Both the position numbers and the translations under genes were made by a program. From assembly GCA_903642325.1 (NCBI GenBank), contig CAHJWM010000011.1, positions 1-64,000 on the forward strand: 64,000 nt of DNA. Reading direction: 5' to 3'. The notes below the pieces were generated by a model that was given only the letters and a program-made list of their open reading frames with translations, had not been told where the DNA came from and searched no databases. This document shows positions 1 to 64,000 of this stretch, piece by piece (position 1 is the first letter of the stretch; every line of letters starts with the position of its first letter). This DNA is from Myxococcales bacterium. GTDB lineage: Bacteria > Myxococcota_A > Polyangia > Polyangiales > Polyangiaceae.

Positions 1-88
1 GGCGGCCCCTGCCAAAGGCGGCGCAAAAGCGGCGGCCCCAGCGGCTGCGGCCAAGGCGCCCGCCGCCAAGGCACCCGCGAAGAAGTGA
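1..88 (+). CDS. 3' end of a gene, probably ribosomal protein L25/Ctc (partial)
   Basis: Only the last 28 codons are visible, ending in TGA at 86-88. They encode a low-complexity Ala/Lys/Pro tail. Long tails of this kind are common on L25 (RplY/Ctc) of myxobacteria, and L25 usually sits directly before pth, so L25 is the best guess; no L25 domain lies inside the window. The stop codon overlaps the GTG start of pth by 4 bases, which implies translational coupling. Other Lys/Ala-tailed proteins are possible. Confidence 0.5.
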   Translation, partial: AAPAKGGAKAAAPAAAAKAPAAKAPAKK

Positions 89-666
89 TTTTGGTCGTCG
101 GCCTCGGCAACCCGGGGCCGCGCTATGCCTCCACTCGGCACAACTTCGGGTTTTTAACCGTCGATGCATTCGCGGTGCGGTGTGAACGGGTCACGCCGTT
201 CAAACCACGCTTTCAGGGGCTGTACGCGGAGAGTGAGCTGGCCGGCAACCCCGTGGCGCTGCTCAAGCCGGAGACGTTCATGAACCTTTCCGGGCACAGC
301 GTGCGCGCCGCCGCGGCGTTCCTCGAAATCGACCCGGAAGAGCTGCTAGTCGTACACGACGAGCTCGATCTGAAGTTCGGCGAGCTTCGCCTCAAGCTCG
401 GTGGGGGCGACGGCGGGCACCGAGGCCTGCGGTCCATCAGCGCGGAGCTGGGTCGCCCGAGCTACGGCCGACTGCGCGTTGGAATAGGCCGTCCCCCGCC
501 CGAGTTTCAAGGTGACATCGCGGATTTCGTGCTACAAGCCGTCGCCCCGGAGCTCCGCTTCGAGCTCTCCAAAGTGCTCGAGCGTGCGTCCGAGGTGGTG
601 GAGTCGGTCGTCTGCGACGGGCTCGACCAAGCGATGAACCGAACCAATCAGCGCATGCTGCGCTGA
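85..666 (+). CDS. pth: Peptidyl-tRNA hydrolase
   Basis: This cytosolic enzyme hydrolyses peptidyl-tRNA released by stalled ribosomes. The 193-residue length is normal for the family. Visible motifs are GLGNPG at residues 6-11 (Asn9), RHN at 18-20 (catalytic His19), the KPETFMNLSG block at 61-70 (Asn67), HDELD at 91-95 (Asp92) and the GGGDGGHRG loop, so the active site is complete. GTG at 85 overlaps the upstream stop. It heads the conserved order pth-rpsF-rpsR-rplI-dnaB. Confidence 0.97.
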   Translation: MILVVGLGNPGPRYASTRHNFGFLTVDAFAVRCERVTPFKPRFQGLYAESELAGNPVALLKPETFMNLSGHSVRAAAAFLEIDPEELLVVHDELDLKFGELRLKLGGGDGGHRGLRSISAELGRPSYGRLRVGIGRPPPEFQGDIADFVLQAVAPELRFELSKVLERASEVVESVVCDGLDQAMNRTNQRMLR

Positions 667-729
667 TGGCTCCTTGCTCCCAGACGCTTTTCGCGATCCG
701 GGGGCCTAACGCCCAAAAGGAGAATACAA

Positions 730-1266
730 ATGCCAGAGGCACAGGTCGCGAGCACGCACAAAGCTCGCGAGTATGAAACGATTTACGTCCTCAAACCGGA
801 TGTAACACGCGAGACCCAAGAAAAAATCGCCACGCGTCTGGAAGAGGTAGTCGGTCGCGAGAGCGGCAAGCTGACCCAGGTCGACAACTGGGGCCGTCGT
901 CAGCTCGCGTATCCCGTGGCCAAGCACCGGCGCGGCGTGTACGTGTACGTGAAGTACGTCGGCGGCGGCCCACTGGTCAGTGAGCTCGAGCGCACGCTCC
1001 GATTGCTCGACGACGTGCTCAAGTACCAGACGGTGCTCGTTCGCAAAGACGTGAACGTGGTCGCCCTCGAGGTGAACCCGGAGAACCTCAAGTTCGAGGC
1101 GGTCGAGCCCCCGGCCGAAGACGAACCGGAAGAATCGCTCGAGCGCCAACTCGGTCTAGTAGATTCGCCCGACCGCGATCGCCACCGCGACTCGCGCCAT
1201 GACCACGACGCGGACGACTACGGCGACGCAGACGGTTCGGGTAGCGACGAGGAGGATGCACAATGA
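730..1266 (+). CDS. rpsF: 30S ribosomal protein S6
   Basis: S6 binds S18 and 16S rRNA in the small-subunit platform. The core (about residues 14-115) has the family blocks [20 protein letters not shown] and GVYVYVKYV. It is much longer (178 residues) than a typical S6 because of about 55 extra C-terminal residues: a Glu-rich stretch, then an Asp/Arg/His-rich tail including [18 protein letters not shown] at 717-724 precedes the ATG. The stop overlaps the start of rpsR by 4 bases. Confidence 0.96.
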
Positions 1267-1571
1267 GAGAGCAAACTCGTGACATGGATCGTGGCGGTGA
1301 CCGCGGCGATCGCGGGATGGACCGAATGGGCGACAAAGACAACGTCGGGTTTCGCACCCGCGGTCGGCGTCGCGGCTGCTCGTTCTGCTCGGACGACGCC
1401 GAGCCCATCGACTACAAAGACCCGCAGGGCTTGCGTTACTTCGTGACGGAACGCGGTAAAATCGTGCCGCGCCGGATTTCCGGCGTGTGCGCCAAGCACC
1501 AACGCTCCGTGCAACTCGCGATCAAGCGTGCGCGCACGATCGCGCTCTTGCCCTTCACCACGAACGACTGA
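1263..1571 (+). CDS. rpsR: 30S ribosomal protein S18
   Basis: S18 partners S6 on the small subunit. The core from about residue 37 has [29 protein letters not shown] and [14 protein letters not shown]. CxxC plus the later Cys-x-x-His suggests a zinc-binding C+ form of S18. An Arg/Asp/Gly-rich N-terminal extension of about 35 residues precedes the core. The start lies in an ATGA overlap with rpsF. Confidence 0.96.
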
Positions 1572-1583
1572 GGAGGCACACAG

Positions 1584-2039
1584 ATGGCCACAGCCACCAA
1601 AGTTCTGCTTCAAACCGACGTCGAGAACCTCGGTTCCGGCGGTGAAATCGTGAGAGTGCGCCCGGGCTTCGCGCGCAACTTTCTGCTGCCGCGCGGCTTG
1701 GCCGTGCCGGCCAGCGCGGGTAACTTGGCGCGAGTCGAGGAGCTCAAGAAAGCGGCGGCATCGCGCAAAGCCCAAGACGTGGCAGCCGCTCAGGAGCTCG
1801 CGAAGAAGCTCGAAGGCGCGAGCGTGAAAATCGCACGCTCGGCGGGTGATGAAGGCAAGATGTTCGGCTCGGTCACGAGCAAAGACATCGCCGACGCCTT
1901 CGAAAAAACCGGCGTCACCATCGACCGGAAGAATCTCCAGCTCGCCGACCCGATCAAGGCGCTCGGTACGTTCGAGGTCGCGCTCAAGCTTCACGGCAGC
2001 GTGTCCGTGACGCTGAAAGTGGAAGTCGTTAAGAAGTGA
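1584..2039 (+). CDS. rplI: 50S ribosomal protein L9
   Basis: L9 is the elongated large-subunit protein near the L1 stalk. The N-terminal domain shows VLLQTDVENLGSGGEIVRVRPGFARNFLLPRGLA, whose GxxNxLLP-like RNFLLPRG segment is diagnostic. A Lys/Ala/Glu helix and the C-terminal domain (GKMFGSVTSKDIADA) follow. The length of 151 is normal. A strong AGGAGG at 1571-1576 overlaps the rpsR stop codon, so it is translated as the last gene of the ribosomal block. Confidence 0.97.
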   Translation: MATATKVLLQTDVENLGSGGEIVRVRPGFARNFLLPRGLAVPASAGNLARVEELKKAAASRKAQDVAAAQELAKKLEGASVKIARSAGDEGKMFGSVTSKDIADAFEKTGVTIDRKNLQLADPIKALGTFEVALKLHGSVSVTLKVEVVKK

Positions 2040-2075
2040 ATTGACAGAACGAGCGAGGTCGTAGAAATAGACGAT

Positions 2076-2104
2076 GTAGCTCCGCGCTCGAGCGCGGGGT
2101 CTAC
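2076..2104 (+). terminator. Hairpin after rplI
   Basis: A perfect 16-base palindrome (CCGCGCTCGAGCGCGG, 2082-2097) is flanked by GTAG and CTAC arms that can extend the stem with small internal mismatches. It lies 37 bases after the rplI stop. No T-run follows, so it may attenuate or protect a 3' end rather than terminate. A TTGACA at 2041-2046 has no well-spaced -10. Confidence 0.45.
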
Positions 2105-2128
2105 GTCGGCGAGCGGTCCTCGCCTGAG

Positions 2129-2158
2129 CGCCCCGGAAGGTTTCGACCGACCGGGGCG
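2129..2158 (+). terminator. GC-rich stem-loop between rplI and dnaB
   Basis: CGCCCCGG at 2129-2136 pairs perfectly with CCGGGGCG at 2151-2158 around a 14-base loop. The next bases (TCGTTCATTT) are mildly T-rich. This is a plausible terminator separating the ribosomal-protein transcript from dnaB. Confidence 0.45.
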
Positions 2159-2175
2159 TCGTTCATTTGGGCTCC

Positions 2176-2184
2176 TGTGGATAA
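2176..2184 (-). promoter_or_regulatory. Perfect DnaA box upstream of dnaB
   Basis: TGTGGATAA on the plus strand is the reverse complement of TTATCCACA, the strongest consensus DnaA box. It lies in the rplI-dnaB gap, 115 bases before the chosen dnaB start, in otherwise GC-rich sequence. It could couple helicase expression to DnaA-ATP level; a lone box does not indicate an origin. Confidence 0.6.
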
Positions 2185-2298
2185 CCTCTGGTTTCGTCGG
2201 TGGACAATACTGGGATTGCCTGAGGACGCGAGAGCGCGGACTTTTTCTGTCCGTGGTGAGTGGTAGCTGACTTCAGTCGTAAGCCGCGAGAGGTGCCG

Positions 2299-3819
2299 AT
2301 GGCGATGTTTGCTGAGCGTTTCCGGAAACAGGAAGACCCGCCGCGCCTCGAGCCGATGCCAGGCCGTGTGCCGCCCAGCGACTTGGACGCGGAGGCCGCG
2401 GTGCTCAGCGCGACGTTGCTCGACAGCGACGCGTTCGACGCGGTGCAAGAAATTCTGGTTGCGGAGCATTTTTATGCGGATGCGAATCGCCGCATCTACG
2501 AGGCGGTGCTCGAGCTTCAGAGCAGCTCGCGGCCGGTCGACATCGTCTCGGTTGCGGGTTTGCTGCGCGACAAAGGGCGTCTTGATCAAATCGGTGGCAC
2601 GCCGTACCTGGCGCAGCTCGCGGACGCGACGCCAGCAGTGGCGCACGTCGCCGCTCACGCGCAAGTCATTCGCGAAAAGTGGCGACTGCGTCAGCTGATC
2701 TCCATTTGCCAAAAGTTCGCGGCCGAGGGCTATGGCGACACGGGTGAGGTGCAGGGCTTCATCGACAAGGCCGAGCAGTCGGTATTCGACATTGCCCGCA
2801 TCGCGCAGTCGTCGAACGTAGTCACGGTGCGTGAAGCGATCAAAGGCGCCTTCGAGATCCTGGGCGACGCGGCGCGGCGCGGCGGCGGCATCTCGGGCAT
2901 AGAAACTGGATACACGGAGCTCGATAAGCAAACCTCCGGCCTTCACCCGGGGGACTTGCTGATCGTCGCGGCGCGCCCCGGCATGGGCAAGACCTCGTTC
3001 GTCCTCAATTTGGCGACCAACGTGGCGCGCCCTCGGCGCGTGGCCGTGAACGCGGACAACGAGGCTTATTTCGACGCCGCCGTGGAGGAGCCGGGTCATG
3101 GCGTTCTGTTTTGCTCTTTGGAAATGCCGCGTGAACAGCTGGCATCACGCATGCTCGCCTCGGAAGCACGCGTCGACATGTCCCGCATCCGCTCGGGAAA
3201 GCTGCAGCGCGACGATTGGAACAAGCTGACGGAGTCAGCGTCCCGCTTGGGCCGTTTGCCGCTTTGGCTCGACGACACTCCCGCGCTCACCTTGCTCGAT
3301 CTACGCGCGAAAATTCGTCGGCTACAGGCCGAGCTGAAGCGTGGGGAGGGGGCGGGCACGAGCAAGGGCCTCGGGCTCGTGGCGGTAGATTACTTGCAAT
3401 TGATGCAAGGCCGCAAGGATGCCGGCAGCCGCGAGCAAGAGATCAGCGAGCTTTCGCGTGGCTTGAAACAGCTGGCCAAGGAGATGAAAATTGCGGTCAT
3501 TGCCCTCAGCCAATTGAACCGAGCGGTCGAAACCCGCAACACCAAAGACAAGCGTCCGCAGCTCAGCGATCTACGCGAAAGCGGAGCCATCGAGCAGGAT
3601 GCGGACACGATCATGTTCATCTACCGCGACGAGTACTACTTCAAAGACAGTGTCGAAAAAGGCATCGCGGAGCTCATCATCGCCAAACAGCGCAATGGCC
3701 CAACTGGGTTGGTGCGCACCAAATTCACTAGCGAATACACCCGCTTCGATAACCTCGCTCCCGAAGAATACAACTTCGGCGACTTCGACGACTTCAGCGG
3801 CGGCGGCCCCGGGGCGTGA
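2299..3819 (+). CDS. dnaB: Replicative DNA helicase DnaB
   Basis: DnaB unwinds DNA as a hexamer at the replication fork. The N-terminal helical domain begins at PPSDLDAEAAVLSATLL. The RecA-like domain has Walker A ARPGMGKTSF, FCSLEMP, the Walker B region VAVDYLQLM, IALSQLNRAVE and the ending DLRESGAIEQDADTIMFIYRDEYY. Compared from memory with E. coli DnaB, about 20 extra residues (coded by roughly 3028-3102) sit between the Walker A helix and FCSLEMP. I chose ATG 2299, preceded by GAGAGG; the frame also opens at GTG 2260, which would add 13 residues. Confidence 0.96.
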   Translation: MAMFAERFRKQEDPPRLEPMPGRVPPSDLDAEAAVLSATLLDSDAFDAVQEILVAEHFYADANRRIYEAVLELQSSSRPVDIVSVAGLLRDKGRLDQIGGTPYLAQLADATPAVAHVAAHAQVIREKWRLRQLISICQKFAAEGYGDTGEVQGFIDKAEQSVFDIARIAQSSNVVTVREAIKGAFEILGDAARRGGGISGIETGYTELDKQTSGLHPGDLLIVAARPGMGKTSFVLNLATNVARPRRVAVNADNEAYFDAAVEEPGHGVLFCSLEMPREQLASRMLASEARVDMSRIRSGKLQRDDWNKLTESASRLGRLPLWLDDTPALTLLDLRAKIRRLQAELKRGEGAGTSKGLGLVAVDYLQLMQGRKDAGSREQEISELSRGLKQLAKEMKIAVIALSQLNRAVETRNTKDKRPQLSDLRESGAIEQDADTIMFIYRDEYYFKDSVEKGIAELIIAKQRNGPTGLVRTKFTSEYTRFDNLAPEEYNFGDFDDFSGGGPGA

Positions 3820-3900
3820 TCGGCTTGTTTGATGGTCGCGAGCTTCGGCGGGGGCGGTCTTAGCCTTCGGCGTCTTAGCGCGGTCGAGAAGAGACGAGCT

Positions 3901-3920
3901 CACGCGCATCGCTACGCGTG
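3901..3920 (+). terminator. Stem-loop downstream of dnaB
   Basis: CACGCG pairs with CGCGTG across an 8-base loop, about 80 bases after dnaB. The 230 bases between dnaB and the next gene otherwise show no supported gene. Confidence 0.25.
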
Positions 3921-4024
3921 CGTCCGTCGCGTTTAGAATTCTCATCGAGCTCGCCGGCTTCGATTCCTTGTAAAAATGCCAGCGTTGCCCGTCCGGGAGC
4001 GGTTTTCTGAGCCTTATTGCCAGC

Positions 4025-4038
4025 TAGCATGCATGCTA
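4025..4038. promoter_or_regulatory. 14-base perfect palindrome before the lipoprotein operon
   Basis: TAGCATGCATGCTA is an uninterrupted palindrome ending 11 bases before the chosen start at 4050. It is AT-richer than its surroundings and placed where a dimeric repressor would block initiation. The cognate regulator is unknown. Confidence 0.35.
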
Positions 4039-4049
4039 TGAGGATGAAG

Positions 4050-5558
4050 ATGTCACGCGGTCGAGTCATCACTCTGGGTATTGCAGGCGGTGTGGCGTCT
4101 TGCCTCGTTCTGGCCTGTGGGTCTGCTAGTAGTGACAGCGGCACGTCGCAGGCGGGGGTCGGCGGTGCGCTCGGCGGTGGCGCAGGAAAGGGAGGCAGCA
4201 TTTCCGCGGGCGGCACGTCGGGCGGAACTTCGGGGGGGAGCGGCGCCGCGATGGGTGGCACGTCCGGCGACGGTGGCGCTGCGACGGCCGGCGCGTCGCC
4301 AAGCGGTGGGGCTTCGGGAAGTAGCGGAACTGCCGGCGGTAGCGGGATGGGCAGCGGTGGCACGGCAGGAGGTAGCGCGCTTACCGGGGGGCCGCCCCTC
4401 GTCCAGTCCTTCGATACCAATTGTTTGGGCGTCCCCGATCCCGACGTCGCGGCCGGCAACGATCTATTCGGGATGGTCGGTCAGTGGACGGCCTACTTTT
4501 ACAACAAAAAGACCGGCGCCGCGGATCATCAATACACGTGGAAGGCGCTCCAAGGCAGCACGATTTCCGACACGCACATCGTCTTCGATATGCCGTCGCA
4601 GCGTTGGTTCATGACGACCATTCTTCAGAACGTCACGGGCGCGGCCTACGGCGTACAGGTGATGGTGAGCACGGACGCCAGCGCATCGAGTTGGAAGGTG
4701 TCGGTGGTAGCGCACGACACGGAGCTCATCGACAATCCACAGCCGACCGTCAGTACCGACAAGGTCTTGCTCGTGTTTCACGGAAACTGCGCTTGGGTCG
4801 TGGATAAGCCGGACCTCTACAATGGCAACGCAGCCGTCGTTCAACCTACGTCGTGCAGCCTGATGTCCGCCGACAACTGGGTCGCGGTCAAATACGGCGG
4901 GATGCCGCCGAGCACGGCCTACGCGGTCACGCTGGCCGACTCATCGACCCTGAGCTGGCTCGCGGCGGACGGCACCCATGCCGCCAACAACGTCAAGATT
5001 CAAGTGCACAACATCACGGTCCCGAAGGTCAACGCGCCGCCGCTGTGGGGCAACGGCGGGGTGACCGTCAATGGCAACAGCATCGAAGCCGGTGAGGTGA
5101 AAGCGATGTTCCAAAACGGGCACATCTATTGGGCCAAGACGACCATGTGCAATGGCTCCACCTGTGAACGTCTGTTTGACATCGACACCGCTACGAACAC
5201 CGCCAAGACACACGACTTCTCCTTCGCTGGCAACCAATTATGGTTCGGCGTTCCCGGCGTCGACAAGGCCGGGAACGTGTGGATGCTTGCGTCGTCGTCG
5301 ACGACTAAGGGTCCGATCGGGCTTGCACTGATGGGCGTCTACAACAGCGGATCGACCTACGACCCGAACACGATCGTGATGGGCACGGCCCAGATAAACA
5401 ATGGCAGTGCAACGACGCGCTGGGGCGATTATTACTCCGCCGCGCAAGACCCGATCGACGGCTCGACCTGGATGATTGGGCAATACGGCGGAGGCCCCGC
5501 TAAATTGAACCCGGAGAGCAACGCGGGTTGCAAAGTCGTGCACGTTACTCCGCAGTAG
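4050..5558 (+). CDS. Secreted lipoprotein with propeller-like domain, function unknown
   Basis: From ATG 4050 (GAGG six bases upstream) the protein is 502 residues. It has a lipoprotein signal with lipobox LVLAC, then about 95 residues of Gly/Ser/Thr/Ala linker, then a domain of about 360 residues. That domain starts with a DPDVAAGNDLF-like segment and contains FDMPSQRWFM. These resemble extracellular beta-propeller-like proteins with DPxVAxG and VxDxxxxRW repeats, so a surface-exposed, lipid-anchored propeller is inferred. No catalytic signature is visible. It likely heads an operon with the next two genes. Confidence 0.75.
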   Translation: MSRGRVITLGIAGGVASCLVLACGSASSDSGTSQAGVGGALGGGAGKGGSISAGGTSGGTSGGSGAAMGGTSGDGGAATAGASPSGGASGSSGTAGGSGMGSGGTAGGSALTGGPPLVQSFDTNCLGVPDPDVAAGNDLFGMVGQWTAYFYNKKTGAADHQYTWKALQGSTISDTHIVFDMPSQRWFMTTILQNVTGAAYGVQVMVSTDASASSWKVSVVAHDTELIDNPQPTVSTDKVLLVFHGNCAWVVDKPDLYNGNAAVVQPTSCSLMSADNWVAVKYGGMPPSTAYAVTLADSSTLSWLAADGTHAANNVKIQVHNITVPKVNAPPLWGNGGVTVNGNSIEAGEVKAMFQNGHIYWAKTTMCNGSTCERLFDIDTATNTAKTHDFSFAGNQLWFGVPGVDKAGNVWMLASSSTTKGPIGLALMGVYNSGSTYDPNTIVMGTAQINNGSATTRWGDYYSAAQDPIDGSTWMIGQYGGGPAKLNPESNAGCKVVHVTPQ

Positions 5559-5584
5559 GGGTTCGACGGATCGAGCCCAAACCG

Positions 5585-6976
5585 ATGAGCTTTTTTCTTG
5601 CGCGTCCACAATGGTGTTCGCGAGCGAGAGTGGCATTTGCTTGCGCAACGTGTTTGCTCGCTGCGAGCGCACTGGGGGCGGGCTGCCAGGCGCGTCCTAG
5701 CCCACCAGCGCCGGACAGTGCAGCGGCGTCGGCCACGCCACGCCAGGCGAGTAGCAGCACCTCGCTTCCGGACGAATTCTGGGAACGCAGCAAGCAGGTG
5801 TTCAATGTTCCGCTCACCGGGAGTCCCGTGCGTGGTCCTGCAGAAGCGCTCGTGACCATCATCGAATTCTCGGAATTTCAGTGCGCTTCGTGTAGTGCGC
5901 TGGAGACGACCCTCGATGCGCTTCGCACGAAGTATGGTGACAAGGTTCGCTTCGTTTGGAAAAACAAGGCGCTCCCGCAGCAGCCGGCGGCCGAACCGGC
6001 CGCCGAAGCCGCGCTCGAAGTGCGTGCTGAAAAAGGTGACCAAGCTTTCTGGGATATGCACGACCGCCTCCTTCAGGCGGGGGACACTCTGCTGCTTGGA
6101 AAAAGCCCAAACATCGCCTCGCTCGTCAAGATCGCAAGCGCCGCCGGAGCGAGCGCCGATAGCATTCGAAACGCGATCGCGAGGCACACACATCAAGAGG
6201 AGATCGAGCAGGATCTCGACCTCGCGGAGGACTTCGAGGTCGAGAGCACCCCAGCCCTGTTCGTGAATGGGCGGCGGCTCGATGGCGTCCAGCCGCAAGC
6301 CCGGCTGGAACGAATGGTCGATGAAGAGCTCTTGAGGGCCCAGGAGCTCCTCGCAAAGGGCACGCCCGCGAAGGATCTGTACGAAAAATTGGTGGCAGGC
6401 GGCCTGGGTCCGTGGCGGCCGGCGTCAAAGGCACTCACTAACGTACCGGCGGGCGACCCCGCGTTGGGTGGCTCCAAAGCCAAGGTCACGGTTCATGTGT
6501 GGAGCGATTACCAGTGCGCGCTGTGCGTTGCGGTGGAACGCGCGCTGTCCGATCTCCATGATGAATACGGTGATCGAGTGCGTTTCGTGTGGCACGATCT
6601 GCCGCTGCCCCGGCACGAAGACGCGCTCAGGATCGCGCTGGCGGAGCGTGAGGCGTACGCCCAAAAGGGCGCACCCGGGTTTTGGGCCATGCACCACGCG
6701 GTCTCCTTCGACCCCCACGTCCCGAGCGCCTCCGAGCTCGAGGGCTTTGCGCGATCCGTCAAGCTCGACATGAACAAGTGGCGTTCGGCTCTCGACGGCA
6801 ATCGCCACGTGGGCGAAATCGCCGCCGATGAGAAGGCGGCCCGGGACAACGGAATCACGGAGACCCCCGCCTTCATCGTCGCAACCGGCGCCGCTTCTCA
6901 GGGCGCGTTCGTGGGCAACATCGAATATGGCTCGAAGCTTCACCGGGTCGTGGAAGCGGCACTAGACCGTGAGTAG
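5585..6976 (+). CDS. Lipoprotein with two DsbA-like thioredoxin domains
   Basis: The signal peptide ends in lipobox LGAGC, followed by a Pro/Ala/Ser linker. Two DsbA/Thioredoxin_4-type domains follow, the first with FSEFQCASC and the second with WSDYQCALC, each giving a CxxC redox pair. Each also has the family's later cis-Pro-type segment (ESTPALFVNG; ETPAFIVATG). Known relatives perform thiol oxidation or isomerisation in the envelope. Duplication within one anchored chain suggests a relay or two-substrate enzyme. The start is ATG 5585, 26 bases after the upstream gene. Length is 463 residues. Confidence 0.85.
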   Translation: MSFFLARPQWCSRARVAFACATCLLAASALGAGCQARPSPPAPDSAAASATPRQASSSTSLPDEFWERSKQVFNVPLTGSPVRGPAEALVTIIEFSEFQCASCSALETTLDALRTKYGDKVRFVWKNKALPQQPAAEPAAEAALEVRAEKGDQAFWDMHDRLLQAGDTLLLGKSPNIASLVKIASAAGASADSIRNAIARHTHQEEIEQDLDLAEDFEVESTPALFVNGRRLDGVQPQARLERMVDEELLRAQELLAKGTPAKDLYEKLVAGGLGPWRPASKALTNVPAGDPALGGSKAKVTVHVWSDYQCALCVAVERALSDLHDEYGDRVRFVWHDLPLPRHEDALRIALAEREAYAQKGAPGFWAMHHAVSFDPHVPSASELEGFARSVKLDMNKWRSALDGNRHVGEIAADEKAARDNGITETPAFIVATGAASQGAFVGNIEYGSKLHRVVEAALDRE

Positions 6977-7006
6977 TCGACGAAAATTCAGAGAGGTATC
7001 TGAGTC

Positions 7007-7837
7007 ATGAGCAATGCCAAGTTGTTTTCAGTCGCCACTTGTCTCGGGCTTGGAGTGGCTTTGGGTTCGGTGCGCCCGGCGGCGGCGCAATCGATCTTGA
7101 AGGAAGGCGCGGACGAGTATGTTGCACCCAGCAATGAAGCTTCCGCTCCCATTCGGCGATCGGCGGCCACCGAAGTACCGCGCGTCGCATATACAGATAC
7201 CGCCTTCGGCGTCAGCAAATCCACCCTCGGCGCGGCTGGCGTGGGCGAGATTCGCAACGGCGTCAACAGCGAGACTCACACTCACGTTGGGGGTGGCCTC
7301 CGAATTTGGGCGGCCCCCATCGAGCGCCTGCTGCTCGTTCTGGATGCACAGCGCAATGACGAGACCGACAAGTTCGCGCCCGCGATCACCGGGCAACTGC
7401 GCTTGTTCGGCAGCCAGCAAGAAGGCTGGGCCTTGGGCGTTCTGGCGCGCTACAAAGCGGAGGGTTTTGCCGATCTTGGTGGCGAAGTAGAAGGGGGCTT
7501 CCTCGGTTCGTTCAACCGCGCGGGGCTTCACTTGGACGGCAACCTCGTTGCCGGCGCAGACTTCGACGGTGGCGTTTCTGACGGTGAAGTTCTGGCGCGC
7601 GGTGGATACGACGTCTTGAGCTTTCTGCGCGTGGGCGCCGAAGGCCGTATTCGGCATCGACTTACGGGAAAGACGGAGTTGCCGGGAAGCAGGGCCTGGG
7701 ATGGTTTCGGAGGGGCGCAGATTCTTGGCTTCGCCGACCATTACTTCGGTGCTGTCACCGGCGGCCCGAGCACGGTCGGGATCTCCGACCGGGTCGGGTG
7801 GGCAGTGATCGCCAGTGCCGGTGGAGTCATGTTTTAG
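7007..7837 (+). CDS. Predicted outer-membrane beta-barrel-like protein
   Basis: The 276-residue protein has a Sec signal peptide ending in RPAAAQ. The rest is rich in alternating hydrophobic/polar strands with Gly (for example GGGLRIWAAP, RLLLVLDAQR) and ends in Phe, as outer-membrane barrels do. No family was recognised. GAGAGG at 6991-6996 is well spaced from the ATG, and it lies 30 bases after the DsbA-like gene, so co-expression is likely; it might be a client of that oxidoreductase, but it has very few Cys. Confidence 0.65.
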   Translation: MSNAKLFSVATCLGLGVALGSVRPAAAQSILKEGADEYVAPSNEASAPIRRSAATEVPRVAYTDTAFGVSKSTLGAAGVGEIRNGVNSETHTHVGGGLRIWAAPIERLLLVLDAQRNDETDKFAPAITGQLRLFGSQQEGWALGVLARYKAEGFADLGGEVEGGFLGSFNRAGLHLDGNLVAGADFDGGVSDGEVLARGGYDVLSFLRVGAEGRIRHRLTGKTELPGSRAWDGFGGAQILGFADHYFGAVTGGPSTVGISDRVGWAVIASAGGVMF

Positions 7838-8489
7838 AGCGAGTGAACGGCTGAGTGGCGAGACTGGCGGGTGGAGGTCCGCCTCGACTCCGACTGCCAT
7901 AAAGTGCGCCAGCCTCGCGCTCCGCTTGAAGACCTGCTCGTGAAGCGTTCTTTGTAGCTCGCTAGTTCGCGCGCCCCGGTCGTGTGGCATCCAATGTCTT
8001 CCGTGTCCGCCAGACGACATCGAGAAATTCGTGGCGGGCGAATGTTGTCATGAAAGTGTTCCCAACCCGGGCTGTACGAATGCTCGAGCGAAGTAAGCTG
8101 CCGACAGATCGCATTACTAAATAGCGCTCAGTCAGCGTGTATGACAGCTATGGACTGCGGCGTGCTTCTGCCTGTCTAACGGTGCGGCTATGTGTGACTT
8201 CCATGCGTTGTCGCTGGTATTGTCGATAGCCTGTATCAAGACCTGTCGGATCTCGCGGCCAAAGACTGCTCCGCCTGCATGATGGCCGAAGAGTCATATG
8301 CGTGCGGGTCACCCCCTACTGTCGCATGCGTTGAGTCGGTGTGCGTGCGCGTTAAGTAGACAGCGGTAGAGGCGTTAGGGCCTAATCCGACGCGTCGAGT
8401 GCGGCGACCCAATCCCCGAAACCCGCGTCGAGCCGGCATGGCACGCGTCGAGAGGGTCTTAGGTTGGTCGCGTAGGTTTGCGAGATCGA
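7838..8489. other. 652-base intergenic region, no supported gene
   Basis: This stretch has stops in all frames and looks less GC-rich than its neighbours. A 67-codon minus frame at 8236-8439 has no start signal or recognisable motif. Near the purA end there are three direct copies of CGCGTCGAG (8391-8399, 8424-8432, 8444-8452), the first within the palindrome CGACGCGTCG at 8388-8397. I see no RNA gene or terminator I would defend. Confidence 0.5.
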
Positions 8490-9803
8490 TTACGGCGCCG
8501 CGGCGCGGCCGACGAACGGATTGTGAAGCATGATGGTTTCGCTACGCCGGGGGCCTACGCTCACCAAGTAGACGGGAGCGCCGGCTTGCTCCTCGATGAA
8601 GCGGACGTAGGCGCGGGCGTTCGCCGGCAGGTCGTCGAGCACGCGTACTCCTTCTAGGCGTTCTTTCCAACCCGGCATCTCCACGTACACGGGTGTGACT
8701 TTGCCGGGCGGGTCCAGGTCGTCGATCGGTAAGCTGCTGACCCGCCCCTCGGGCGTGTCATAAGCGATGCAGACTCGGATTCTGTCCATACCCGTGAGTA
8801 CGTCGAGCTTGGTCACGGCCAGCCCGTCGATGCCGTTCACGCGCGAGGCGTAACGTAGCCCAGGCAGGTCCAGCCAACCGGTGCGGCGCGGGCGACCGGT
8901 GACCGAGCCGAATTCTGCGCCCACCTCACGGAGGTGTTTGCCGTCCGAGTCGTCGAGCTCGGTGGGGAACGGGCCCGAACCGACGCGCGTGGTGTAGGCC
9001 TTGGTAATACCAATCACGGTGCCGATGCGGTTGGGCCCGATGCCGGCGCCGCTGGAAGCGCCGCCGGCGCCGGCGGAGCTGGACGTGACGAAGGGGTATG
9101 TGCCGTGATCGATGTCGAGCAAGGTGCCCTGCGCGCCCTCGAGCAGGACGCGTTTCCCGGCCTTGATGGCGTCGTCTACCAGCTCGGAGGTGTGGCCGAG
9201 CATGGGCACGATGCGCGCGGCGTGCGCCTCGAGCTTGCTCATCACGGCCTCTACCGTGGGCAGCTCCCCGCCGAGCGCGTGCACCGTCGGAGCCCAGGCT
9301 TGCATCGCGTACGCCACGCGCGCCGCCATGGCTTTCAAATCGCGCAGATCGCCGCAGCGAACGCCCACGCGCTTCACTTTGTCCTCGTAGGCGGGACCGA
9401 TGCCTTTTTTGGTGGTGCCGAGGGCCTTGTCGGCGGGGGCCGAGCCTTCACGCAGGGTGTCGATCAGCACGTGGTACGGTAAAATCAGGTGGGCGCGGTC
9501 GCTGAGGGTCAGGCGCTGCTCCAAATTCTCGTGGCCACGGCGGTGCAACTCATCGATTTCGCCGAGCAAGACCTCGGTGTCGATCACCATGCCCTGGCCC
9601 AAGATGCAGTGCGTGCCTCTGCGCAGAATGCCGCTCGGCAAGAGACGCACGACGATTTTCTCATCGCCCACGACGAGCGTGTGGCCGGCGTTCGGGCCGC
9701 CCGCGTAGCGCACGACGACATCGGCAAATTCCATGTAAATATCGACGATTTTGCCTTTACCTTCGTCGCCCCACTGAGCACCCACGATGACCACAGAAGA
9801 CAT
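8490..9803 (-). CDS. purA: Adenylosuccinate synthetase
   Basis: PurA joins IMP and aspartate using GTP in the first AMP-specific step. The 437-residue protein begins MSSVVIVGAQWGDEGKGKIVD, with the GDEGKGK GTP-binding loop and GGPNAGHTL. Further blocks are GTTKKGIGPAYEDK, LLEGAQGTLLDIDHGTYPFVTSS and RPRRTGWLDL. The frame is open far upstream, but family alignment fixes the start at ATG 9801-9803. It lies 98 bases downstream of hisZ on the same strand, a pairing also seen in other proteobacteria. Confidence 0.97.
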   Translation of the reverse strand: MSSVVIVGAQWGDEGKGKIVDIYMEFADVVVRYAGGPNAGHTLVVGDEKIVVRLLPSGILRRGTHCILGQGMVIDTEVLLGEIDELHRRGHENLEQRLTLSDRAHLILPYHVLIDTLREGSAPADKALGTTKKGIGPAYEDKVKRVGVRCGDLRDLKAMAARVAYAMQAWAPTVHALGGELPTVEAVMSKLEAHAARIVPMLGHTSELVDDAIKAGKRVLLEGAQGTLLDIDHGTYPFVTSSSAGAGGASSGAGIGPNRIGTVIGITKAYTTRVGSGPFPTELDDSDGKHLREVGAEFGSVTGRPRRTGWLDLPGLRYASRVNGIDGLAVTKLDVLTGMDRIRVCIAYDTPEGRVSSLPIDDLDPPGKVTPVYVEMPGWKERLEGVRVLDDLPANARAYVRFIEEQAGAPVYLVSVGPRRSETIMLHNPFVGRAAAP

Positions 9804-9901
9804 ATTCACTCGCTCGGTTAATGGCGAAGTGTTCGCCCAAGAGTCTCTTCGGAAATTATTTTCAATCGTTTGGGAGGGCAGTCGCGCGCCCGCTGAGCCG
9901 C

Positions 9902-11254
9902 TCAGCGCGCGGGCAAGAGCGCTCCCTTGGTTGGCGGGCCCAAGGCGTTGGCCACGACCTTGGGCTCCAAGAGCACGGACCGCTCCTGCTGGTCGGTGAC
10001 GCGCAGTAGCGAACCGCTCGTACCCGCGACCACCAGCACGTGGCTGTAGCGCCAGGCGCGCGCGTAAGCGAGTGCTTCCGCGCCCGAGGCGGGCGCGGAA
10101 GCACAGGCGACGCCCAGCGAGCGAAGGCCTGCCAGCAGGCCTTCGCTCGCGCCCACGGTAAGCAGCCGCTGCTCGTTCGTTTCTTCGCGGCCGATGCGCT
10201 CCAATGCCCACGCCAAGTGATCGAGGCTGAGGGCAAAGCCGGCCGCCGGGCGCGGCGCGCCGAAGCGTCCGAGTAGCCCATCGTAGCGCCCGCCCGCTCC
10301 AATCGGGGTGCCGGGGCCCTCCGCGTGGATCTGGAACATGAGCCCGGTGTAATACGCAAAATTGCGCGTCTCCGAGAGATCCACCAAAAGGCCGGGCGCG
10401 AGTTGGGCGTGCTCGACGGCGTCCCAGATCTGGCGCAGCTCCGAGAGCGCCACTTCGGCCGCCGTGCCCGCAAGCAGGCGCTCGGCGCGCGGCCAGATCT
10501 CTCCACCGCCGTGCAGCTCGCACAGCTCCGAGAGAGCCGAAAGCGTGCGACCGCTGAAGCCTGCCGCGAGCGCGCGCCGCGAGACTTCGGATTGGTCTTT
10601 GAGCGCCAGCGCTTCGACGAGCTCGCTCGTGGGCGCGGCGGGCAACGTTTCCAAGAGCGCGGCGGCGATGCGCGCGTGGCCCAAATCGAACACGAACGAG
10701 GACAGCCCAGCCGCCCGCAGACCCTCCGATGCCAGTCGCAATAGCTCGAGATCTCCCGACGGGCCTTCCGAGCCCAAAAGCTCCACGCCAGCCTGAAAAA
10801 TCTGACGATGGCGGCGCGCGCGCTGACGACGGCGCCGGACGACGGACCCGTTGTAGCAGAGCCGTGCCGGGCCCGGCAGCTCGCGGAAACGCGTAGCCAA
10901 GATGCGCGCGATCTGCGGCGTCATGTCGGGACGCAGCGCCACGACCTCGCCACTCTCCGGCTCGACGAAGCGCAGCACCTCGTCCGACTGAAGCGCACCC
11001 AAGCCGCGCTCGAGCACCTCTGCGTACTCGAAGACGGGCAACGTCACGAGCTCGTAACCGTGAAGCTCGAAGCAACCGGTGACGCGGCGAGCGAGCTCAC
11101 CTTGGCGCCGTGCGACGGGCGGCAGCAAGTCCCGCATGCCGGCCGGCAGCGGGTGCTCGAGCGCGCCGCCGTTGGCTTCGGAAAGGCCGGCCAATAGGGA
11201 TGGCGCGCGCGGCGCGTCGGGGAGCGCGGCGGACGTGGGGGTAGGGCGCGGCAA
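9902..11254 (-). CDS. hisZ: ATP phosphoribosyltransferase regulatory subunit (HisRS-like)
   Basis: HisZ is a catalytically inactive histidyl-tRNA-synthetase paralogue that activates short-form HisG in histidine biosynthesis. It shows the class II core: LPAGMRDLLPP near residue 36, LHGYELVTLPVFEYAEVL, RPDMTPQIARI and RQIFQAGVELLG, and the late GGRYDGLLGRFG. The lack of the usual C-terminal anticodon-binding domain signature and the hisZ-purA pairing favour HisZ over HisS. The open frame begins at TTG 11254; ATG 11137 falls inside the first conserved block, so the true start is between these. No hisG is in the window. Confidence 0.85.
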   Translation of the reverse strand: MPRPTPTSAALPDAPRAPSLLAGLSEANGGALEHPLPAGMRDLLPPVARRQGELARRVTGCFELHGYELVTLPVFEYAEVLERGLGALQSDEVLRFVEPESGEVVALRPDMTPQIARILATRFRELPGPARLCYNGSVVRRRRQRARRHRQIFQAGVELLGSEGPSGDLELLRLASEGLRAAGLSSFVFDLGHARIAAALLETLPAAPTSELVEALALKDQSEVSRRALAAGFSGRTLSALSELCELHGGGEIWPRAERLLAGTAAEVALSELRQIWDAVEHAQLAPGLLVDLSETRNFAYYTGLMFQIHAEGPGTPIGAGGRYDGLLGRFGAPRPAAGFALSLDHLAWALERIGREETNEQRLLTVGASEGLLAGLRSLGVACASAPASGAEALAYARAWRYSHVLVVAGTSGSLLRVTDQQERSVLLEPKVVANALGPPTKGALLPAR

Positions 11255-11316
11255 AGCCGGCGGACTTTATCAGAGATTCGACGAAAGCGAGGGCGCACGG
11301 GCGGCTTTTTGTTAGC

Positions 11317-12066
11317 ATGCCGAGCATGGGCGAAAACGCACACGGTGAAACCATCGACGTTCGCGAACGCGGCGGCGATCGCGACGGAATTCCGCAGGTA
11401 TTGGAGCGCCGTCTGTTCATGCAGCTGATGGTCTTCGAGTCGGATAAGAAGGTCGCCCCGGCGGAATCGGTCCGGGATTTAGGCGCGGCCTTGGTACGAC
11501 GGAACGTGGCGAGCGTCGTTTATGAAGACGTGAACAACCCGCACGGTCTCGGTCTGCTTACCTGGAGCGAGGAGCCGCTCGACTTTGCGGACCGGGTGCG
11601 GCCGGTATTCGGGGATCCGGAAGCCGTCAATCTCAGCTTGATCCGCGAGTACACGATGCTCGGGCGCAGCTACTCGACCGGCTTCGAGACGGACCTCGAG
11701 TATTGGCTGCTACGTCGTCCGCGCGAAACCGTGTTGAACCCCGCCTGGCCTTGGGCCGTGTGGTACCCGCTTCGCCGTTCGGGCGCCTTCGAGCGCGTGG
11801 ACGCGCGCGAGCGCGGGGCCATCATGCGCGAGCACTCAGGCATTGGGCGAAACTACGGCGCACAAGATTTGGCCCACGATGTGCGCCTGGCTTGTCACGG
11901 GCTCGACGCCAATGACAACGAGTTCGTGATCGGCTTGATCGGCAAAGACCTGCATCCGCTGTCGCACGTCGTCCAGGCCATGCGCTCCACGCGTCAAACG
12001 TCCGAGTTCATCAATCAAATGGGCCCTTTCTTCGTGGGTCGCGCCGCCTTCCGCCACGCGGGTTGA
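11317..12066 (+). CDS. Chlorite-dismutase-family heme protein
   Basis: The 249-residue protein has the C-terminal half typical of the Cld/coproheme-decarboxylase (HemQ) fold: VWYPLRRSGAF, ERGAIMREHSGIGRNYG, CHGLDANDNEFVIGLIGKDL and MGPFFVGRA. By eye, His194 in ACHGLD lines up with the proximal heme ligand of chlorite dismutases; His173 is a second candidate. Family members either decarboxylate coproheme or break down oxidants. Function here is open. It is divergent from hisZ and 4-10 bases from the HAD phosphatase gene. Confidence 0.8.
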   Translation: MPSMGENAHGETIDVRERGGDRDGIPQVLERRLFMQLMVFESDKKVAPAESVRDLGAALVRRNVASVVYEDVNNPHGLGLLTWSEEPLDFADRVRPVFGDPEAVNLSLIREYTMLGRSYSTGFETDLEYWLLRRPRETVLNPAWPWAVWYPLRRSGAFERVDARERGAIMREHSGIGRNYGAQDLAHDVRLACHGLDANDNEFVIGLIGKDLHPLSHVVQAMRSTRQTSEFINQMGPFFVGRAAFRHAG

Positions 12067-12071
12067 ATGCC

Positions 12072-12779
12072 ATGAGCGCGGCGCAAGATCCCGGTGGGCC
12101 CGCTCGGCTCGGTATCTCGGTCCGCCTCGGCATCGTGTTCGATCTCGATGGCACGTTGATCGATTCGCGCGCGGATATCGCCAATGCGGTCAATCATGCG
12201 CTCGCCGCGCAGGGCGGGGCCACCCTCACGCCGTCCGAGATCGCAGGCTACGTCGGGGATGGCGCGCGCCTGCTCATGGCCCGCGCCGCGAGGCTCGCGC
12301 CCGAATCGCCAGTGGTCGACGCGCTCCTCTCGAGCTTCTTGGCCTACTACCAGGCGCACCCGACCGATCACACTCTGCTCGTACCCGGCGCGCACGAGGC
12401 GCTGGCTCAGCTCGGCCACTTACCGCTCGCGCTGTGCACCAACAAGCCGCGCGCGGTTACGGACGCAGTGCTCGCCAACCTGCGTCTGCCCGCGAAATTT
12501 CGGGCCGTGGTCGCGGGCGGCGACTTGCCTAGGAACAAGCCGGACCCGTTGCCGCTGCAGCACATCGCTCAAATGCTTTCCTTGAACGTGAGCGAGCTGG
12601 TGATGGTCGGCGACGGCGCGCAGGACATCTTGTGCGCGAAGGCCGCTGGCGCGCGCAGTGTGGGGGTCGACGGCGGCATGCAGGCCCGTGATCGGATGCT
12701 GGAAGCGAAACCGGACGTATTCCTGCCAACCCTCGCGGATCTGCCGCGGGTGATCGAGGGCTGGGTCAATCAGTCGTAA
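12072..12779 (+). CDS. gph: HAD-family phosphatase, phosphoglycolate phosphatase-like
   Basis: The nucleophile motif FDLDGTLIDS has Asp24 and Asp26. A helical cap domain, the motif II region LALCTNKPR, the motif III lysine in PRNKPDPLPL and the motif IV VMVGDGAQDIL follow. This set fits Gph, which removes 2-phosphoglycolate made during DNA repair, but HAD substrate ranges are wide. I chose ATG 12072 (235 residues); the frame also opens at TTG 12063, which overlaps the previous stop. Confidence 0.8.
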   Translation: MSAAQDPGGPARLGISVRLGIVFDLDGTLIDSRADIANAVNHALAAQGGATLTPSEIAGYVGDGARLLMARAARLAPESPVVDALLSSFLAYYQAHPTDHTLLVPGAHEALAQLGHLPLALCTNKPRAVTDAVLANLRLPAKFRAVVAGGDLPRNKPDPLPLQHIAQMLSLNVSELVMVGDGAQDILCAKAAGARSVGVDGGMQARDRMLEAKPDVFLPTLADLPRVIEGWVNQS

Positions 12780-12858
12780 GCGGCCACGCGCGCGGCTACG
12801 GGGTGCGTCGTCGCAGCTGCGATCGCCCACCTCTTCGACCGCCGGGGAAAGTTTCAGC

Positions 12859-13614
12859 TCAGCCAAGTGAGCTCTGCAGCGTGTGGTACGCGGCGCTCAG
12901 GCGAGCAAAGCGCGTCAGATGTTGGATTTTTTCCGCGCTCGATGCGAGCGGAAAGCGGTCGGGGTGTTGCTCCGCGGCGAGCTTGCGAAATGCGCGCTGA
13001 ACGTCGCGCACCGACGCGCCCGCGGGCAGGCCTAGCGCACGGTAAGCCGCCAACTGCGGCTCGCTGAAGCCGGAAAGGCCCTGGGGAGCGAAGCGGGAGG
13101 CAAAGCGTTCGCTAGGCCTGCCGCGGGCGTCGCCGCGAGCACGCGGTCGACCGTGCAGGAACTCCCGCGGCGACAGAGGCAGAGGCCGGTAGCCAAAGCG
13201 CGGCCGGGGCACGTGAAAGCGGATCAGCGCCTCGGATAAACCGTACAACGCTTCGAGTCGACTCGTGCGCTGCCGGCGCAGCGCGGAGGCCACGAGGTCC
13301 GCGCTGCCGAGGCCCTCTTCCACCAAGATTTCGCCCACACGTTTGCCCGGTTGTTCGACGAGACGGCGCGCCACGCGAGCGAGCGCCGGCACACCGAGTA
13401 CGCCGTCACGCGCTAAAATTTCGCCCAGCCGCGGATGGCTGAGCGACGTGTCTACGTCCTCCACCAAGCCCGAATCGAAGTGGACGCGGTGGCTTTTGCC
13501 TGCGCGCGCGCCTTCCACTTCGACCAGCTCCAAGATGCCGCTCGCGCAGGCGCGATGCAGCGCGCCGAGCAAATCACCCAGTGTCGTTAGGCGTAGTCGA
13601 CCGGGAAGCTGCAT
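12859..13614 (-). CDS. DUF4388-like plus C-terminal DnaJ-domain protein
   Basis: The N-terminal part (GRLRLTTLGDLLGALHRACASGILEL, then VHFDSGLVEDVD) looks like DUF4388/PATAN, a signalling-associated domain common in myxobacteria. A linker with many Arg follows. The last 60 residues form a J domain with the HPD tripeptide in AEQHPDRFP, which would stimulate a DnaK-type Hsp70. ATG 13612-13614 gives 251 residues and begins just before the conserved domain. The frame continues upstream to 13749 without a clear ribosome site. Confidence 0.75.
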   Translation of the reverse strand: MQLPGRLRLTTLGDLLGALHRACASGILELVEVEGARAGKSHRVHFDSGLVEDVDTSLSHPRLGEILARDGVLGVPALARVARRLVEQPGKRVGEILVEEGLGSADLVASALRRQRTSRLEALYGLSEALIRFHVPRPRFGYRPLPLSPREFLHGRPRARGDARGRPSERFASRFAPQGLSGFSEPQLAAYRALGLPAGASVRDVQRAFRKLAAEQHPDRFPLASSAEKIQHLTRFARLSAAYHTLQSSLG

Positions 13615-13767
13615 GTCTCGGTGGCATAACAGCTGCGTCAAAATCCGGGCAAATTCTGGCAGCATCCCGGGGCCAAGACGAACAGCGTCCGCGCTTGGCC
13701 CTTGGCCGAAAGCGGCTGCTCCCCGACGAGAAACGAGGCAAGCATGCAAGCAAGCCGACGCGGCTCA

Positions 13768-14877
13768 TCAGGCCACGGTGGGGGGCGCGTAGAAGTCGAC
13801 CAGTTGGATCGGAGTCGGCGACAAATGGACCTCTAACTTCGCGCGCTTGCCGCGTGGATCTCCACCGATTTGGAAGTCCGTCGGAGGATCCAGCTCGATG
13901 CTCATGGACTCCACGAGGTAGTCGAACAAAGTGCCCGGATTGTCATACTCTCCGCGCCAGATCTCGGTGAAGTGGCGGACGAACTCGAGCGGCGTCATGG
14001 TGGCTACGCGTAAGTGCATGCGATCGGGCCGTTCCTCGGCGTAAGGGAACATGCGAAACCCGTAGCCGTAGTACGGAATCGTGGATAGCCCGCAGAGCCG
14101 CATGGGGCCCTCGTAGATGACTGCGCCGGGTGCAATGGGTTGCCCGAGCACGGCCCCCTTGGCCCCGATCCGGAACGCTTCGCCGCCTTGGTTGACGATC
14201 CGGCAATGGGGCATGCGCTTCAAGAGCGCGTTCGGGATCGAGCGCGTCACCGCCGCCACGCCATAACTGAACAGGCCCGGGGCGATGCGTCTGAGTGGCG
14301 TGCGCTGTAGCCCGCCCTTGACCTTGGCGTAATCGGCGAGCACATCCGCATCCGTACCGAAGCCGCAAAATGGAGCAATGAAGCCTTCCACCTCGATCAG
14401 TCGCATGCTGCGACTGCCCGCGTCCTGCGTGAGGCGGGTGATGTCCGCGCCGAGCTCGCCCGTCTTCGGGTCGCGCGCGCCGACCACCCAGGCCAGCGCA
14501 TTCCCGGTGCCGAGCTTCAGTAAGCCAAAGCGCGGCAGCGGGCGATTCTGCTTTCGCCCTTCGCGAACGACTTCAGTAACCATTACGGTGAACGTTCCGT
14601 CGCCGCCACCCGTGAGCACCGTGCCGTAGCCGCGGCTGACTACGGTGCGCGCAATGTGCCGGGCGTCTTCCAGACTTCTGGAAACGAACAGATCCCCGCC
14701 GAGTAAGATCCGGTCGAGCGTCGAGATCACCTCTTGAGTGACGCTTTTTGCGTTGCCGTTCACGACCACCGCCGTCCGCAGATCTTGAGGGAAAAGGCTG
14801 CCGTTGGCGGGCAATGAGGCCGGTCCAGGCGGCTCGCTCTGGGCGGCTGTCCGCAGATCGGGTTCGGGTTTTTGCAT
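13768..14877 (-). CDS. Diacylglycerol kinase-type lipid kinase
   Basis: The DAGK catalytic signature GGGDGT is at residues 90-95, preceded by VVVNGNAKS (phosphate-binding start of the fold) and followed by LLKLGTGNALAWVVG. Related YegS/BmrU/sphingosine-kinase-like enzymes phosphorylate lipid alcohols at the inner membrane. The 369-residue length is longer than YegS (about 300). About 30 N-terminal residues are low-complexity. The exact lipid cannot be told from sequence. It lies 153 bases upstream of the DnaJ-domain gene on the same strand. Confidence 0.85.
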   Translation of the reverse strand: MQKPEPDLRTAAQSEPPGPASLPANGSLFPQDLRTAVVVNGNAKSVTQEVISTLDRILLGGDLFVSRSLEDARHIARTVVSRGYGTVLTGGGDGTFTVMVTEVVREGRKQNRPLPRFGLLKLGTGNALAWVVGARDPKTGELGADITRLTQDAGSRSMRLIEVEGFIAPFCGFGTDADVLADYAKVKGGLQRTPLRRIAPGLFSYGVAAVTRSIPNALLKRMPHCRIVNQGGEAFRIGAKGAVLGQPIAPGAVIYEGPMRLCGLSTIPYYGYGFRMFPYAEERPDRMHLRVATMTPLEFVRHFTEIWRGEYDNPGTLFDYLVESMSIELDPPTDFQIGGDPRGKRAKLEVHLSPTPIQLVDFYAPPTVA

Positions 14878-14966
14878 AGCTGGCAGGGCTCATACTAAAC
14901 TGGAAAGCACAGCCTTAGGGGGCATCCGCATGATTCGGGTGCACCACACTAGGGCGAGTCGCTGCC

Positions 14967-15632
14967 ATGAAATCCCGGGTCAAAATAGCCCGCAATTCGT
15001 CCCCTCCCGCCAATCGAAAGTCGGTCGCGCCCCCAGCGCGTAAGTCGGTCGCGCCGCCGGATGCCGGAGGCAAGCGTGGCCGCGCGGCCAAGAAGTCTGC
15101 TGCGCCCGCCGAAGCTGCTGGGAAACGGCGGTTGGGCGCGCGTGGCGCGGCGCCCTGGGCGGCTCGCCATGCGGCAAAGCACGCGGAGGAAGCAGCCGCA
15201 CGCAATCTGGAAGTGCCCAAGCCAGGCAGTGCCCGCGCCACCCTGCGCACGCCGGACGCCGCCGACAGCATCAAAGAACGCATCGGCGAGCTGCACACGC
15301 TGCTCGCCCACATCAAGCCGCTGCGTAAAAATCTGCAGGAGGGCTTTTTTAAGCTTGGTCTCGAGCTAAAACGCATTCAGGAGCAGAAGCTGTACGACGC
15401 CAAGGGGTTCTCTTCCTTCGAGGCCTTCGCTGAGCGCGAGCTAGAGCTCGGCAAAGCCACGGCCCTGAAGCTGACCCGCATTGCCGGCGTTTTTTTGGAG
15501 CCGGCGGCGCTTCAATTCGGGATGGATGCGGTGCTGGCGGCGCTCGATACGCTGGATGAGCACGCAAGCCACGCGCCGCAACGCAAGACCTCGCCCAGCC
15601 GACCGAATTTGCCCCTCAAGCCTCCGCGCTAG
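14967..15632 (+). CDS. Basic-tailed protein with C-terminal helical DNA-binding-like domain
   Basis: The first 85 residues are Lys/Arg/Ala/Pro-rich with repeated KSVAPP units, like histone-H1-type tails. The C-terminal domain (about residues 100-185) contains LGLELKRIQEQKLYDAKGF and SSFEAFAERELELGKATALKL. That pattern (gyxSFeaFvereLglgkstaykl) recurs in small bacterial helix-turn-helix-like proteins. A nucleoid-associated or DNA-binding role is inferred only. It is divergent from the lipid kinase gene and 48 bases before obg. Confidence 0.6.
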   Translation: MKSRVKIARNSSPPANRKSVAPPARKSVAPPDAGGKRGRAAKKSAAPAEAAGKRRLGARGAAPWAARHAAKHAEEAAARNLEVPKPGSARATLRTPDAADSIKERIGELHTLLAHIKPLRKNLQEGFFKLGLELKRIQEQKLYDAKGFSSFEAFAERELELGKATALKLTRIAGVFLEPAALQFGMDAVLAALDTLDEHASHAPQRKTSPSRPNLPLKPPR

Positions 15633-15665
15633 AATCGCGGTTCGACGGGGCTGTAACAGTGCTAG

Positions 15666-16694
<1,029 letters not shown>

Positions 16695-16805
16695 TCGAGC
16701 TCGAGCGAGGAACGCGCAGGCTTGGCGCGGGCGTCAAGCTGGCACGGCGTTTGGCAAATGCGGCATGTTCGCAGCGCATCACGCGCCCTCTGCTAATCTC
16801 TATGA

Positions 16806-17594
16806 ATGTTTGGGCTGGCCTTGGCGGTCTTGCTGCAAGCGCGCTTTGCCGCGCCCGACGCCGCGCTTGCGACCGCGGCTTCGGCCAGCGCACGCCCGCG
16901 CGAATGCCGGAGCCCCGCTCGCGAGGGGCTGTGGTCGCGCGTGCGCGGCGCTGATCTCCAGCATTATTGCGGGCTCCTCGCGCGCGCTTACGCGCGCCTC
17001 GAAGAGGCGCCTTCGGAAGCCTTGCAGGCCGCTCGAGCCGCCGAGTCTTTCGCGGGCCCGCGTCCGCCCGTGCGACTTGTAATGGGCCGGGCCGAGCTCC
17101 GCCTCGGGCAGCCGGCGCTCGCGTTCGAGCATTTGGCAGAGGTCGAAGCCCAAGGTGGGCAGGCGTTCGTCGAGCCCAAAGCGCTTCACGACTACGCGCG
17201 CGCGGCGTCCTTGGCCGGCAGCTCGGCCGATGCGCTGCGCTTGTACCGCTTGCTCGTCTCGCGCTCGGCTCTGCTAGACGACTCACGCGAGGCCGTCTAT
17301 GCGCAAATCGAGGCCGCAGCGCACGTGCTCGCGTACGCGCCGGGAGGCAGCGACGAGGCGCTCGGTTATCTCGCCCAGGTGCGCCATGCTGCGCTCGGCC
17401 TCGCGCCGTGGGTCGAGGCCCTGCGCCAGGTCGCGCTGCAGCGCGGCGCATCACGCCCAGCCGAGGCGACCGTTTCCTTGCCGAACCTCACCTCGCGTCC
17501 TCCCCAGGATCAGCCGCTGCTGCCGCCGGGCATGCTCGAACGCATGCGCGCGGTCACGAGCGATGCGGCTCTCGTCAGGTTGAGGGTGCAGTGA
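16806..17594 (+). CDS. Exported TPR-like helical protein, function unknown
   Basis: A hydrophobic N-terminus (GLALAVLLQARFA) suggests export. The body consists of Ala/Leu-rich helical hairpins of TPR type (HYCGLLARAYARLEEAPSEA; LAFEHLAEVEAQ; ALRLYRLLVS). No catalytic motif is present. Its stop overlaps the next start in GTGA, and the next protein is also TPR-like, so the two probably act together in the envelope. Confidence 0.6.
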   Translation: MFGLALAVLLQARFAAPDAALATAASASARPRECRSPAREGLWSRVRGADLQHYCGLLARAYARLEEAPSEALQAARAAESFAGPRPPVRLVMGRAELRLGQPALAFEHLAEVEAQGGQAFVEPKALHDYARAASLAGSSADALRLYRLLVSRSALLDDSREAVYAQIEAAAHVLAYAPGGSDEALGYLAQVRHAALGLAPWVEALRQVALQRGASRPAEATVSLPNLTSRPPQDQPLLPPGMLERMRAVTSDAALVRLRVQ

Positions 17595-18613
17595 AAAGCG
17601 CGCCGTTCGCCGCTCTCACCTGTGCCCTTCTGGTCGTTCGTGCGGGCCGCGCGGACCCGAATCTGTGGCAGCGCGCGGGCGACCCCGCCAGCGCGTCGCA
17701 ACAATTCGTGCTCAATCGGATCGAACGCACGCTGGGCGCAATTGGGCTTTACGAGATCGATCCGGAGTTGTCAGCGGCCGCGATCGCCATGTCCGTGCTC
17801 AGCCAGACCCTGCCTGCGTGCCGGGGACCCGCCGACGCCGCGCGGCCGCGCACGGCGGCGCAGGCGCGCTTCGATTACTTGATCGGAAGCGCGTTGCTCG
17901 AGTCGCACAGCAATCGCGAAGCCGACGCCCGCTGCTTGTTGGAGCGCGCACTGCGCGCTTTGCCGGAGAGTCCGCTCGCCGCGCGGGGCTGGTTTCAGCT
18001 GGGCATCGCGGCAGCCATGTTGGGCGATCGAAGCGCCGAGCGCGCTGCATACGTGCGCGCCTTAGCCGTGACCTGGGCGCCAGATGTGCGCGCCATCTTG
18101 CGCGCCAACTTAGCCGAAAGTGAGATGGGCGCCGGTGACCTAAAAGCCGCTCTCCGCGACTATCGGCTGGCCTTGAGCGACGCGCATCAACCCGACGCGC
18201 TGTCTTCGGCTTACTTTGGGCTTGCGGTTGCGCTCGACCGCTCTGGTGATCTGCCGTCCGCTCTCGACGCGGCCGGCCACGCGAGCGCGATACAGCTGCC
18301 CCCCACCCTCTTTCCCGTCGGCAGCGTCTTAGATCTGCCGGGCACTTTTTTCACGCCCAGTTACGAGATCCACTATTACAAGGCGCTGGCCGCCATGGCC
18401 GATGCCCGGCAGGCCAAGGACCAAGCCGCCGAGCGCGCGGCGCTCACGCAAGCGGAGGAGCAGTGGAGCGCGTACCTCGCCCCCGCCGAAACGGAGCACG
18501 CGGCTTGGGCGCCGCGCGCCCGTTTGCACCAAGCGCGCATCGCCCGTGAGCTCGCGGCGTCGAGCGCGAAGTCGAGGATCTCGCGGCGTGACCCGCCGCC
18601 GGCCCTGCTTTGA
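17591..18613 (+). CDS. Exported TPR-repeat protein, function unknown
   Basis: GTG 17591 overlaps the upstream stop and gives 340 residues. The frame is open further upstream, but that part is antisense-like shadow of the preceding gene. A short signal peptide (FAALTCALLVVRAGRA) precedes TPR-like helices including RGWFQLGIAAAMLGDRSAE, AILRANLAESEMGAGDLKAA and SSAYFGLAVALDRSGDLPSA. A scaffold role for envelope complexes is inferred. It is convergent with the next gene. Confidence 0.6.
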   Translation: MKSAPFAALTCALLVVRAGRADPNLWQRAGDPASASQQFVLNRIERTLGAIGLYEIDPELSAAAIAMSVLSQTLPACRGPADAARPRTAAQARFDYLIGSALLESHSNREADARCLLERALRALPESPLAARGWFQLGIAAAMLGDRSAERAAYVRALAVTWAPDVRAILRANLAESEMGAGDLKAALRDYRLALSDAHQPDALSSAYFGLAVALDRSGDLPSALDAAGHASAIQLPPTLFPVGSVLDLPGTFFTPSYEIHYYKALAAMADARQAKDQAAERAALTQAEEQWSAYLAPAETEHAAWAPRARLHQARIARELAASSAKSRISRRDPPPALL

Positions 18614-18622
18614 TGCCTGAGC

Positions 18623-19753
18623 TCATGCCGCGCGTGGCAGCTCCGGGCCGGAATTTTCAGTGAGCACACGGGTTGCTCCTTCGGCGTCGTCGACGGCTTC
18701 GAAAACCGGTCGCAAGTGCGGCCCCCGGCCGAGCTCGCCGAAGGCGCCGCTCGCGGCGAGGGCGCGGGCGCGCGGGCCGTCGAGCACGAAAAAGACGTCG
18801 TGCAGGCCATCGCCAATGGGCGCATCGATCACGTCCACGATCATGCCGCGATCTACGTGCAGTTCTTCGCTGCCGCGTTGAATCAACACGCGTTTGTCGG
18901 TGATGAGGTAGCGGGTGTGCTTGGCCGCGTAGCCTTGGCGGATGACCGCGTCGTAGACCACGTAGCAGCCGACCGCGAACACCAGCAGCACGGCCAATGA
19001 CAGCCCGAAGGTCAGCGCGGCGAACGGGAAGGACAGCACCGGCAGTCCGCCGTGCGCTACTCGTTGCAGTGCCGGAATGCCATCCTCGACCATGCGCGAG
19101 GCACCCAAAAATAGGCACCCACCAATGCCGAGCAGGCCCCATTCGCGCTGTCCGTGCGGAAGATAGGCGCGAAGCTGTGGATGGCGGCGCGCCGACCAAA
19201 TCACACGCTCCCCGTGATCCAGGCGCTGCGCGAGCGGCCGCTCGGCATGCTGGCCCGCGGGGGCGATGGCCTCGGCGCCGCGTACAATCGCCCAAACGCG
19301 GTCGGGAGCGCGCACGCCGTAGAGCTTCAGCATCAGGCGTCTGCGCAGCGCCCCCGTGGGCACTGCGCGCACCAGCTCCAAGTCGCCGGCGTTGCGGTCC
19401 GAGTCACTCCAAAAGATACGTGCAAAGCTTATCGCCTGACGCTCGATGCTCCGTCGGAACGGGCCGAAGTAGGCGATCACGTGCTGGTCGGTGATCACAT
19501 AGCGAGCGTTCCTCAGCCACCGCCGCGGAACTTCGCGCACCGCGACGCCGAGCGCCGCGCACCAGACCGAGAACAGCATCGGACCCGCCGGCGCGCGCCG
19601 CAGCGCCAGTGCGATCACGATCGCAAAGCTCAGCGAAATGGCCGATAGGACGAAGAGCACGAAGCCGGCCCCGCGGGCGAGCGCTGGGGGTGCGAGCACG
19701 GTCGGACTAGACGTCCAAACGATACGTTCACCGAACAAGGGGTCTCTCGCCAC
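18623..19753 (-). CDS. Membrane protein with two bacterial PH-like domains
   Basis: The 376-residue chain has two halves. Each has hydrophobic membrane segments (about residues 25-75 and 205-275) followed by a bPH-type strand: RYVITDQHVIAYFG and RYLITDKRVLIQRG. The repeat suggests internal duplication. Such bPH2/YdbT-like proteins sit in the inner membrane with the PH-like fold in the cytoplasm; their role is poorly known. The start is GTG 19753. Confidence 0.7.
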   Translation of the reverse strand: MARDPLFGERIVWTSSPTVLAPPALARGAGFVLFVLSAISLSFAIVIALALRRAPAGPMLFSVWCAALGVAVREVPRRWLRNARYVITDQHVIAYFGPFRRSIERQAISFARIFWSDSDRNAGDLELVRAVPTGALRRRLMLKLYGVRAPDRVWAIVRGAEAIAPAGQHAERPLAQRLDHGERVIWSARRHPQLRAYLPHGQREWGLLGIGGCLFLGASRMVEDGIPALQRVAHGGLPVLSFPFAALTFGLSLAVLLVFAVGCYVVYDAVIRQGYAAKHTRYLITDKRVLIQRGSEELHVDRGMIVDVIDAPIGDGLHDVFFVLDGPRARALAASGAFGELGRGPHLRPVFEAVDDAEGATRVLTENSGPELPRAA

Positions 19754-19880
19754 GTGGTCGTCTCACCAAACTCAGTGTCTGCACTAAGTTGCGCTGCCCC
19801 ACGCGCTTCGTCCAGGGATCAGGCGTAGTGCCGCTGGAACGCGCTCGGGGATCCGGATTCCGCTCGAGTTTCCGAGGCCC

Positions 19881-20981
19881 TCAGGAGCTGGAGGGCGCGA
19901 CGAACACGACCTCCACGCGGGCGTTGCGCTCACTTGCGCCGGGCCGGGCGGGGTCCAGCACTGGCAGCGCGGCTCCCGCGGCCTCGGCCGAAACATTGGG
20001 CGCGCCGGACTTTCGCAGAGCCTCGGCGACGGCGGCGGCTTGCGCGGCATCACGCGTCGACGCATTCCCTTTGGCGCCGTGCACGACCAGAAGCAGGGGA
20101 AATTGCGGATGGGCTTTGGCGACTTTGCCGAGCGTGTCGAGCTCGGTCGAGGCGACCACGTTCAATTGGTCTCGGCTGTCGAATAAAGCGCGCATGGTGA
20201 TCACGACGCCGCGGTCATCGCGGAAGGGCAGCAAGTTGGAGGCGCTGAGCTCGGCAAGCAGCGCGTCGGTGACGCCAGCGGCGGGATTTTTTTGGGTCGC
20301 GGGCCGCCTGGCGAGGGTGAGCTCTTTCAGACAGCCGCTCCGCACCGCGACGGCGTCATCGATCGGCGCTGGCGGCGCGGCAAGCTTACCGCTCAAGTCA
20401 CTCACTTTAGCCAAAAGGGGAGACACGCTTTCACGATTGGGCTCCAAAAGACGCGCTGATAAACACAGGAGCTTGGCTTGCGTGAGCAGGGCTTTGACCG
20501 CGGCGGCGCGCGCAGCCTCTCGTTCGGCGGACGCGGGCGCGCTCACCGGCAAAGGCTCGGCGTCTCGCGCGACCTTGAGCCGCGTCTCCAGGGTCTCCGC
20601 TTCCAGCAGAAAGCGCTGCTGTTGCGCGTCGAGCTCGGTTTGCTGCGCCCGGGCTTTGCTTGCGCGAGCTTGCTCGTCTGGCAGACTTGCCCGAGCGCGA
20701 GCCAAGCGCGCTTGCACGGTCGCGCGCGTGTATGCGGCCAGCGCTTGCTCACTCAAGATCTGAGCCGATACTACATTGTCATTGCGAAACGCTTCTTCCG
20801 CGTGCACCCGGCGGAGCTCCGCATCGGCGTACGCTTGCGGCGCGGTCTTGGCCGCTTCCTGCACCGCCGCGCTGGCCCGGGCCGACTCGACCTCTCGCAT
20901 GATCTCGGGGCGCGGCGTTGGGGCGCAGGCGCCGGCGCCCAGAACGCAAAGCGACGAGGCAAACCGAAGAAATGGCTTCAT
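19881..20981 (-). CDS. Lipoprotein with coiled coil and C-terminal OmpA-like domain
   Basis: The signal peptide ends at a lipobox-like GAGAC. An Ala/Glu/Arg-rich helical region of DUF4398 type (residues 25-150) is followed by an OmpA-like region with FDSRDQLNVVASTELDTLGKV and the final NARVEVVFV. OmpA domains bind peptidoglycan non-covalently, so it probably links the outer membrane to the wall. The first codon overlaps the stop of the next gene upstream by 4 bases, showing a two-gene operon. Confidence 0.75.
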   Translation of the reverse strand: MKPFLRFASSLCVLGAGACAPTPRPEIMREVESARASAAVQEAAKTAPQAYADAELRRVHAEEAFRNDNVVSAQILSEQALAAYTRATVQARLARARASLPDEQARASKARAQQTELDAQQQRFLLEAETLETRLKVARDAEPLPVSAPASAEREAARAAAVKALLTQAKLLCLSARLLEPNRESVSPLLAKVSDLSGKLAAPPAPIDDAVAVRSGCLKELTLARRPATQKNPAAGVTDALLAELSASNLLPFRDDRGVVITMRALFDSRDQLNVVASTELDTLGKVAKAHPQFPLLLVVHGAKGNASTRDAAQAAAVAEALRKSGAPNVSAEAAGAALPVLDPARPGASERNARVEVVFVAPSSS

Positions 20982-21511
20982 TGCTTGCGCCCTGCGGGTT
21001 TGGTGCCGACTGCGGGCTTAGTGGCGACTGGCTTGACAGAAGTGGGCTTGGCGGCCGCGGGCTTCTTCGTGACGTCCAACTGGTTCTCATTGGCCAGGTT
21101 TTGCTCGGCGCGCCCCTTACGCGCGATCGTCTGCTCGATGAGCGCTTGAGTGCGCACGGTCTTTTGCTCGAGGTCCGTGACGGATTTTTGCAAATCCGTG
21201 AGCTGCTTTTCGGCGGCTGCGGCCCGTACTAAGTCATCGGCAACTTGGGCCCAAGTCAGAGCGAGCGCGTAGAGCTCTGTCGCGTGTTGCAGATCGCCCG
21301 CGCCTCGCGCGTTTTGAGCGCGCTGCCGTGCGGCATTGGCTTTGGTCACCGGGTCCCGCACCACGCTCCGCGTCTCCGGTGCGGCGAGCTTGCTCAGAAG
21401 CCGCTCGGTCTCGGCGGCAGGATCCGGGCCGGCCGCGCGCGACGAGCCGTTGAACCCGAGCATCGTGAGCGTTAATGAGGCGAGAGCCGCCTTGAATCGG
21501 GCGCGTTTCAC
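20978..21511 (-). CDS. Exported coiled-coil protein with Lys/Pro/Ala tail
   Basis: The 177-residue protein has a signal peptide ending at SSRAAG. Long helical heptad-like segments follow (ARQRAQNARGAGDLQHATEL; KQLTDLQKSVTDLEQKT). The C-terminus has repeated KPxxxKP units, a spacer often used to cross the wall. It is translated just ahead of the OmpA-like lipoprotein and likely works with it. No enzyme motif is present. Confidence 0.6.
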   Translation of the reverse strand: MKRARFKAALASLTLTMLGFNGSSRAAGPDPAAETERLLSKLAAPETRSVVRDPVTKANAARQRAQNARGAGDLQHATELYALALTWAQVADDLVRAAAAEKQLTDLQKSVTDLEQKTVRTQALIEQTIARKGRAEQNLANENQLDVTKKPAAAKPTSVKPVATKPAVGTKPAGRKQ

Positions 21512-21628
21512 GAGCGCACGAAGCCACGTGCCAGCGCCGGGGTCAAGGCGCCTGGCGCTCGAGGCGTCAAGCCTCTCGTCCCGACCGCGGGCTCGCGCTA
21601 TACGCTGCTTTCAATAGGAGAGAGCACA

Positions 21629-22096
21629 ATGACGCAGCGGTCGAGGGCGAGCTGGGACGAGTACTTCATGGCCATCGCGCGCGTGGTAGCTACGCGGTCG
21701 ACCTGCGATCGTAAACATGTCGGAGCCGTGATCGTGCGCGAGAAGATGATCCTGACCACGGGTTACAACGGCTCCATTCGCGGCCTCAGCCATTGTGACG
21801 ACGAAGGCCACATGATGGAAGACGGTCACTGCGTACGCACTGTACACGCCGAAGCCAACGCCATCGTGCAAGCGGCCCGCAATGGTGTCCGGCTCGACGG
21901 CGCGGACATTTACGTGACGGCATCGCCCTGCTTCGGGTGTTACAAACTGATCGCAAATAGTGGGCTCACGCGCATCGTGTTCGGCGAGTTTTATCGGGAC
22001 GCGCGGATCTTCGAGCTCAGTGAGAAGCTTGGCATCAAGTTGGATCACTTGCCCATCGATGGCGTGCCGCGCGAAGTAGCCGAGCCGCGAGCCTGA
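21629..22096 (+). CDS. Deoxycytidylate (dCMP) deaminase
   Basis: The zinc-binding deaminase motifs are HAEANAI (His73, Glu75) and PCFGC (Cys101, Cys104). Family-specific features are TCDRKHVGAVIV, TTGYNGSIRGLSHC and VRTVHAEANAI. The enzyme converts dCMP to dUMP, feeding dTMP synthesis; ComEB-type proteins share the fold. AGGAGAG at 21616-21622 precedes the ATG. The gene converges on the next gene with 10 bases between stops. Confidence 0.9.
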   Translation: MTQRSRASWDEYFMAIARVVATRSTCDRKHVGAVIVREKMILTTGYNGSIRGLSHCDDEGHMMEDGHCVRTVHAEANAIVQAARNGVRLDGADIYVTASPCFGCYKLIANSGLTRIVFGEFYRDARIFELSEKLGIKLDHLPIDGVPREVAEPRA

Positions 22097-22104
22097 TCAG
22101 GCTC
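22089..22104. terminator. Palindrome shared by two converging genes
   Basis: GAGCCTGATCAGGCTC is a perfect 16-base palindrome covering the dCMP deaminase stop and ending three bases before the other gene's stop. Its symmetry would let it form the same stem in both transcripts. No T-run follows. Confidence 0.35.
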
Positions 22105-22106
22105 GA

Positions 22107-23525
22107 TCAGGGCAGTGCCACCGGCGCCGCAACGTACTTGGCAACGGCGTTTTTGAACTGGTCGCCATCGCTGGTGATGTAGGTTTGGTTGGCGGCGCCC
22201 GTGCCGAAGGTGACGCCCAAGCCGCCCGCGTCGACGAACTCCTGCACATGGGAGAAGATGTAGTGAACGCGGTTGTCTCGATAGTGGCCAGGCGTGCCGC
22301 CCTTGTTCGAGCTGGGTGCCCCGAACGGGACCTGCCACCAGATCATGGGTAGGCCCACTCCGCTGGATATGGCCTTCGACCAGGCCAGGTAGTCATGGAA
22401 GTTGGGGCTCGTTGCGTTGCTCTCGTCCCAGTAGAAGCTGCCGCCTCGCATACAGCTGGGGTCGACGGCGGCCTCGAAGCACCCGGCGTCGCGATCAAGC
22501 ATATCGGAGAAGACGACGTCCGCTTGATCGGCGCCGATCTTCTTCAGAAAGGTGACGACGGCGTTCGGGCTCGGCGCCGCCCACTGGGAGGCGTGAAAAC
22601 CAATGACCACCTTGGGCGCGTATTTGCGAGCGAGGTTTACGAGACAATGCCCCATACCGACCAAGTCGTTGCTGAGGCCAGCGCAGTCCGGTGCGTTGGC
22701 TGTGACGTTGACTTTCATCGAGGTCGGGTCCTCCTTCGATTGCTGTTCGGCGTAGGCCCAGAAGTCAGGCTCGAGGTGCACGACGGCGGGCTTATTGAAG
22801 ACGGCCAGACGCTGGAAGAGCAGCTTGACGTCGTCCCAATAACCCTTTTCGAATACGTCATTGGTCAGCCCGGACAGGTTGCCGTCGCCGGTTGCGGCCA
22901 TCGCATATAGCGTAAACATCGGTACGGTGCCTTTGGCGGCGGCGCTGTCTGTCAAGATGTTCACAAAAGCGCCGCCTGCATTCCAGTCCTTCCAGCTGCC
23001 CCAGGACTTGTCGGCGTTCAGGTACGCAACCAGGTATGCATAGTGCAAATCTAGCGTGGAACCGAGGGTGTACGCGCCATCCGTGCTGTGGTCGTTATTT
23101 AGATCATTGCCCATGCCGATCATGAACTTTGCCGGTCGACCGAGCTTGGCGGCAACTTTTGCCGCGCTGCTGGTACCGGCATTCGAGCCGACGCTGCTCG
23201 TCCCGCCGCTCGTGCTGAGGCTGCCAGAACCGCCGCTCGAACTGACACTGCCCGAACCCCCGCTCGTGCCCGTGCCTGCGCTGCTCGTGCCCGTGCCTGC
23301 GCTGCTCGTGCCCGTGCCCGCGTCTGCGCCGCTCGTCCCCGCGCTGCTCGTGGCGGCGTTGCTAGACCCGGCGAATGGCACCGAGCCAGAGCCCGCGCTG
23401 TTGCTGAGCCCGCCGCCAATCGCGGTGTCTCCACCCGACGCCGCTCCCTTGGGGGCGCTCGAGCCACAACTTACGATCACGCCGAGCGCTGAGCCAACCG
23501 CCAGAGATCTTGAGCATCGAATCAT
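22107..23525 (-). CDS. Lipoprotein with TIM-barrel glycosidase-like domain
   Basis: The lipobox is GVIVSC, followed by about 110 residues of Ser/Gly/Ala/Thr repeats (SAGTGTS units). The domain of about 340 residues has barrel-like strands: KFMIGMGNDL, AYLVAYLNADKSWGSW, TVPMFTLYAM, VVHLEPDFWAYA, KVVIGFHASQW and LPMIWWQVPFG. The Glu-Pro-Asp in HLEPDF and the WWQVPFG strand resemble glycoside-hydrolase barrels, but no family is certain. A 13-base palindrome (CATTGGCCCAATG, 23523-23535) covers the start codon. Confidence 0.65.
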   Translation of the reverse strand: MIRCSRSLAVGSALGVIVSCGSSAPKGAASGGDTAIGGGLSNSAGSGSVPFAGSSNAATSSAGTSGADAGTGTSSAGTGTSSAGTGTSGGSGSVSSSGGSGSLSTSGGTSSVGSNAGTSSAAKVAAKLGRPAKFMIGMGNDLNNDHSTDGAYTLGSTLDLHYAYLVAYLNADKSWGSWKDWNAGGAFVNILTDSAAAKGTVPMFTLYAMAATGDGNLSGLTNDVFEKGYWDDVKLLFQRLAVFNKPAVVHLEPDFWAYAEQQSKEDPTSMKVNVTANAPDCAGLSNDLVGMGHCLVNLARKYAPKVVIGFHASQWAAPSPNAVVTFLKKIGADQADVVFSDMLDRDAGCFEAAVDPSCMRGGSFYWDESNATSPNFHDYLAWSKAISSGVGLPMIWWQVPFGAPSSNKGGTPGHYRDNRVHYIFSHVQEFVDAGGLGVTFGTGAANQTYITSDGDQFKNAVAKYVAAPVALP

Positions 23526-23747
23526 TGGCCCAATGTTACTCCTACTGACGCGCAGAGGGGTTTCTTTCGAGTCCTTCGGTGTCGCGGCAGCGCCCGCGTT
23601 CCAGCGCGATCAATGTCCGCACCGGAAGTGGGACAAGGTGAGCGCTGCGGCGCGAGCGATCGATATCGCGAGTTTTTCTGAAAATTTCCGTGGCTCAGCG
23701 AGCGTCGATTTGACAGCCCACACGCGCTCTGTCCGGATCGGGGTGGC

Positions 23748-25037
23748 ATGACGAAGGCGAGCAAAATTCTAATCGTTGGCTCCGGCGGCCGAGAGCACGC
23801 GCTCGCCCTGCGGCTGCTGGCGTGTGCGAGTGTAGGCGAGGTCTTGGTGACGCCGGGCAATGCCGGGACCGAAGCCAGCAGAGTAACTGGAAAGCTGCTG
23901 CGTTCTGCCGCGGGCGATGCACTCGAAGTCGCAGCTCGGGCGTCGCCGGACCTTGTCGTAATCGGGCCCGAGGTGCCGCTGTGCGAGGGTCTCACGGATC
24001 GTCTGATTGCCGCTGGCCATGCGGTGTTCGGCCCTACCCAGCGCGCAGCCCAGCTAGAGGGCTCGAAGGCCTTCATGAAGCGCTTCGCCGCGCGCCATCA
24101 CATTCCAACTGGCCGCTTTCACGTCGTGACCGACATGGCCGCGGCCGAGCGGGCAATTTACGATTTTCCTGCACCTCCGGTGATCAAAGCCGATGGCCTC
24201 GCGGCCGGCAAAGGCGTAGTCGTCGCCGAGACCCACAGAGGGGCCTTGGCCGCCGCGAGCGGCATGTTGAGCGGCGCGGCCTTCGGGGCAGCTGGTCGGA
24301 CCGTCGTGATCGAGGAACGCGTGCAGGGCGCCGAAGCGAGCATGCACGCGATTTGCGACGGCGAGCGCTTCGTGCTTCTGCCTGCCGCTCAGGATCATAA
24401 ACGGATCTTCGACGGTGACCGCGGCCCCAACACCGGTGGCATGGGTACGTATGCGCCTGCGCCACTCGTGACCCCCGCGCTCGAACGGCGCATTCGCCGC
24501 GAGGTCTTCGAGCGCGCGCTGCAAGGCATGAAGGCGGATGGCCATCCCTTCCGCGGCGTGCTGTTCGCCGGCTTGATGATCACCGCGGGAGGAGATTTGT
24601 CGCTGCTCGAGTTCAACGTGCGCTTCGGCGATCCGGAAACGCAGGTGCTGATGGCCGTGCTCGAGGGCGACGTTGCCGAGGCCCTGTCCGCGGCGTCGCG
24701 CGGCGAGCTGCAACCCGAATTGCTGCACGTTTCCCGCGACCACGCCGTGTGCGTGGTGCTAGCCGCGGCCGGGTATCCTGACGCTCCTCGCACCGGTGAC
24801 GTCATCACGGGCCTGGGCGACGCCGAGAGTGTAACCGGAGTCACGGTCTTTCATTCGGGCACGAAGCTGCAGGGTAGCCAGGTCGTCACCTCCGGCGGGC
24901 GCGTGCTCGGGGTGACCGCGCGCGGCGCCACTCTCGATGAAGCCCATGAGCGCGCCTATCAGGCGGCCGAGTTGATCCGATTCGAGGGCCGCCAGTTCCG
25001 GCGCGACATTGCTGCGCGCGCCTTGGGTTCGAGCTGA
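23748..25037 (+). CDS. purD: Phosphoribosylamine-glycine ligase
   Basis: PurD makes GAR from phosphoribosylamine, glycine and ATP in purine synthesis. The 429-residue ATP-grasp protein shows VGSGGREHALALRL, TPGNAG, KAFMKRFAARHHIPTG, KADGLAAGKGV, LLPAAQDHKRIFDGDRGPNTGGMG and FNVRFGDPETQ. The domain order and length are normal. TTGACA at 23710-23715 is a possible -35, but a convincing -10 is absent. It is coupled to tsaC by a one-base overlap. Confidence 0.97.
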   Translation: MTKASKILIVGSGGREHALALRLLACASVGEVLVTPGNAGTEASRVTGKLLRSAAGDALEVAARASPDLVVIGPEVPLCEGLTDRLIAAGHAVFGPTQRAAQLEGSKAFMKRFAARHHIPTGRFHVVTDMAAAERAIYDFPAPPVIKADGLAAGKGVVVAETHRGALAAASGMLSGAAFGAAGRTVVIEERVQGAEASMHAICDGERFVLLPAAQDHKRIFDGDRGPNTGGMGTYAPAPLVTPALERRIRREVFERALQGMKADGHPFRGVLFAGLMITAGGDLSLLEFNVRFGDPETQVLMAVLEGDVAEALSAASRGELQPELLHVSRDHAVCVVLAAAGYPDAPRTGDVITGLGDAESVTGVTVFHSGTKLQGSQVVTSGGRVLGVTARGATLDEAHERAYQAAELIRFEGRQFRRDIAARALGSS

Positions 25038-25657
25038 TGTCATCCGAGATCGATCGCGCGTTGGCTCATTTGGCCGCCGGTGGCGTGGTGGCGGCTGCGA
25101 CGGAATCATTTTTCGGTTTGCTGGCAGACATCGGCAATCAACGCGCCCTCGATACGCTGTTTGCTTTGAAGCCGCGTGGCGCCGACAAGGGCGTACCAAC
25201 CCTGTTGCCCTCACGGGCCGCGTGGCGCGCACTGCTCGCAGGCGAGATCCCGCCGCTCGCACAGGCCTTCGCCGAGGCGCTATGGCCTGGCGCGTTGAGC
25301 ATCGCATTGCCAGCCGCCCCCGCCGTTTCGACTCGGGTGGCGCTCGGCGGCAGCCTGGCGCTCCGCCTGCCAGGGGCGTCGCCTGCAGCCGAGCTGGTAC
25401 GCCGCCTGGGCCGACCACTCAGCGCAACGAGCGCGAACCTGCCGGGCCAACCACCGGCGACGAGCGCGGCTTCGGTCAGCGCAACGTTCGCGCAGGCCAT
25501 CGCGCAGGGCGTATTGCTCGTCGTGGCGGGTGAAAGCCCGGGCGGGGCGCCATCCACGGTCGTCCAGGTCAGCGAAACCGGTTACGCAGTGGCGCGGGCG
25601 GGCGCGATCGCAATCGCGGAGCTCGAATCAGTCGCGAAACACGCCGGCTTTGCTTGA
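25037..25657 (+). CDS. tsaC: L-threonylcarbamoyladenylate synthase (YrdC/Sua5 family)
   Basis: The YrdC fold makes threonylcarbamoyl-AMP for the t6A37 modification of ANN-decoding tRNAs. Motifs are GGVVAAATESFFGLLADI (binding loop), LFALKPRGADKGVPTLLPS and RPLSATSANLPG (the S-x-T-SAN block). The 206-residue length fits TsaC without the Sua5 extension. ATG 25037 shares its A with the purD stop codon. Confidence 0.9.
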   Translation: MSSEIDRALAHLAAGGVVAAATESFFGLLADIGNQRALDTLFALKPRGADKGVPTLLPSRAAWRALLAGEIPPLAQAFAEALWPGALSIALPAAPAVSTRVALGGSLALRLPGASPAAELVRRLGRPLSATSANLPGQPPATSAASVSATFAQAIAQGVLLVVAGESPGGAPSTVVQVSETGYAVARAGAIAIAELESVAKHAGFA

Positions 25658-25718
25658 CGCGACGCAGCACTGGCGCTAGCTCGAGTGCCGCGCGGCTCAG
25701 GCCCGCTTGGAGGAGACC

Positions 25719-26798
25719 ATGGCTCGAGTAATCAATTTCAATGCAGGCCCAGCAGCCCTTCCGTTGGGCGCTCTCGAACGTGCTCAAAAGGAGCTGCTCG
25801 ACATCGAGGGCAGCGGCATGAGCGTGATGGAACATTCCCATCGCGGTAAGGTTTACGAGGCGGTTCACAACGAGGCGATCGCGCTCGTGAAAGAGCTGAT
25901 GAACGTCAGCGACGACTACGACATCTTGCTCTTGCAGGGTGGTGCCAGCCAACAGTTCGCCGTGGTGCCGATGAACCTTTTGGCGCAAGGCAAGAGCTCG
26001 GACTACGTGATGACCGGCGCGTGGTCGCAAAAGGCCTACAAAGAAGCGAAGGTCTTGGGTACTGCGCGCGTGGCTGGCACGACGGAAAAGGACAAGAAAT
26101 TCTCGCGCATTCCCAAGCAGAGCGAGCTCGAGCTGGATCCGAACGCGGCGTACGTCCACATTACCAGCAACAACACCATCTTCGGCACGCAGTTCCAGGA
26201 ATTCCCGGACACCGGCACGGTGCCATTGATTGCCGACATGTCATCGGACATTGCCTGGCGCCCGATCGACGTCTCCAAGTTCGGACTGATCTACGCGGGC
26301 GCGCAGAAAAACCTCGGCCCCTCGGGTCTCGTGGTCGTCATCGTGCGAAAGGACTTGGTCGAGGCGGGCAGGAAGGACATCCCCGTCATCTTTCAGTACC
26401 GCACCCATGTCGAGAACAACTCGCTGTACAACACGCCGCCCACATTCTCGGTGTACATGCTGCGCAACGTTCTATCCGAGGTGAAAGCCAACGGCGGGCT
26501 TAGCGCGATGGAGAAGCTGAATCGCGAGAAGGCCGGTCTTTTGTACGAAGCCATCGACGCCCGCTCGGACGTCTTTGCTTGCCCGGTGGACAAAGATTCC
26601 CGTTCCTTCATGAACGTCGTCTTCACGCTCAAAACGCCCGAGCTCGAGACGGAGTTCTTGGCGGAGGCCAAAAAGCTGAAGATGGAGGGCCTGAAGGGCC
26701 ACCGCTCCGTCGGCGGCATGCGCGCTTCTATATACAACGCCGTGCCCCGTGAAGGCGTGGCCACGCTCGCGGACCTGATCAAAAAATTCAAGGCCTGA
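25719..26798 (+). CDS. serC: Phosphoserine aminotransferase
   Basis: SerC converts 3-phosphohydroxypyruvate to phosphoserine. Class V features are [59 protein letters not shown] and [10 protein letters not shown] with the PLP lysine. The end [15 protein letters not shown] binds the phosphate. GGAGGAG at 25709-25715 fixes ATG 25719 (359 residues). The partner serA lies 5.3 kb away on the other strand. The following 269 bases (26799-27067) hold no supported gene, only a short ACTCCG-rich run. Confidence 0.97.
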
Positions 26799-27067
26799 AC
26801 CGCTCGCTCGAGCTCGAAGATTGCGGTGCGCGTCTCGGTGATCCGAGCGCGCGCCGCACGTGGTCTACTTGGTCACCGACTTTGACGGCCTGGTGGCGCA
26901 GGGGCTAGCCTTCACCGCTCTTCTCAACCCAACCCACGGACGCCTTTGCCTCGCCTCCGACTCCGACTCCGACTCTCGTACGAGGAGCTCGACTTGAAAC
27001 GAGGCGAGCAGAAGAGGGCGCGGCTAGGCACAGGCACTGGCCCGCAAATACTGCGCGATTTCGGGGG

Positions 27068-27814
27068 ATGAGGCACTCTCTCAGCTACGGCCAGCGGGAG
27101 ATCGACCTGCCCGAAGGCCAGGTCGTGATCGGGCGCGGTGCCGATTGCCAGCTTTCTTTGGACGACCCGCTAGTCTCGCGCAATCACGCGACGCTCAGCG
27201 TTACATCGGAAGCGGTAGTGATCGCCGACCTCGGCAGCAGGAATGGCGTGCGTGTGAATGGTGATCGCATCGAGAGCCAACGCGCGCTTTCGAACGGCGA
27301 CCAGATCACCATCGGTAGCCAAGTGCTGACCATCAGGTCACGACGTGAGCTCGCTGCGGAAACATTGATCCAAGTACCAACCGAGCGCGCGGCGACGTTC
27401 GGCCTGCTCGGCATCTTGGCGGACAAGGCGCTCGCCATGGGCAAAGGCGAGGAGGCGGAAAAGCTGATGTTCGAGCAGCTCGACCAAATGCTGGTGGACG
27501 TGCAGCGCGGTGTGAACGTTCCGTTCGAGACGACGGAGCGCGCCTGTGATTACGCGCTCAGACTGGGCAGCGCGACGAGCCACGGTCGCTGGGTCGACTA
27601 TATCTTTCGCCTTCACCGTGCGCTCGGCCGACCCTGCCCGGCGCCGGTCGTCGATGAGCTCTACACGCTGCTCCGCAAAGTAAAGGCCGTGAACTTAACC
27701 GTGCTCCGAGATTATTTGGACGCTTTGCGCGACTTGTCGGGCAGCTTTGGGCCTGCCGACCGCTTCCTGCTCAGTCGAATCGAAGGCCTCGAGCAGCTTG
27801 CAGCTGCAAAATAG
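27068..27814 (+). CDS. FHA-domain protein with helical C-terminus
   Basis: The FHA domain fills residues 1-95: VIGRGADCQLSL, SRNHATL and DLGSRNGVRVNG, the phosphothreonine-binding Gly-Arg, Ser-Arg-Asn-His and Asn-Gly positions. The remaining 150 residues are helical and unrecognised. FHA proteins read Ser/Thr kinase signals, plentiful in myxobacteria. Its last 41 residues recur, diverged, just downstream at 27830-27952. Confidence 0.85.
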   Translation: MRHSLSYGQREIDLPEGQVVIGRGADCQLSLDDPLVSRNHATLSVTSEAVVIADLGSRNGVRVNGDRIESQRALSNGDQITIGSQVLTIRSRRELAAETLIQVPTERAATFGLLGILADKALAMGKGEEAEKLMFEQLDQMLVDVQRGVNVPFETTERACDYALRLGSATSHGRWVDYIFRLHRALGRPCPAPVVDELYTLLRKVKAVNLTVLRDYLDALRDLSGSFGPADRFLLSRIEGLEQLAAAK

Positions 27815-27829
27815 GCGCCTGGTCGTCAC

Positions 27830-27952
27830 GTGAACGTGCTCGCGCTCAGGGCTTATCTTTCAAGGCTCCACGCCCCGGCGCCCCCGTATGGACCGAGCGA
27901 GCGTTTTGCGCTCCAGCCACTCGAAGCCCTGGAGCGCTTGGCAACGATGAAG
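27830..27952 (+). pseudogene. Diverged duplicate of the FHA protein's C-terminal 41 residues
   Basis: Read from GTG 27830, this stretch gives NVLALRAYL...GPSERFAL...LEALERLA..MK, which aligns without gaps to the FHA protein's last 41 residues (coded 27689-27811); I count 18 identities. After the matching Lys the frame reads into Arg-rich shadow with no stop until 28085. It overlaps the 3' end of the DUF721 gene on the other strand. A remnant of a tandem duplication or a deleted paralogue is most likely; a short expressed protein is possible. Confidence 0.6.
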
Positions 27953-28445
27953 CAGCGGTCGGCGTTACCGACGCGTTGGCGTTCTCATCGAGCGCGAGCC
28001 AGAGCGCGGCGGTCTCCGCGATGGCATCGCGCAGCTCGAGGTCTTGAATCCCCGCAAGCTGCTCGCTCAAGGCGCGGGGTAGGGTAGCCTTGCGCGCCAA
28101 TGGCCTGACCGCCGCGGCGTCGCGCGTGCGAGCACGGATCTCGCGCACGCCGAAGCGCACGGTGTCCACAGCGATACCCGCTGCCCGGAGACGGACCACG
28201 ATTTCCGTGACCAACAGCGAAAGCTCCTGGGCCCAGCTGGCGGAGGCCACGTACACCATCAGCTCGCGGCCGCGCTTGGCGCCGGGCTCAGTGCGCTCCG
28301 CAATGCGCTCGCCTACGATGCGGCGCCATTGCTCGCGATCGATAGCGGTGCCCGCTTGGCGAGCGGCTGCGTCACGAGAGCTCGCGAGGAGCTTGCCCAA
28401 TGAAGCGGGTTTGTCGCGCGGCGAAGAGCTCACGCGGCCGAGCAT
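27846..28445 (-). CDS. DUF721 family protein, DciA-like
   Basis: Residues 15-95 match the DUF721/DciA pattern: LGKLLASSRDAAARQAG, WRRIVGERIAERTEP, RELMVYVASASWAQELSLL and IAVDTVRFGVREI. DciA is the ancestral loader/operator of the DnaB helicase in bacteria lacking DnaC/DnaI, and a DnaB gene is in this window. Many DUF721 proteins have no tested role. The last 35 residues (after ALDENANAS) read antisense through the FHA-duplicate stretch and look like acquired tail. The start may be ATG 28445 or GTG 28433. Confidence 0.7.
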   Translation of the reverse strand: MLGRVSSSPRDKPASLGKLLASSRDAAARQAGTAIDREQWRRIVGERIAERTEPGAKRGRELMVYVASASWAQELSLLVTEIVVRLRAAGIAVDTVRFGVREIRARTRDAAAVRPLARKATLPRALSEQLAGIQDLELRDAIAETAALWLALDENANASVTPTAASSLPSAPGLRVAGAQNARSVHTGAPGRGALKDKP

Positions 28446-28537
28446 ACGCCATCATCGGCAGGTCACGTAGCACGGTGCCGCCGAGCTTGACCTCGGCTTT
28501 GGTTTCGATTCGTGAAGTTTAGCGCCGAGGCTGGCTC

Positions 28538-29578
28538 TCATAGCCCGGGCGCGTTCAGCTCCGAGTCTTTCCCGGGAAACCAGCGGCTGGCGATGCGAAT
28601 GGCGTTGGTCGCCGCGCCTAGGCGCAGGTTATCCGCGGCCATGGTCAAGCACACGCTCTTGCCGCTCGCGTCGCGAGCATCGCGGCGCAAGCGCCCGACG
28701 AGCGCACGATCGCGCTCGTGCACGCAGGACAGCGCGCTCAGCCCGTCACCTGATGAACCTGGATAAAAGCGCACGAACGGGCTCTGCGCCTGATCGCCGA
28801 GCGTGGCTTCGATATCGGCGAGGTCCGCTGCTTCTTGCAACGTGACCCAGCTATTCATGTAATGACCGACCGCGACCGCCACGCGACAACACTGCGCAGA
28901 CACCGGAAACTCTGCGAGGCCGAGAATCTTGCGGCTCTCCTGCACGAGCTTCCGCTCTTCTGCGGAAAACCCGCTCTCGTCTGTCGCGCCGTTATGGGGG
29001 ACGGCGTTGGCTGCGTAGCGCGTAACGTTGAAGGCGCTCCCCAGGCGATTCGCTTCGGCGTAGCCTGCCTTCGACTCGGCCAAGAACTCGTCGAGGGCAC
29101 CGATGCCTGCGCCGCTGACCGCTTGATACGTGCTGACGGTCGCCGAGCGCAGACCAAAGCGCCGCTTGAGCGGGCCCGTGGCCATTGCGAAAGGAATCGT
29201 AGTGCAATTGGGGTTCGCCACCAAGTGCACGCTTTCTGTCACTTCACCGCAATTCACGCCGCCGACCACCAGCGGGACCTTGGGGTCGAGGCGATAAGTG
29301 TTGCTCTTGTCGACCACGCGATAGCCGAGCGCGAGCAGGCGCGGCACGTAGCGTTTGCTGTGGTCGTCGTCCAGCGCAACCAAGGCGAGGTCGCCGCGCG
29401 GGGCATCGGCGCCCTCTAGCGTTGGAGCGCCACGCACCTTGTGCGACTTACCGGCGTGCTCCAGCGTTTGATCTCGGCTGGCGAATAGTTGCAGCTCCGC
29501 TCCCGGCCATGCGCGTTGGACGAGATCCAGGCTTTCGCGGCCCACTAGCCCGGTTGCACCAAGAATGCAGATTCGCAT
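28538..29578 (-). CDS. asd: Aspartate-semialdehyde dehydrogenase
   Basis: Asd reduces aspartyl phosphate on the way to lysine, methionine, threonine and diaminopimelate. It has the NADP-binding start MRICILGATGLVGRE, catalytic Cys125 in ANPNCTT, STYQAVSGAG and the RVAVAVGHYMNSWV region. The 346-residue length from ATG 29578 is typical; an in-frame ATG at 29590 would add four residues. No operon partners are adjacent. The 92 bases after it hold no gene. Confidence 0.95.
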   Translation of the reverse strand: MRICILGATGLVGRESLDLVQRAWPGAELQLFASRDQTLEHAGKSHKVRGAPTLEGADAPRGDLALVALDDDHSKRYVPRLLALGYRVVDKSNTYRLDPKVPLVVGGVNCGEVTESVHLVANPNCTTIPFAMATGPLKRRFGLRSATVSTYQAVSGAGIGALDEFLAESKAGYAEANRLGSAFNVTRYAANAVPHNGATDESGFSAEERKLVQESRKILGLAEFPVSAQCCRVAVAVGHYMNSWVTLQEAADLADIEATLGDQAQSPFVRFYPGSSGDGLSALSCVHERDRALVGRLRRDARDASGKSVCLTMAADNLRLGAATNAIRIASRWFPGKDSELNAPGL

Positions 29579-29641
29579 GGCGCGGCTCATATCATTTAAC
29601 GCGCCCCCACGCTGCTCGCGCGGGCGTGCGCCGCCTCGGCG

Positions 29642-29884
29642 TCAGACGACGGGCTTCTTCGCTGGCTGATCGGCGAAGTAATCCGGATGGGGACAGACCT
29701 CAGCCATCGGAAAGATCTCGCCGTCCGGCATGGGCTCGTTGGCCTCTGTCCCGTCGGCTTCGCGGGCACTGGACTCGTCGGCGCAGTCGGCGTTGATTGC
29801 CATCATCTTTCCTGGCGCGTCTCGGGCGACGCGGAAGTGATGACCCGCAGCGCACGCAAGCACGCCCTTCAGCGTGCTGACCAT
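29642..29884 (-). CDS. Small hypothetical protein
   Basis: An 80-residue frame from ATG 29884 (or 87 from 29905) with no recognised domain, four Cys/His-rich positions in its ends (VLACAAGHHF; VCPHPDYF) and an acidic middle. The spacing could suit metal binding, but this is weak. No good ribosome site is seen. Retained because it fills a gap with reasonable codon use; it may be spurious. Confidence 0.3.
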   Translation of the reverse strand: MVSTLKGVLACAAGHHFRVARDAPGKMMAINADCADESSAREADGTEANEPMPDGEIFPMAEVCPHPDYFADQPAKKPVV

Positions 29885-29977
29885 TGACTTGCCGCAGCTC
29901 GACATCCGGCAAGCCGAGCACGTCGCCGACAGCGGTCAAGCGGCCGCAGAACTTGGCTCGGCGCTATTTTCGGGCGC

Positions 29978-30334
29978 TTGGTACTGAACATTGATCCAGT
30001 ATTGAAACTGCGCCATAGCTCGGCCGTGCCAACCGAGCCGTCCGTGTCCGCCGCTGTCGTTCGCGATCTTTTGATCATCGCTCGCGTGCTGCATTCGGCT
30101 CGCTCCGCGGAACGGGCCGCTGAAAGCGAGCTCCGTAAGCTCGAAGCGGCAGCGAAGGCGTTCGAGACGAGCCTCGCCACCGCGAGTGTCTCGAGCGATC
30201 GCATCGTGGGTCGCGCGGCCTGCGTTTGGGCCGAACGCGGCCTGCTCCTACTGGCCGAAGCGCTTTGCCACGAATCCGCCGGCGCACGCGTTTTCGTCAG
30301 CGCCTGGGGCCAGCGCCTCACCGAGCGCTACTAG
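29978..30334 (+). CDS. Hypothetical helical protein
   Basis: The frame gives 118 residues from TTG 29978, or fewer from GTG 30026 or later. The middle is a long Ala/Glu/Arg helix (ARSAERAAESELRKLEAAAKAFE) followed by a more hydrophobic helix (AACVWAERGLLLLAEALCHE). No family was recognised and no clear Shine-Dalgarno is present. Codon bias is like that of real genes nearby. Confidence 0.4.
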   Translation: MVLNIDPVLKLRHSSAVPTEPSVSAAVVRDLLIIARVLHSARSAERAAESELRKLEAAAKAFETSLATASVSSDRIVGRAACVWAERGLLLLAEALCHESAGARVFVSAWGQRLTERY

Positions 30335-30495
30335 CGACGCGCTTCGACCGGCGCGTCTCACGAGCCTCGGCGGTGCGATTCGTTCGAGAGGGGCGCTCGC
30401 GCTCCAGCAGCGCAGCTCAGAGCCTGGATGAGTGCCCGCCACTCGCCGGGCGCCGCTGACACGGATCAGTCTGCCGTTGTACGCTCGGGCGCGCC

Positions 30496-30909
30496 ATGGC
30501 GACCCGGGTCAGCAAAGCAAAGCAGGTCCGTGAAAAGCTGCGCAAGCTAGCGCTCGATTTGCCGGAGGCGAGCGAAGATTTTCCGTGGGGCGAGCGCGTG
30601 GTGAAGGTGCATAAAAAAATATTCGCATTCCTCGGCCGCGACATGGACCCGCACTTCGGATTGGGCCTAAAGCTCAAAGCGTCGCACGCCCAGGCACTGG
30701 CTCAGCCGTTCGCCTCACCCATGCGCTACGGCTTGGGCAAGAGCGGATGGATCAGCGCAAGGTTCGAAGCCGGTGCAACGCCGCCGTTCGTCATGCTCAA
30801 AGCGTGGCTCCTCGAAAGTTATTGCGCCGTCGCGCCGAAGGGACTCGCCGAACGCGCGGTACCCAGCTCCTTCGTTGACCGCAGGGACGGCGTATACCGC
30901 CAGCGCTAA
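30496..30909 (+). CDS. MmcQ/YjbR family protein
   Basis: The 137-residue protein has the family's pattern: LRKLALDLPEASEDFPWGERVVKVHKKIFAFLG near the start, then LGLKL and GWISARF. YjbR-like proteins have a DNA-binding-like fold, but their function is not established. It stands alone, followed four bases later by a strong stem-loop. Confidence 0.8.
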   Translation: MATRVSKAKQVREKLRKLALDLPEASEDFPWGERVVKVHKKIFAFLGRDMDPHFGLGLKLKASHAQALAQPFASPMRYGLGKSGWISARFEAGATPPFVMLKAWLLESYCAVAPKGLAERAVPSSFVDRRDGVYRQR

Positions 30910-30912
30910 TTT

Positions 30913-30927
30913 CGGGTGCGGCACCCG
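30913..30927 (+). terminator. Stem-loop after the YjbR-like gene
   Basis: CGGGTGC and GCACCCG form a perfect 7-base stem around a single G, starting four bases after the stop codon. No T-run follows. The bases from here to 31042 show no gene. Confidence 0.35.
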
Positions 30928-31042
30928 CTCGCGCTAGCCATCAAAGGCGGCAACCAGTAGTAACCGAGGCCACCACCTGAGCTGACCGCTCCCGGCGGCT
31001 AACTTGATATGGCGCATCGGGCGAAAATCGTACGGGGTACCT

Positions 31043-31388
31043 ATGAGCGAACGTTTCCTTCGACTGTTTGTCGGAAAATAGAACACCCGCGCGAGCCTTC
31101 GTGGTGTTAGGCATAGCAAGCGCGGCCTGCGGTGCGACGGTGGTGGACTCGCGTGCGGGTGGCGCGGCACAGTCGTGCACCGGGAGCATAGTGGGTGCGT
31201 GCGGCGCCTCAAAACCAATTACGGTGCCGAGTACGTGCGTCGATCCGTCGATGGCTTGAGTTGGTACGCAGCTTCCATTTAGTACCTGCGCCACTATCTG
31301 CGGTATTCCGCCGATGAGCTGCTCTGCAACAGCCGTTAGCGCGAGTATGGTTTCAGTGGTTTGTGTGCTGGGCTGCAATACGGGTTGA
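31043..31388 (+). pseudogene. Decayed Cys-rich lipoprotein gene
   Basis: ATG 31043 reads MSERFLRLFVGK and hits TAG at 31079. The neighbouring frame (phase of 31068) continues as ARAFVVLGIASAACGATVV, a typical lipoprotein signal core with lipobox ASAAC, so one frameshift repairs the signal peptide. That frame meets TGA at 31257-31259, then runs on as FSTCATICG, PMSCSATAV and VCVLGCNTG to TGA 31386. The C-x3-C-x6-C and late VxCxxGC spacing is like the N-terminal part of a myxobacterial Cys-rich lipoprotein family. Two lesions argue for a pseudogene. Confidence 0.55.
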
Positions 31389-31722
31389 CTGCTGTTCTTG
31401 GGAAGGCAGTCTGCCCGGAAGCGGGAGTGGGCGAAAATGTGAGAGTTGCCTGACCGCGAGTGGGTGGGGATCCCGAAGGGCCCCTCATCGCGCCGCCTGG
31501 TCTACGGAGCAGGACCTGCCCAATTCTGCGGGAAAGCGAATCGACTAGGTCGGCGCGGGTCGAGTCGAGGCGCGTCAGCACATCGGTTCGGTACGCGAGC
31601 GGTTACAGTTCATTCGCGACGCAGGTCGCGACGACGGTGTAGAGGGCGGCGAGACTTTCGGTTTCCGTTCGGGCAACACCCGTGTCGGTCTCGCGGTCTC
31701 GAATCGAGCATGAATTCTGCGG
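31389..31722. other. Non-coding stretch between pseudogene and tRNA
   Basis: No frame here has a convincing start or motif. A plus-strand frame crossing 31446-31826 is the usual false ORF over a tRNA-Leu gene. Remains of the pseudogene's downstream part may be present, but I could not recognise a continuation. Confidence 0.4.
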
Positions 31723-31807
31723 TGCCGAAGGTCGGGGTCGAACCGACACATCTGTTTAGGATAACGGATTTTGAGTCCGCCGCGTCTGCCAGTTCCGCCA
31801 CTTCGGC
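31723..31807 (-). tRNA. tRNA-Leu (anticodon CAA)
   Basis: The reverse strand folds as a class II tRNA of 85 bases. The acceptor GCCGAAG (31807-31801) pairs with CTTCGGC (31730-31724) and discriminator A follows. The anticodon loop CTCAAAA (31775-31769) has anticodon CAA at 31773-31771. There is a long variable arm and T-arm GTCGG-TTCGACC-CCGAC. CCA is not encoded. Upstream on the minus strand, TAGACA lies 16 bases before CTACAG, a weak promoter candidate. The region from 31808 to 32063 has no gene. Confidence 0.95.
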
Positions 31808-32063
31808 TTGTCGTGGTTTCCTGTAGTTAACTCGGTTCCCGTTGTCTAGCGTTTCCGTGAATGGACGTTGCCGTGACGCGCTCGGAAGGTAGCCGTGCCC
31901 AGCGGGTCCGGCCGTCCGCGCACACCGCAGTGTGGAATCGTTCCTCCATAGTCGTGGGGGGTCACGCATAAAGGCGTCGTTTCCCCCCGCCGGTTTAGCC
32001 GCACGCCGCCAAGCGAACCCCGGCGGGGCGACTTTTGACCACCCTGGCCTCAGCTCGAGGGCC

Positions 32064-32996
32064 TCACTTGTTGACGATGAAGTTCTTTTCGCCGCGCTCG
32101 AAGAAGCCGACGATTTGACGAGCGGCGGCGAGGCCGGCGTTCACATTGGCTTCTTCAGTTTGGGCGCCCGATTTCACGGTGTTGATCAACACGCGCGCGT
32201 CGAACTTTTCTTTCAGGGTGGAGGCGGTGGCATCGCTGGGGGCGATGTCCGATACGTAGCGGAAGTCTTTCCGGGCTTCGAATACCTCGAGCAACTCGGC
32301 CTCGTTGATCACTTCTTTGCGCGCGGTGTTGATCAGCGTGGCGCCCGCGGGCATGAGGGAGAGCAATTTCTTGCCGATGGAGCCTTTGGTCTCCGCGGTG
32401 GCCGGGATGTGCAGCGAGACGTACTGGCTTCTCGTGTACAAGTCTTCGAGCGAAGAGGCGGGCTCCGCGCCACCGGCTTTGATTTGCTCGGGCGTAACGA
32501 ACGGGTCGAACGCGTAAACACTCATGCCGAAGCCCTTGGCAATGGCGGCAACCGCTCGGCCTACGGCGCCAAAGGCATGCAGGCCGAGGGTCTTGCCTTT
32601 CAGCTCACTGCCAACTTTGCCATTGAATTTACTGCGTGCGGTGTACACCAGCATGCCGAACACGAGCTCCGCCACGGCGTTGGCGTTCTGGCCCGGCGTG
32701 TTCATGACTGCGACGCCTTTGGCTTTGGCCGTAGCCGTGTCGATCGTGTCGTACCCGGCACCAGCGCGGACCACGAGCTTTAGCTGCTTGGCCGCTTCCA
32801 AGACTTCCGCATCGATCACGTCGCTGCGCACGATGGCGGCGTCCGCGCTGGCGATGGCGTCGAGCAGCGGGGCTTTGCCCTTGTACGACTCGAGGACGTT
32901 GGCGGTGTAGCCCGCTTGCTTGATGATGGCGACGACTTCATCGCGGGCAGCAGCGGAGAACGGCTTTTCGCAGGCGAGCAGGACAGTCTTGGACAC
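32064..32996 (-). CDS. serA: D-3-phosphoglycerate dehydrogenase, short form
   Basis: SerA oxidises 3-phosphoglycerate, the first step to serine. The 310-residue protein has VVRAGAGYDTIDTATAKAKGV, NTPGQNANAVAELVF, the NAD-binding loop LGLHAFGAVGRAVA, LHIPATAETKGSI and INTARKEVINE. It ends in SGAQTEEAN without the C-terminal regulatory/ACT domains. Where most relatives have the catalytic His (PHxGASTEEA) it has Lys (VKSGAQTEEA), the feature known for short Entamoeba/Bacteroides-type enzymes. GTG 32996 with TGAGGT upstream is the start. Confidence 0.9.
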   Translation of the reverse strand: MSKTVLLACEKPFSAAARDEVVAIIKQAGYTANVLESYKGKAPLLDAIASADAAIVRSDVIDAEVLEAAKQLKLVVRAGAGYDTIDTATAKAKGVAVMNTPGQNANAVAELVFGMLVYTARSKFNGKVGSELKGKTLGLHAFGAVGRAVAAIAKGFGMSVYAFDPFVTPEQIKAGGAEPASSLEDLYTRSQYVSLHIPATAETKGSIGKKLLSLMPAGATLINTARKEVINEAELLEVFEARKDFRYVSDIAPSDATASTLKEKFDARVLINTVKSGAQTEEANVNAGLAAARQIVGFFERGEKNFIVNK

Positions 32997-33124
32997 TTTG
33001 GACCTCAGGGTTATCGGCACTCGGCCGGAACGGCACACCAATTAGTGCCGGCTCGCGCTCCCGGCAAGGGAGAGCACCCAAAAAGCCTCGAGCCGGATTT
33101 CGGCAGTCACGAACGACCCGCGGA

Positions 33125-33958
33125 TCAGGCTTTTTTGAGCAGTAACAGCGCGTCATCGAGCTCGTACGAGCCGCGTTCCGCATCGCCGAACGACAGATAC
33201 GGCGCGCGCGCAAGACGCAGGAGCGTGAGCCCGAGCGGCTCGAGCTCGCGCGCGACGAGCTGGTTTACCGCGCCCTCCCAGGTCTCGTGCGCGCAGTCCA
33301 AGCGTTCGAGCGGCGCGGGCGTGGTCGCGCGTTGATAATAAAAGGGACGATAGGGTAGGGCGAGCGCGATCAGGAGCCGCCCTCCGGGCTCGAGGCGGTC
33401 GACGAGGCGGCGCAGCATGCGCTTCGGGCGCGCGGTGCGGTCGAGCACGTTCAGGCAACTGATGAGATCGAAGCCGGGTCCCGGCGCGTCCACGAGGCTG
33501 ACGTCGATGGTATGGCACTCGATCCCCGTTCTGCGGAGCGCGCGCGCCATCGGTTTCGAGAGCTCAGTGCTGACCACGAACTCGGCGAATGGCAGCAGCG
33601 TGCGCGTGACGCGACCAGAGCCGGCCCCGACGTCGAGCAAACGGGCCACGCGCTCTGGGCCGAGCAGCACGCGCCACTGCGCGCTGCTCGCAACGTGCAA
33701 GGGGTACATGTCGAGCAGGCCATTGACGTCGAAATCGGACATGAACATCCGCAGCAGGCGATGTAGGCGCGTGCGCAGCCAGCCGTGTCGCCCGCGCTGA
33801 GCGGCGGCCAGGAATGCTTCCGTTTCCGCATCGCAGTCGAGCGCGGTGAATGCGCTCTTGAAGCGCGGCAGCAGGGCCGCCACGTCCACGTCGTAGCGGA
33901 GCGATGCACGCAATGCGGACAATGGCTCGGCGTCGCGTTCAGGGCTGATGGCCGGCAT
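33125..33958 (-). CDS. METTL9/DREV-like methyltransferase
   Basis: A class I SAM-dependent methyltransferase. The SAM loop LLDVGAGSG is at residues 107-115. Then come TELS, DLISCLNVLDR at 164-174, LEPGGRLLIALALPYRPF and the end RAPYLSFGD...YELDDALLLL. These blocks, in this order, match the eukaryotic DREV/METTL9 family, whose human member methylates histidine in HxH-motif proteins. The bacterial substrate is unknown. ATG 33958 gives 277 residues; a TTG at 34048 would add 30. It is divergent from sodB. Confidence 0.8.
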   Translation of the reverse strand: MPAISPERDAEPLSALRASLRYDVDVAALLPRFKSAFTALDCDAETEAFLAAAQRGRHGWLRTRLHRLLRMFMSDFDVNGLLDMYPLHVASSAQWRVLLGPERVARLLDVGAGSGRVTRTLLPFAEFVVSTELSKPMARALRRTGIECHTIDVSLVDAPGPGFDLISCLNVLDRTARPKRMLRRLVDRLEPGGRLLIALALPYRPFYYQRATTPAPLERLDCAHETWEGAVNQLVARELEPLGLTLLRLARAPYLSFGDAERGSYELDDALLLLKKA

Positions 33959-34063
33959 CCGCTTGGCTCGGGAAAAACGAACAAATGGACGCCGGCCGTT
34001 GACAGAGACGGGCTCCGCCCCGAGATTTCCCGGCCCGAAACCAGGCAACCCTAGGAGTCAGCA

Positions 34064-34651
34064 ATGGCAATTGAAGTCCCCCCGCTGCCGTACGCGAAAA
34101 CCGCGCTCGAGCCGGTCATGAAGCAAGAGACGTTCGACTATCACTACGAGAAGCATCACAAGACCTATGCAACCACCTTGAACGGTCTGATCGCCGGTAA
34201 GCCAGAAGAATCGAAGAGCCTAGTCGAGATCATCAAGTCGAGCTCGGGGCCAGTTTTCAACAACGCCGCCCAAGTTTGGAACCACACCTTCTTCTGGGAG
34301 AGCATGAAGCCGCAAGGTGGCGGCGCGCCGCCAGTCGGGCCCGTGGCGGACCTGATTGAAGGCTTGGGCGGGTGGGACAAGTTCCGGACCGACTTCGTAC
34401 AGGCGGGCATGACCCAGTTCGGCTCGGGTTGGGCCTGGCTAGTGGTGGAGGGCAGCAAGGGCTCGATTTTGAAGACGCCGAACGCCGAGACGCCCCTCAC
34501 GACTAACGCCACGCCGCTCCTTACCTGCGACGTCTGGGAGCATGCCTACTACCTGGATCACCGCAACAATCGAAAGGCCTTCTTGGAGGCCTTCTGCGAC
34601 AAGCTCTTGAATTGGGACTTCGTGGCAAAAAATCTATCTGCGGCGAAGTAA
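34064..34651 (+). CDS. sodB: Superoxide dismutase, iron/manganese type
   Basis: This enzyme dismutates superoxide in the cytosol. Metal ligands are His27, His74 (NHTFFW), Asp156 and His160 (DVWEHAYY). Phe-Asn-Asn-Ala-Ala-Gln and GSGWAWL are typical of the iron-using group. The length is 195. GGAG lies in the region just upstream of ATG 34064. A stem-loop (GTCAGC/GCTGAC, 34663-34682) follows the stop. Confidence 0.96.
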   Translation: MAIEVPPLPYAKTALEPVMKQETFDYHYEKHHKTYATTLNGLIAGKPEESKSLVEIIKSSSGPVFNNAAQVWNHTFFWESMKPQGGGAPPVGPVADLIEGLGGWDKFRTDFVQAGMTQFGSGWAWLVVEGSKGSILKTPNAETPLTTNATPLLTCDVWEHAYYLDHRNNRKAFLEAFCDKLLNWDFVAKNLSAAK

Positions 34652-34662
34652 CGCTTTGATCA

Positions 34663-34682
34663 GTCAGCCATGCTGAGCTGAC
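34663..34682 (+). terminator. Stem-loop after sodB
   Basis: GTCAGC (34663-34668) pairs perfectly with GCTGAC (34677-34682) across 8 bases, 11 bases after the sodB stop. It is only six pairs long with no T-run. Confidence 0.3.
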
Positions 34683-34772
34683 ATACGCGAGGAGGTAGCG
34701 GCTTTGACCCAGTCGAAGTCGCTGCATGCCGCGCTTCGAGCAAGCCCTGGTCTGCGACTGACGCTCACGCGC

Positions 34773-35258
34773 TCAAGCGTTGCTGTTAGCGGCCGCAGCC
34801 GGCTTGACCGGCAGGATCGGGGCCCACAGCAGGCGGCCCATGAGCGTATCGTCGATCAGCAAACCGCGGTCGCTGAAGCGAAGCGCGTTCTCTTCGCCGT
34901 CTTCGGCCCACTCCCCGACGAATAGAATGCCTTGGCCATTCTCGTTGTATCCGAGCTGCACGAGCGCGTTCTTCAACCAGCGCCCGCCGCCCTCGAACTC
35001 CAACGCGTCAGGCAGATTGTAAAAGCCTTCAGAGGGCAACTGCCGGAGTGTCTTCGCCCAGCTAGGGGAGCGCAGCGGTGTGGTGGGCTCGCGCCAAAAC
35101 CAGCGGTTGCGCCGGTTGTCGGCGGGCCGCACCACGAACTTCACGCCACCATTCGAAGGTTGACCCAAGTACACCAGCACGCCCGCCGGGAACGTGTCTT
35201 CGTGGCCGGGCATGGGTTGCGTGGTGCGGTACAGGCCGGGATCGGGAAGGTCGAGCAT
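34773..35258 (-). CDS. Hypothetical protein, 161 residues
   Basis: Starting at ATG 35258 (MLDLPDPGLYRTTQPMPG), the protein is soluble-looking with Trp-rich stretches (NRWFWREPTTPLRSPSW; GRLLWAPILPVKP). No family recognised. The frame is open further upstream, but that part crosses the divergent bcp promoter region. The C-terminus ends in Ala/Asn-rich tail. Confidence 0.6.
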   Translation of the reverse strand: MLDLPDPGLYRTTQPMPGHEDTFPAGVLVYLGQPSNGGVKFVVRPADNRRNRWFWREPTTPLRSPSWAKTLRQLPSEGFYNLPDALEFEGGGRWLKNALVQLGYNENGQGILFVGEWAEDGEENALRFSDRGLLIDDTLMGRLLWAPILPVKPAAAANSNA

Positions 35259-35398
35259 CGCGGCGCAATTTACTCGATTCGAGCCCGCAAACAAGCATGC
35301 GTGAGCTCGAAGCTCAGCGATGCCAGTTTTCGATTGGGACGGCTGTGGTAGCGTCCCGTACTGAGCGACGAGCGCACTACGCCGCCGTGGAGCCAACG

Positions 35399-35974
35399 AT
35401 GGCAGTCAAAAAGACGGTCCCGAAAAAAACGCCGCAGAGTCCAATCACGGTGGCGGCGGCGCTGAAAAAGGCGGCGGCGAGGGCCGTCGCCGACGTGAAG
35501 CCGGCATCTGCGAGCGCCGGGGTCGGCGTGGGCGACGCGGCACCCTCCTTCTCACTTCCGGACGAGACAGGCACGGCGGTCTCGTCCGGGAGCTTGGCGG
35601 GCAGACCGTACGTGCTCTATTTTTATCCGAAGGACGACACGCCGGGTTGTACTCAAGAAGCGTGCGACTTCCGCGATCACCTGCTTGCTTTCAACGCACA
35701 GAAGGTGCGGGTGCTCGGCGTTAGCCCCGACGAACCCAAACGCCACGCCAAGTTCAAAGAGAAGTACGGCCTGACCTTTACACTTTTGTCCGACACCGAA
35801 AAAACCTTGATTCAGGCCTACGGCATCTGGGTCAAGAAGCTGAACTACGGCCGCGAGTACATGGGCGTGCAACGCAGCACGTATCTGATCGACAAGCAGG
35901 GCAAAGTCGCTCGCGTGTGGAGTGGCGTGCGTGTCGCGGGCCACGTGGCGGCCGTCCTCGCGACGCTGAGCTGA
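35399..35974 (+). CDS. bcp: Peroxiredoxin, Bcp/PrxQ type
   Basis: A thiol peroxidase that reduces hydroperoxides. The active site YPKDDTPGCTQEACDFRD has peroxidatic Cys84 and resolving Cys89, the PrxQ CxxxxC arrangement. GVSPDEPKRHAKF and FTLLSDTEKTLIQAYGIW complete the family signature. About 45 N-terminal residues are Lys/Ala-rich and extra to the usual 150-residue protein. ATG 35399 is the chosen start; the frame is open upstream. It may act alongside sodB, 750 bases away. Confidence 0.93.
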   Translation: MAVKKTVPKKTPQSPITVAAALKKAAARAVADVKPASASAGVGVGDAAPSFSLPDETGTAVSSGSLAGRPYVLYFYPKDDTPGCTQEACDFRDHLLAFNAQKVRVLGVSPDEPKRHAKFKEKYGLTFTLLSDTEKTLIQAYGIWVKKLNYGREYMGVQRSTYLIDKQGKVARVWSGVRVAGHVAAVLATLS

Positions 35975-35994
35975 GCGAGAGCGATGTCTGCGGT

Positions 35995-36891
35995 TCAGGC
36001 GGCGGGCGGCGGATAGCTCGAGATGCCCGTGGTATCGACAACATCGGTCTGCGAGCTCAACGGCCAAGCGATGGTTGGCATCGGGTAGGCGGGCCGGGCA
36101 AATAGAAACCCCTGGCCGTAGTGAACGCCCGTGTCGCGGAGGGCACTGAATTCATCTTCGGTCTCGATACCTTCGGCGACTACCGTGGCACCGAGGTCGA
36201 CGCACATCCGCACGATGCTGGCAACGAAGCGTTGTTGGCGCTGATTGCGGTCTAGACGGACGATCAGCTCACGATCGAGCTTGATGACCTTTGGCTCCAA
36301 ATCCAAAATGCGCTTGAGGTTCGAGTAACCGGCGCCCAAATCATCGACCACGAGCTCGATATTGCAGCGAGAGCGCAGCTCCGCCAACACGCCCATGCAC
36401 AGCTCGTGTTCAGTGAGGGGCATGGCCTCCGTCACCTCCAAAAATAGGACGTTATCGTGCGAAAAAATTGGGTCGTCGGCGCGCACTATCCAGGACTCAT
36501 GCAGCTCTTGCGGGTGCACGTTGAGAAACAAGGGCCGCCCCGCGCTGAGCGGGACCGCAATTTCGCGAATCATGCGGCCGAGAAGGCCGGCGCAGCCCAC
36601 TGCCAGCGCGCGCTCGAAGAGGTCTAGCGGACTCGCAAGGGCGGGAGCGCTGCAGCGGACGAGCGCCTCGTGCGCAAACAAGGCGCCGTCCGCCATGCTC
36701 ACGATCGGCTGAAATACGACGCTCAGCGCCGAGGGCGAGACCAAGCGTTCCAGTGCCGCCTGCGACCGCTTGCGTGGGCGCGAAGCCTCGAGCGGACGCG
36801 GGCCGGCGGGCAAGCGACTCGATCGAGGGAAGGCACGCGGTTGGGCGTCTGACTTCAAGGGGGCTCCAGCGGCGCTATCGGATCTAGACAA
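35995..36891 (-). CDS. EAL-domain cyclic-di-GMP phosphodiesterase
   Basis: EAL enzymes cut c-di-GMP to pGpG. The domain (residues 50-285) has VVFQPIVSM, HEALVR with the EAL triad at 75-77, LFLNVHPQEL, FLEVTEA, VVDDLGAGYSNL, VIKLDREL, AEGIETEDE and GQGFLFARP. All metal- and substrate-binding positions I can check are present, so it is probably active. No sensor or membrane segment is seen, and the first 45 residues are Arg/Pro-rich. The start is TTG 36891 or a later codon. Confidence 0.9.
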   Translation of the reverse strand: MSRSDSAAGAPLKSDAQPRAFPRSSRLPAGPRPLEASRPRKRSQAALERLVSPSALSVVFQPIVSMADGALFAHEALVRCSAPALASPLDLFERALAVGCAGLLGRMIREIAVPLSAGRPLFLNVHPQELHESWIVRADDPIFSHDNVLFLEVTEAMPLTEHELCMGVLAELRSRCNIELVVDDLGAGYSNLKRILDLEPKVIKLDRELIVRLDRNQRQQRFVASIVRMCVDLGATVVAEGIETEDEFSALRDTGVHYGQGFLFARPAYPMPTIAWPLSSQTDVVDTTGISSYPPPAA

Positions 36892-36907
36892 CGATAACGA
36901 ACATCAA

Positions 36908-36936
36908 ATGTTTACCATTGTTACTTGTTCCGTTCA
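36908..36936 (-). promoter_or_regulatory. Sigma70-type promoter for the EAL gene
   Basis: On the minus strand TTGAAC (36936-36931) is followed after 17 bases by TAAACA (36913-36908). The local AT-richness stands out. Transcription would begin about ten bases before the TTG start at 36891, so the real start codon may be further inside. Confidence 0.45.
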
Positions 36937-37177
36937 ACGAATGTGCAAAACGGGGCCGGGAGGCGCTCGCCCGAGTCCGGAAGCATTCAGGCACGCGCTT
37001 TGCTGGCGCAGGCCCGACACAACCCTTAGGAGTAGTGTAATTATATGGCGCGGCGGGCCCTGACGGCGCCTTGTTCAACGGTCGCCTACCGAGCGCGTGC
37101 GTCGCATCTCCGGGCGGCGTTCCAGACTGCCTGACGCTTCACGCGTGCAAGCGCGGGCTTCAGATTTCAATATGCAG

Positions 37178-37192
37178 GCCCGCTGTGCGGGC
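37178..37192 (+). promoter_or_regulatory. Leader stem-loop before the lipoprotein gene
   Basis: GCCCGC, TGT, GCGGGC forms a tight perfect hairpin 21 bases before ATG 37214, flanked by direct TATGC copies. It could affect translation of that gene. Confidence 0.3.
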
Positions 37193-37213
37193 GTATGCCG
37201 ACCATTCCAAAAA

Positions 37214-38077
37214 ATGAACGTGCGCCGTTTGCCTACACGCACTCTACGATGGGCGCTGTGTGCCGTTCTCGTGATTGCACCCGCCTGTAGGCGGCAGAGC
37301 GCCGTCAGCGCTGAGAAGGCCAAGTCGAGCATGGCTGAACTAGTCAAAGCCGCTCGCGAGGATGTGGCGCAAGTGCGTTCGGGTTTGCCTCAGGGTGCCA
37401 AGTACCTGCTCCCGCTCTTCAGCACGAGCAAGCCGGCCAGCGATGACCCGCATGCGGCGCGCAGCGCGCTCGAAACCGCGCGTAACAAGGTGCAGGATCT
37501 GCGGGTAGCCAAGGGCACCTTCTTCGCGGTGACCGATGAAAAGAGCGTCGTGATTCGCGACGACGACGATCAGGATACCCTGGCCGGGCGTGCGCTCCTG
37601 CCCGAGTTCGCGGGTCTCGCGCCCGCGCTGAGTGGCCAGTACGTGGAGACGCGTGGCTCGATGCCGGAGGTAGCCGGCGTGCGAGGTCGGCGCGACGGCC
37701 AGTGGCTGGCGGCGCAGCCGGTGCTTCAGGGCAGCGAGCTGAAGGGCTTGTACGTAATGGGTTGGTCGTGGGCGGCCTACGCTTACCGCCTGGAGCGCGC
37801 ACTCTCATCGAATTTGCGCAGCGGCTTGGCGGAGAGCGAGAAGATGCCGCTCGTGTACGTGTACCTGGTCGTTGACAAGGACGTGTACGGTACGCCGATC
37901 TCGCCCGAGGTGAATGCGCAAGCGATCGCTGCTCTTTCGCCCTTGTCGAAGGCCTCGGCGACCGCGGCGACGTCCTTCGAGCTCGAGATTGCCGGCCGCG
38001 AATTCGGACTGGCGGTCGAGCTCGTGCCGGAGCTCGGCAAGGGCGTGGCAATCGCGGTCTTGCGCAGCGAGACGTGA
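37214..38077 (+). CDS. Lipoprotein with Cache-like sensor domain
   Basis: ATG 37214 gives 287 residues. The signal peptide ends in lipobox IAPAC. A helical stretch (EKAKSSMAELVKAAREDVAQ) leads into a domain with GTFFAVTDEKSVVIRDD and then GQWLAAQPVLQ and LKGLYVMGWSW. These resemble the strands of periplasmic Cache-type ligand sensors. No transmitter domain is attached. The frame extends upstream to 37097 but lacks a signal there. It converges with the next gene. Confidence 0.6.
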   Translation: MNVRRLPTRTLRWALCAVLVIAPACRRQSAVSAEKAKSSMAELVKAAREDVAQVRSGLPQGAKYLLPLFSTSKPASDDPHAARSALETARNKVQDLRVAKGTFFAVTDEKSVVIRDDDDQDTLAGRALLPEFAGLAPALSGQYVETRGSMPEVAGVRGRRDGQWLAAQPVLQGSELKGLYVMGWSWAAYAYRLERALSSNLRSGLAESEKMPLVYVYLVVDKDVYGTPISPEVNAQAIAALSPLSKASATAATSFELEIAGREFGLAVELVPELGKGVAIAVLRSET

Positions 38078-38078
38078 G

Positions 38079-38435
38079 TTAGAGGCCGTCGCTGCTCTCG
38101 CCGTCGGGGGGGGTCGGCTCCGCCGTCGAGGCGAGCGTCGAGGGTTCTGGGGCCGCTGGGGCCGCTGGGGCAACCGGGGGCGGGTCCTTTTTTTTCTTCT
38201 TTTTGCGCCGCGGCGCAAGCTGGAAGCCGATGGGCTCGTCGGGCCCACTTCGGCCGAAGCGGTGCAGAGCCACGATCATCGACAGCACGCCGATTCCCGT
38301 CAGCCACTTGCCCAGGTCGCCAGAGTCGGTGATCGAAAGCGCCACGCCCGCCGCCGCGCACAGCGCCGCGCCCCGGATCAGCATCGGGGTGCTCGGGCCA
38401 GTCAAGCGTGAGCGCGCGCTGACGGTCAGGGCCAT
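38079..38435 (-). CDS. Small membrane protein with Lys and Pro/Ala tail
   Basis: The 118-residue protein has two hydrophobic segments (IRGAALCAAAGVALSI; WLTGIGVLSMIVALH), then RRKKKKKK and a Pro/Ala/Ser/Glu-rich tail. The function is unknown. Its start overlaps the stop of the upstream lipoprotein gene by 10 bases, indicating an operon. Confidence 0.6.
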   Translation of the reverse strand: MALTVSARSRLTGPSTPMLIRGAALCAAAGVALSITDSGDLGKWLTGIGVLSMIVALHRFGRSGPDEPIGFQLAPRRKKKKKKDPPPVAPAAPAAPEPSTLASTAEPTPPDGESSDGL

Positions 38436-38935
38436 TTTTCCGCGTGGGCCCGAATGAGAAAGTCGCGCACATCGCGCTTTAGCTTGGCCTCCGCCGTGAG
38501 GCTACTCGCTTCGTTCGCCTTCGGTCCGTGCTCGTCGAACACGTAATCCCCGTCTTCAAGCACCAGCACTCGTGCGTTGTCGTCGGGGCCAAGGCCAGAA
38601 ACCAGTTGCAGCGCGTCTCCCATCGCAGGATCGCGCGGTGGCAACATGGGCCCGAGCAGTTCACGTTCCTGTCCGGTTACGTAGGCAACACCGTACTTGC
38701 GGTTTTGAGCGTTTACATCGACGTGGAGGGCCCGAGTCTCCGACAGCGGAAGGCTCCCGCCCAGCACCGGGTGCTCGTGCTCGTCCCGAAAGGCCTCGTT
38801 GATCAGCTGCACGGCGCGATGCTCATCGAGGGGCTGGCTTGGATTGACGACACGGGGGGGAAGGCCGCCGCAGGCGAGAGAAACCAGCGCGGCGCCAAGC
38901 GCGAGCGCCGGGCGATACCCGACCATTGCCATCAT
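38426..38935 (-). CDS. Lipoprotein, function unknown
   Basis: From ATG 38935, 169 residues with lipobox LVSLAC (MVGYRPALALGAALVSLAC). The mature part has LNEHRAVQLINEAF-like helices (DEHRAVQLINEAFRDE) and AYVTGQERELLG. No family recognised. ATGs at 38932 and 38926 are alternatives. It is divergent from the next lipoprotein gene, only 51 bases away. Confidence 0.6.
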   Translation of the reverse strand: MMAMVGYRPALALGAALVSLACGGLPPRVVNPSQPLDEHRAVQLINEAFRDEHEHPVLGGSLPLSETRALHVDVNAQNRKYGVAYVTGQERELLGPMLPPRDPAMGDALQLVSGLGPDDNARVLVLEDGDYVFDEHGPKANEASSLTAEAKLKRDVRDFLIRAHAEKWP

Positions 38936-38986
38936 CTGCCGCAAAAGGTAGCCAAGTGCTCTGGGTTTCGCTAGCTGTCTCACGAA

Positions 38987-39622
38987 ATGCGATTCCCCGT
39001 CCCGGCTTCGCAGGTGACAGTTGGCCTGCTCGCAGGCCTTGCCGTGGGCTGCGCGGAGCCTCGGATCCCCGACCCCAAGCTCGCGGCCACTCAGTATGCG
39101 GAAGCCGCGCGCAGTGGCGATTCCGAGCGCATTTACGCGTTACTCAGCCGCCAGGCGCAGCGCGACTTCGGCCGCGAGGGCACGCGCGACCTCGTTCGAA
39201 TGTCGAGAGCGGAGCTTGCGCGGCAGGCCCGCGGGCTACTCGCGGCCGGTGTCGAAGTCGAGGCTGCGGCCGAAATTTCCTTCGCTGACGGCGAAAGCGC
39301 GCTCTTCGATTTGCAGGGCGGCGCGTTTCGCCTCAGCTCGCTCGGAACCGTTCCCAGTCGAGCCCGCAGCCCGGCGGAGGCACTGGGAGACTTCCGCCGC
39401 GCGCTCGCTCGCCGCAGCTATCCGGCGCTGCTCCGCGTGCTTTCCCCAGAAACGCGTGGCGCGGTCGAGGCCGACCTCAAGTCTCTGGTCGAAGGGCTGG
39501 CCAATCCTGACTCACTACTGGTCTCCGTTTCTGGCGACAATGCAGTGGTCGAGGTTCCTGGCGGCCACCAGGTGAAGCTTCGCCGAGTGGCTGGCGTGTG
39601 GCAGATTCTGGACTTCGATTGA
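38987..39622 (+). CDS. Lipoprotein, function unknown
   Basis: A 211-residue protein with lipobox LAVGC. The mature part has two similar halves: AAAYAEAARSGDSERIYALL-like (QYAEAARSGDSERIYALLS) and FRRALARRSYPALLRVLSPE, each starting an NTF2/lumazine-like helix-strand unit. It ends VAGVWQILDFD, like NTF2-type or DUF4878-type folds. It shares one base with the start of the DUF4159 gene, so it probably belongs to that operon. Confidence 0.6.
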   Translation: MRFPVPASQVTVGLLAGLAVGCAEPRIPDPKLAATQYAEAARSGDSERIYALLSRQAQRDFGREGTRDLVRMSRAELARQARGLLAAGVEVEAAAEISFADGESALFDLQGGAFRLSSLGTVPSRARSPAEALGDFRRALARRSYPALLRVLSPETRGAVEADLKSLVEGLANPDSLLVSVSGDNAVVEVPGGHQVKLRRVAGVWQILDFD

Positions 39623-40380
39623 TGAGCTGCAGGTTCACGCGCCGCGCTGCGCTAACGTTACCGTTGTCGTTGTGCACGACACGCGCGCGCGCGTTTGGCG
39701 ACGGCGGCGCATTCAATCCGCGCCTGCTACGCGCAGGCAATCAGGCGCCGCTCGGCGTGCGCAGTTCCGGAGCTGGGCGTTGGTCGTGGGAGCTCGTGCG
39801 CCGCACGAGCGCGCCTGCGCGACTCGTCCCGGGCGAAGTTGCGGCCGACCAGCCCGCCTTACAAGCGGAGCCTTTTGCCATCTGGGCGGGCCTTGCCGAC
39901 CCGGGACTGCTGTCTGCGGCGGAGGTTCGTGGCCTGACGCGCTTCTTGCGGCTAGGCGGCGTGCTCTTGGTGGACGACGTAAACCCCGCCGCGGGCGCTT
40001 TTGGGAGTGGCGCGCGGCGGGAGCTCGCACGTGTGCTGCCCGAGTCTGCTCCCGTGCGCTTGGATCCGGCGCACGTCCTGTTCAAAACTTTTTATATCGT
40101 GGATCGCCCGGTGGGTAGGGTTTTGGGCCCCGCGGAGCTGACCGCGATTGTTCGCGGCAAGAACACCCAGGTCATTTTTCTTCAGCATGATCTGCTGGGC
40201 GCGCTCGCGCGGAGCGGCGAGGGCTTCGCGTTCGAGACGGAGCCAGGCGGTCTGGAGCAGCGCGAGCACGCCATTCGCCTAGCCGTAAACATTGCGATGT
40301 ACGTATTGTGTTCGGATTACAAGGACGACCAAGTCCATGCTCCGTTCCTGATGCGGCGACGGGCCCGACAGAAACCATGA
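39622..40380 (+). CDS. DUF4159 domain protein, exported
   Basis: ATG 39622 overlaps the upstream stop. A Tat-like N-terminus (FTRRAALTLPLSL) precedes the DUF4159 domain with AGLADPGLLSAAEV, LTRFLRLGGVLLVDD, FKTFYIVDRP and AIRLAVNIAMYVLC. DUF4159 genes accompany MoxR-ATPase/vWA clusters, and a vWA-like membrane protein follows in a 4-base overlap. Its biochemical role is unknown. Confidence 0.75.
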   Translation: MSCRFTRRAALTLPLSLCTTRARAFGDGGAFNPRLLRAGNQAPLGVRSSGAGRWSWELVRRTSAPARLVPGEVAADQPALQAEPFAIWAGLADPGLLSAAEVRGLTRFLRLGGVLLVDDVNPAAGAFGSGARRELARVLPESAPVRLDPAHVLFKTFYIVDRPVGRVLGPAELTAIVRGKNTQVIFLQHDLLGALARSGEGFAFETEPGGLEQREHAIRLAVNIAMYVLCSDYKDDQVHAPFLMRRRARQKP

Positions 40381-42593
40381 TCTTGGCTGCGCTGGCGCTT
40401 GCGGAAGGCGTGCCCCCGGTAACGCTGTGGGCCGTCGCGCTGTTGAGCGCAGTGTCGCTCGGCTTTTTGCTGCTCGAGCTCCGCCGGCGCGAAGGCAAGG
40501 GTGGGCGTGGTTTGCTGGTGACGGGCGGCCTTGCGCTGGCCTTCCTGGCTGCGTCCGTGCTGCGCCCAGCGCGCGTGAGCACGCGCGGCGTGAGCGTGGG
40601 CGCGCAGGTCGTGGTCCTCGTCGACCAGTCTCGGCGCCTCCTCTTGCCGAGTGACGGGCAGACCCGTCGCGATCTGGCCCTTGGCACCGCACGGGATTTG
40701 GCCAAGCACTTCGCCGCCGCGCGAGTGTCGCTGCGCGGCTTCGGTGCCGGCGAGGCCAAACCCTTGCTGGTCGAGGACGCGCTCAAACACCCGACCGCCG
40801 CCGACCTCTCGGACGAGAGCGATCTGACGAGCGCACTGAATGCGCTCGCGCAGGAACCAGGCGAGCGCCCGAAGGCGATCGTCGTCGTCAGCGATGGGCG
40901 TTTCGCACGCCCGACCGAGCACGCCGACGAAGCCGCCCTGCGCGAGCTATCGACAGCGCTCGACGCGCCGATTCATACCGTGGCGGTCAGCGAACGAGCG
41001 CCGCGTGACGCCAGCATTCGCTCGATTCGCACCTCGGGCGCAACCGTGGCCCACCAGCCGCTGGCGTTGACGATCGAAATTGGTTGCTCGGGCGGGCTGA
41101 GCTGTGGGGAGATCCCGGTCACCGCGCGGGAGCTTCGCCACGGCGTCGAGCCATTCGTCCTGGCGAGCGGGGTGGCCAAGCTGGCCGGCGATTCGGCGAC
41201 GGTCGAGCTCGGCATCACGCTCGAGCGCGCTGGCGCGCGCTTGGTGGAAGTAAGCATCGATGCTCCGGAAGGCGACACCATTCCCGAGAATAACAGGCGC
41301 ATTTTGACCTTCAGCGTGACGCGCGACCGTCTGCGCGTGCTGCACGTAGCCGGGCGGCCCACGTACGACGTTCGCGCGCTACGCATGTGGCTGAAGAGCG
41401 ATGAATCGATCGACTTGGTGGCCTTCTTCATTTTGCGCACCGATCAGGACAACACCGAAACCACGGACGACGCGGAGCTGGCTCTGATCCCATTCCCGGT
41501 GGACGAACTCTTCACCGAGCATCTTCCCAGCTTCGACGCGGTGATCCTGCAAGACATCGACGCCGTCACCTATAAGCTCGCGCGGCACTTGCCCGCACTG
41601 GCCAACTACGTGCAGAGCGGTGGCGGGTTGATCATGGTCGGCGGCCCTTCCGCCTTCGGAGGCGGGGGATATGCTCGCTCGCCGCTGGAAAGCGTTCTGC
41701 CGGTGGAGCTGCGCGGAAACGAACAGCCGTTCGACACCGCGGACTTCGTCCCGCGTTACACCGAGGCCGGGCGCTCGGCTCCCGTGCTGCACGGCGTGAC
41801 CGAGTTGTTCGGTGATGAATTGCCCACGTTCAGCGGCTCGAATACTCTCGGCGCCGCTCGCCCAGGCTCGATTGTGCTGTGGGAGCATCCCGAGCGGCGC
41901 GTAGGGCAGGGCGCGATGCCGGTTTTGGCGCTGGGCGAGGCAGGTGACGGCCGTTCGATTGCGCTCGGTGTCGACGGTACGCACGCTCTTTCCTTCAGTG
42001 AGTTTGCCGACCGCGCTGCGGGACGCGCGTACGGTGCGCTGTGGGACGGGCTCGTGGGTTGGCTCATGCGCGACCCGCGTTACGAGGCATTGCGCTTAGA
42101 GCTGGCGGGCCCGTGCATCGCTGGCTTGCCCGCGAGCCTGCGCCTGGTGCGGTTGCCGGGCGCTGCGGGCGACGTGTCGCTGGAGCTGACTCGTCTCGGG
42201 CCCAAAAGCGCGCCGCTACTCAGCCAACGCATCAAGAACCCCGCGCCCGGCCCGCTTGAGCTGGAGCTCGGCGTGCTCGAAGCGGGCGGCTATTCTGCCG
42301 CCGCACGAGCGGGCGCGGCGCCGCCCACCCGCTTCGACTTCGCCTGCGAGCGTGGCGGGGCTTCGTGGAGTGACTCGCGGCCCGACCCCGAGCGACTGGC
42401 GCGTCTTGCGCGGGCCAGTGGCGGGAAGGCCGTGTCGCGAGCGGAGATCGCGGATTTGCCGATTCCGAGCCCCATGCAAGTCGCAGCCGAACGCAGCAGC
42501 GCGCCGTTACTGCCGGCCTGGGCCTGGACCCTCGCGGCGGCCCTTTCGTTCGGCGCGCATTGGTACGCTCGGCGCCGTCAGGGGCTGCTCTGA
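40377..42593 (+). CDS. Membrane protein with vWA-like and class I glutamine-amidotransferase-like domains
   Basis: From ATG 40377 (ATGA overlap), 738 residues. Two N-terminal membrane helices precede a vWA-like segment (VVVLVDQSRRLLLPSDG; AIVVVSDGRFARP). The degenerate MIDAS (DQSRR rather than DxSxS) suggests altered metal binding. The middle has LRVLHVAGRPTYDVRALRMWL and YVQSGGGLIMVGGPSAFGGGG, typical of GATase1-like parts of BatA/Aerotolerance-type operons. One more helix lies at the C-terminus. The MoxR and other Bat genes are absent here. Confidence 0.75.
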   Translation: MILAALALAEGVPPVTLWAVALLSAVSLGFLLLELRRREGKGGRGLLVTGGLALAFLAASVLRPARVSTRGVSVGAQVVVLVDQSRRLLLPSDGQTRRDLALGTARDLAKHFAAARVSLRGFGAGEAKPLLVEDALKHPTAADLSDESDLTSALNALAQEPGERPKAIVVVSDGRFARPTEHADEAALRELSTALDAPIHTVAVSERAPRDASIRSIRTSGATVAHQPLALTIEIGCSGGLSCGEIPVTARELRHGVEPFVLASGVAKLAGDSATVELGITLERAGARLVEVSIDAPEGDTIPENNRRILTFSVTRDRLRVLHVAGRPTYDVRALRMWLKSDESIDLVAFFILRTDQDNTETTDDAELALIPFPVDELFTEHLPSFDAVILQDIDAVTYKLARHLPALANYVQSGGGLIMVGGPSAFGGGGYARSPLESVLPVELRGNEQPFDTADFVPRYTEAGRSAPVLHGVTELFGDELPTFSGSNTLGAARPGSIVLWEHPERRVGQGAMPVLALGEAGDGRSIALGVDGTHALSFSEFADRAAGRAYGALWDGLVGWLMRDPRYEALRLELAGPCIAGLPASLRLVRLPGAAGDVSLELTRLGPKSAPLLSQRIKNPAPGPLELELGVLEAGGYSAAARAGAAPPTRFDFACERGGASWSDSRPDPERLARLARASGGKAVSRAEIADLPIPSPMQVAAERSSAPLLPAWAWTLAAALSFGAHWYARRRQGLL

Positions 42594-43372
42594 CAGGTTG
42601 GGCAGAAGTAGGTCGACCGGTGCAAGGCGCCCTGGCGCTGCATGCGCAACACGTGACCGCAGACGCGGCAAGCCTTGCCCGAGCGCTTATACACCCAGTA
42701 CGGGCTATCGCTCTTGCCGGTAGTGGTCGTGCGCCGGTTGGACATCGTGTGTGTGTTCAGCCGAAGCAGCGCGCGCGCTTTCCGTACGATGCCCTGGGCC
42801 TGGTCCACGCTGAGCGCGGTGACGAGTGAAAGCGGATTGATCTGGCATAAGAAAAGAGTCTCGGATTTGTAGATGTTGCCGATGCCGGACAACGCGGTCT
42901 GCGTCATCACGGCCTCTCCAATGGAGAGTTGACCGAGCGCTAAGAGTCCAGTCACAGCCTTGTGCTCGTCGAACTCGTCGGGGATCAGGTCCGGACCGAG
43001 GCCGTTCAAATATTCGTCGCTGTTTGCGCTGTGCGCGGCGAGCAGGCGGACCGTGGGGGCGGCGAAGCAAACGGCCAGCGCGTCCCCTACGTCCAGCACG
43101 ACGCGAGCTTGATGTTCGGGGCGTTGAAAACGCTCGCCGGGCCGATACACGTGCCATGACCCACGCATTTTGAGATGCGTGTGCAGAACTCGACCGTCGT
43201 CGAATCGAATCAGCAAATTCTTACCGAGCGCGGTCACCTCTTCCACGAGGTGGCCGGCGAGCTCGGCATGCGCAATCGCTGGGACTGAGGACTGCACCCG
43301 CACCAGCCGTTGCTTAGCGAGGACACGGTTCAGGGTGTGCGCAGTGCGATGAAGAGTGTCACCCTCCGGCAT
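42578..43372 (-). CDS. nei: Endonuclease VIII-like DNA glycosylase (Fpg/Nei family)
   Basis: The enzyme removes oxidised bases and nicks the strand. Catalytic Pro2-Glu3 are in MPEGDTLHRTA, a start typical of the Nei2 branch. LGKNLLIRF carries the conserved Lys, and the helix-2-turn-helix region GIGNIYKSETLF follows. The zinc finger is CRVCGHVL...CPTCQ. Length 264. It overlaps lhr by 14 bases and the converging vWA gene's end by 16. Confidence 0.93.
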   Translation of the reverse strand: MPEGDTLHRTAHTLNRVLAKQRLVRVQSSVPAIAHAELAGHLVEEVTALGKNLLIRFDDGRVLHTHLKMRGSWHVYRPGERFQRPEHQARVVLDVGDALAVCFAAPTVRLLAAHSANSDEYLNGLGPDLIPDEFDEHKAVTGLLALGQLSIGEAVMTQTALSGIGNIYKSETLFLCQINPLSLVTALSVDQAQGIVRKARALLRLNTHTMSNRRTTTTGKSDSPYWVYKRSGKACRVCGHVLRMQRQGALHRSTYFCPTCQSSP

Positions 43373-46300
43373 CGGCTTCTTCCGGCTCGAGCTCGAGCTC
43401 AGGCTCAGGCTCAGGTTCAGGCTGCGCGCTGCGGTCGCGCAGGCTGAGGAGCAGGCCGCCGCCCGCCGCTACGAACCCAGCCTCCCGAAAAGCGCTCGCC
43501 AGGCGGTGTTGCGCGGCCGGTGCGCGGTCGATCGTGGCCAACTGAAAAGCTCGGCGGGACGGCTGGGCTAGGGCCCACGCGGCCAGCGCAGCCGCGGTCG
43601 CGCGATCCCTCGTGCCGTTCGGTGCGTCCGTAAAGGTGCTGAGTGTACCGCCCGCGCGTTGCAGGTAGCCGACGAGCGCGCCCTGATGCAAGACGACGAA
43701 CGCGCCCGCGGTGCGCGCCAGGCGCCCCATCCCCTCTATCTGTTCCCGTTCTGGCCACGGTAAGAGCGCCCCATAAGGGTTGGCCGGGTCGACCGCGGCC
43801 AATACCTGCGCCCGCGCGGCGTCATCTTTGGGGGTGCGCTGCGCGCGCAGGTCTTCGTCGGCTCCCGGCAGCGCGAACTGCACGCCGCCGTGACCGGCCA
43901 CGAAGTATCCGCGGCGGATTCTGCCCGCCGACTCCATGGCCTTCAGAACTTCGTAGACGCTGGAAAACCCGCCCTCCAGCCCCTCGGCGTGCGCGACCTC
44001 GCGGGTCACCACGCCGTAGCGCTCGAGCAGCGCGCGAGCCAACGCGGCCCGGCGATCGGTGTCACTGGGTATGCTTCCCCAGCGCGCGCTGCGCAGCGAC
44101 CAACGACCCTCGCTGCCGGGCAAGCGACCCTGCGTTCGGCGCGTGGAACGCAGACGGGTGCTCCGCGCGTCGGTGCGCTTGCTGGCGGTAGGTCTCAGCA
44201 AGCTGCGCAGCGCCTCAAGCGAATCATTCGTGACCTCGCCCGACCAGACCATGTCCCAAAGCGTGCTCAAGACCTCGTTCGGGAACCCTCCGCTCTCACG
44301 CTGGATCTCGGCGAAGAAAACCGCGCCTCGCCGACCCAAGGTGGCCCGAATGGACTGAGCTTGTTCAGTTTGAATGGGCGTTACCGTGCGCGACAGTAGC
44401 GCCTCGTGATCGGCTAAATAGAGCGCGATTCTGCCGTCATGGCTGCCGACCGGTTCGACGCCCGCCCACACTACCTCACCACTGCTGCATAATGCGTCGA
44501 GGTCACGCGCGACCATGCCCCGCACTCGCGCCGGCAGAATGTCGCCGAGCAGCGCCGAGGCCGGTAGAGGACAGCCTTCGAGCTGAGCCACCGCGTCCAG
44601 CAGCGCTGCGTCCCCGCGGCGGGGACTGGCGATGCCTTGGTATTCCGCGAGGAAGCGGCACAAGACGACGGGGTCAACCGGCTCGACTTCGCGTCGCAAA
44701 TGCGCGAGCGAGCGCTGGCGAAGCGTGCGCAGCACCTCCGCATCACACAGCTCGTCCGTCTGCCCGCCCGCCAAGAACGCCCCGGACACCAACCGGCCGC
44801 TTTGTCGCAAACGCGCGACGACCTCCGCCACGCTCTGTCCAGACAGCCCATAGCGCACGCTCAGCGCCAGTTCCGGAAAAGGGCCATGGTTGCGCGCGTA
44901 CCGGGCGATGATCTGGCTGACCGCGTCCGGCGCGGGCTCGAGGAACGCGGTGGGCGTTCCCGGTGCCGGCACGATACCCAATGCGTCTCGGTAACGCCCG
45001 GCGTCTTCGGCGGCTAAATAGCGCGTTTCACGCTGAATCCGCACGGCGTACACCCGATGCTCGCGCTCTAACTGAGCCAACCATTGCTCCGCTTCGCCGG
45101 GGCTAGTGGCGCGCTCGCGGAGCTCGGCCAGCGTCAAATCGCCAAGCCCGCGCAGCACGTCGCATAGGCTATCGGCGTCTTTGGCGGGATAGGCTAGGCG
45201 CTGCAGGAAGCGCTCGTGGTCGGCAATGATCTCCGGGTCGAGCAGGCTACGTAGCTCGGTCTCGCCAAGTAACTCGCGCAAGCGCTCATGATCGATCGTG
45301 AGCGCCTGCGCGCGTCGTTCGGCCAGAGGCGCGTCGCCTTCGTACACGAAGTTCGCGACGAAGTTGAAGAGCAGCGAGCCAGCGAAGGGCGAGGGTGAGG
45401 TGGTATCGACCGTTCGTACCCGCACCCGGCGCTTCTCGACGTCGGTCAGGATGGCGGTCAACCCAGGCAAGTCGAACACATCGCGCAGACACTCACGATA
45501 CGTCTCCAACACGATCGGAAACGAGGGATGGCGCGAGGCCACCGCCAACAGATCGGCCGCGCGCTTACGCTGCGCCCAAAGCGGTTGGCGGCGCGTGGGA
45601 TGGCGCCGCGGCAAAAGTAGCGCGCGTCCCGCAGCTTCCCGAAAACGCGCAGCAAACATGGATGTTCCATGTAAGGCGTTGCTGACCCGGCTCTCTACGT
45701 CGGCGGCCGACGGCAGGAACCACTCACTGGGCGGCGGCTCATCCGACGCGGGAATGCGGAACACCATGCCGTCGTCGGACCACACGCTGTCGATGTCGCC
45801 CACGCGGCGCGCGCGGAGCATTTCCGTTACAGCGGTCGCCCATGGCGCGTGCACGCGCGAGCCAAACGGGGTCATCACGCACACGCGGTGGTCGCCGACT
45901 TCGTCCAGGAAACGCTCGATCACGATCACACGGTCACTCGGCACCTCGCCCACTGCCGTCATCTGTTCGTGCACGTATTGAGTCAGGGTATGAGCCGAGG
46001 CGGCGTCGAGGTGGTGCTGCTCGCGCAGCAAGGCTTCGGCTTTGAGCGACTCGGTTTGAGCGACCGTACGCGTCAGCGCGCCCACCGCCTTACCGAACTC
46101 GAGCGGACGACCCGGCCGATCACCGTGCCAAAAAGGCATTTTACCGGGCTCGCCGGGAGCGGGCGTAACGAGCACGCGGTCGTGCGTGATTTGCTCGGCC
46201 CGCCACGAGCTCGCGCCGAGCAAAAATACCTCTCCCTCGCGCAGCTCGAAAACCATCTCTTCGTCGAGCTCGCCCACACGACGACCGCCTTTGGGTCCTT

Positions 46301-47900
46301 CTTCGCCGGCCAAGAAAACGCCGTACAAGCCCCGGTCTGGAATGGTGCCGGCGTTGGTAACCGCCAAACGCAGGGCGAACGAGCGAGCGCGTACGTTGCC
46401 GCTCACGCGATCCCACACCAGGCGCGGCCTCAGGTCGGGAAATTCATCACTCGGATAACGACCGGACAACATGTCGAGCACGCCATCGAAGGCGGAACGT
46501 GGAAGCTCGGCGAAAGGAGCGGCTTGTCGTACCCTGCGGTACAAGGCGTCGACGTCATAGGCCTCGACGGCGCACATCGCGACCAACTGCTGGGCCAGCA
46601 CGTCCAGAGGATTTCGGGGGTAAAAAGTGGCTTCTACGGCGCCTTCTAGCATGCTGCGCGTGGCGGCGGCGGTGGCCAACAAATCGCTCTTGTGCTTGGG
46701 CATGATCACCCCCTGCGGTGTGCCGCCCACGTGATGGTGGGCGCGCCCGATGCGCTGCAGGCCGGAGGCGATCGATGGTGGCGCCTCTATTTGCACGACC
46801 AGGTCGACTGCGCCGATGTCGAGGCCAAGCTCCAACGAGGAGGTGGCCACGATCGCCGGCAGAAGGCCGGCCTTCAACCGCTCCTCGATGACCTGCCGCT
46901 TTTCGCGGGCCACCGAGCCGTGGTGGGCAAGCGCTAGCTCATCGCCCGCAAGCTCGTTGAGGGCAGCGGCAAGGCGCTCGGCGAGCCGCCGGCTGTTCAC
47001 GAAGATCATGGTCGTGCGATGCCCGCGGATCAGCGCGACCAGCCGCTCATGCACCGCGGGCCAGACCGAGCGGGCACCCGCGGGGCCGCGTGCAGCTGGA
47101 CCGGACACGACGTCCTTCAGCCGGTCGGATTGATCCGGCTCGGGCTCTGTCACCGGCTCCGGCATTTCTACGCTCAATTCGAGCGGCTTCTTCTGTGCGG
47201 CGTCGATGATGGTCATCGGCCGCTGCGTCAGGTCCAAGTCGTAGCCGCCTAGCAGCCTTGCCACCTCCTCGAGCGGGCGCTGCGTCGCGGAAAGCCCGAT
47301 ACGTTGCAGCGGCCTTCCCTCGCGCATGGCCTCGAGCCGCTCCAACGACAGGAACAGATGCGCGCCGCGTTTGCTGGCAACGAGCGAGTGAATCTCGTCG
47401 ACGATCACGGTTTCGACACTGCTCAAAATGCGCCGCGTTTCCGAGGTCAGGAGCAGAAACAGCGATTCGGGAGTGGTGATCAGAATGTCGGGCGGCGTGC
47501 GCCGCATCCGTGCGCGCTCGGCTTGCGGGGTGTCTCCGGTGCGCACGCCCAGCGTGGGCACTCGAAGCTCCACGCCGAGGCGGCGCGCCGCCTCCGAGAT
47601 GCCCGCGATCGGCGCGCGCAGGTTACGCTCGATATCCACCGCTAGCGCCTTCAACGGTGAGACGTACAGCACTCGACAGCGGGCCTCTTTGGCCGGCTCC
47701 GGCGCATTCATCAAGCGATCCACCGCGGACAGAAAGGCGGCCAGGGTCTTGCCCGAACCGGTCGGTGAAAGCAGAAGCGTCGAGCGGCCAGAAACAATCG
47801 GCGGTAAGCCGAGAGCCTGGGCTCTGGTGGGGGTCCCGAGCGTGGTTTCGAACCAGTCCCTCGCCGGGAGCGAAAGCTCGCTCAGTGGGTCAGCTGTCAC
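43359..47900 (-). CDS. lhr: Lhr-type large DNA helicase
   Basis: A 1513-residue superfamily 2 helicase. Walker A SPTGSGKT is at residues 45-52, the DEIH box in VIVDEIHSL, and motif VI in LQRIGRAHHHVGG. Winged-helix and long C-terminal domains follow, as in Lhr. Lhr unwinds DNA/RNA-DNA with 3'-5' polarity and is linked to repair. The gene is translationally overlapped by nei. The C-terminus has a Glu-Pro/Glu-Leu repeat tail coded by a GAGCTC-like run near 43390-43430. Confidence 0.93.
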   Translation of the reverse strand: MTADPLSELSLPARDWFETTLGTPTRAQALGLPPIVSGRSTLLLSPTGSGKTLAAFLSAVDRLMNAPEPAKEARCRVLYVSPLKALAVDIERNLRAPIAGISEAARRLGVELRVPTLGVRTGDTPQAERARMRRTPPDILITTPESLFLLLTSETRRILSSVETVIVDEIHSLVASKRGAHLFLSLERLEAMREGRPLQRIGLSATQRPLEEVARLLGGYDLDLTQRPMTIIDAAQKKPLELSVEMPEPVTEPEPDQSDRLKDVVSGPAARGPAGARSVWPAVHERLVALIRGHRTTMIFVNSRRLAERLAAALNELAGDELALAHHGSVAREKRQVIEERLKAGLLPAIVATSSLELGLDIGAVDLVVQIEAPPSIASGLQRIGRAHHHVGGTPQGVIMPKHKSDLLATAAATRSMLEGAVEATFYPRNPLDVLAQQLVAMCAVEAYDVDALYRRVRQAAPFAELPRSAFDGVLDMLSGRYPSDEFPDLRPRLVWDRVSGNVRARSFALRLAVTNAGTIPDRGLYGVFLAGEEGPKGGRRVGELDEEMVFELREGEVFLLGASSWRAEQITHDRVLVTPAPGEPGKMPFWHGDRPGRPLEFGKAVGALTRTVAQTESLKAEALLREQHHLDAASAHTLTQYVHEQMTAVGEVPSDRVIVIERFLDEVGDHRVCVMTPFGSRVHAPWATAVTEMLRARRVGDIDSVWSDDGMVFRIPASDEPPPSEWFLPSAADVESRVSNALHGTSMFAARFREAAGRALLLPRRHPTRRQPLWAQRKRAADLLAVASRHPSFPIVLETYRECLRDVFDLPGLTAILTDVEKRRVRVRTVDTTSPSPFAGSLLFNFVANFVYEGDAPLAERRAQALTIDHERLRELLGETELRSLLDPEIIADHERFLQRLAYPAKDADSLCDVLRGLGDLTLAELRERATSPGEAEQWLAQLEREHRVYAVRIQRETRYLAAEDAGRYRDALGIVPAPGTPTAFLEPAPDAVSQIIARYARNHGPFPELALSVRYGLSGQSVAEVVARLRQSGRLVSGAFLAGGQTDELCDAEVLRTLRQRSLAHLRREVEPVDPVVLCRFLAEYQGIASPRRGDAALLDAVAQLEGCPLPASALLGDILPARVRGMVARDLDALCSSGEVVWAGVEPVGSHDGRIALYLADHEALLSRTVTPIQTEQAQSIRATLGRRGAVFFAEIQRESGGFPNEVLSTLWDMVWSGEVTNDSLEALRSLLRPTASKRTDARSTRLRSTRRTQGRLPGSEGRWSLRSARWGSIPSDTDRRAALARALLERYGVVTREVAHAEGLEGGFSSVYEVLKAMESAGRIRRGYFVAGHGGVQFALPGADEDLRAQRTPKDDAARAQVLAAVDPANPYGALLPWPEREQIEGMGRLARTAGAFVVLHQGALVGYLQRAGGTLSTFTDAPNGTRDRATAAALAAWALAQPSRRAFQLATIDRAPAAQHRLASAFREAGFVAAGGGLLLSLRDRSAQPEPEPEPELELEPEEADAGG

Positions 47901-47914
47901 CGGTGCAGTCTGAC

Positions 47915-48304
47915 TCAGGCGCGCGGTTGCGTCACGGTACGCGCGAGGATCTCACGCACCATACGCAGCAGCGCGTCGAACTGAACCGGCTTGCTGAAAA
48001 AAGCGGCAACGTTGCTCGGTCGGGGCAGACTATGGCGAGGGGTGCCGCTCGTCAGAATGACGGGTATCGGCTGGAGCCGTACGTCCTCGAGCATGCGCTC
48101 GCACAGCGTTATGCCGTCCATCTTCGGCATCTTGTAGTCGGCAATCAGCAGATCCACCGTGTTTTCTGCGAGGCGGGCCAAAGCCTCTTCGCCATTGGAA
48201 GCGGTCGCGACGCTGAACCCTTCCCCCGTCAACAGCAGAGCGAGCACCTCGAGCGACGCGAATTCGTCGTCCACGACGAGCACACGGTGCGCCGCATCCG
48301 TCAT
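47915..48304 (-). CDS. Single-domain response regulator
   Basis: A CheY-like receiver of 129 residues. VVDDE carries the acidic pair, Asp56 in IADYKMPKMDG is the phospho-acceptor, VILTSG has the switch Thr/Ser and FFSKP the Lys. There is no output domain, so it relays or competes for phosphate. It follows the KaiC-like gene by 12 bases and is the last gene of a three-gene signalling operon. Confidence 0.92.
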   Translation of the reverse strand: MTDAAHRVLVVDDEFASLEVLALLLTGEGFSVATASNGEEALARLAENTVDLLIADYKMPKMDGITLCERMLEDVRLQPIPVILTSGTPRHSLPRPSNVAAFFSKPVQFDALLRMVREILARTVTQPRA

Positions 48305-48316
48305 CTCACTGGAGCC

Positions 48317-49828
48317 TCAGTAGCCTTCCGGCGTGCGTGGCGTCTCATTGTGCCGAGCCGAGAACTCCTCGGAGTGCGCCACCACCTCGGCGGCGCTGCG
48401 AGCATCCGGTGCAACTTCGATGCCGCGGTCCGTCAGAAAGAACTCGCGGGCGGTGGTTTCGTGCGCGCTCGATCGTTGTTTCACGATTGACACCAGCCGA
48501 CGCAGCTTGGGGCCGATGCTCATGTATTCGAGCAGCAGCAAATTTTCGACCAACGCCGAGATGCCCTCGACGCGCATCTCCATCTCCGGGCCTGACGGCT
48601 TCTTGGTCTCGTCGGTCATGAGCACGGTGATGTCGCGAGCGCGCAGCTCCCCGAGCAACGCGGTGATGAAGCGGATCGTGCGAGTTGGGTCGTAGGCCGC
48701 TTGCCGGAGCCCATCCAAGCTATCGATCAGTACGCGCCGAGCGCCGATCCGTTCGATTTCGGCGAGCAGGCGCCCGCCCAGTTGATCGAGACCAAATTCG
48801 TACGAAGGCTGCCACACATGGGAAAATAGCCCAGTTGCCGCGTGTTCGCTCAACTTGAGGCCGATGCGATCCCCACTTTGAGTGATGCGGTCGGGCGATT
48901 CGTAAAAGCCGAGTAGAACGCCGGCCTCGCCCGCGTCCGCGCCTGCGCTCAGAAAGTGCAGACCAAGGGTGGTTTTACCGCTGCCCGAAAAGCCAAGAGC
49001 GACGGAGGTCGTGCCGCGCAGCACACCGCCACGGAGCATGGTGTCGAGCTCGCGTACGCCGGTCAACACGCGCTCGTCGCTGGCCTTTGCTGGGCGCCCG
49101 GAGCCGTTCAGTAGGTCTTCGAGCCGCGGGTGCACACTGACTCCGTCGACACTTATATGCAATTCGTGGCGTCCGAGTAGGTGTTGCGTGCCGCGAAACT
49201 TGAGCACCTCGATCGTGCGCAACGTGCGGCGCCGGTACTGCTCGAATGCGAGCTCGATCAATCCGTCGACCATGGTGTGCTCGGGGCCGTTGGCGTCCGC
49301 AGCGGTCATATTAGCTAGCAAAACGGTGGTGCAATTGGTCATCGCGCTCAGCATTTGCAGCTCGACGACGAACTCCTTGAGCGCGACGTCACTTTCCGCC
49401 ATGGCGCGCGCTGGAGAGAGCCCATCGATAACGAGTAGGGAAGCCTTCTCGTCCAAGATCACGCGCCGCACCATGTCCAGCAGACCGCGCAGCTTTTCGT
49501 CACGCAGGGCCCGGTAGGCACCGACGTATGACAGACCATCGTTGATCAGGCTCGGGTCGAAGAAACGCATCATCTGCAGGTTCTTCAGCATGGTCGCGTG
49601 CGATTCCGCGAGCAGCGTCATGTAGGCGGCCCGACCGCCCTGCTTCACGTGCTCGAAGCACAGCTGATTGCCGAGCATGGTCTTACCTGTGCCCGGTCGG
49701 CCCATCACGAGGTAAATCGCGCCGCGCACCAAACCGCCGCGCAGCACTGCATCCAAGCCGAAAACGCCGGTTTTAGCCCGCTCTACCAACCCGGGATTGC
49801 TGATTTCGGATGTTGCCTGATCGGTCAT
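48317..49828 (-). CDS. KaiC-like double-domain ATPase
   Basis: Two RecA/KaiC domains in 503 residues. P-loop 1 GRPGTGKT at 43-50 with Walker B LLVIDGLSP, and P-loop 2 GFSGSGKT at 279-286 with RVLIDSLDG. The C-terminal ends of the second domain (EGISALVENLLLLEY, SIVKQR, REFFLTDRGIEV) follow KaiC closely. The KaiC autophosphorylation pair Ser431/Thr432 appears as Ser424/Ala425, so one site is lost. No kaiA or kaiB is present. ATG 49828 overlaps the kinase stop (ATGA). Confidence 0.88.
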   Translation of the reverse strand: MTDQATSEISNPGLVERAKTGVFGLDAVLRGGLVRGAIYLVMGRPGTGKTMLGNQLCFEHVKQGGRAAYMTLLAESHATMLKNLQMMRFFDPSLINDGLSYVGAYRALRDEKLRGLLDMVRRVILDEKASLLVIDGLSPARAMAESDVALKEFVVELQMLSAMTNCTTVLLANMTAADANGPEHTMVDGLIELAFEQYRRRTLRTIEVLKFRGTQHLLGRHELHISVDGVSVHPRLEDLLNGSGRPAKASDERVLTGVRELDTMLRGGVLRGTTSVALGFSGSGKTTLGLHFLSAGADAGEAGVLLGFYESPDRITQSGDRIGLKLSEHAATGLFSHVWQPSYEFGLDQLGGRLLAEIERIGARRVLIDSLDGLRQAAYDPTRTIRFITALLGELRARDITVLMTDETKKPSGPEMEMRVEGISALVENLLLLEYMSIGPKLRRLVSIVKQRSSAHETTAREFFLTDRGIEVAPDARSAAEVVAHSEEFSARHNETPRTPEGY

Positions 49829-51045
49829 TGGTTTCGCGCTAGCCCTCGTCGCCAAAGTATTGCCAAGCCTTCGAGCAGCCGAGGCGGGTCGAGCGGTTTG
49901 CTGACATGCATTTGGAACCCGGCCAAGAGCGCGGCGCGGCTGTCCTCGGTGCTGGCATGACCGGTCAACGCCAGTGCCGGTATGAACGCGCCCGAGCCTT
50001 CCCCGGCGGAGCGCAAGGCACGCATGAAGGTGTGCCCGTCCTCTTCGGGCATGCCCACGTCACACACGATGACATCGGGATGCCGGACACGAATCACGCT
50101 GCGCGCCTCTCGACCCGTCGCCGCGAGCGCCACCTCGGCGCCCTCGCGGACGAGCAAGATCTCGAGCAGCTCCCGGGCATCGGGGTCGTCGTCGATCACG
50201 AGCACATAGGCGCCGCTCAATTTTCTGACAGAGGCAGGCGGCGCTTCGGGCGGAAGCGATGGGGGGCTAGTCTTGCGCAGCAGCGGCAGGCTAATCGTGA
50301 ATTTTGCGCCGTGGCCTTCGCCGGCACTCTCGGCCTCGATCGTTCCGCGATGAGCTTCGATCAGGTACCGCGCAATCGCCAAACCCAAGCCCAAACCACC
50401 TCCACGCGCGCGCGCTAACGGATGCCCGGCCTGCCGAAAGCGCTCGAACAACAATGGCAAGAAGCCCGGGTCGATGCCTCGGCCATCATCCACTACCTCT
50501 AGCAACACGCGGCGTGGCTCGGGGCTAGTGCGCAGCAAGATGTTCCCCCCCGGCTCACAAAACTTGATCGCGTTGTTCAACAGATTCCCGATCACCTGTT
50601 GCAGACGCACGGAATCGCCAGACACCTCGCTCGGTTCGAGACCGAGCTCGAGCGCCAGCCTCAATTTTTTTTCGGCGGCAGCGGGCGCCGCGGCTTCCAC
50701 CGCCGCCTCGACAGTCTTACGAAAGTCTAACGGCGAGAGCTCGACCCGTAACTTGCCGCTGATGATCCGGGAGACGTCCAGCAGATCTTCGATTAGCCGC
50801 GCCTGCAGCTTGGCGTTGCGTAGGATGGTTTCGATGGCGCGGGACTGCTCTGCCGCGCCGAGCGTGCCCTCCTGAAGGATGTGAGCCCAGCCCGTGATCG
50901 CGTTCAGTGGCGTCCGGAGCTCGTGACTCAACGTCGCCAAGAACTCGTCTTTGATACGGTTCGCTTGCTCGGCTTGCGCCCTCAGCGCGCGCTCGTTCTC
51001 GAGCTCCGTCGCCTGCGATTGGTTCTTGTTTCCGCCGCCACGCAT
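49825..51045 (-). CDS. Hybrid histidine kinase with C-terminal receiver
   Basis: A 406-residue cytosolic hybrid kinase without membrane segment or sensor domain. HisKA has LSHELRTPL with His41. The HATPase shows N box NLLNNAIKF, G1 DDGRGID and G2 GGGLGLGLAI. A Pro/Ala linker leads to a receiver with DDDPDARE and phospho-acceptor Asp329 in VIVCDVGMPEEDG. Its input is probably a partner protein; the next gene, coupled by a 4-base overlap, is the KaiC-like ATPase. The 132 bases upstream hold no gene. Confidence 0.93.
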   Translation of the reverse strand: MRGGGNKNQSQATELENERALRAQAEQANRIKDEFLATLSHELRTPLNAITGWAHILQEGTLGAAEQSRAIETILRNAKLQARLIEDLLDVSRIISGKLRVELSPLDFRKTVEAAVEAAAPAAAEKKLRLALELGLEPSEVSGDSVRLQQVIGNLLNNAIKFCEPGGNILLRTSPEPRRVLLEVVDDGRGIDPGFLPLLFERFRQAGHPLARARGGGLGLGLAIARYLIEAHRGTIEAESAGEGHGAKFTISLPLLRKTSPPSLPPEAPPASVRKLSGAYVLVIDDDPDARELLEILLVREGAEVALAATGREARSVIRVRHPDVIVCDVGMPEEDGHTFMRALRSAGEGSGAFIPALALTGHASTEDSRAALLAGFQMHVSKPLDPPRLLEGLAILWRRGLARNQ

Positions 51046-51177
51046 GCGCTGTGAGCGATGCTAGCTCAATCTTCGAACCCGTCGCAGACAAAGCTTCGTT
51101 CGCGGACAAATAGCCGTCGTCTGTCGATCTTGGGGCGACACGTGTGTAAAGAGTTGAGCGTGACGGCTCGACCTAGG

Positions 51178-52491
51178 TCAGTCGTAGTACTCGTTGCCCA
51201 GGTGCGTGATCAACTCCTCACCCATCATCCAGCGGAGCGTATTTTTGAGCTTCATCGATTGAATGAAGACGTCGTGCTCCGGGTACAGGCCTTCGGCCGT
51301 CTGCGGCGACTTGAAATAGAAGCTCAGCCATTCCTGCACGCCGCGGAAACCGGCGCGTTTGCTCAAATCACCGAACAACGCAAGATCGAGCACCAGGGGC
51401 GCCGCCAAGATCGAATCTCGGCACAAAAAGTCGATTTTGATCTGCATCGGGTAGCCGAGCCAGCCGAAGATATCGATGTTGTCCCAGCCTTCCTTGGCGT
51501 CACCGCGCGGCGGATAATATTCGATACGGACCTTATGATAAAGGTCGCCGTACAGCTCCGGGTTGAGCTCGGGTTGAAAAATAGATTCTAGCGCGCCGAG
51601 CTTGCTGACTTCTTTCGAGCGGAAGCTACCTGGCTCGTCCAGCACCTCTCCATCACGATTGCCGAGGATGTTGGTCGAGAACCAACCCCGCACGCCGAGA
51701 CCACGCGCCTTCAAACCCGGAGCGAGCATGGTCTTCATGAAGGTTTGGCCGGTCTTGAAGTCTTTGCCGCAAATGGGCGTTTGTGTCTCGCGCGCCAGCT
51801 CGATCGCGGCCGGAAAGTCCACCGTGAGATTTGGCGCCCCGTTGGCGAACGGCACTCCCTCCTTCAGGCACGCCCATGCGTACATCATCGAGTTGGCGAT
51901 GCTCGGGTCGCTATCACGCAAGCCCTTCTCGAAGGCGGCGATGGACTGATGAACGGGGCCAGGCTCCAGGTAAATCTCGGTCGAACCGCACCACACGCAC
52001 ACGGCCCGCGAGCAGCCATTGTCTTTGATGAAGTTGCGAATATCAGCGCGAAGTTGCTCCACCATCTCGAATTTAGTGGGCGCGGTTTTCACGTGCGTGC
52101 CGTGCAAGCGCTTGACGAACTCCGGGTAAAACACCGCCTTCATGGGCTTGATCGCGGACAGCTCTTCTTTGATCGGATCGAGGTCCTTGGCGTCCAGCAC
52201 CTTGGCATGTACCGCGGCTTCATAGGCGTTGTCTGGAAACAGATCCCAGCCGCCGAAAACGATGTCTTCCAATCTGGCGAGCGGCGCGAAGTCTTTGATG
52301 CGCGGCACGCGATTGTCAGTGCGCTTGCCGAGCCGAATAGTGCCGCTCTGCGTGATAGACCCGATTGGCTTCACCAAGCCTCTATTAGCGAGCAGCACAC
52401 CGGCCATCAGCGTCGTGGACACGGCGCCCATTCCCGGCAAGAGTACGGCCAGCTTGCCGTTGGCTATTGAAACTTTATCAGGTCGTTGCAT
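51178..52491 (-). CDS. ino1: myo-Inositol-3-phosphate synthase
   Basis: This NAD-dependent enzyme cyclises glucose-6-phosphate to inositol phosphate. The 437-residue protein has LAVLLPGMGAVSTTLMAG (NAD loop), FGGWDLFPDNAYEAAV, CGSTEI, GVPFANGAPNLTVD, CGKDFKTGQTFMKTMLAPG, NILGNRDGEVLDEP and KVRIEYYPPRGDAKEGWDN. All these are Ino1 hallmarks. The gene is divergent from a nucleotidyltransferase gene, separated by a 68-base promoter region with an inverted repeat. Confidence 0.95.
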   Translation of the reverse strand: MQRPDKVSIANGKLAVLLPGMGAVSTTLMAGVLLANRGLVKPIGSITQSGTIRLGKRTDNRVPRIKDFAPLARLEDIVFGGWDLFPDNAYEAAVHAKVLDAKDLDPIKEELSAIKPMKAVFYPEFVKRLHGTHVKTAPTKFEMVEQLRADIRNFIKDNGCSRAVCVWCGSTEIYLEPGPVHQSIAAFEKGLRDSDPSIANSMMYAWACLKEGVPFANGAPNLTVDFPAAIELARETQTPICGKDFKTGQTFMKTMLAPGLKARGLGVRGWFSTNILGNRDGEVLDEPGSFRSKEVSKLGALESIFQPELNPELYGDLYHKVRIEYYPPRGDAKEGWDNIDIFGWLGYPMQIKIDFLCRDSILAAPLVLDLALFGDLSKRAGFRGVQEWLSFYFKSPQTAEGLYPEHDVFIQSMKLKNTLRWMMGEELITHLGNEYYD

Positions 52492-52511
52492 GCGCGGCTC
52501 CTAGCAAGGCG

Positions 52512-52534
52512 CGTGCCCGTCCGCAATGGGCACG
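52512..52534. promoter_or_regulatory. Inverted repeat between ino1 and the nucleotidyltransferase gene
   Basis: CGTGCCC (52512-52518) and GGGCACG (52528-52534) are perfect 7-base arms 9 bases apart, centred in the shared 68-base divergent promoter region. A two-sided operator is a reasonable reading. Confidence 0.35.
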
Positions 52535-52559
52535 AACCAAGAAATTACGGAATTAGTAG

Positions 52560-53303
52560 ATGAAAACTACGCTAGCGGTGATCTTGGTGGCAGGTCTCGG
52601 GTCACGCCTTCGGCCGATGACTGATGACCGTCCGAAGGCACTCGTGAATATCGGCGGCGAAACGATCTTGGGTAGAGCGGTGCGGTTGCTCGCGGGCTAC
52701 GGAGTGCGAAGAGTCGTACTCGCCACCGGCTACCGCGAAGACGCGGTCAGGGCCGCAATGGAGGGCGCGCCGGTTGCGATCGAGTATTGCAGAAACGCCG
52801 ACTTCGACCGTACGCAAAACTCGGTATCGCTCGCTTTGTGCAGAGCCAGCATCGGCGCCAATGCTTTCTTCAAGCTGGATGGGGATGTCGTCTTCCAGCG
52901 TCAAGTGCTCGACCGTCTCGACGAGTCCAACGCAGAGCTTGCGGTCGCGGTGGACACCGGGCGTCGGCTCGACGCAGAGGCGATGAAAGTGACGCTCTCG
53001 GAGTCGGGGGCTGGATTGAATATCGGTGCATTTGGTAAGGAGATCGAGCTCGATAAAAGTGCGGGTGAAAGCATTGGAATCGAGCGCATTTCGGAGCGCG
53101 CCGCGCCGGCCCTATTGCAAGCCCTGGAAGCAACCGCGCTCGCAGGCGAAACCGGCCTCTATTACGAGGATGTGTATTCACGCCTGATCGCGGCCGGTGT
53201 TCTTCGCGCAGAAGCGGTCACGGTTGGAGACCTGCCATGGACGGAGGTCGACGACTTGAACGACTTAGCCCACGCCCGAGGCCTGGTTAGTAGCGGAGCC
53301 TGA
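52560..53303 (+). CDS. NTP transferase, LicC/PntC/inositol-phosphate cytidylyltransferase-like
   Basis: The 247-residue nucleotidyltransferase starts ILVAGLGSRLRPMTDDRPKAL, the NTP-binding loop. FKLDGDVVF holds the metal Asp. The features AMKVTLSES, SAGESIGIERIS, YYEDVYSRLI and WTEVDDLNDLAHA are found in cytidylyltransferases for small phosphate alcohols and phosphonates. Next to ino1, CTP:inositol-1-phosphate is a likely substrate pair, but choline- or ethanolamine-type substrates are possible. No clear promoter other than the shared region. Confidence 0.75.
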   Translation: MKTTLAVILVAGLGSRLRPMTDDRPKALVNIGGETILGRAVRLLAGYGVRRVVLATGYREDAVRAAMEGAPVAIEYCRNADFDRTQNSVSLALCRASIGANAFFKLDGDVVFQRQVLDRLDESNAELAVAVDTGRRLDAEAMKVTLSESGAGLNIGAFGKEIELDKSAGESIGIERISERAAPALLQALEATALAGETGLYYEDVYSRLIAAGVLRAEAVTVGDLPWTEVDDLNDLAHARGLVSSGA

Positions 53304-53429
53304 TCTACAAGTCGCAGCCCGAAACCAAACTGCGAATCTGCTGACGCGGGCGCCAAACAGCGAATTGCGCTGAAACTTGATGCTCGCCAAAATGTTGCGG
53401 GCAACTGACGAGAATTGCTAGCGTATGTA

Positions 53430-53444
53430 ACTGGTCTGACCAGT
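53430..53444. promoter_or_regulatory. FadR/GntR-type operator candidate
   Basis: ACTGGTC-T-GACCAGT is a perfect 7-1-7 inverted repeat. It matches the known FadR-subfamily pattern (TGGTCnGACCA core). It lies 176 bases before the fusion gene's ATG and 5 bases after a TAGCGT -10-like element. A GntR-type repressor responding to acyl or organic-acid ligands is the predicted binder; none is encoded here. Confidence 0.55.
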
Positions 53445-53581
53445 GGCGCGCCTCGGACACGTGTGTGGTAATTTTACTACAGTGTGTTCAGCCGAATACA
53501 GCGGCGCAGGGCCCTAAGTTATCGAAAGCAATATGTTTTGCCCCCTTGTCACGCCGCGTGCTAAGGCCCATACATCCTTCA

Positions 53582-53599
53582 ACCTGGAGACCTCCGGGT
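53582..53599 (+). promoter_or_regulatory. Stem-loop near the fusion gene's ribosome site
   Basis: ACCTGGAG and CTCCGGGT are arms with one mismatch around AC, ending 21 bases before ATG 53621. GAGAG at 53606-53610 lies between. The structure could modulate translation. Confidence 0.3.
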
Positions 53600-53620
53600 G
53601 ACGAAAGAGAGCGTTGTCCA

Positions 53621-55543
53621 ATGACCGAGCGGCGCGTGACGCGAGCGATCGTACTGGCTGCCGGGACCGGGTCCCGTCTGAGTGATGGGGCCCATGCGGC
53701 TCCCAAGCCCCTACGTGTAGTTGGGGGTGTGCCACTGATCGTGCGTGTGCTCCGAACCCTGCACAGCGCGGGTATTCAGGAGGCGGTCGTGGTCACCGGT
53801 TTTCAAGGCGAGCTCGTCCGTCAGGCGCTCGCGTCGGAGACGAATCTCGGGCTCAAGCTAACGTTCGTAGACAATCCGCACTTCGACAAGAAGAACGGCG
53901 TCAGCTTGCTGAGCGCGGGGGCATATGTGGACCGTGAGTGCCTACTCACCATGTCCGATCATTTGTACTCGCCGGAACTGGTGCGGCGTTTGCTGTCGGC
54001 GGAGGTACCGGAGGGTTCGTGCGCGCTGGCCGTGGACTACGACATGGAGCGCTGCTTCGATCTCGACGATGCAACGAAGGTGGGTGTCGAGCTCGGTAGG
54101 ATCAAGCGCATCGGCAAGGAGCTCGAAAGCTACGAAGCGCTCGATACGGGTGTGTTTCGCATCGGCCCCGCCTTGATCGCCGAGCTAGCGGCGGTCGAAG
54201 CTAGCGCGGGCGACTGCTCCTTGAGCGACGGAGTTCAAGCGCTCAGCCGCCGGGGCCGTTTCTTGGCAACGGACGTAGGCGACGTCCGTTGGGTCGACGT
54301 AGACACCCCGCAGGCGTTGGCCTGTGCCGAGGCGATGCTGCGTGTTTTCGGCGACACACTTGGGGACGAACCAGGCAGTGGCCAGCCACCAATCATCGAT
54401 CCGGAAAGCATCGAATTTTATGCGCCGAGCTGGGTACGGGCGGCCAAACCTTACAATGAAGACCATTTCGCGGTCGCCGACGGCCAGAGCGATCTGCTGC
54501 GCATGATGTCGAACGAGAGCCCGTACACGCCGAGCCCACGCGTGATCAAGGCCATCGTGGAAGCCGCGACGAGGGGTAATTTTTACCCGGGCGGTGCCCC
54601 GGCGTTGCGTGCGAAGCTCGCCCGGCGCGACCATCAAGTCGATGGCAGCGTGATCTTGGGCGCGGGCTCCACCGAGCTCATCGACCTGGTCATCCGCACG
54701 TTCGTCGGTCCCGGCGAGGAAGTGCTGCTCAGTGTTCCCACGTTCAGCATGTACGAGGCGCGTACCCGCACCGTCGGCGGGATTCCTGTGCTCGTGCCCA
54801 TGACAGAGGCGCATGATCACGATCTCAACGGCCTCATCCGAGGGGTGACCGAGCGCACGAAGCTGGTTTTTCTGTGCACCCCGAACAACCCCACCGGCGG
54901 GCGCATTACGGAGGCGGACTTGCGGCGTTTGTTGAGGCTCGGCTTGCCGACCGTGATCGACGAAGCGTACCACGAGTTCAGCGAGGGTGATTCGTTCGCA
55001 CGCTTGCTCTCGGAATTCCCGAACGCCATCGTGCTCCGCACTTTCTCGAAGGCCTTCGGGCTGGCAGGGATTCGCTTGGGCTATGCGTTGGCGCACCCGG
55101 CGGTCGTGCGCCTTTTGTCACGCGTCAAAGTGCCATGGAACATCCCTGGCATCACCCTGGCCGCCGCCAGCGCCGCGCTCGACGACGCGGCCGAGTTCGA
55201 TGCGCGGATGAGCGAGCTTCGGCAATCGCGCGAGGAGCTGACCGAGCGACTGCTGCGCATCGAGGGTCTTTTACCCGTGCCGAGCGACGGCAACTTCGTG
55301 CTCATCGATGTATCCGCCACCGGACAGAGTGCCGAGCGGATCGTCGAATCCATGCTCAAGGATGGCGTTCTCATTCGCTCGCTTTCAGTACACCACGCCA
55401 AACGCAGCTATGTTCGGGTGACGGTGGGCACGCGTGAACAAAACCTACGCTGCCTGGCTGCCTTCGAGCGCGTGTTGGGCAGCACTCGCCCCCGCCGCGA
55501 TGGCCCGAGGCCTTACGTCGCCGTCGTGAGCGATGCCGAGTAG
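53621..55543 (+). CDS. Cytidylyltransferase-aminotransferase fusion protein
   Basis: A single 640-residue chain. Residues 6-240 form a nucleotidyltransferase: VLAAGTGSRL, PKPLRVVGGVPLI, NPHFDKKNGVSLL, LLTMSDHLYSPELV and LDTGVFRIGP, most like inositol-1-phosphate cytidylyltransferases. Residues 292-625 form a HisC-type fold-I PLP enzyme: MSNESPYTPSPRVI, LGAGSTELIDLVI, TPNNPTGG, VIDEAYHEFS and TFSKAFGLAGIRLGY with PLP Lys477. The second half could transaminate or decarboxylate a phosphorylated substrate. ATG 53621 fits the domain start; the frame is open back to 53465. Confidence 0.88.
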   Translation: MTERRVTRAIVLAAGTGSRLSDGAHAAPKPLRVVGGVPLIVRVLRTLHSAGIQEAVVVTGFQGELVRQALASETNLGLKLTFVDNPHFDKKNGVSLLSAGAYVDRECLLTMSDHLYSPELVRRLLSAEVPEGSCALAVDYDMERCFDLDDATKVGVELGRIKRIGKELESYEALDTGVFRIGPALIAELAAVEASAGDCSLSDGVQALSRRGRFLATDVGDVRWVDVDTPQALACAEAMLRVFGDTLGDEPGSGQPPIIDPESIEFYAPSWVRAAKPYNEDHFAVADGQSDLLRMMSNESPYTPSPRVIKAIVEAATRGNFYPGGAPALRAKLARRDHQVDGSVILGAGSTELIDLVIRTFVGPGEEVLLSVPTFSMYEARTRTVGGIPVLVPMTEAHDHDLNGLIRGVTERTKLVFLCTPNNPTGGRITEADLRRLLRLGLPTVIDEAYHEFSEGDSFARLLSEFPNAIVLRTFSKAFGLAGIRLGYALAHPAVVRLLSRVKVPWNIPGITLAAASAALDDAAEFDARMSELRQSREELTERLLRIEGLLPVPSDGNFVLIDVSATGQSAERIVESMLKDGVLIRSLSVHHAKRSYVRVTVGTREQNLRCLAAFERVLGSTRPRRDGPRPYVAVVSDAE

Positions 55544-55567
55544 CTCACGGAACAGAGCTTCCAACGA

Positions 55568-56521
55568 ATGGTGCGAAAGGTCGACGAGCGTTTCTGGGAC
55601 GCGTATTTCAGTAGTCTCAAACCGTTAGAGGTCGAAGAGCCGATCGACGTTTGGGTGCACCGGCCGCCGGCCTATGTGCTGGCGCGCATCTTGATGCCCA
55701 CGCCGGTATCACCCAACTTGGTGACGCTGGGCTCGATTGTTTTGGGATGCGCCGCGGGCGCCGCAATCTTTACGACCTTCCGGTGGCATCTGCCGCTTGC
55801 AGGAGTCCTAGTATTCTGCTCCGCGGTACTCGATTGCGCTGACGGGCAGCTCGCGCGTTTGCGGAAAAGCTCCTCGGCTCTCGGTCGGATGCTGGACGGG
55901 GTGGCCGATCTGGTGGTGTCGACGGTAGTCGTCGGCGGCGGCGCTTGGCTCGTGATGCAGAAGTATCATGATCCATCTTGGGTGTTCCTGCTGGCCGTGG
56001 TGCTGACCGTCGCGACGATCCTCACCGGTTCGTTCCACACCACGATGTACGATGAGTTCAAGAACGTCTTTTTGCGGATGACGCATGCGAGTTACCGTGA
56101 AGGCGAGGATCTAGAAGTTGCCGAGCGTCGCTTCCACGAACAGCGCTCGCGGATGACCAAAGGCCTGTCATTGGCCTGGGGCGTGTATTTCTTTTACATG
56201 CGCAGTCAGAAAAACTACGCACGCAAGTTCGATCCTGGTGCGGAGCGCCTGCTCGGGACGTGTCCGGACTTCGACGAGCGGAACGCGGCCATCTACCGTA
56301 AGCACGCGGGAACGGTGATGCGCGTGTGGCGCAATTATTTTGGCTTCGGCTCGTTGCTGTTTGGTCTGGCGCTGTCCATCGCCTGCAACCTGACCGAGTA
56401 TTACCTGCTCTTCAGACTGGTCCTGCTGAATGCTGTGTTCTACGGCTACCTTCGGCCGCGCCAGCGACGAGCGACGGAACGGTCGCTGACCGAAATTCAG
56501 GCGCTTTCGACCGCCGCCTGA
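55568..56521 (+). CDS. CDP-alcohol phosphatidyltransferase-family membrane enzyme
   Basis: The full family motif D-x2-DG-x2-AR-x8-G-x3-D-x3-D occurs at Asp89, Asp92-Gly93, Ala96-Arg97, Gly106, Asp110 and Asp114. Several membrane helices surround it (LVTLGSIVLGCAAGAAIF; AGVLVFCSAVL; VFLLAVVLTVATILTG). Enzymes of this family swap CMP for an alcohol, making phosphatidylinositol, PE, or di-inositol phosphate. A charged insert (about residues 150-240) is unusual. It starts 24 bases after the fusion gene and likely uses its CDP-product. Confidence 0.88.
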   Translation: MVRKVDERFWDAYFSSLKPLEVEEPIDVWVHRPPAYVLARILMPTPVSPNLVTLGSIVLGCAAGAAIFTTFRWHLPLAGVLVFCSAVLDCADGQLARLRKSSSALGRMLDGVADLVVSTVVVGGGAWLVMQKYHDPSWVFLLAVVLTVATILTGSFHTTMYDEFKNVFLRMTHASYREGEDLEVAERRFHEQRSRMTKGLSLAWGVYFFYMRSQKNYARKFDPGAERLLGTCPDFDERNAAIYRKHAGTVMRVWRNYFGFGSLLFGLALSIACNLTEYYLLFRLVLLNAVFYGYLRPRQRRATERSLTEIQALSTAA

Positions 56522-56542
56522 GCGATGCTAAGTTGAGTCGGC

Positions 56543-58999
56543 GTGCGCCCCTCGACCCTTTTGCTGATTGGCCTGTTGCTCACTTCGAGCGCGAGAGCCC
56601 AGGCCGCGCTCTGGCCTAGCAGCGTTCTGCGTGTCGAGCGGGATCTACAAAGTCAAGACGTCGAGGTTCGGCGCCGAGCCGCGCAGCTTTTGCGCGACTT
56701 GCCGGCGAGCAGCGCCGCGCGCTTGGCTGGTCGAGCGTTGGACGACTCCGATCTCGACGTACGGCTGGCCGCCCTCGACGCGAGCCTGGGAGCGAGCCTG
56801 CCAGGCCTCGGGGATCGACTGGTGCCTTGGTTGACCGACGGCGAGCGCCGGCTACGGCTGGCCGCGGCCGAGGCCCTGACCGAGAGCCCGAGTCCCCGCG
56901 CGGTGTCGTCACTCGGCCGCGCTCTGGGCGACGCCGATCCAGGGGTGCGTAGCGCGGCCGCGCAGGCCTTGGGTCGGTCCGGCGCCCCCGAGGCCGCGCT
57001 GGCTCTGCTTGGCCACCTCGACGACTCCGTGCCGGAGGTCAGAAGGGACGTGGCGCTCGCGCTTGGGGAGCTTGGCGACTTGCGCGCCGTGGTGCCGCTA
57101 ATCGGGAAGATTCAAGATGCGCGGCCGATAGTGCGTGAAGGGGTGGCTGAGGCGCTGGCGCGACTCGCTGACCCGCGATCTGTAAGCGCGCTCGTGCTTT
57201 CGCTCCACGACGCAGACGATGGCGTGCGCATCGCGGCGCTCGGCGCGCTGTCGCGTATCGCCGATCCGAGCACCGTTGCGAGCATCGGCGCCGTTCTTCC
57301 GGGTAGCGTCGATGACGTACACTCCGCGGCGTTGGACGCGCTCTCGCATATCCGTAGTCCGGGGGCGACGAAGACTCTGATCGATGAGCTGCGCAGCGAC
57401 CGCTCCGGTGGCGCGCGCTCGGAGGCCGTGGCTGCGCTCGGGCGTTCGGGCAGCTTCGCATCGCCGGCACTGACGGCTTGCTTGAGCGCAGAATCGGATG
57501 CCGATCGCCTCGGGGACTGCGCGCTCGCGCTCGGTCGAACCCACGATGTAGCCGGCGCGCTTGCGATTCAGGGCGCACTGCGCCGTGGCACGTTGCCGGC
57601 CCTGCCCGCGCTTGTGGCGCTGTCCGAGTTACGCGCGCCCGAATCACTACCCGCAGTGCTGGAGTACTTGGCAGATCCGGACGTGCTGGTGCGGCGCGCG
57701 GCGCGTATGGCGACCCGGGTCTTGCTCGACCCTCGCCGTCCTGACGGTAGAGCCGTGGAACCGATTTCTCACGCGCTCTCCTCGGTGTCCGGCGACCCCG
57801 CGGAGCTGAGCGAGCTTTTGGAGCTGCTTGGCCAAACAGGCTCGCCGCGTGCGGCCCTGATTTTGCTCCCATACGCCAGTGCCGGCGACAACGTGGTTGC
57901 ACGCACGCGTGCTCTGTCGGCTCTAGGATTCCTGGGCGAGGCGGGCCAAGGTCCGACGTTGCTGAACGCGCTCGACGATAAGGGCTCCGGAAGCGTCCGG
58001 CTCGCCGCCGCGCTCGCGCTCGGCCGCCTTCGCTTGCCTGGCCGGGCGCTGCCTCTGCTAGACCGCCTGCAGCACGGCAACGAGGCAGAGCGGCTGCTCT
58101 TGACGCTGGCGCTGGCGCAGACGATCGCCACGGAGCGCGACCCGAAGGTCGAAGCGCGGCTCGAGCGGCTTCTCCGCGACAGCCAAGGTGGGGAGCGGGA
58201 CGCCTTGATCGAATTGTTTGGTCGCATGCCCACCGCGCTGGCCAGTCAACGGCTGAGTCACTTGACGACGGGGCTCATGCGGACTGCAGATCGGGCGAAA
58301 TTTGCGGAATCCTTGGCGGCGCAGCCGGCGGAGCGGGGGCGGCTCGCACCGTTACTGCGAGACCCGAACGCCCTCGTGCGCGCGAACGCGGCATGGTCCT
58401 TGGGCGAGGTCGGTCTAGCCGCCGACAACGCCGCGCTGCAGGTTGCGCTCGCCGACTCGGATGTGAAGGTCGCGGGCAACGCGCTGCAAGCATTGGCGCT
58501 CATCGCGGTCCGTACTCACGGCCGGATCGCCGCGCAAGCCTGCGCGCACGCCACCGGCGCGAGACCGCTGCTCCGCGCGCTCGCATATCGAGCTTTGCGC
58601 GTGACCGGCGAGCGTTGCCCGCGGGGTGAGGAAATCACCGCGCTCAGCCGAGACCGTCATGAATTCGTGCGTCAGTCGGCGGCCACCCTGCTACGCGACG
58701 TGCCCGAGAGCGCGGAAGACGAGCGCGCCTTGCAGCGCGCTCGTGATCGCGATCCGAGTGGCGCGGTGGCCGCCGAATGCGCGGCGCCTCGCCAAGCTCT
58801 TGTCACGAGCCCAGAGCCGACGGTCGTGCTCGTCATTCCCGCCGGTGAGGACGCGCCGCGGCCCGGCCAGCCCTTTGCATTGTTGCGGGCCGACGGCCTC
58901 GTTCGGCTCGGGGTGTCCGACCGCCGTGGCCAATTGTTCGAGGTGGCGGCCCCGCACGGGCCATTGTCGCTGCTCGGGCTGTCTTCCGAGCTCGAATGA
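56543..58999 (+). CDS. Exported HEAT-repeat protein
   Basis: GTG 56543 begins an 818-residue protein with signal peptide (LLLIGLLLTSSARAQA). Nearly the whole length is HEAT/PBS-lyase-like repeats of about 31 residues, e.g. DVEVRRRAAQLLRDL, DPGVRSAAAQALGRSG, DDGVRIAALGALSRI and PNALVRANAAWSLGEVG. This is a large curved scaffold in the periplasm or surface. The C-terminal 80 residues differ (VVLVIPAGEDAPRPGQPFAL). It follows the CDP-alcohol gene by 21 bases. Confidence 0.8.
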   Translation: MRPSTLLLIGLLLTSSARAQAALWPSSVLRVERDLQSQDVEVRRRAAQLLRDLPASSAARLAGRALDDSDLDVRLAALDASLGASLPGLGDRLVPWLTDGERRLRLAAAEALTESPSPRAVSSLGRALGDADPGVRSAAAQALGRSGAPEAALALLGHLDDSVPEVRRDVALALGELGDLRAVVPLIGKIQDARPIVREGVAEALARLADPRSVSALVLSLHDADDGVRIAALGALSRIADPSTVASIGAVLPGSVDDVHSAALDALSHIRSPGATKTLIDELRSDRSGGARSEAVAALGRSGSFASPALTACLSAESDADRLGDCALALGRTHDVAGALAIQGALRRGTLPALPALVALSELRAPESLPAVLEYLADPDVLVRRAARMATRVLLDPRRPDGRAVEPISHALSSVSGDPAELSELLELLGQTGSPRAALILLPYASAGDNVVARTRALSALGFLGEAGQGPTLLNALDDKGSGSVRLAAALALGRLRLPGRALPLLDRLQHGNEAERLLLTLALAQTIATERDPKVEARLERLLRDSQGGERDALIELFGRMPTALASQRLSHLTTGLMRTADRAKFAESLAAQPAERGRLAPLLRDPNALVRANAAWSLGEVGLAADNAALQVALADSDVKVAGNALQALALIAVRTHGRIAAQACAHATGARPLLRALAYRALRVTGERCPRGEEITALSRDRHEFVRQSAATLLRDVPESAEDERALQRARDRDPSGAVAAECAAPRQALVTSPEPTVVLVIPAGEDAPRPGQPFALLRADGLVRLGVSDRRGQLFEVAAPHGPLSLLGLSSELE

Positions 59000-59012
59000 C
59001 GGGATTGCTTGC

Positions 59013-59960
59013 GTGGCCGCCGCGTTGATCGTGATCGAGATAGCCGCGCCGAGCGTCTCGGACGACGCGCTCATGGTGCTCGTTTCCGCGTGCACTCGCG
59101 CCGCGCGTGATGCCGAGTGCGTTTTGGCAAAAAATGCCGGTGAAGCGCAACCCGCCGCGGTCGCCATCGTGTCCCAACAAGCGGAGGACAAGCTGCGCGT
59201 CGAGGTGGGCGTCCGGCAGGGGGATCGCGACTCGTGGCGCACGAAAGATTTTGCATTCCTCGCCGCGGACCAGATCGCCGACCGCTGGCGGGCCGTCGGG
59301 TTTGCCATTGGTACGCTTGCTGAAAACGACGTACCGGCGGCGGACCGCGCGCCGCTCGCCGAAAAACGGAGCTTGCCGCCGATTGCTCCACCGAAGAGCG
59401 TGCTCACTCCGTCGGGCCCGCCCAAACCAACCCCGAAGATACCGTCAAGGCCACAATTGTTCGCGGGCGCGGGGGCGATTTTTGGCCCTGGGCTCGACTC
59501 GGGGCCCTGGCGGCTCGGCAGCGAGGGGTACGCTGCGCTGGCGCCATGGCATTGGCCCGTGTTTTTCACGCTCGGAGGCAGCGCAGCGACGCGCGTCAAA
59601 CACGACCAGCGCGGGGCAGCCGCGCGTTGGTTCGACATCTCGGGCGGGGTCGGCGTTCGGCTTCTGGGCGCGCTTGCCAGCAGCGGCTTAGAGCTGGGCG
59701 CGCAGGCCATTGCCGAGGAGTTCGACGTTAGCGTGAGCGAGCCCGACGGCAGGACGCAGGGCATGGGGCGCTGGATCTTTGGCGTACAGGGGGAGCTCGG
59801 CGGGCGAGTGCGACTCGTGCCCGACCTATTTTTGACGTTGAGCGTGACCGCCGCGGATCTGTCGAGCGCAACGGACGTGCGCGTCGGGGGAGTACCGGTC
59901 GGCAGCGCCGAGAGCGTGCGCTATTTGGGTAGCTTCGGCTTGCGAGCGCGGCTTCGCTAG
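59013..59960 (+). CDS. Envelope protein with N-terminal domain and barrel-like C-terminus
   Basis: GTG 59013 gives 315 residues. Residues 1-110 form a compact domain (LIVIEIAAPSVSDDALMVLVS; RVEVGVRQGDRDSWRTKDFAF). A Pro-rich linker follows, then about 170 residues of amphipathic strands with Gly/Ala (GAIFGPGLDSGPWRLG; FTLGGSAATRVK; LGELGGRVRLVPDLF-like) ending in RARLR. An outer-membrane-barrel-like C-terminus is inferred; no family named. The start is 14 bases after the HEAT gene, with a probable operon. Confidence 0.55.
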   Translation: MAAALIVIEIAAPSVSDDALMVLVSACTRAARDAECVLAKNAGEAQPAAVAIVSQQAEDKLRVEVGVRQGDRDSWRTKDFAFLAADQIADRWRAVGFAIGTLAENDVPAADRAPLAEKRSLPPIAPPKSVLTPSGPPKPTPKIPSRPQLFAGAGAIFGPGLDSGPWRLGSEGYAALAPWHWPVFFTLGGSAATRVKHDQRGAAARWFDISGGVGVRLLGALASSGLELGAQAIAEEFDVSVSEPDGRTQGMGRWIFGVQGELGGRVRLVPDLFLTLSVTAADLSSATDVRVGGVPVGSAESVRYLGSFGLRARLR

Positions 59961-59967
59961 CGCGGGC

Positions 59968-60675
59968 TCAGCGCTTGCTTTGGCAGCGAAGGCCCACGCA
60001 AAAGGGGCGTTCGACGCTGCACTGCTTGTCGACGTAGCACTCCACGCATGCACCGAAGAAGCATGCGCCGTCGATGTGCCCATACAGGTTGCGGCAATCA
60101 TCGTTGTTGCTACACGTCACGCAGGCACCGAACGGGTCACACATCGGGCGATTGTGAGCGGCCGCGCAATCTTCGGGCTTCGCGCACGCCTGCTCACAGC
60201 GCAAGGTGAGGGGATGGCAAATTTGGTTTTCGCCGCAATCTGCGCCGTGCACTCGACATTCGGCGCAGCGACCGTCTTCTTCGTCGCAGAAAGGCGCGTC
60301 GCTCGTGCAGTCTTGCGATTTTTGACAGCGTCTGCAGAACGGCACACTGGCAGGGCAATTGAGACCACCATCGGTGCACTGTTCGCCCGAAAGACACGGC
60401 TCTTGCACGCCGCCGCCGCCGGTTCCGCCAGGCTGGCTACTTGCCTCGCCGCCCGACCCGCTGCGCCCGGCGCCGGCGTCGAGCTCAACGCCGGCTTCCG
60501 CACCGCCGGCGCTCACGCCGGCCTGACTGGCGGTGTTGGCAGGAGAGCCGGCAGTGCTCAGCAGGTCAAAGGTCTGGCGCTCGCAAGCGGGCCCCGTCGC
60601 AAGGGTGCCGGCCCCCACCCCCAGCACGAGCAGGCGTAGGGCGGCGCACTGAAAAGAGGCGGAGCCGTCGCTCAT
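59968..60675 (-). CDS. Cys-rich lipoprotein
   Basis: The 235-residue protein has an N-terminal hydrophobic run ending at a lipobox-like TGPAC. A Gly/Ser/Ala linker of about 55 residues is followed by 20 or more Cys in EGF/keratin-like spacing: CLSGEQC, CRRCQKSQDC, CAECRVHGADCG, CVTCSNNDDC, CVECYVDKQC. These match the disulfide-rich Cys repeat proteins common on myxobacterial surfaces. Function unknown. It converges with the upstream gene. Confidence 0.75.
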   Translation of the reverse strand: MSDGSASFQCAALRLLVLGVGAGTLATGPACERQTFDLLSTAGSPANTASQAGVSAGGAEAGVELDAGAGRSGSGGEASSQPGGTGGGGVQEPCLSGEQCTDGGLNCPASVPFCRRCQKSQDCTSDAPFCDEEDGRCAECRVHGADCGENQICHPLTLRCEQACAKPEDCAAAHNRPMCDPFGACVTCSNNDDCRNLYGHIDGACFFGACVECYVDKQCSVERPFCVGLRCQSKR

Positions 60676-60755
60676 CTTACCCCAGCGTACCAGCTTTTAT
60701 CGCTGTTTCTAGCACTCCGCCTGCTGATTCGAGGCTTCGGTACTATCTAAACCAG

Positions 60756-61421
60756 GTGACTACCAGCTCCCGAGCCCGGCCCGAGCCGAAACTGCGCGTC
60801 GTCGACGGCTTACGGCCCTCGGTCGAGCGGGGCCAACGAGCGCCTACCGACGAGGAGCTAATCGACGCCGTGCAGCGAGGCGATCAGCAGGTAGCGTCAC
60901 TCATCTACGAGCGCTTGGTGGGGGTGGTCGACCACACGTTGTATCGTGTGTTCGGCAGGCGCGAGACGGATCACGACGACTTGGTGCAGGCCGCATTCGA
61001 GCAAATCGTGGTCACGCTGTCGCGCCGGTCCTATGCGCGGGCCTGTAGCTTACGCACTTGGGCCTCGAGCATCGCCAGCCACGTAGGGTTCAATGCGCTC
61101 CGTTCACGGCGTCGCGAGCGACGCGTCCTGGATCGCGACGCGGGCATCGACGCGGAACCGGCCCGGTCCGGAATCGACGTCGAGGGCGAGGCCACCGCCC
61201 GAGCGGAGCTCGAGCGACTCCGAATGGAGCTCTCCGAGATGAAGTCGACCTACGCCGAAGCCGTATTTTTACACGACGTGTTGGGTCATGAGCTGGCGGA
61301 GATCGCACTGATGACGGAAGCCAGCGTTTCGGCTGCGCAGTCGCGCTTGGTGCGTGGTCGTCGCGAGCTGTTTCGCCGTCTGGATCGCGTCACGCCGCGC
61401 GGAAAGTCTGAGCGTCAATGA
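60756..61421 (+). CDS. ECF-type RNA polymerase sigma factor
   Basis: GTG 60756 gives 221 residues. Region 2 is DEELIDAVQRGDQQVASLIY...RETDHDDLVQAAFEQIVVTL with SLRTWASSIASHVGFNALRSRRRER for the -10 melting helix. Region 4 is YAEAVFLHDVLGHELAEIAL..SVSAAQSRLVRGRREL. It activates transcription in response to an envelope signal. The stop overlaps the FecR gene start (ATGA), the usual sigma/anti-sigma arrangement. Confidence 0.92.
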   Translation: MTTSSRARPEPKLRVVDGLRPSVERGQRAPTDEELIDAVQRGDQQVASLIYERLVGVVDHTLYRVFGRRETDHDDLVQAAFEQIVVTLSRRSYARACSLRTWASSIASHVGFNALRSRRRERRVLDRDAGIDAEPARSGIDVEGEATARAELERLRMELSEMKSTYAEAVFLHDVLGHELAEIALMTEASVSAAQSRLVRGRRELFRRLDRVTPRGKSERQ

Positions 61422-62560
61422 ACAAGCGACGGTTTCCTTCGCAGCCAGACGAAGTGTTGAGGCGCTTGGGCGGTCAGGTGGTACCCGTCGACGAGCCTGA
61501 ACGCGTCGAACAGCGTCGCGAACAGGTTGTCGGCGCGCTGTCGCGCGCGATCCGCGAGAGCGCCGAACGCCGTCGGCGAGCGTTGCGAGCTCGGCTGGGG
61601 CTGAGCTTGGCGTTAGCGGCCTCGCTAGCGCTGGGCGTCGGCGCCGCCGTACACGCGCACCGCACAGTCGAGCTCACGCTTTCAAGGACGACGGTGGCCG
61701 ATATAAGCGGCGCGGTGGTGGTCACCGAAGCCGGGCAGAGTCGCGTTGTAGCCCATGGATCCGTGCTCTCGTTGCAGGCCGGGGGCGAGATCGAGACGGC
61801 CCTCGACGCGCGAGCGGAGCTTCGCTCCGAGAAGAGCGTGCTGCGCGTCGCGCCGGCGACCAAGCTCACGGTGCCGGCCGCAACCCGCCTCGAGGAGCGT
61901 TATCGCTTGGCGCTGGGTCGCGTCGACGTTTCGGTAGACAAGGATTCGCGGCTCTCGCGCAGCGTCGTCGTCGAGACCCCGAACGCGGAGGTCGTCGTTC
62001 ACGGCACGGTCTTCGCGGTCGGCGTTGCCTCCCGCTCGGACCGAACCGTGACAGACGTCAGCGTCACGCGCGGCTCGGTTTGGGTGATGGCTAACGGCGT
62101 GCAGGTGGCGCTCCTCGGGCCAGGCCAACACTGGACATCAGAGACGCCGGCTGGCAGTGCGCATGGCGTGTCCGATGTGGCATCGGAAGTGAAGGATGCG
62201 TCCAGCCACGTGGACCGTGTCCCATTGCGCGAGAGGATCCATGTCGCGCGCAGCCGCGATGCCACCGCCGAGGCCAAAGCCAGCGCGCTCGCGGACGAAA
62301 GCCGCATGTTCCAGGATGGAATCGACGCTCGCAATCGCGGCGACGATGCTCGTGCGGTCGAGCTATTCAGTCAATTGCTGGCGCGTTACCCGAGCTACGA
62401 AGAAGCGGAAGTGCAGCTGTTTCGTGCGCAAAAACGTCTTGGGCGCGCGGCTTCTGCCGCAGCCCAAGCACGCCGCTACCTGGCTCAGCATCCGCAGGGG
62501 TTTGCGCACGACGAGGCCAGGACGTTGGCCCTGAGCTCCCCGTCGGCGCCCTCAGACTGA
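61418..62560 (+). CDS. FecR-domain membrane anti-sigma/regulator with TPR end
   Basis: The 380-residue protein has a cytosolic N-terminus, one membrane helix (about residues 60-82), and a FecR domain in the periplasm: SGAVVVTEAGQSRVVAHGSVL, VETPNAEVVVHGTVFAV and SVTRGSVWVMANGVQVALLGPGQHW. TPR-like helices follow (FQDGIDARNRGDDARAVELF). FecR proteins pass a surface signal to the sigma factor, so it most likely controls the ECF factor in the preceding, overlapping gene. Confidence 0.9.
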   Translation: MNKRRFPSQPDEVLRRLGGQVVPVDEPERVEQRREQVVGALSRAIRESAERRRRALRARLGLSLALAASLALGVGAAVHAHRTVELTLSRTTVADISGAVVVTEAGQSRVVAHGSVLSLQAGGEIETALDARAELRSEKSVLRVAPATKLTVPAATRLEERYRLALGRVDVSVDKDSRLSRSVVVETPNAEVVVHGTVFAVGVASRSDRTVTDVSVTRGSVWVMANGVQVALLGPGQHWTSETPAGSAHGVSDVASEVKDASSHVDRVPLRERIHVARSRDATAEAKASALADESRMFQDGIDARNRGDDARAVELFSQLLARYPSYEEAEVQLFRAQKRLGRAASAAAQARRYLAQHPQGFAHDEARTLALSSPSAPSD

Positions 62561-62683
62561 GCGGCTGGGCGAGCCCGGCAGACGAGTTTTGCGTCGAGCC
62601 TGCCTGGCGACGGGGGCGTTGGTTACTGCCTTCTCGAACGCAGAACTTGGGTCCACGTCTCGCCCGGACTCGGAGGAGGATTG

Positions 62684-63445
62684 ATGAAAGTCATAAAGTA
62701 CGGTTTGAGTGTGGCTCTTGTTGCCGGTTTTGGGTTGACCGCCTCTTGCGGCGGCTCGTCGAATGACGACGGAGACACCGCGGGCGAAAGCAGCGGCGGA
62801 AGCGCCACGACCGCCGGCACAACGTCCACCGCGGGCGAGGCCTCCACGCCGGGCGGGTCGGATGCCGGCGGCGTTACCAGTGTCGGAGGCAGTGCCGCAG
62901 GCGGCACCGCCACCGGGGGTACGGATGAGCAGGGCGGCTCGCCCGCTCGAGCTGGTGGTCCGAGCGGCGGCGGCAGGGGCGACGGCACCGCCGGCAGGAC
63001 CGGCCGAGGCGGCGCCACCGGCGCCGGGGGCCGGGATGGCAGTGGCACCGGAGGCAGGGATGGCACCGGAGGCAGGGATGGTACCGGAGGCAGGGATGGT
63101 ACCGGAGGCAGGGTCGGTAGGGGAGGCAGAGGAGGGGCCGGCGGTTCTGGCTCAGGACCGACGAACCCCGCTGCATGCCCGACGGCCAGGCCGACAGTAG
63201 GCGAAGATTGCACGCAAGGGCTCGAATGTGCGTACACCGGCATGGGTGCCTGCGTCTGCGGCAACAGCAAGAAGTGGGAGTGCTTCGGACGGGCCACGGG
63301 CGCCGGCGGCGCCGGCGGCGGCGGCGCCACCACGTGCCCTCCGGCGAAGCCAATGACGGGCGCGGCCTGCACGGCGACCCGCCCCTGCACCTACGGCGGC
63401 AATAGCGGTTGCTTGTGCAATGACAGCAAGTGGCTCTGTAACTAG
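62684..63445 (+). CDS. Lipoprotein with Gly-rich repeats and Cys-rich end
   Basis: GGAGGAGG at 62672-62679 precedes ATG 62684 (253 residues). The lipobox is LTASC. A long Gly/Ser/Thr/Ala linker contains GGRDGT repeats coded by an 18-base tandem repeat. The end has CPTARPTVGEDCTQGLECAY and CPPAKPMTGAACTATRPCTY with CVCGNSKKWEC/CLCNDSKWLC pairs, two Cys units of the same type. A surface tether/stalk is inferred. It may belong to the ECF regulon, 123 bases downstream of fecR. Confidence 0.75.
   Translation: MKVIKYGLSVALVAGFGLTASCGGSSNDDGDTAGESSGGSATTAGTTSTAGEASTPGGSDAGGVTSVGGSAAGGTATGGTDEQGGSPARAGGPSGGGRGDGTAGRTGRGGATGAGGRDGSGTGGRDGTGGRDGTGGRDGTGGRVGRGGRGGAGGSGSGPTNPAACPTARPTVGEDCTQGLECAYTGMGACVCGNSKKWECFGRATGAGGAGGGGATTCPPAKPMTGAACTATRPCTYGGNSGCLCNDSKWLCN
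63047..63118 (+). repeat. 18-base in-frame minisatellite, four units
   Basis: Four tandem units start with ACCGGAGGCAGGG (63047, 63065, 63083, 63101). The middle two are identical and the last is diverged. They encode TGGRDG repeats. Units of 18 bases keep the frame, so copy number can vary without loss of the protein. Confidence 0.8.
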
Positions 63446-63477
63446 CCCATCTGCTGACATACGCTCGAGCTGACCGT

Positions 63478-63507
63478 CCCGCGCAGACCTAGCTTGGGCT
63501 GCGCGGG
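63478..63507 (+). terminator. Strong stem-loop after the last plus-strand gene
   Basis: CCCGCGCAG pairs perfectly with CTGCGCGGG (9 pairs) across 12 bases, about 30 bases after the stop of the lipoprotein gene. No T-run follows. It stands between two converging genes and may serve both. Confidence 0.5.
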
Positions 63508-63561
63508 ATACGGAGCGCGCTTTCGGCGCCAGCCCCGACCGCCCTTTGCTAGGCGCTCAAC

Positions 63562-64000
63562 TCACTTCGTGCTGCACACGATAGCGCACGTCAGATCCCC
63601 CGGCGCGCAGCCGCAGGAACCGCGCTTGACTGCAGGCTTCGCCGCGGGTGCGGCCGTAGGGGCATCGCCGCTGCCCGCGGGCGGCTTCTTCGCCACGTAG
63701 CTGGCTCCGCCTCCGACCTTGTGCTGCACGACGGGCGCTGCGACCTTTGCGCTCGGCGCGGGCTCTTCCGCGACACCAGTCGCTGGCGGCGTGGCGGTGA
63801 TCACCGCCGCTGGCGTAGGCGGAGCAGCCGGTACTGGGGCCGGCGCCAGCGCAACCGGCGGTGGCGGCGGAGCGGGCTTCAGGATGATCGCGGCGCCCAC
63901 GATGGCGGCCGCCAGAACCACGCCAACGCCGATGTACAGGCCCGTCTTGCTCTTGCCGCCGGCGGTTGTTGGCCCCGGCTGGGCGGAGGCGGCGAAGCCG
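63562..64000 (-). CDS. C-terminal part of a single-helix membrane protein (partial)
   Basis: The frame stays open from the window edge, so the 5' end lies outside. Visible are a Gly/Ala/Pro stretch, one membrane helix (LYIGVGVVLAAAIVGAAIIL), a Pro/Ala-rich region and a short Cys tail (GSCGCAPGDLTCAIVCS). Preceding GTG 63921 is not a real start because the frame reads on through it. This layout is typical of the end of FHA or Ser/Thr-kinase-type membrane proteins in myxobacteria, but the head is not visible. Confidence 0.6.
   Translation of the reverse strand, partial: GFAASAQPGPTTAGGKSKTGLYIGVGVVLAAAIVGAAIILKPAPPPPPVALAPAPVPAAPPTPAAVITATPPATGVAEEPAPSAKVAAPVVQHKVGGGASYVAKKPPAGSGDAPTAAPAAKPAVKRGSCGCAPGDLTCAIVCSTK

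Follow-up and report, generated by a model that had tools for sequence, protein, structure and literature searches.

Chains in which a cytidylyltransferase is followed by a fold-I aminotransferase are known from phosphonate metabolism, where PntC-AepT of Treponema denticola (Tde1415, 6PD1/6PD2) carries a PntC domain and a class V aminotransferase. The PntC residues positioned for binding the aminoethylphosphonate amine are Glu104 and Glu196, and their equivalents in LicC are Asp105 and Asp192 (PMC6697681). CTP:inositol-1-phosphate cytidylyltransferase (IPCT) is encoded in loci that also contain an inositol-phosphate synthase gene and a CDP-alcohol phosphotransferase gene, and in the fusion already known, IPCT-DIPPS, IPCT is joined to a CDP-alcohol phosphotransferase. 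According to PMC9246714, hyperthermophiles are reported to use CDP-inositol for their inositol lipids, and such use is proposed for some Bacteroidetes.

In the window, which is the whole stretch of 64,000 nucleotides that was analysed, an IPCT-like domain carries a PLP domain at its C-terminal end instead, and the locus has the synthase and phosphotransferase genes typical of IPCT loci. Although the domain order is that of PntC-AepT, both halves belong to other branches (IPCT against PntC; HisC-like class I/II against class V). The genes and domains concerned are as follows.

51178..52491, minus strand: myo-inositol-1-phosphate synthase, divergently transcribed (PF07994, E 1.8e-98), a neighbour of the IPCT gene in the majority of related loci
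52560..53303, plus strand: second cytidylyltransferase (NTP2), PntC/LicC-like by profile, fold and alignment, with the acidic pair D107/E203 of the amine pocket
53621..55543, plus strand: fused gene of 640 amino acids, IPCT-like cytidylyltransferase domain and HisC-like PLP domain (ORF and profiles)
53621..54355, plus strand: N-terminal domain, residues 1-245, CTP:inositol-1-phosphate cytidylyltransferase-like, with R19, K29, D113 and D228 kept
54356..54433, plus strand: interdomain linker region, residues 246-271
54434..55471, plus strand: C-terminal fold-I PLP domain, residues 272-617, HisC-like, in a separate clade (profiles, tree and fold)
55049..55051, plus strand: codon of Lys477, the PLP-binding lysine (alignment to E. 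coli HisC)
55568..56521, plus strand: CDP-alcohol phosphotransferase, membrane enzyme (profile and motif)
56543..58999, plus strand: HEAT-repeat protein of 818 amino acids, conserved neighbour (profile and related loci)

The fused ORF was taken to begin with the ATG at 53621. The longest mechanical ORF, from an upstream GTG at 53465, comprises 692 amino acids; the relatives of the fused protein begin at or near the ATG. The N-half was complete by profile: Pfam PF12804 (NTP_transf_3) covers residues 9-144, and the IPCT part of the NCBIfam IPCT-DIPPS model (NF041135) covers residues 8-240. The C-half was likewise complete, matching Aminotran_1_2 (PF00155, class I/II) at residues 291-613 (E 1.3e-55) and TIGR01141 (HisC) at residues 272-617 with 303.3 bits, over the equivalog cut-off of 276.55. 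Lys477 lies in an SK motif and corresponds to K214 of E. coli HisC. The initial annotation had described two complete halves and Lys477 in a single reading frame, and the profiles, the HisC alignment and the orthologues confirm this. An AlphaFold model of the fused protein (mean pLDDT 80.7, pTM 0.54) comprised two folded domains with a linker of low confidence between them, around residues 250-269, and therefore the mutual arrangement of the domains is not fixed by the model. Chance or an assembly error is excluded as the source of this reading frame, because dozens of independent genomes encode full-length orthologues with 56-71% identity.

When 145 related genomes were compared, about 51 had the fusion, and these belong without exception to three families (f1, f6 and f8) of the window's order. 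In a 377-genome sample of the phylum, no full-length fusion was detected outside these families, and separate halves only were seen there. A scan of a genome collection covering 84,980 species returned fused copies only from Myxococcota-type records (titled Polyangiaceae, Myxococcales, Deltaproteobacteria and similar). The same scan gave unfused IPCTs, among others from Polyangium, Rhodothermus and Gracilimonas, and unfused relatives of the C-half from Anaerolineae. No description of an IPCT/HisC-like fusion was found in a literature search of mainly freely available papers, and the novelty of the fusion is provisional.

Among solved structures, the nearest relatives of the N-half were the IPCT of A. 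fulgidus (2XME, E 7.5e-24; 4MND, E 3.9e-23) and next that of T. maritima (4JD0, 1.4e-13), with PntC (E 4.2e-5) and LicC (1.7e-4) far behind. A comparison of 41 stand-alone IPCT relatives with 37 fused proteins gave 48 positions that at least 95% of the former conserve, and at every one of them the fused proteins have the same majority residue. Among the motif residues, K29, D113 and D228 were invariant in 23 fused proteins, and R19 was nearly so. The unfused related IPCT genes lie mostly beside an inositol-phosphate synthase gene, without NTP2 and without the C-half; in Rhodothermus, which belongs among these relatives, the phosphotransferase, synthase and IPCT genes stand in one row. The initial assignment of this half as inositol-phosphate-cytidylyltransferase-like is thus upheld by the closeness of A. 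fulgidus IPCT, the 48 conserved positions and the adjoining synthase gene. It is very probable that the N-half is an IPCT, and CDP-inositol synthesis is the activity predicted from its sequence.

A profile search of solved structures with NTP2 placed PntC first (85.7 bits) and LicC second (82.3 bits), and a Foldseek search with a confident model (pLDDT 95.7) ranked PntC with its product (6PD2) first and LicC sixth, although the identity to these enzymes is about 20%. D107 and E203 of NTP2 aligned with Glu104 and Glu196 of PntC, so that the acidic pair of the amine pocket is common to the three enzymes. The pair was invariant in 17 orthologues, and NTP2 homologues detached from the fusion locus retained it in all but one case (L215, Asn for D107). 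In contrast, the two positions are occupied by Met and Ser in the fused IPCT domain. Therefore, NTP2 and not the fused domain is predicted to act on an amine phosphate.

The distribution of NTP2 was compared with that of the fusion, presence being defined as a score of 180 bits or more and one undecidable genome being left out. Of the 51 fusion genomes, 48 had NTP2, as against 3 of the 93 remaining genomes. These counts come from genomes that are not phylogenetically independent and are in many cases incomplete, and adjacency explains most of the co-occurrence. In two of the fusion genomes (G047 and G073), the NTP2 score was close to that of the three genomes that have NTP2 but no fusion. NTP2 was located elsewhere than at the fusion locus in nine fusion genomes, and in five of these (G012, G030, G036, G051 and G087) it was clearly beside a full-length CDP-alcohol phosphotransferase gene. 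G050 does not carry the fusion, and one of its gene clusters (L216, 7545-10331) encodes an NTP2 homologue together with a CDP-alcohol phosphotransferase and a HisC-like protein that has 29% identity to the C-half. A DegT-type aminotransferase gene adjoins NTP2 in G044.

The set of synthase, NTP2, fusion, phosphotransferase and HEAT-repeat protein genes recurred in most fusion loci in slightly varied order. The phosphotransferase at 55568-56521 has the motif D-x2-D-G-x2-A-R-x8-G-x3-D-x3-D, in which D89, D92, G93, A96, R97, G106, D110 and D114 were invariant, and it weakly resembles AF2299, CEPT1 and IPCT-DIPPS. In a phosphotransferase tree, the window type grouped weakly (83/90) with the inositol-linked enzymes, and most partners of detached NTP2 fell outside. 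A second CDP-alcohol phosphotransferase, 66% identical to this one, is encoded in the window's own genome at 11292-12320 of locus L099 (contig C64), with the other module genes not nearby, and is a candidate for the second donor.

Several further observations were made in and around these loci. The HEAT-repeat protein gene also follows the module at loci with an unfused IPCT (L057, L058 and L062). On contig C72 of the same genome (L098/L100), a 469-aa protein combines a divergent N-terminal region, nucleotidyltransferase-like by eye, with a CDP-alcohol phosphotransferase in the IPCT-DIPPS arrangement, and on contig C60 (L103, 5012-8483) a CDP-alcohol phosphotransferase gene lies between genes that are class III aminotransferase-like and oxidoreductase-like by eye. 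At 47915-51045 of the window, what appears by eye to be a two-domain KaiC-like ATPase (48317-49855) is encoded with a response regulator on one side and a hybrid histidine kinase on the other.

The C-half was compared with HisC (8BJ1/8BJ3, 1FG3 and 1GEX). Its fold is that of HisC (TM-score 0.90 on 8BJ3, normalised by target), and a plant HisC was its best solved relative. The E. coli HisC residues Y55, N157, D184, Y187, S213, K214, R222 and R335 were present in all aligned C-half rows, and Y20 and R346 in nearly all; the residues checked include those of the PLP and phosphate sites. The initial description of a HisC-like PLP enzyme therefore agrees with the TIGR01141 score, the residues and the fold. 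On the other hand, in a maximum-likelihood tree the fused C-halves formed one clade (100/99) on a long branch, which was joined by Chloroflexota enzymes at 100/100. E. coli HisC and the two other HisC-like proteins of the window's genome, both over the TIGR01141 cut-off, lay outside this combined clade, and a grouping of the C-half with bona fide HisC was not found in the tree. One of these two genes lies between genes that by eye resemble chorismate mutase and aroA. The C-half also differs from HisC in its fusion to an IPCT and its linkage to headgroup genes. CobD, the threonine-phosphate decarboxylase (1LC5, E 5e-25), is related in fold and in its type of phosphorylated substrate. None of the searched genomes yielded a CobD above the cut-off, and therefore true CobD is absent from the trees.

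Chloroflexota relatives of the C-half adjoin an FGGY kinase gene at L164, L165 and L235, and by eye at L247 as well. At L250 and similar loci, the relative is clustered with genes for a protein of the choline/ethanolamine-kinase family, a class II aldolase, a HAD phosphatase and a DAO-GCV_T oxidase. This cluster (L250, 4504-12805), conserved also at L248, L251 and L252, includes an amino acid permease gene and looks like an uncharacterised amino-alcohol pathway. Small phosphorylated alcohols or amino alcohols, and not histidine, are the compounds that the Chloroflexota neighbours suggest, and the kinases fit amino alcohol breakdown no less than synthesis.

Beside the domain identities, conservation, linkage and co-occurrence, the separate clade of the C-half and the acidic pair of NTP2, all of which are observed, the gene neighbours suggest that the locus supplies two kinds of lipid headgroup rather than serving histidine or phosphonate synthesis. 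In the reading that we prefer, to which we give a probability of roughly 45%, the fused chain makes both CDP-inositol and a phosphorylated amino alcohol, and NTP2, not the fused domain, activates the amine with CTP. The N-half would convert the inositol phosphate from the neighbouring synthase into CDP-inositol. The C-half, derived from HisC with a changed substrate, would form a phosphorylated amino alcohol; the likeliest reaction is of the HisC type, the transamination of a ketone phosphate (R-CO-CH2-O-PO3). NTP2 (52560-53303) would then activate this amine product with CTP, and the CDP-alcohol phosphotransferase at 55568-56521 or a paralogue would pass the headgroups to lipid. All substrates and products of this scheme, and the CDP-alcohol that the phosphotransferase would use, are inferred. 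It is doubtful, though conceivable, that the C-half represents a new PLP subfamily that makes a phosphorylated amino alcohol by transamination, turning for instance dihydroxyacetone phosphate into serinol phosphate, and that, with NTP2 and the phosphotransferase, it forms an undescribed bacterial CDP-amino-alcohol route fused to CDP-inositol synthesis.

The same pathway could operate with a C-half that is a CobD-like decarboxylase: it would turn O-phosphoserine into phosphoethanolamine, or phosphothreonine into aminopropanol phosphate, and NTP2 would go on to make CDP-ethanolamine. Phosphoserine is universally available, CobD and HisC are related, and two fused domains (221 and 214 bits) were among the four best scores of the CobD model (TIGR01140) in 95 genomes. 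However, this model gave 195.2 bits for the window's C-half and 221 for the best fused relative against a cut-off of 290.55, whereas the HisC model was passed; the kinases beside the Chloroflexota relatives would already make a phosphorylated substrate; and cobalamin genes were not observed in the loci inspected. We favour transamination over decarboxylation, since HisC is nearer by model score and the Chloroflexota kinases would point to phosphorylated alcohols as substrates, and we consider the decarboxylase unlikely. The same literature search did not find a phosphoserine-decarboxylase/CDP-ethanolamine route in bacteria. Phosphatidylserine decarboxylase was present in 135 of the 145 genomes, so that ethanolamine lipids need no second route, a point against the preferred reading as well; the idea that the fusion replaces this decarboxylase was not supported. 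Six of the ten genomes without phosphatidylserine decarboxylase carry the fusion or its fragment, which genome incompleteness may explain. The C-half might instead be one more ordinary aminotransferase, for histidinol phosphate or aromatic substrates, that was joined to the IPCT by an accident of gene order and plays no part in headgroup chemistry. Its score over the HisC equivalog cut-off leaves some probability to a histidinol phosphate activity and so counts against the preferred reading, and the retained HisC residues and the plant HisC as best solved relative point the same way. Against an ordinary HisC stand the two other HisC-like genes of the genome, the separate clade on its long branch, and the occurrence of the fusion in three families, where it is tied to NTP2. 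Such a role seems rather improbable.

The initial annotation had interpreted the domains correctly, but no support was found for its proposal of a chain that both produces an amino alcohol phosphate and uses its own N-half to activate this product with CTP. Two complete halves in one chain and the domain order of PntC-AepT speak for such self-contained activation, as does the varying substrate of cytidylyltransferases of this family (PMC12275187). The N-half, however, keeps all 48 IPCT positions and lacks the amine-binding acids, and the inositol-phosphate synthase gene adjoins in most loci; the neighbouring NTP2, which has the acidic pair and co-occurs with the fusion, is the better candidate for the amine, and we regard activation by the fused chain as quite improbable. 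A phosphonate enzyme of the PntC-AepT kind, named initially as the main alternative, shares with the fusion its overall domain order. No class V aminotransferase match was obtained in the C-half with Pfam, and the N-half is nearer to IPCT than to PntC by the E values given above. PEP mutase (TIGR02320) had no match in the window's own genome, and in those fusion genomes that have the gene it lies on a different contig from the fusion. Orthologues always next to pepM/ppd genes, the pattern named at the outset as speaking against the amino alcohol interpretation, were thus not observed. The phosphonate pathway was rejected on these three grounds, and its probability is negligible.

The preferred reading, in which the fused chain makes CDP-inositol and a phosphorylated amino alcohol that NTP2 activates, bears on a poorly charted field, the building of bacterial lipid headgroups outside the CDP-diacylglycerol route. 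The fused IPCT-PLP enzyme, NTP2 and the phosphotransferase form a compact, testable candidate set for CTP activation of the headgroup rather than of the lipid. In addition, the locus points to a PLP subfamily with Chloroflexota relatives whose members are labelled simply as HisC by current models. If the C-half does represent a new subfamily within an undescribed CDP-amino-alcohol route, that route would give a lipid with an unusual amine headgroup in Polyangiales.
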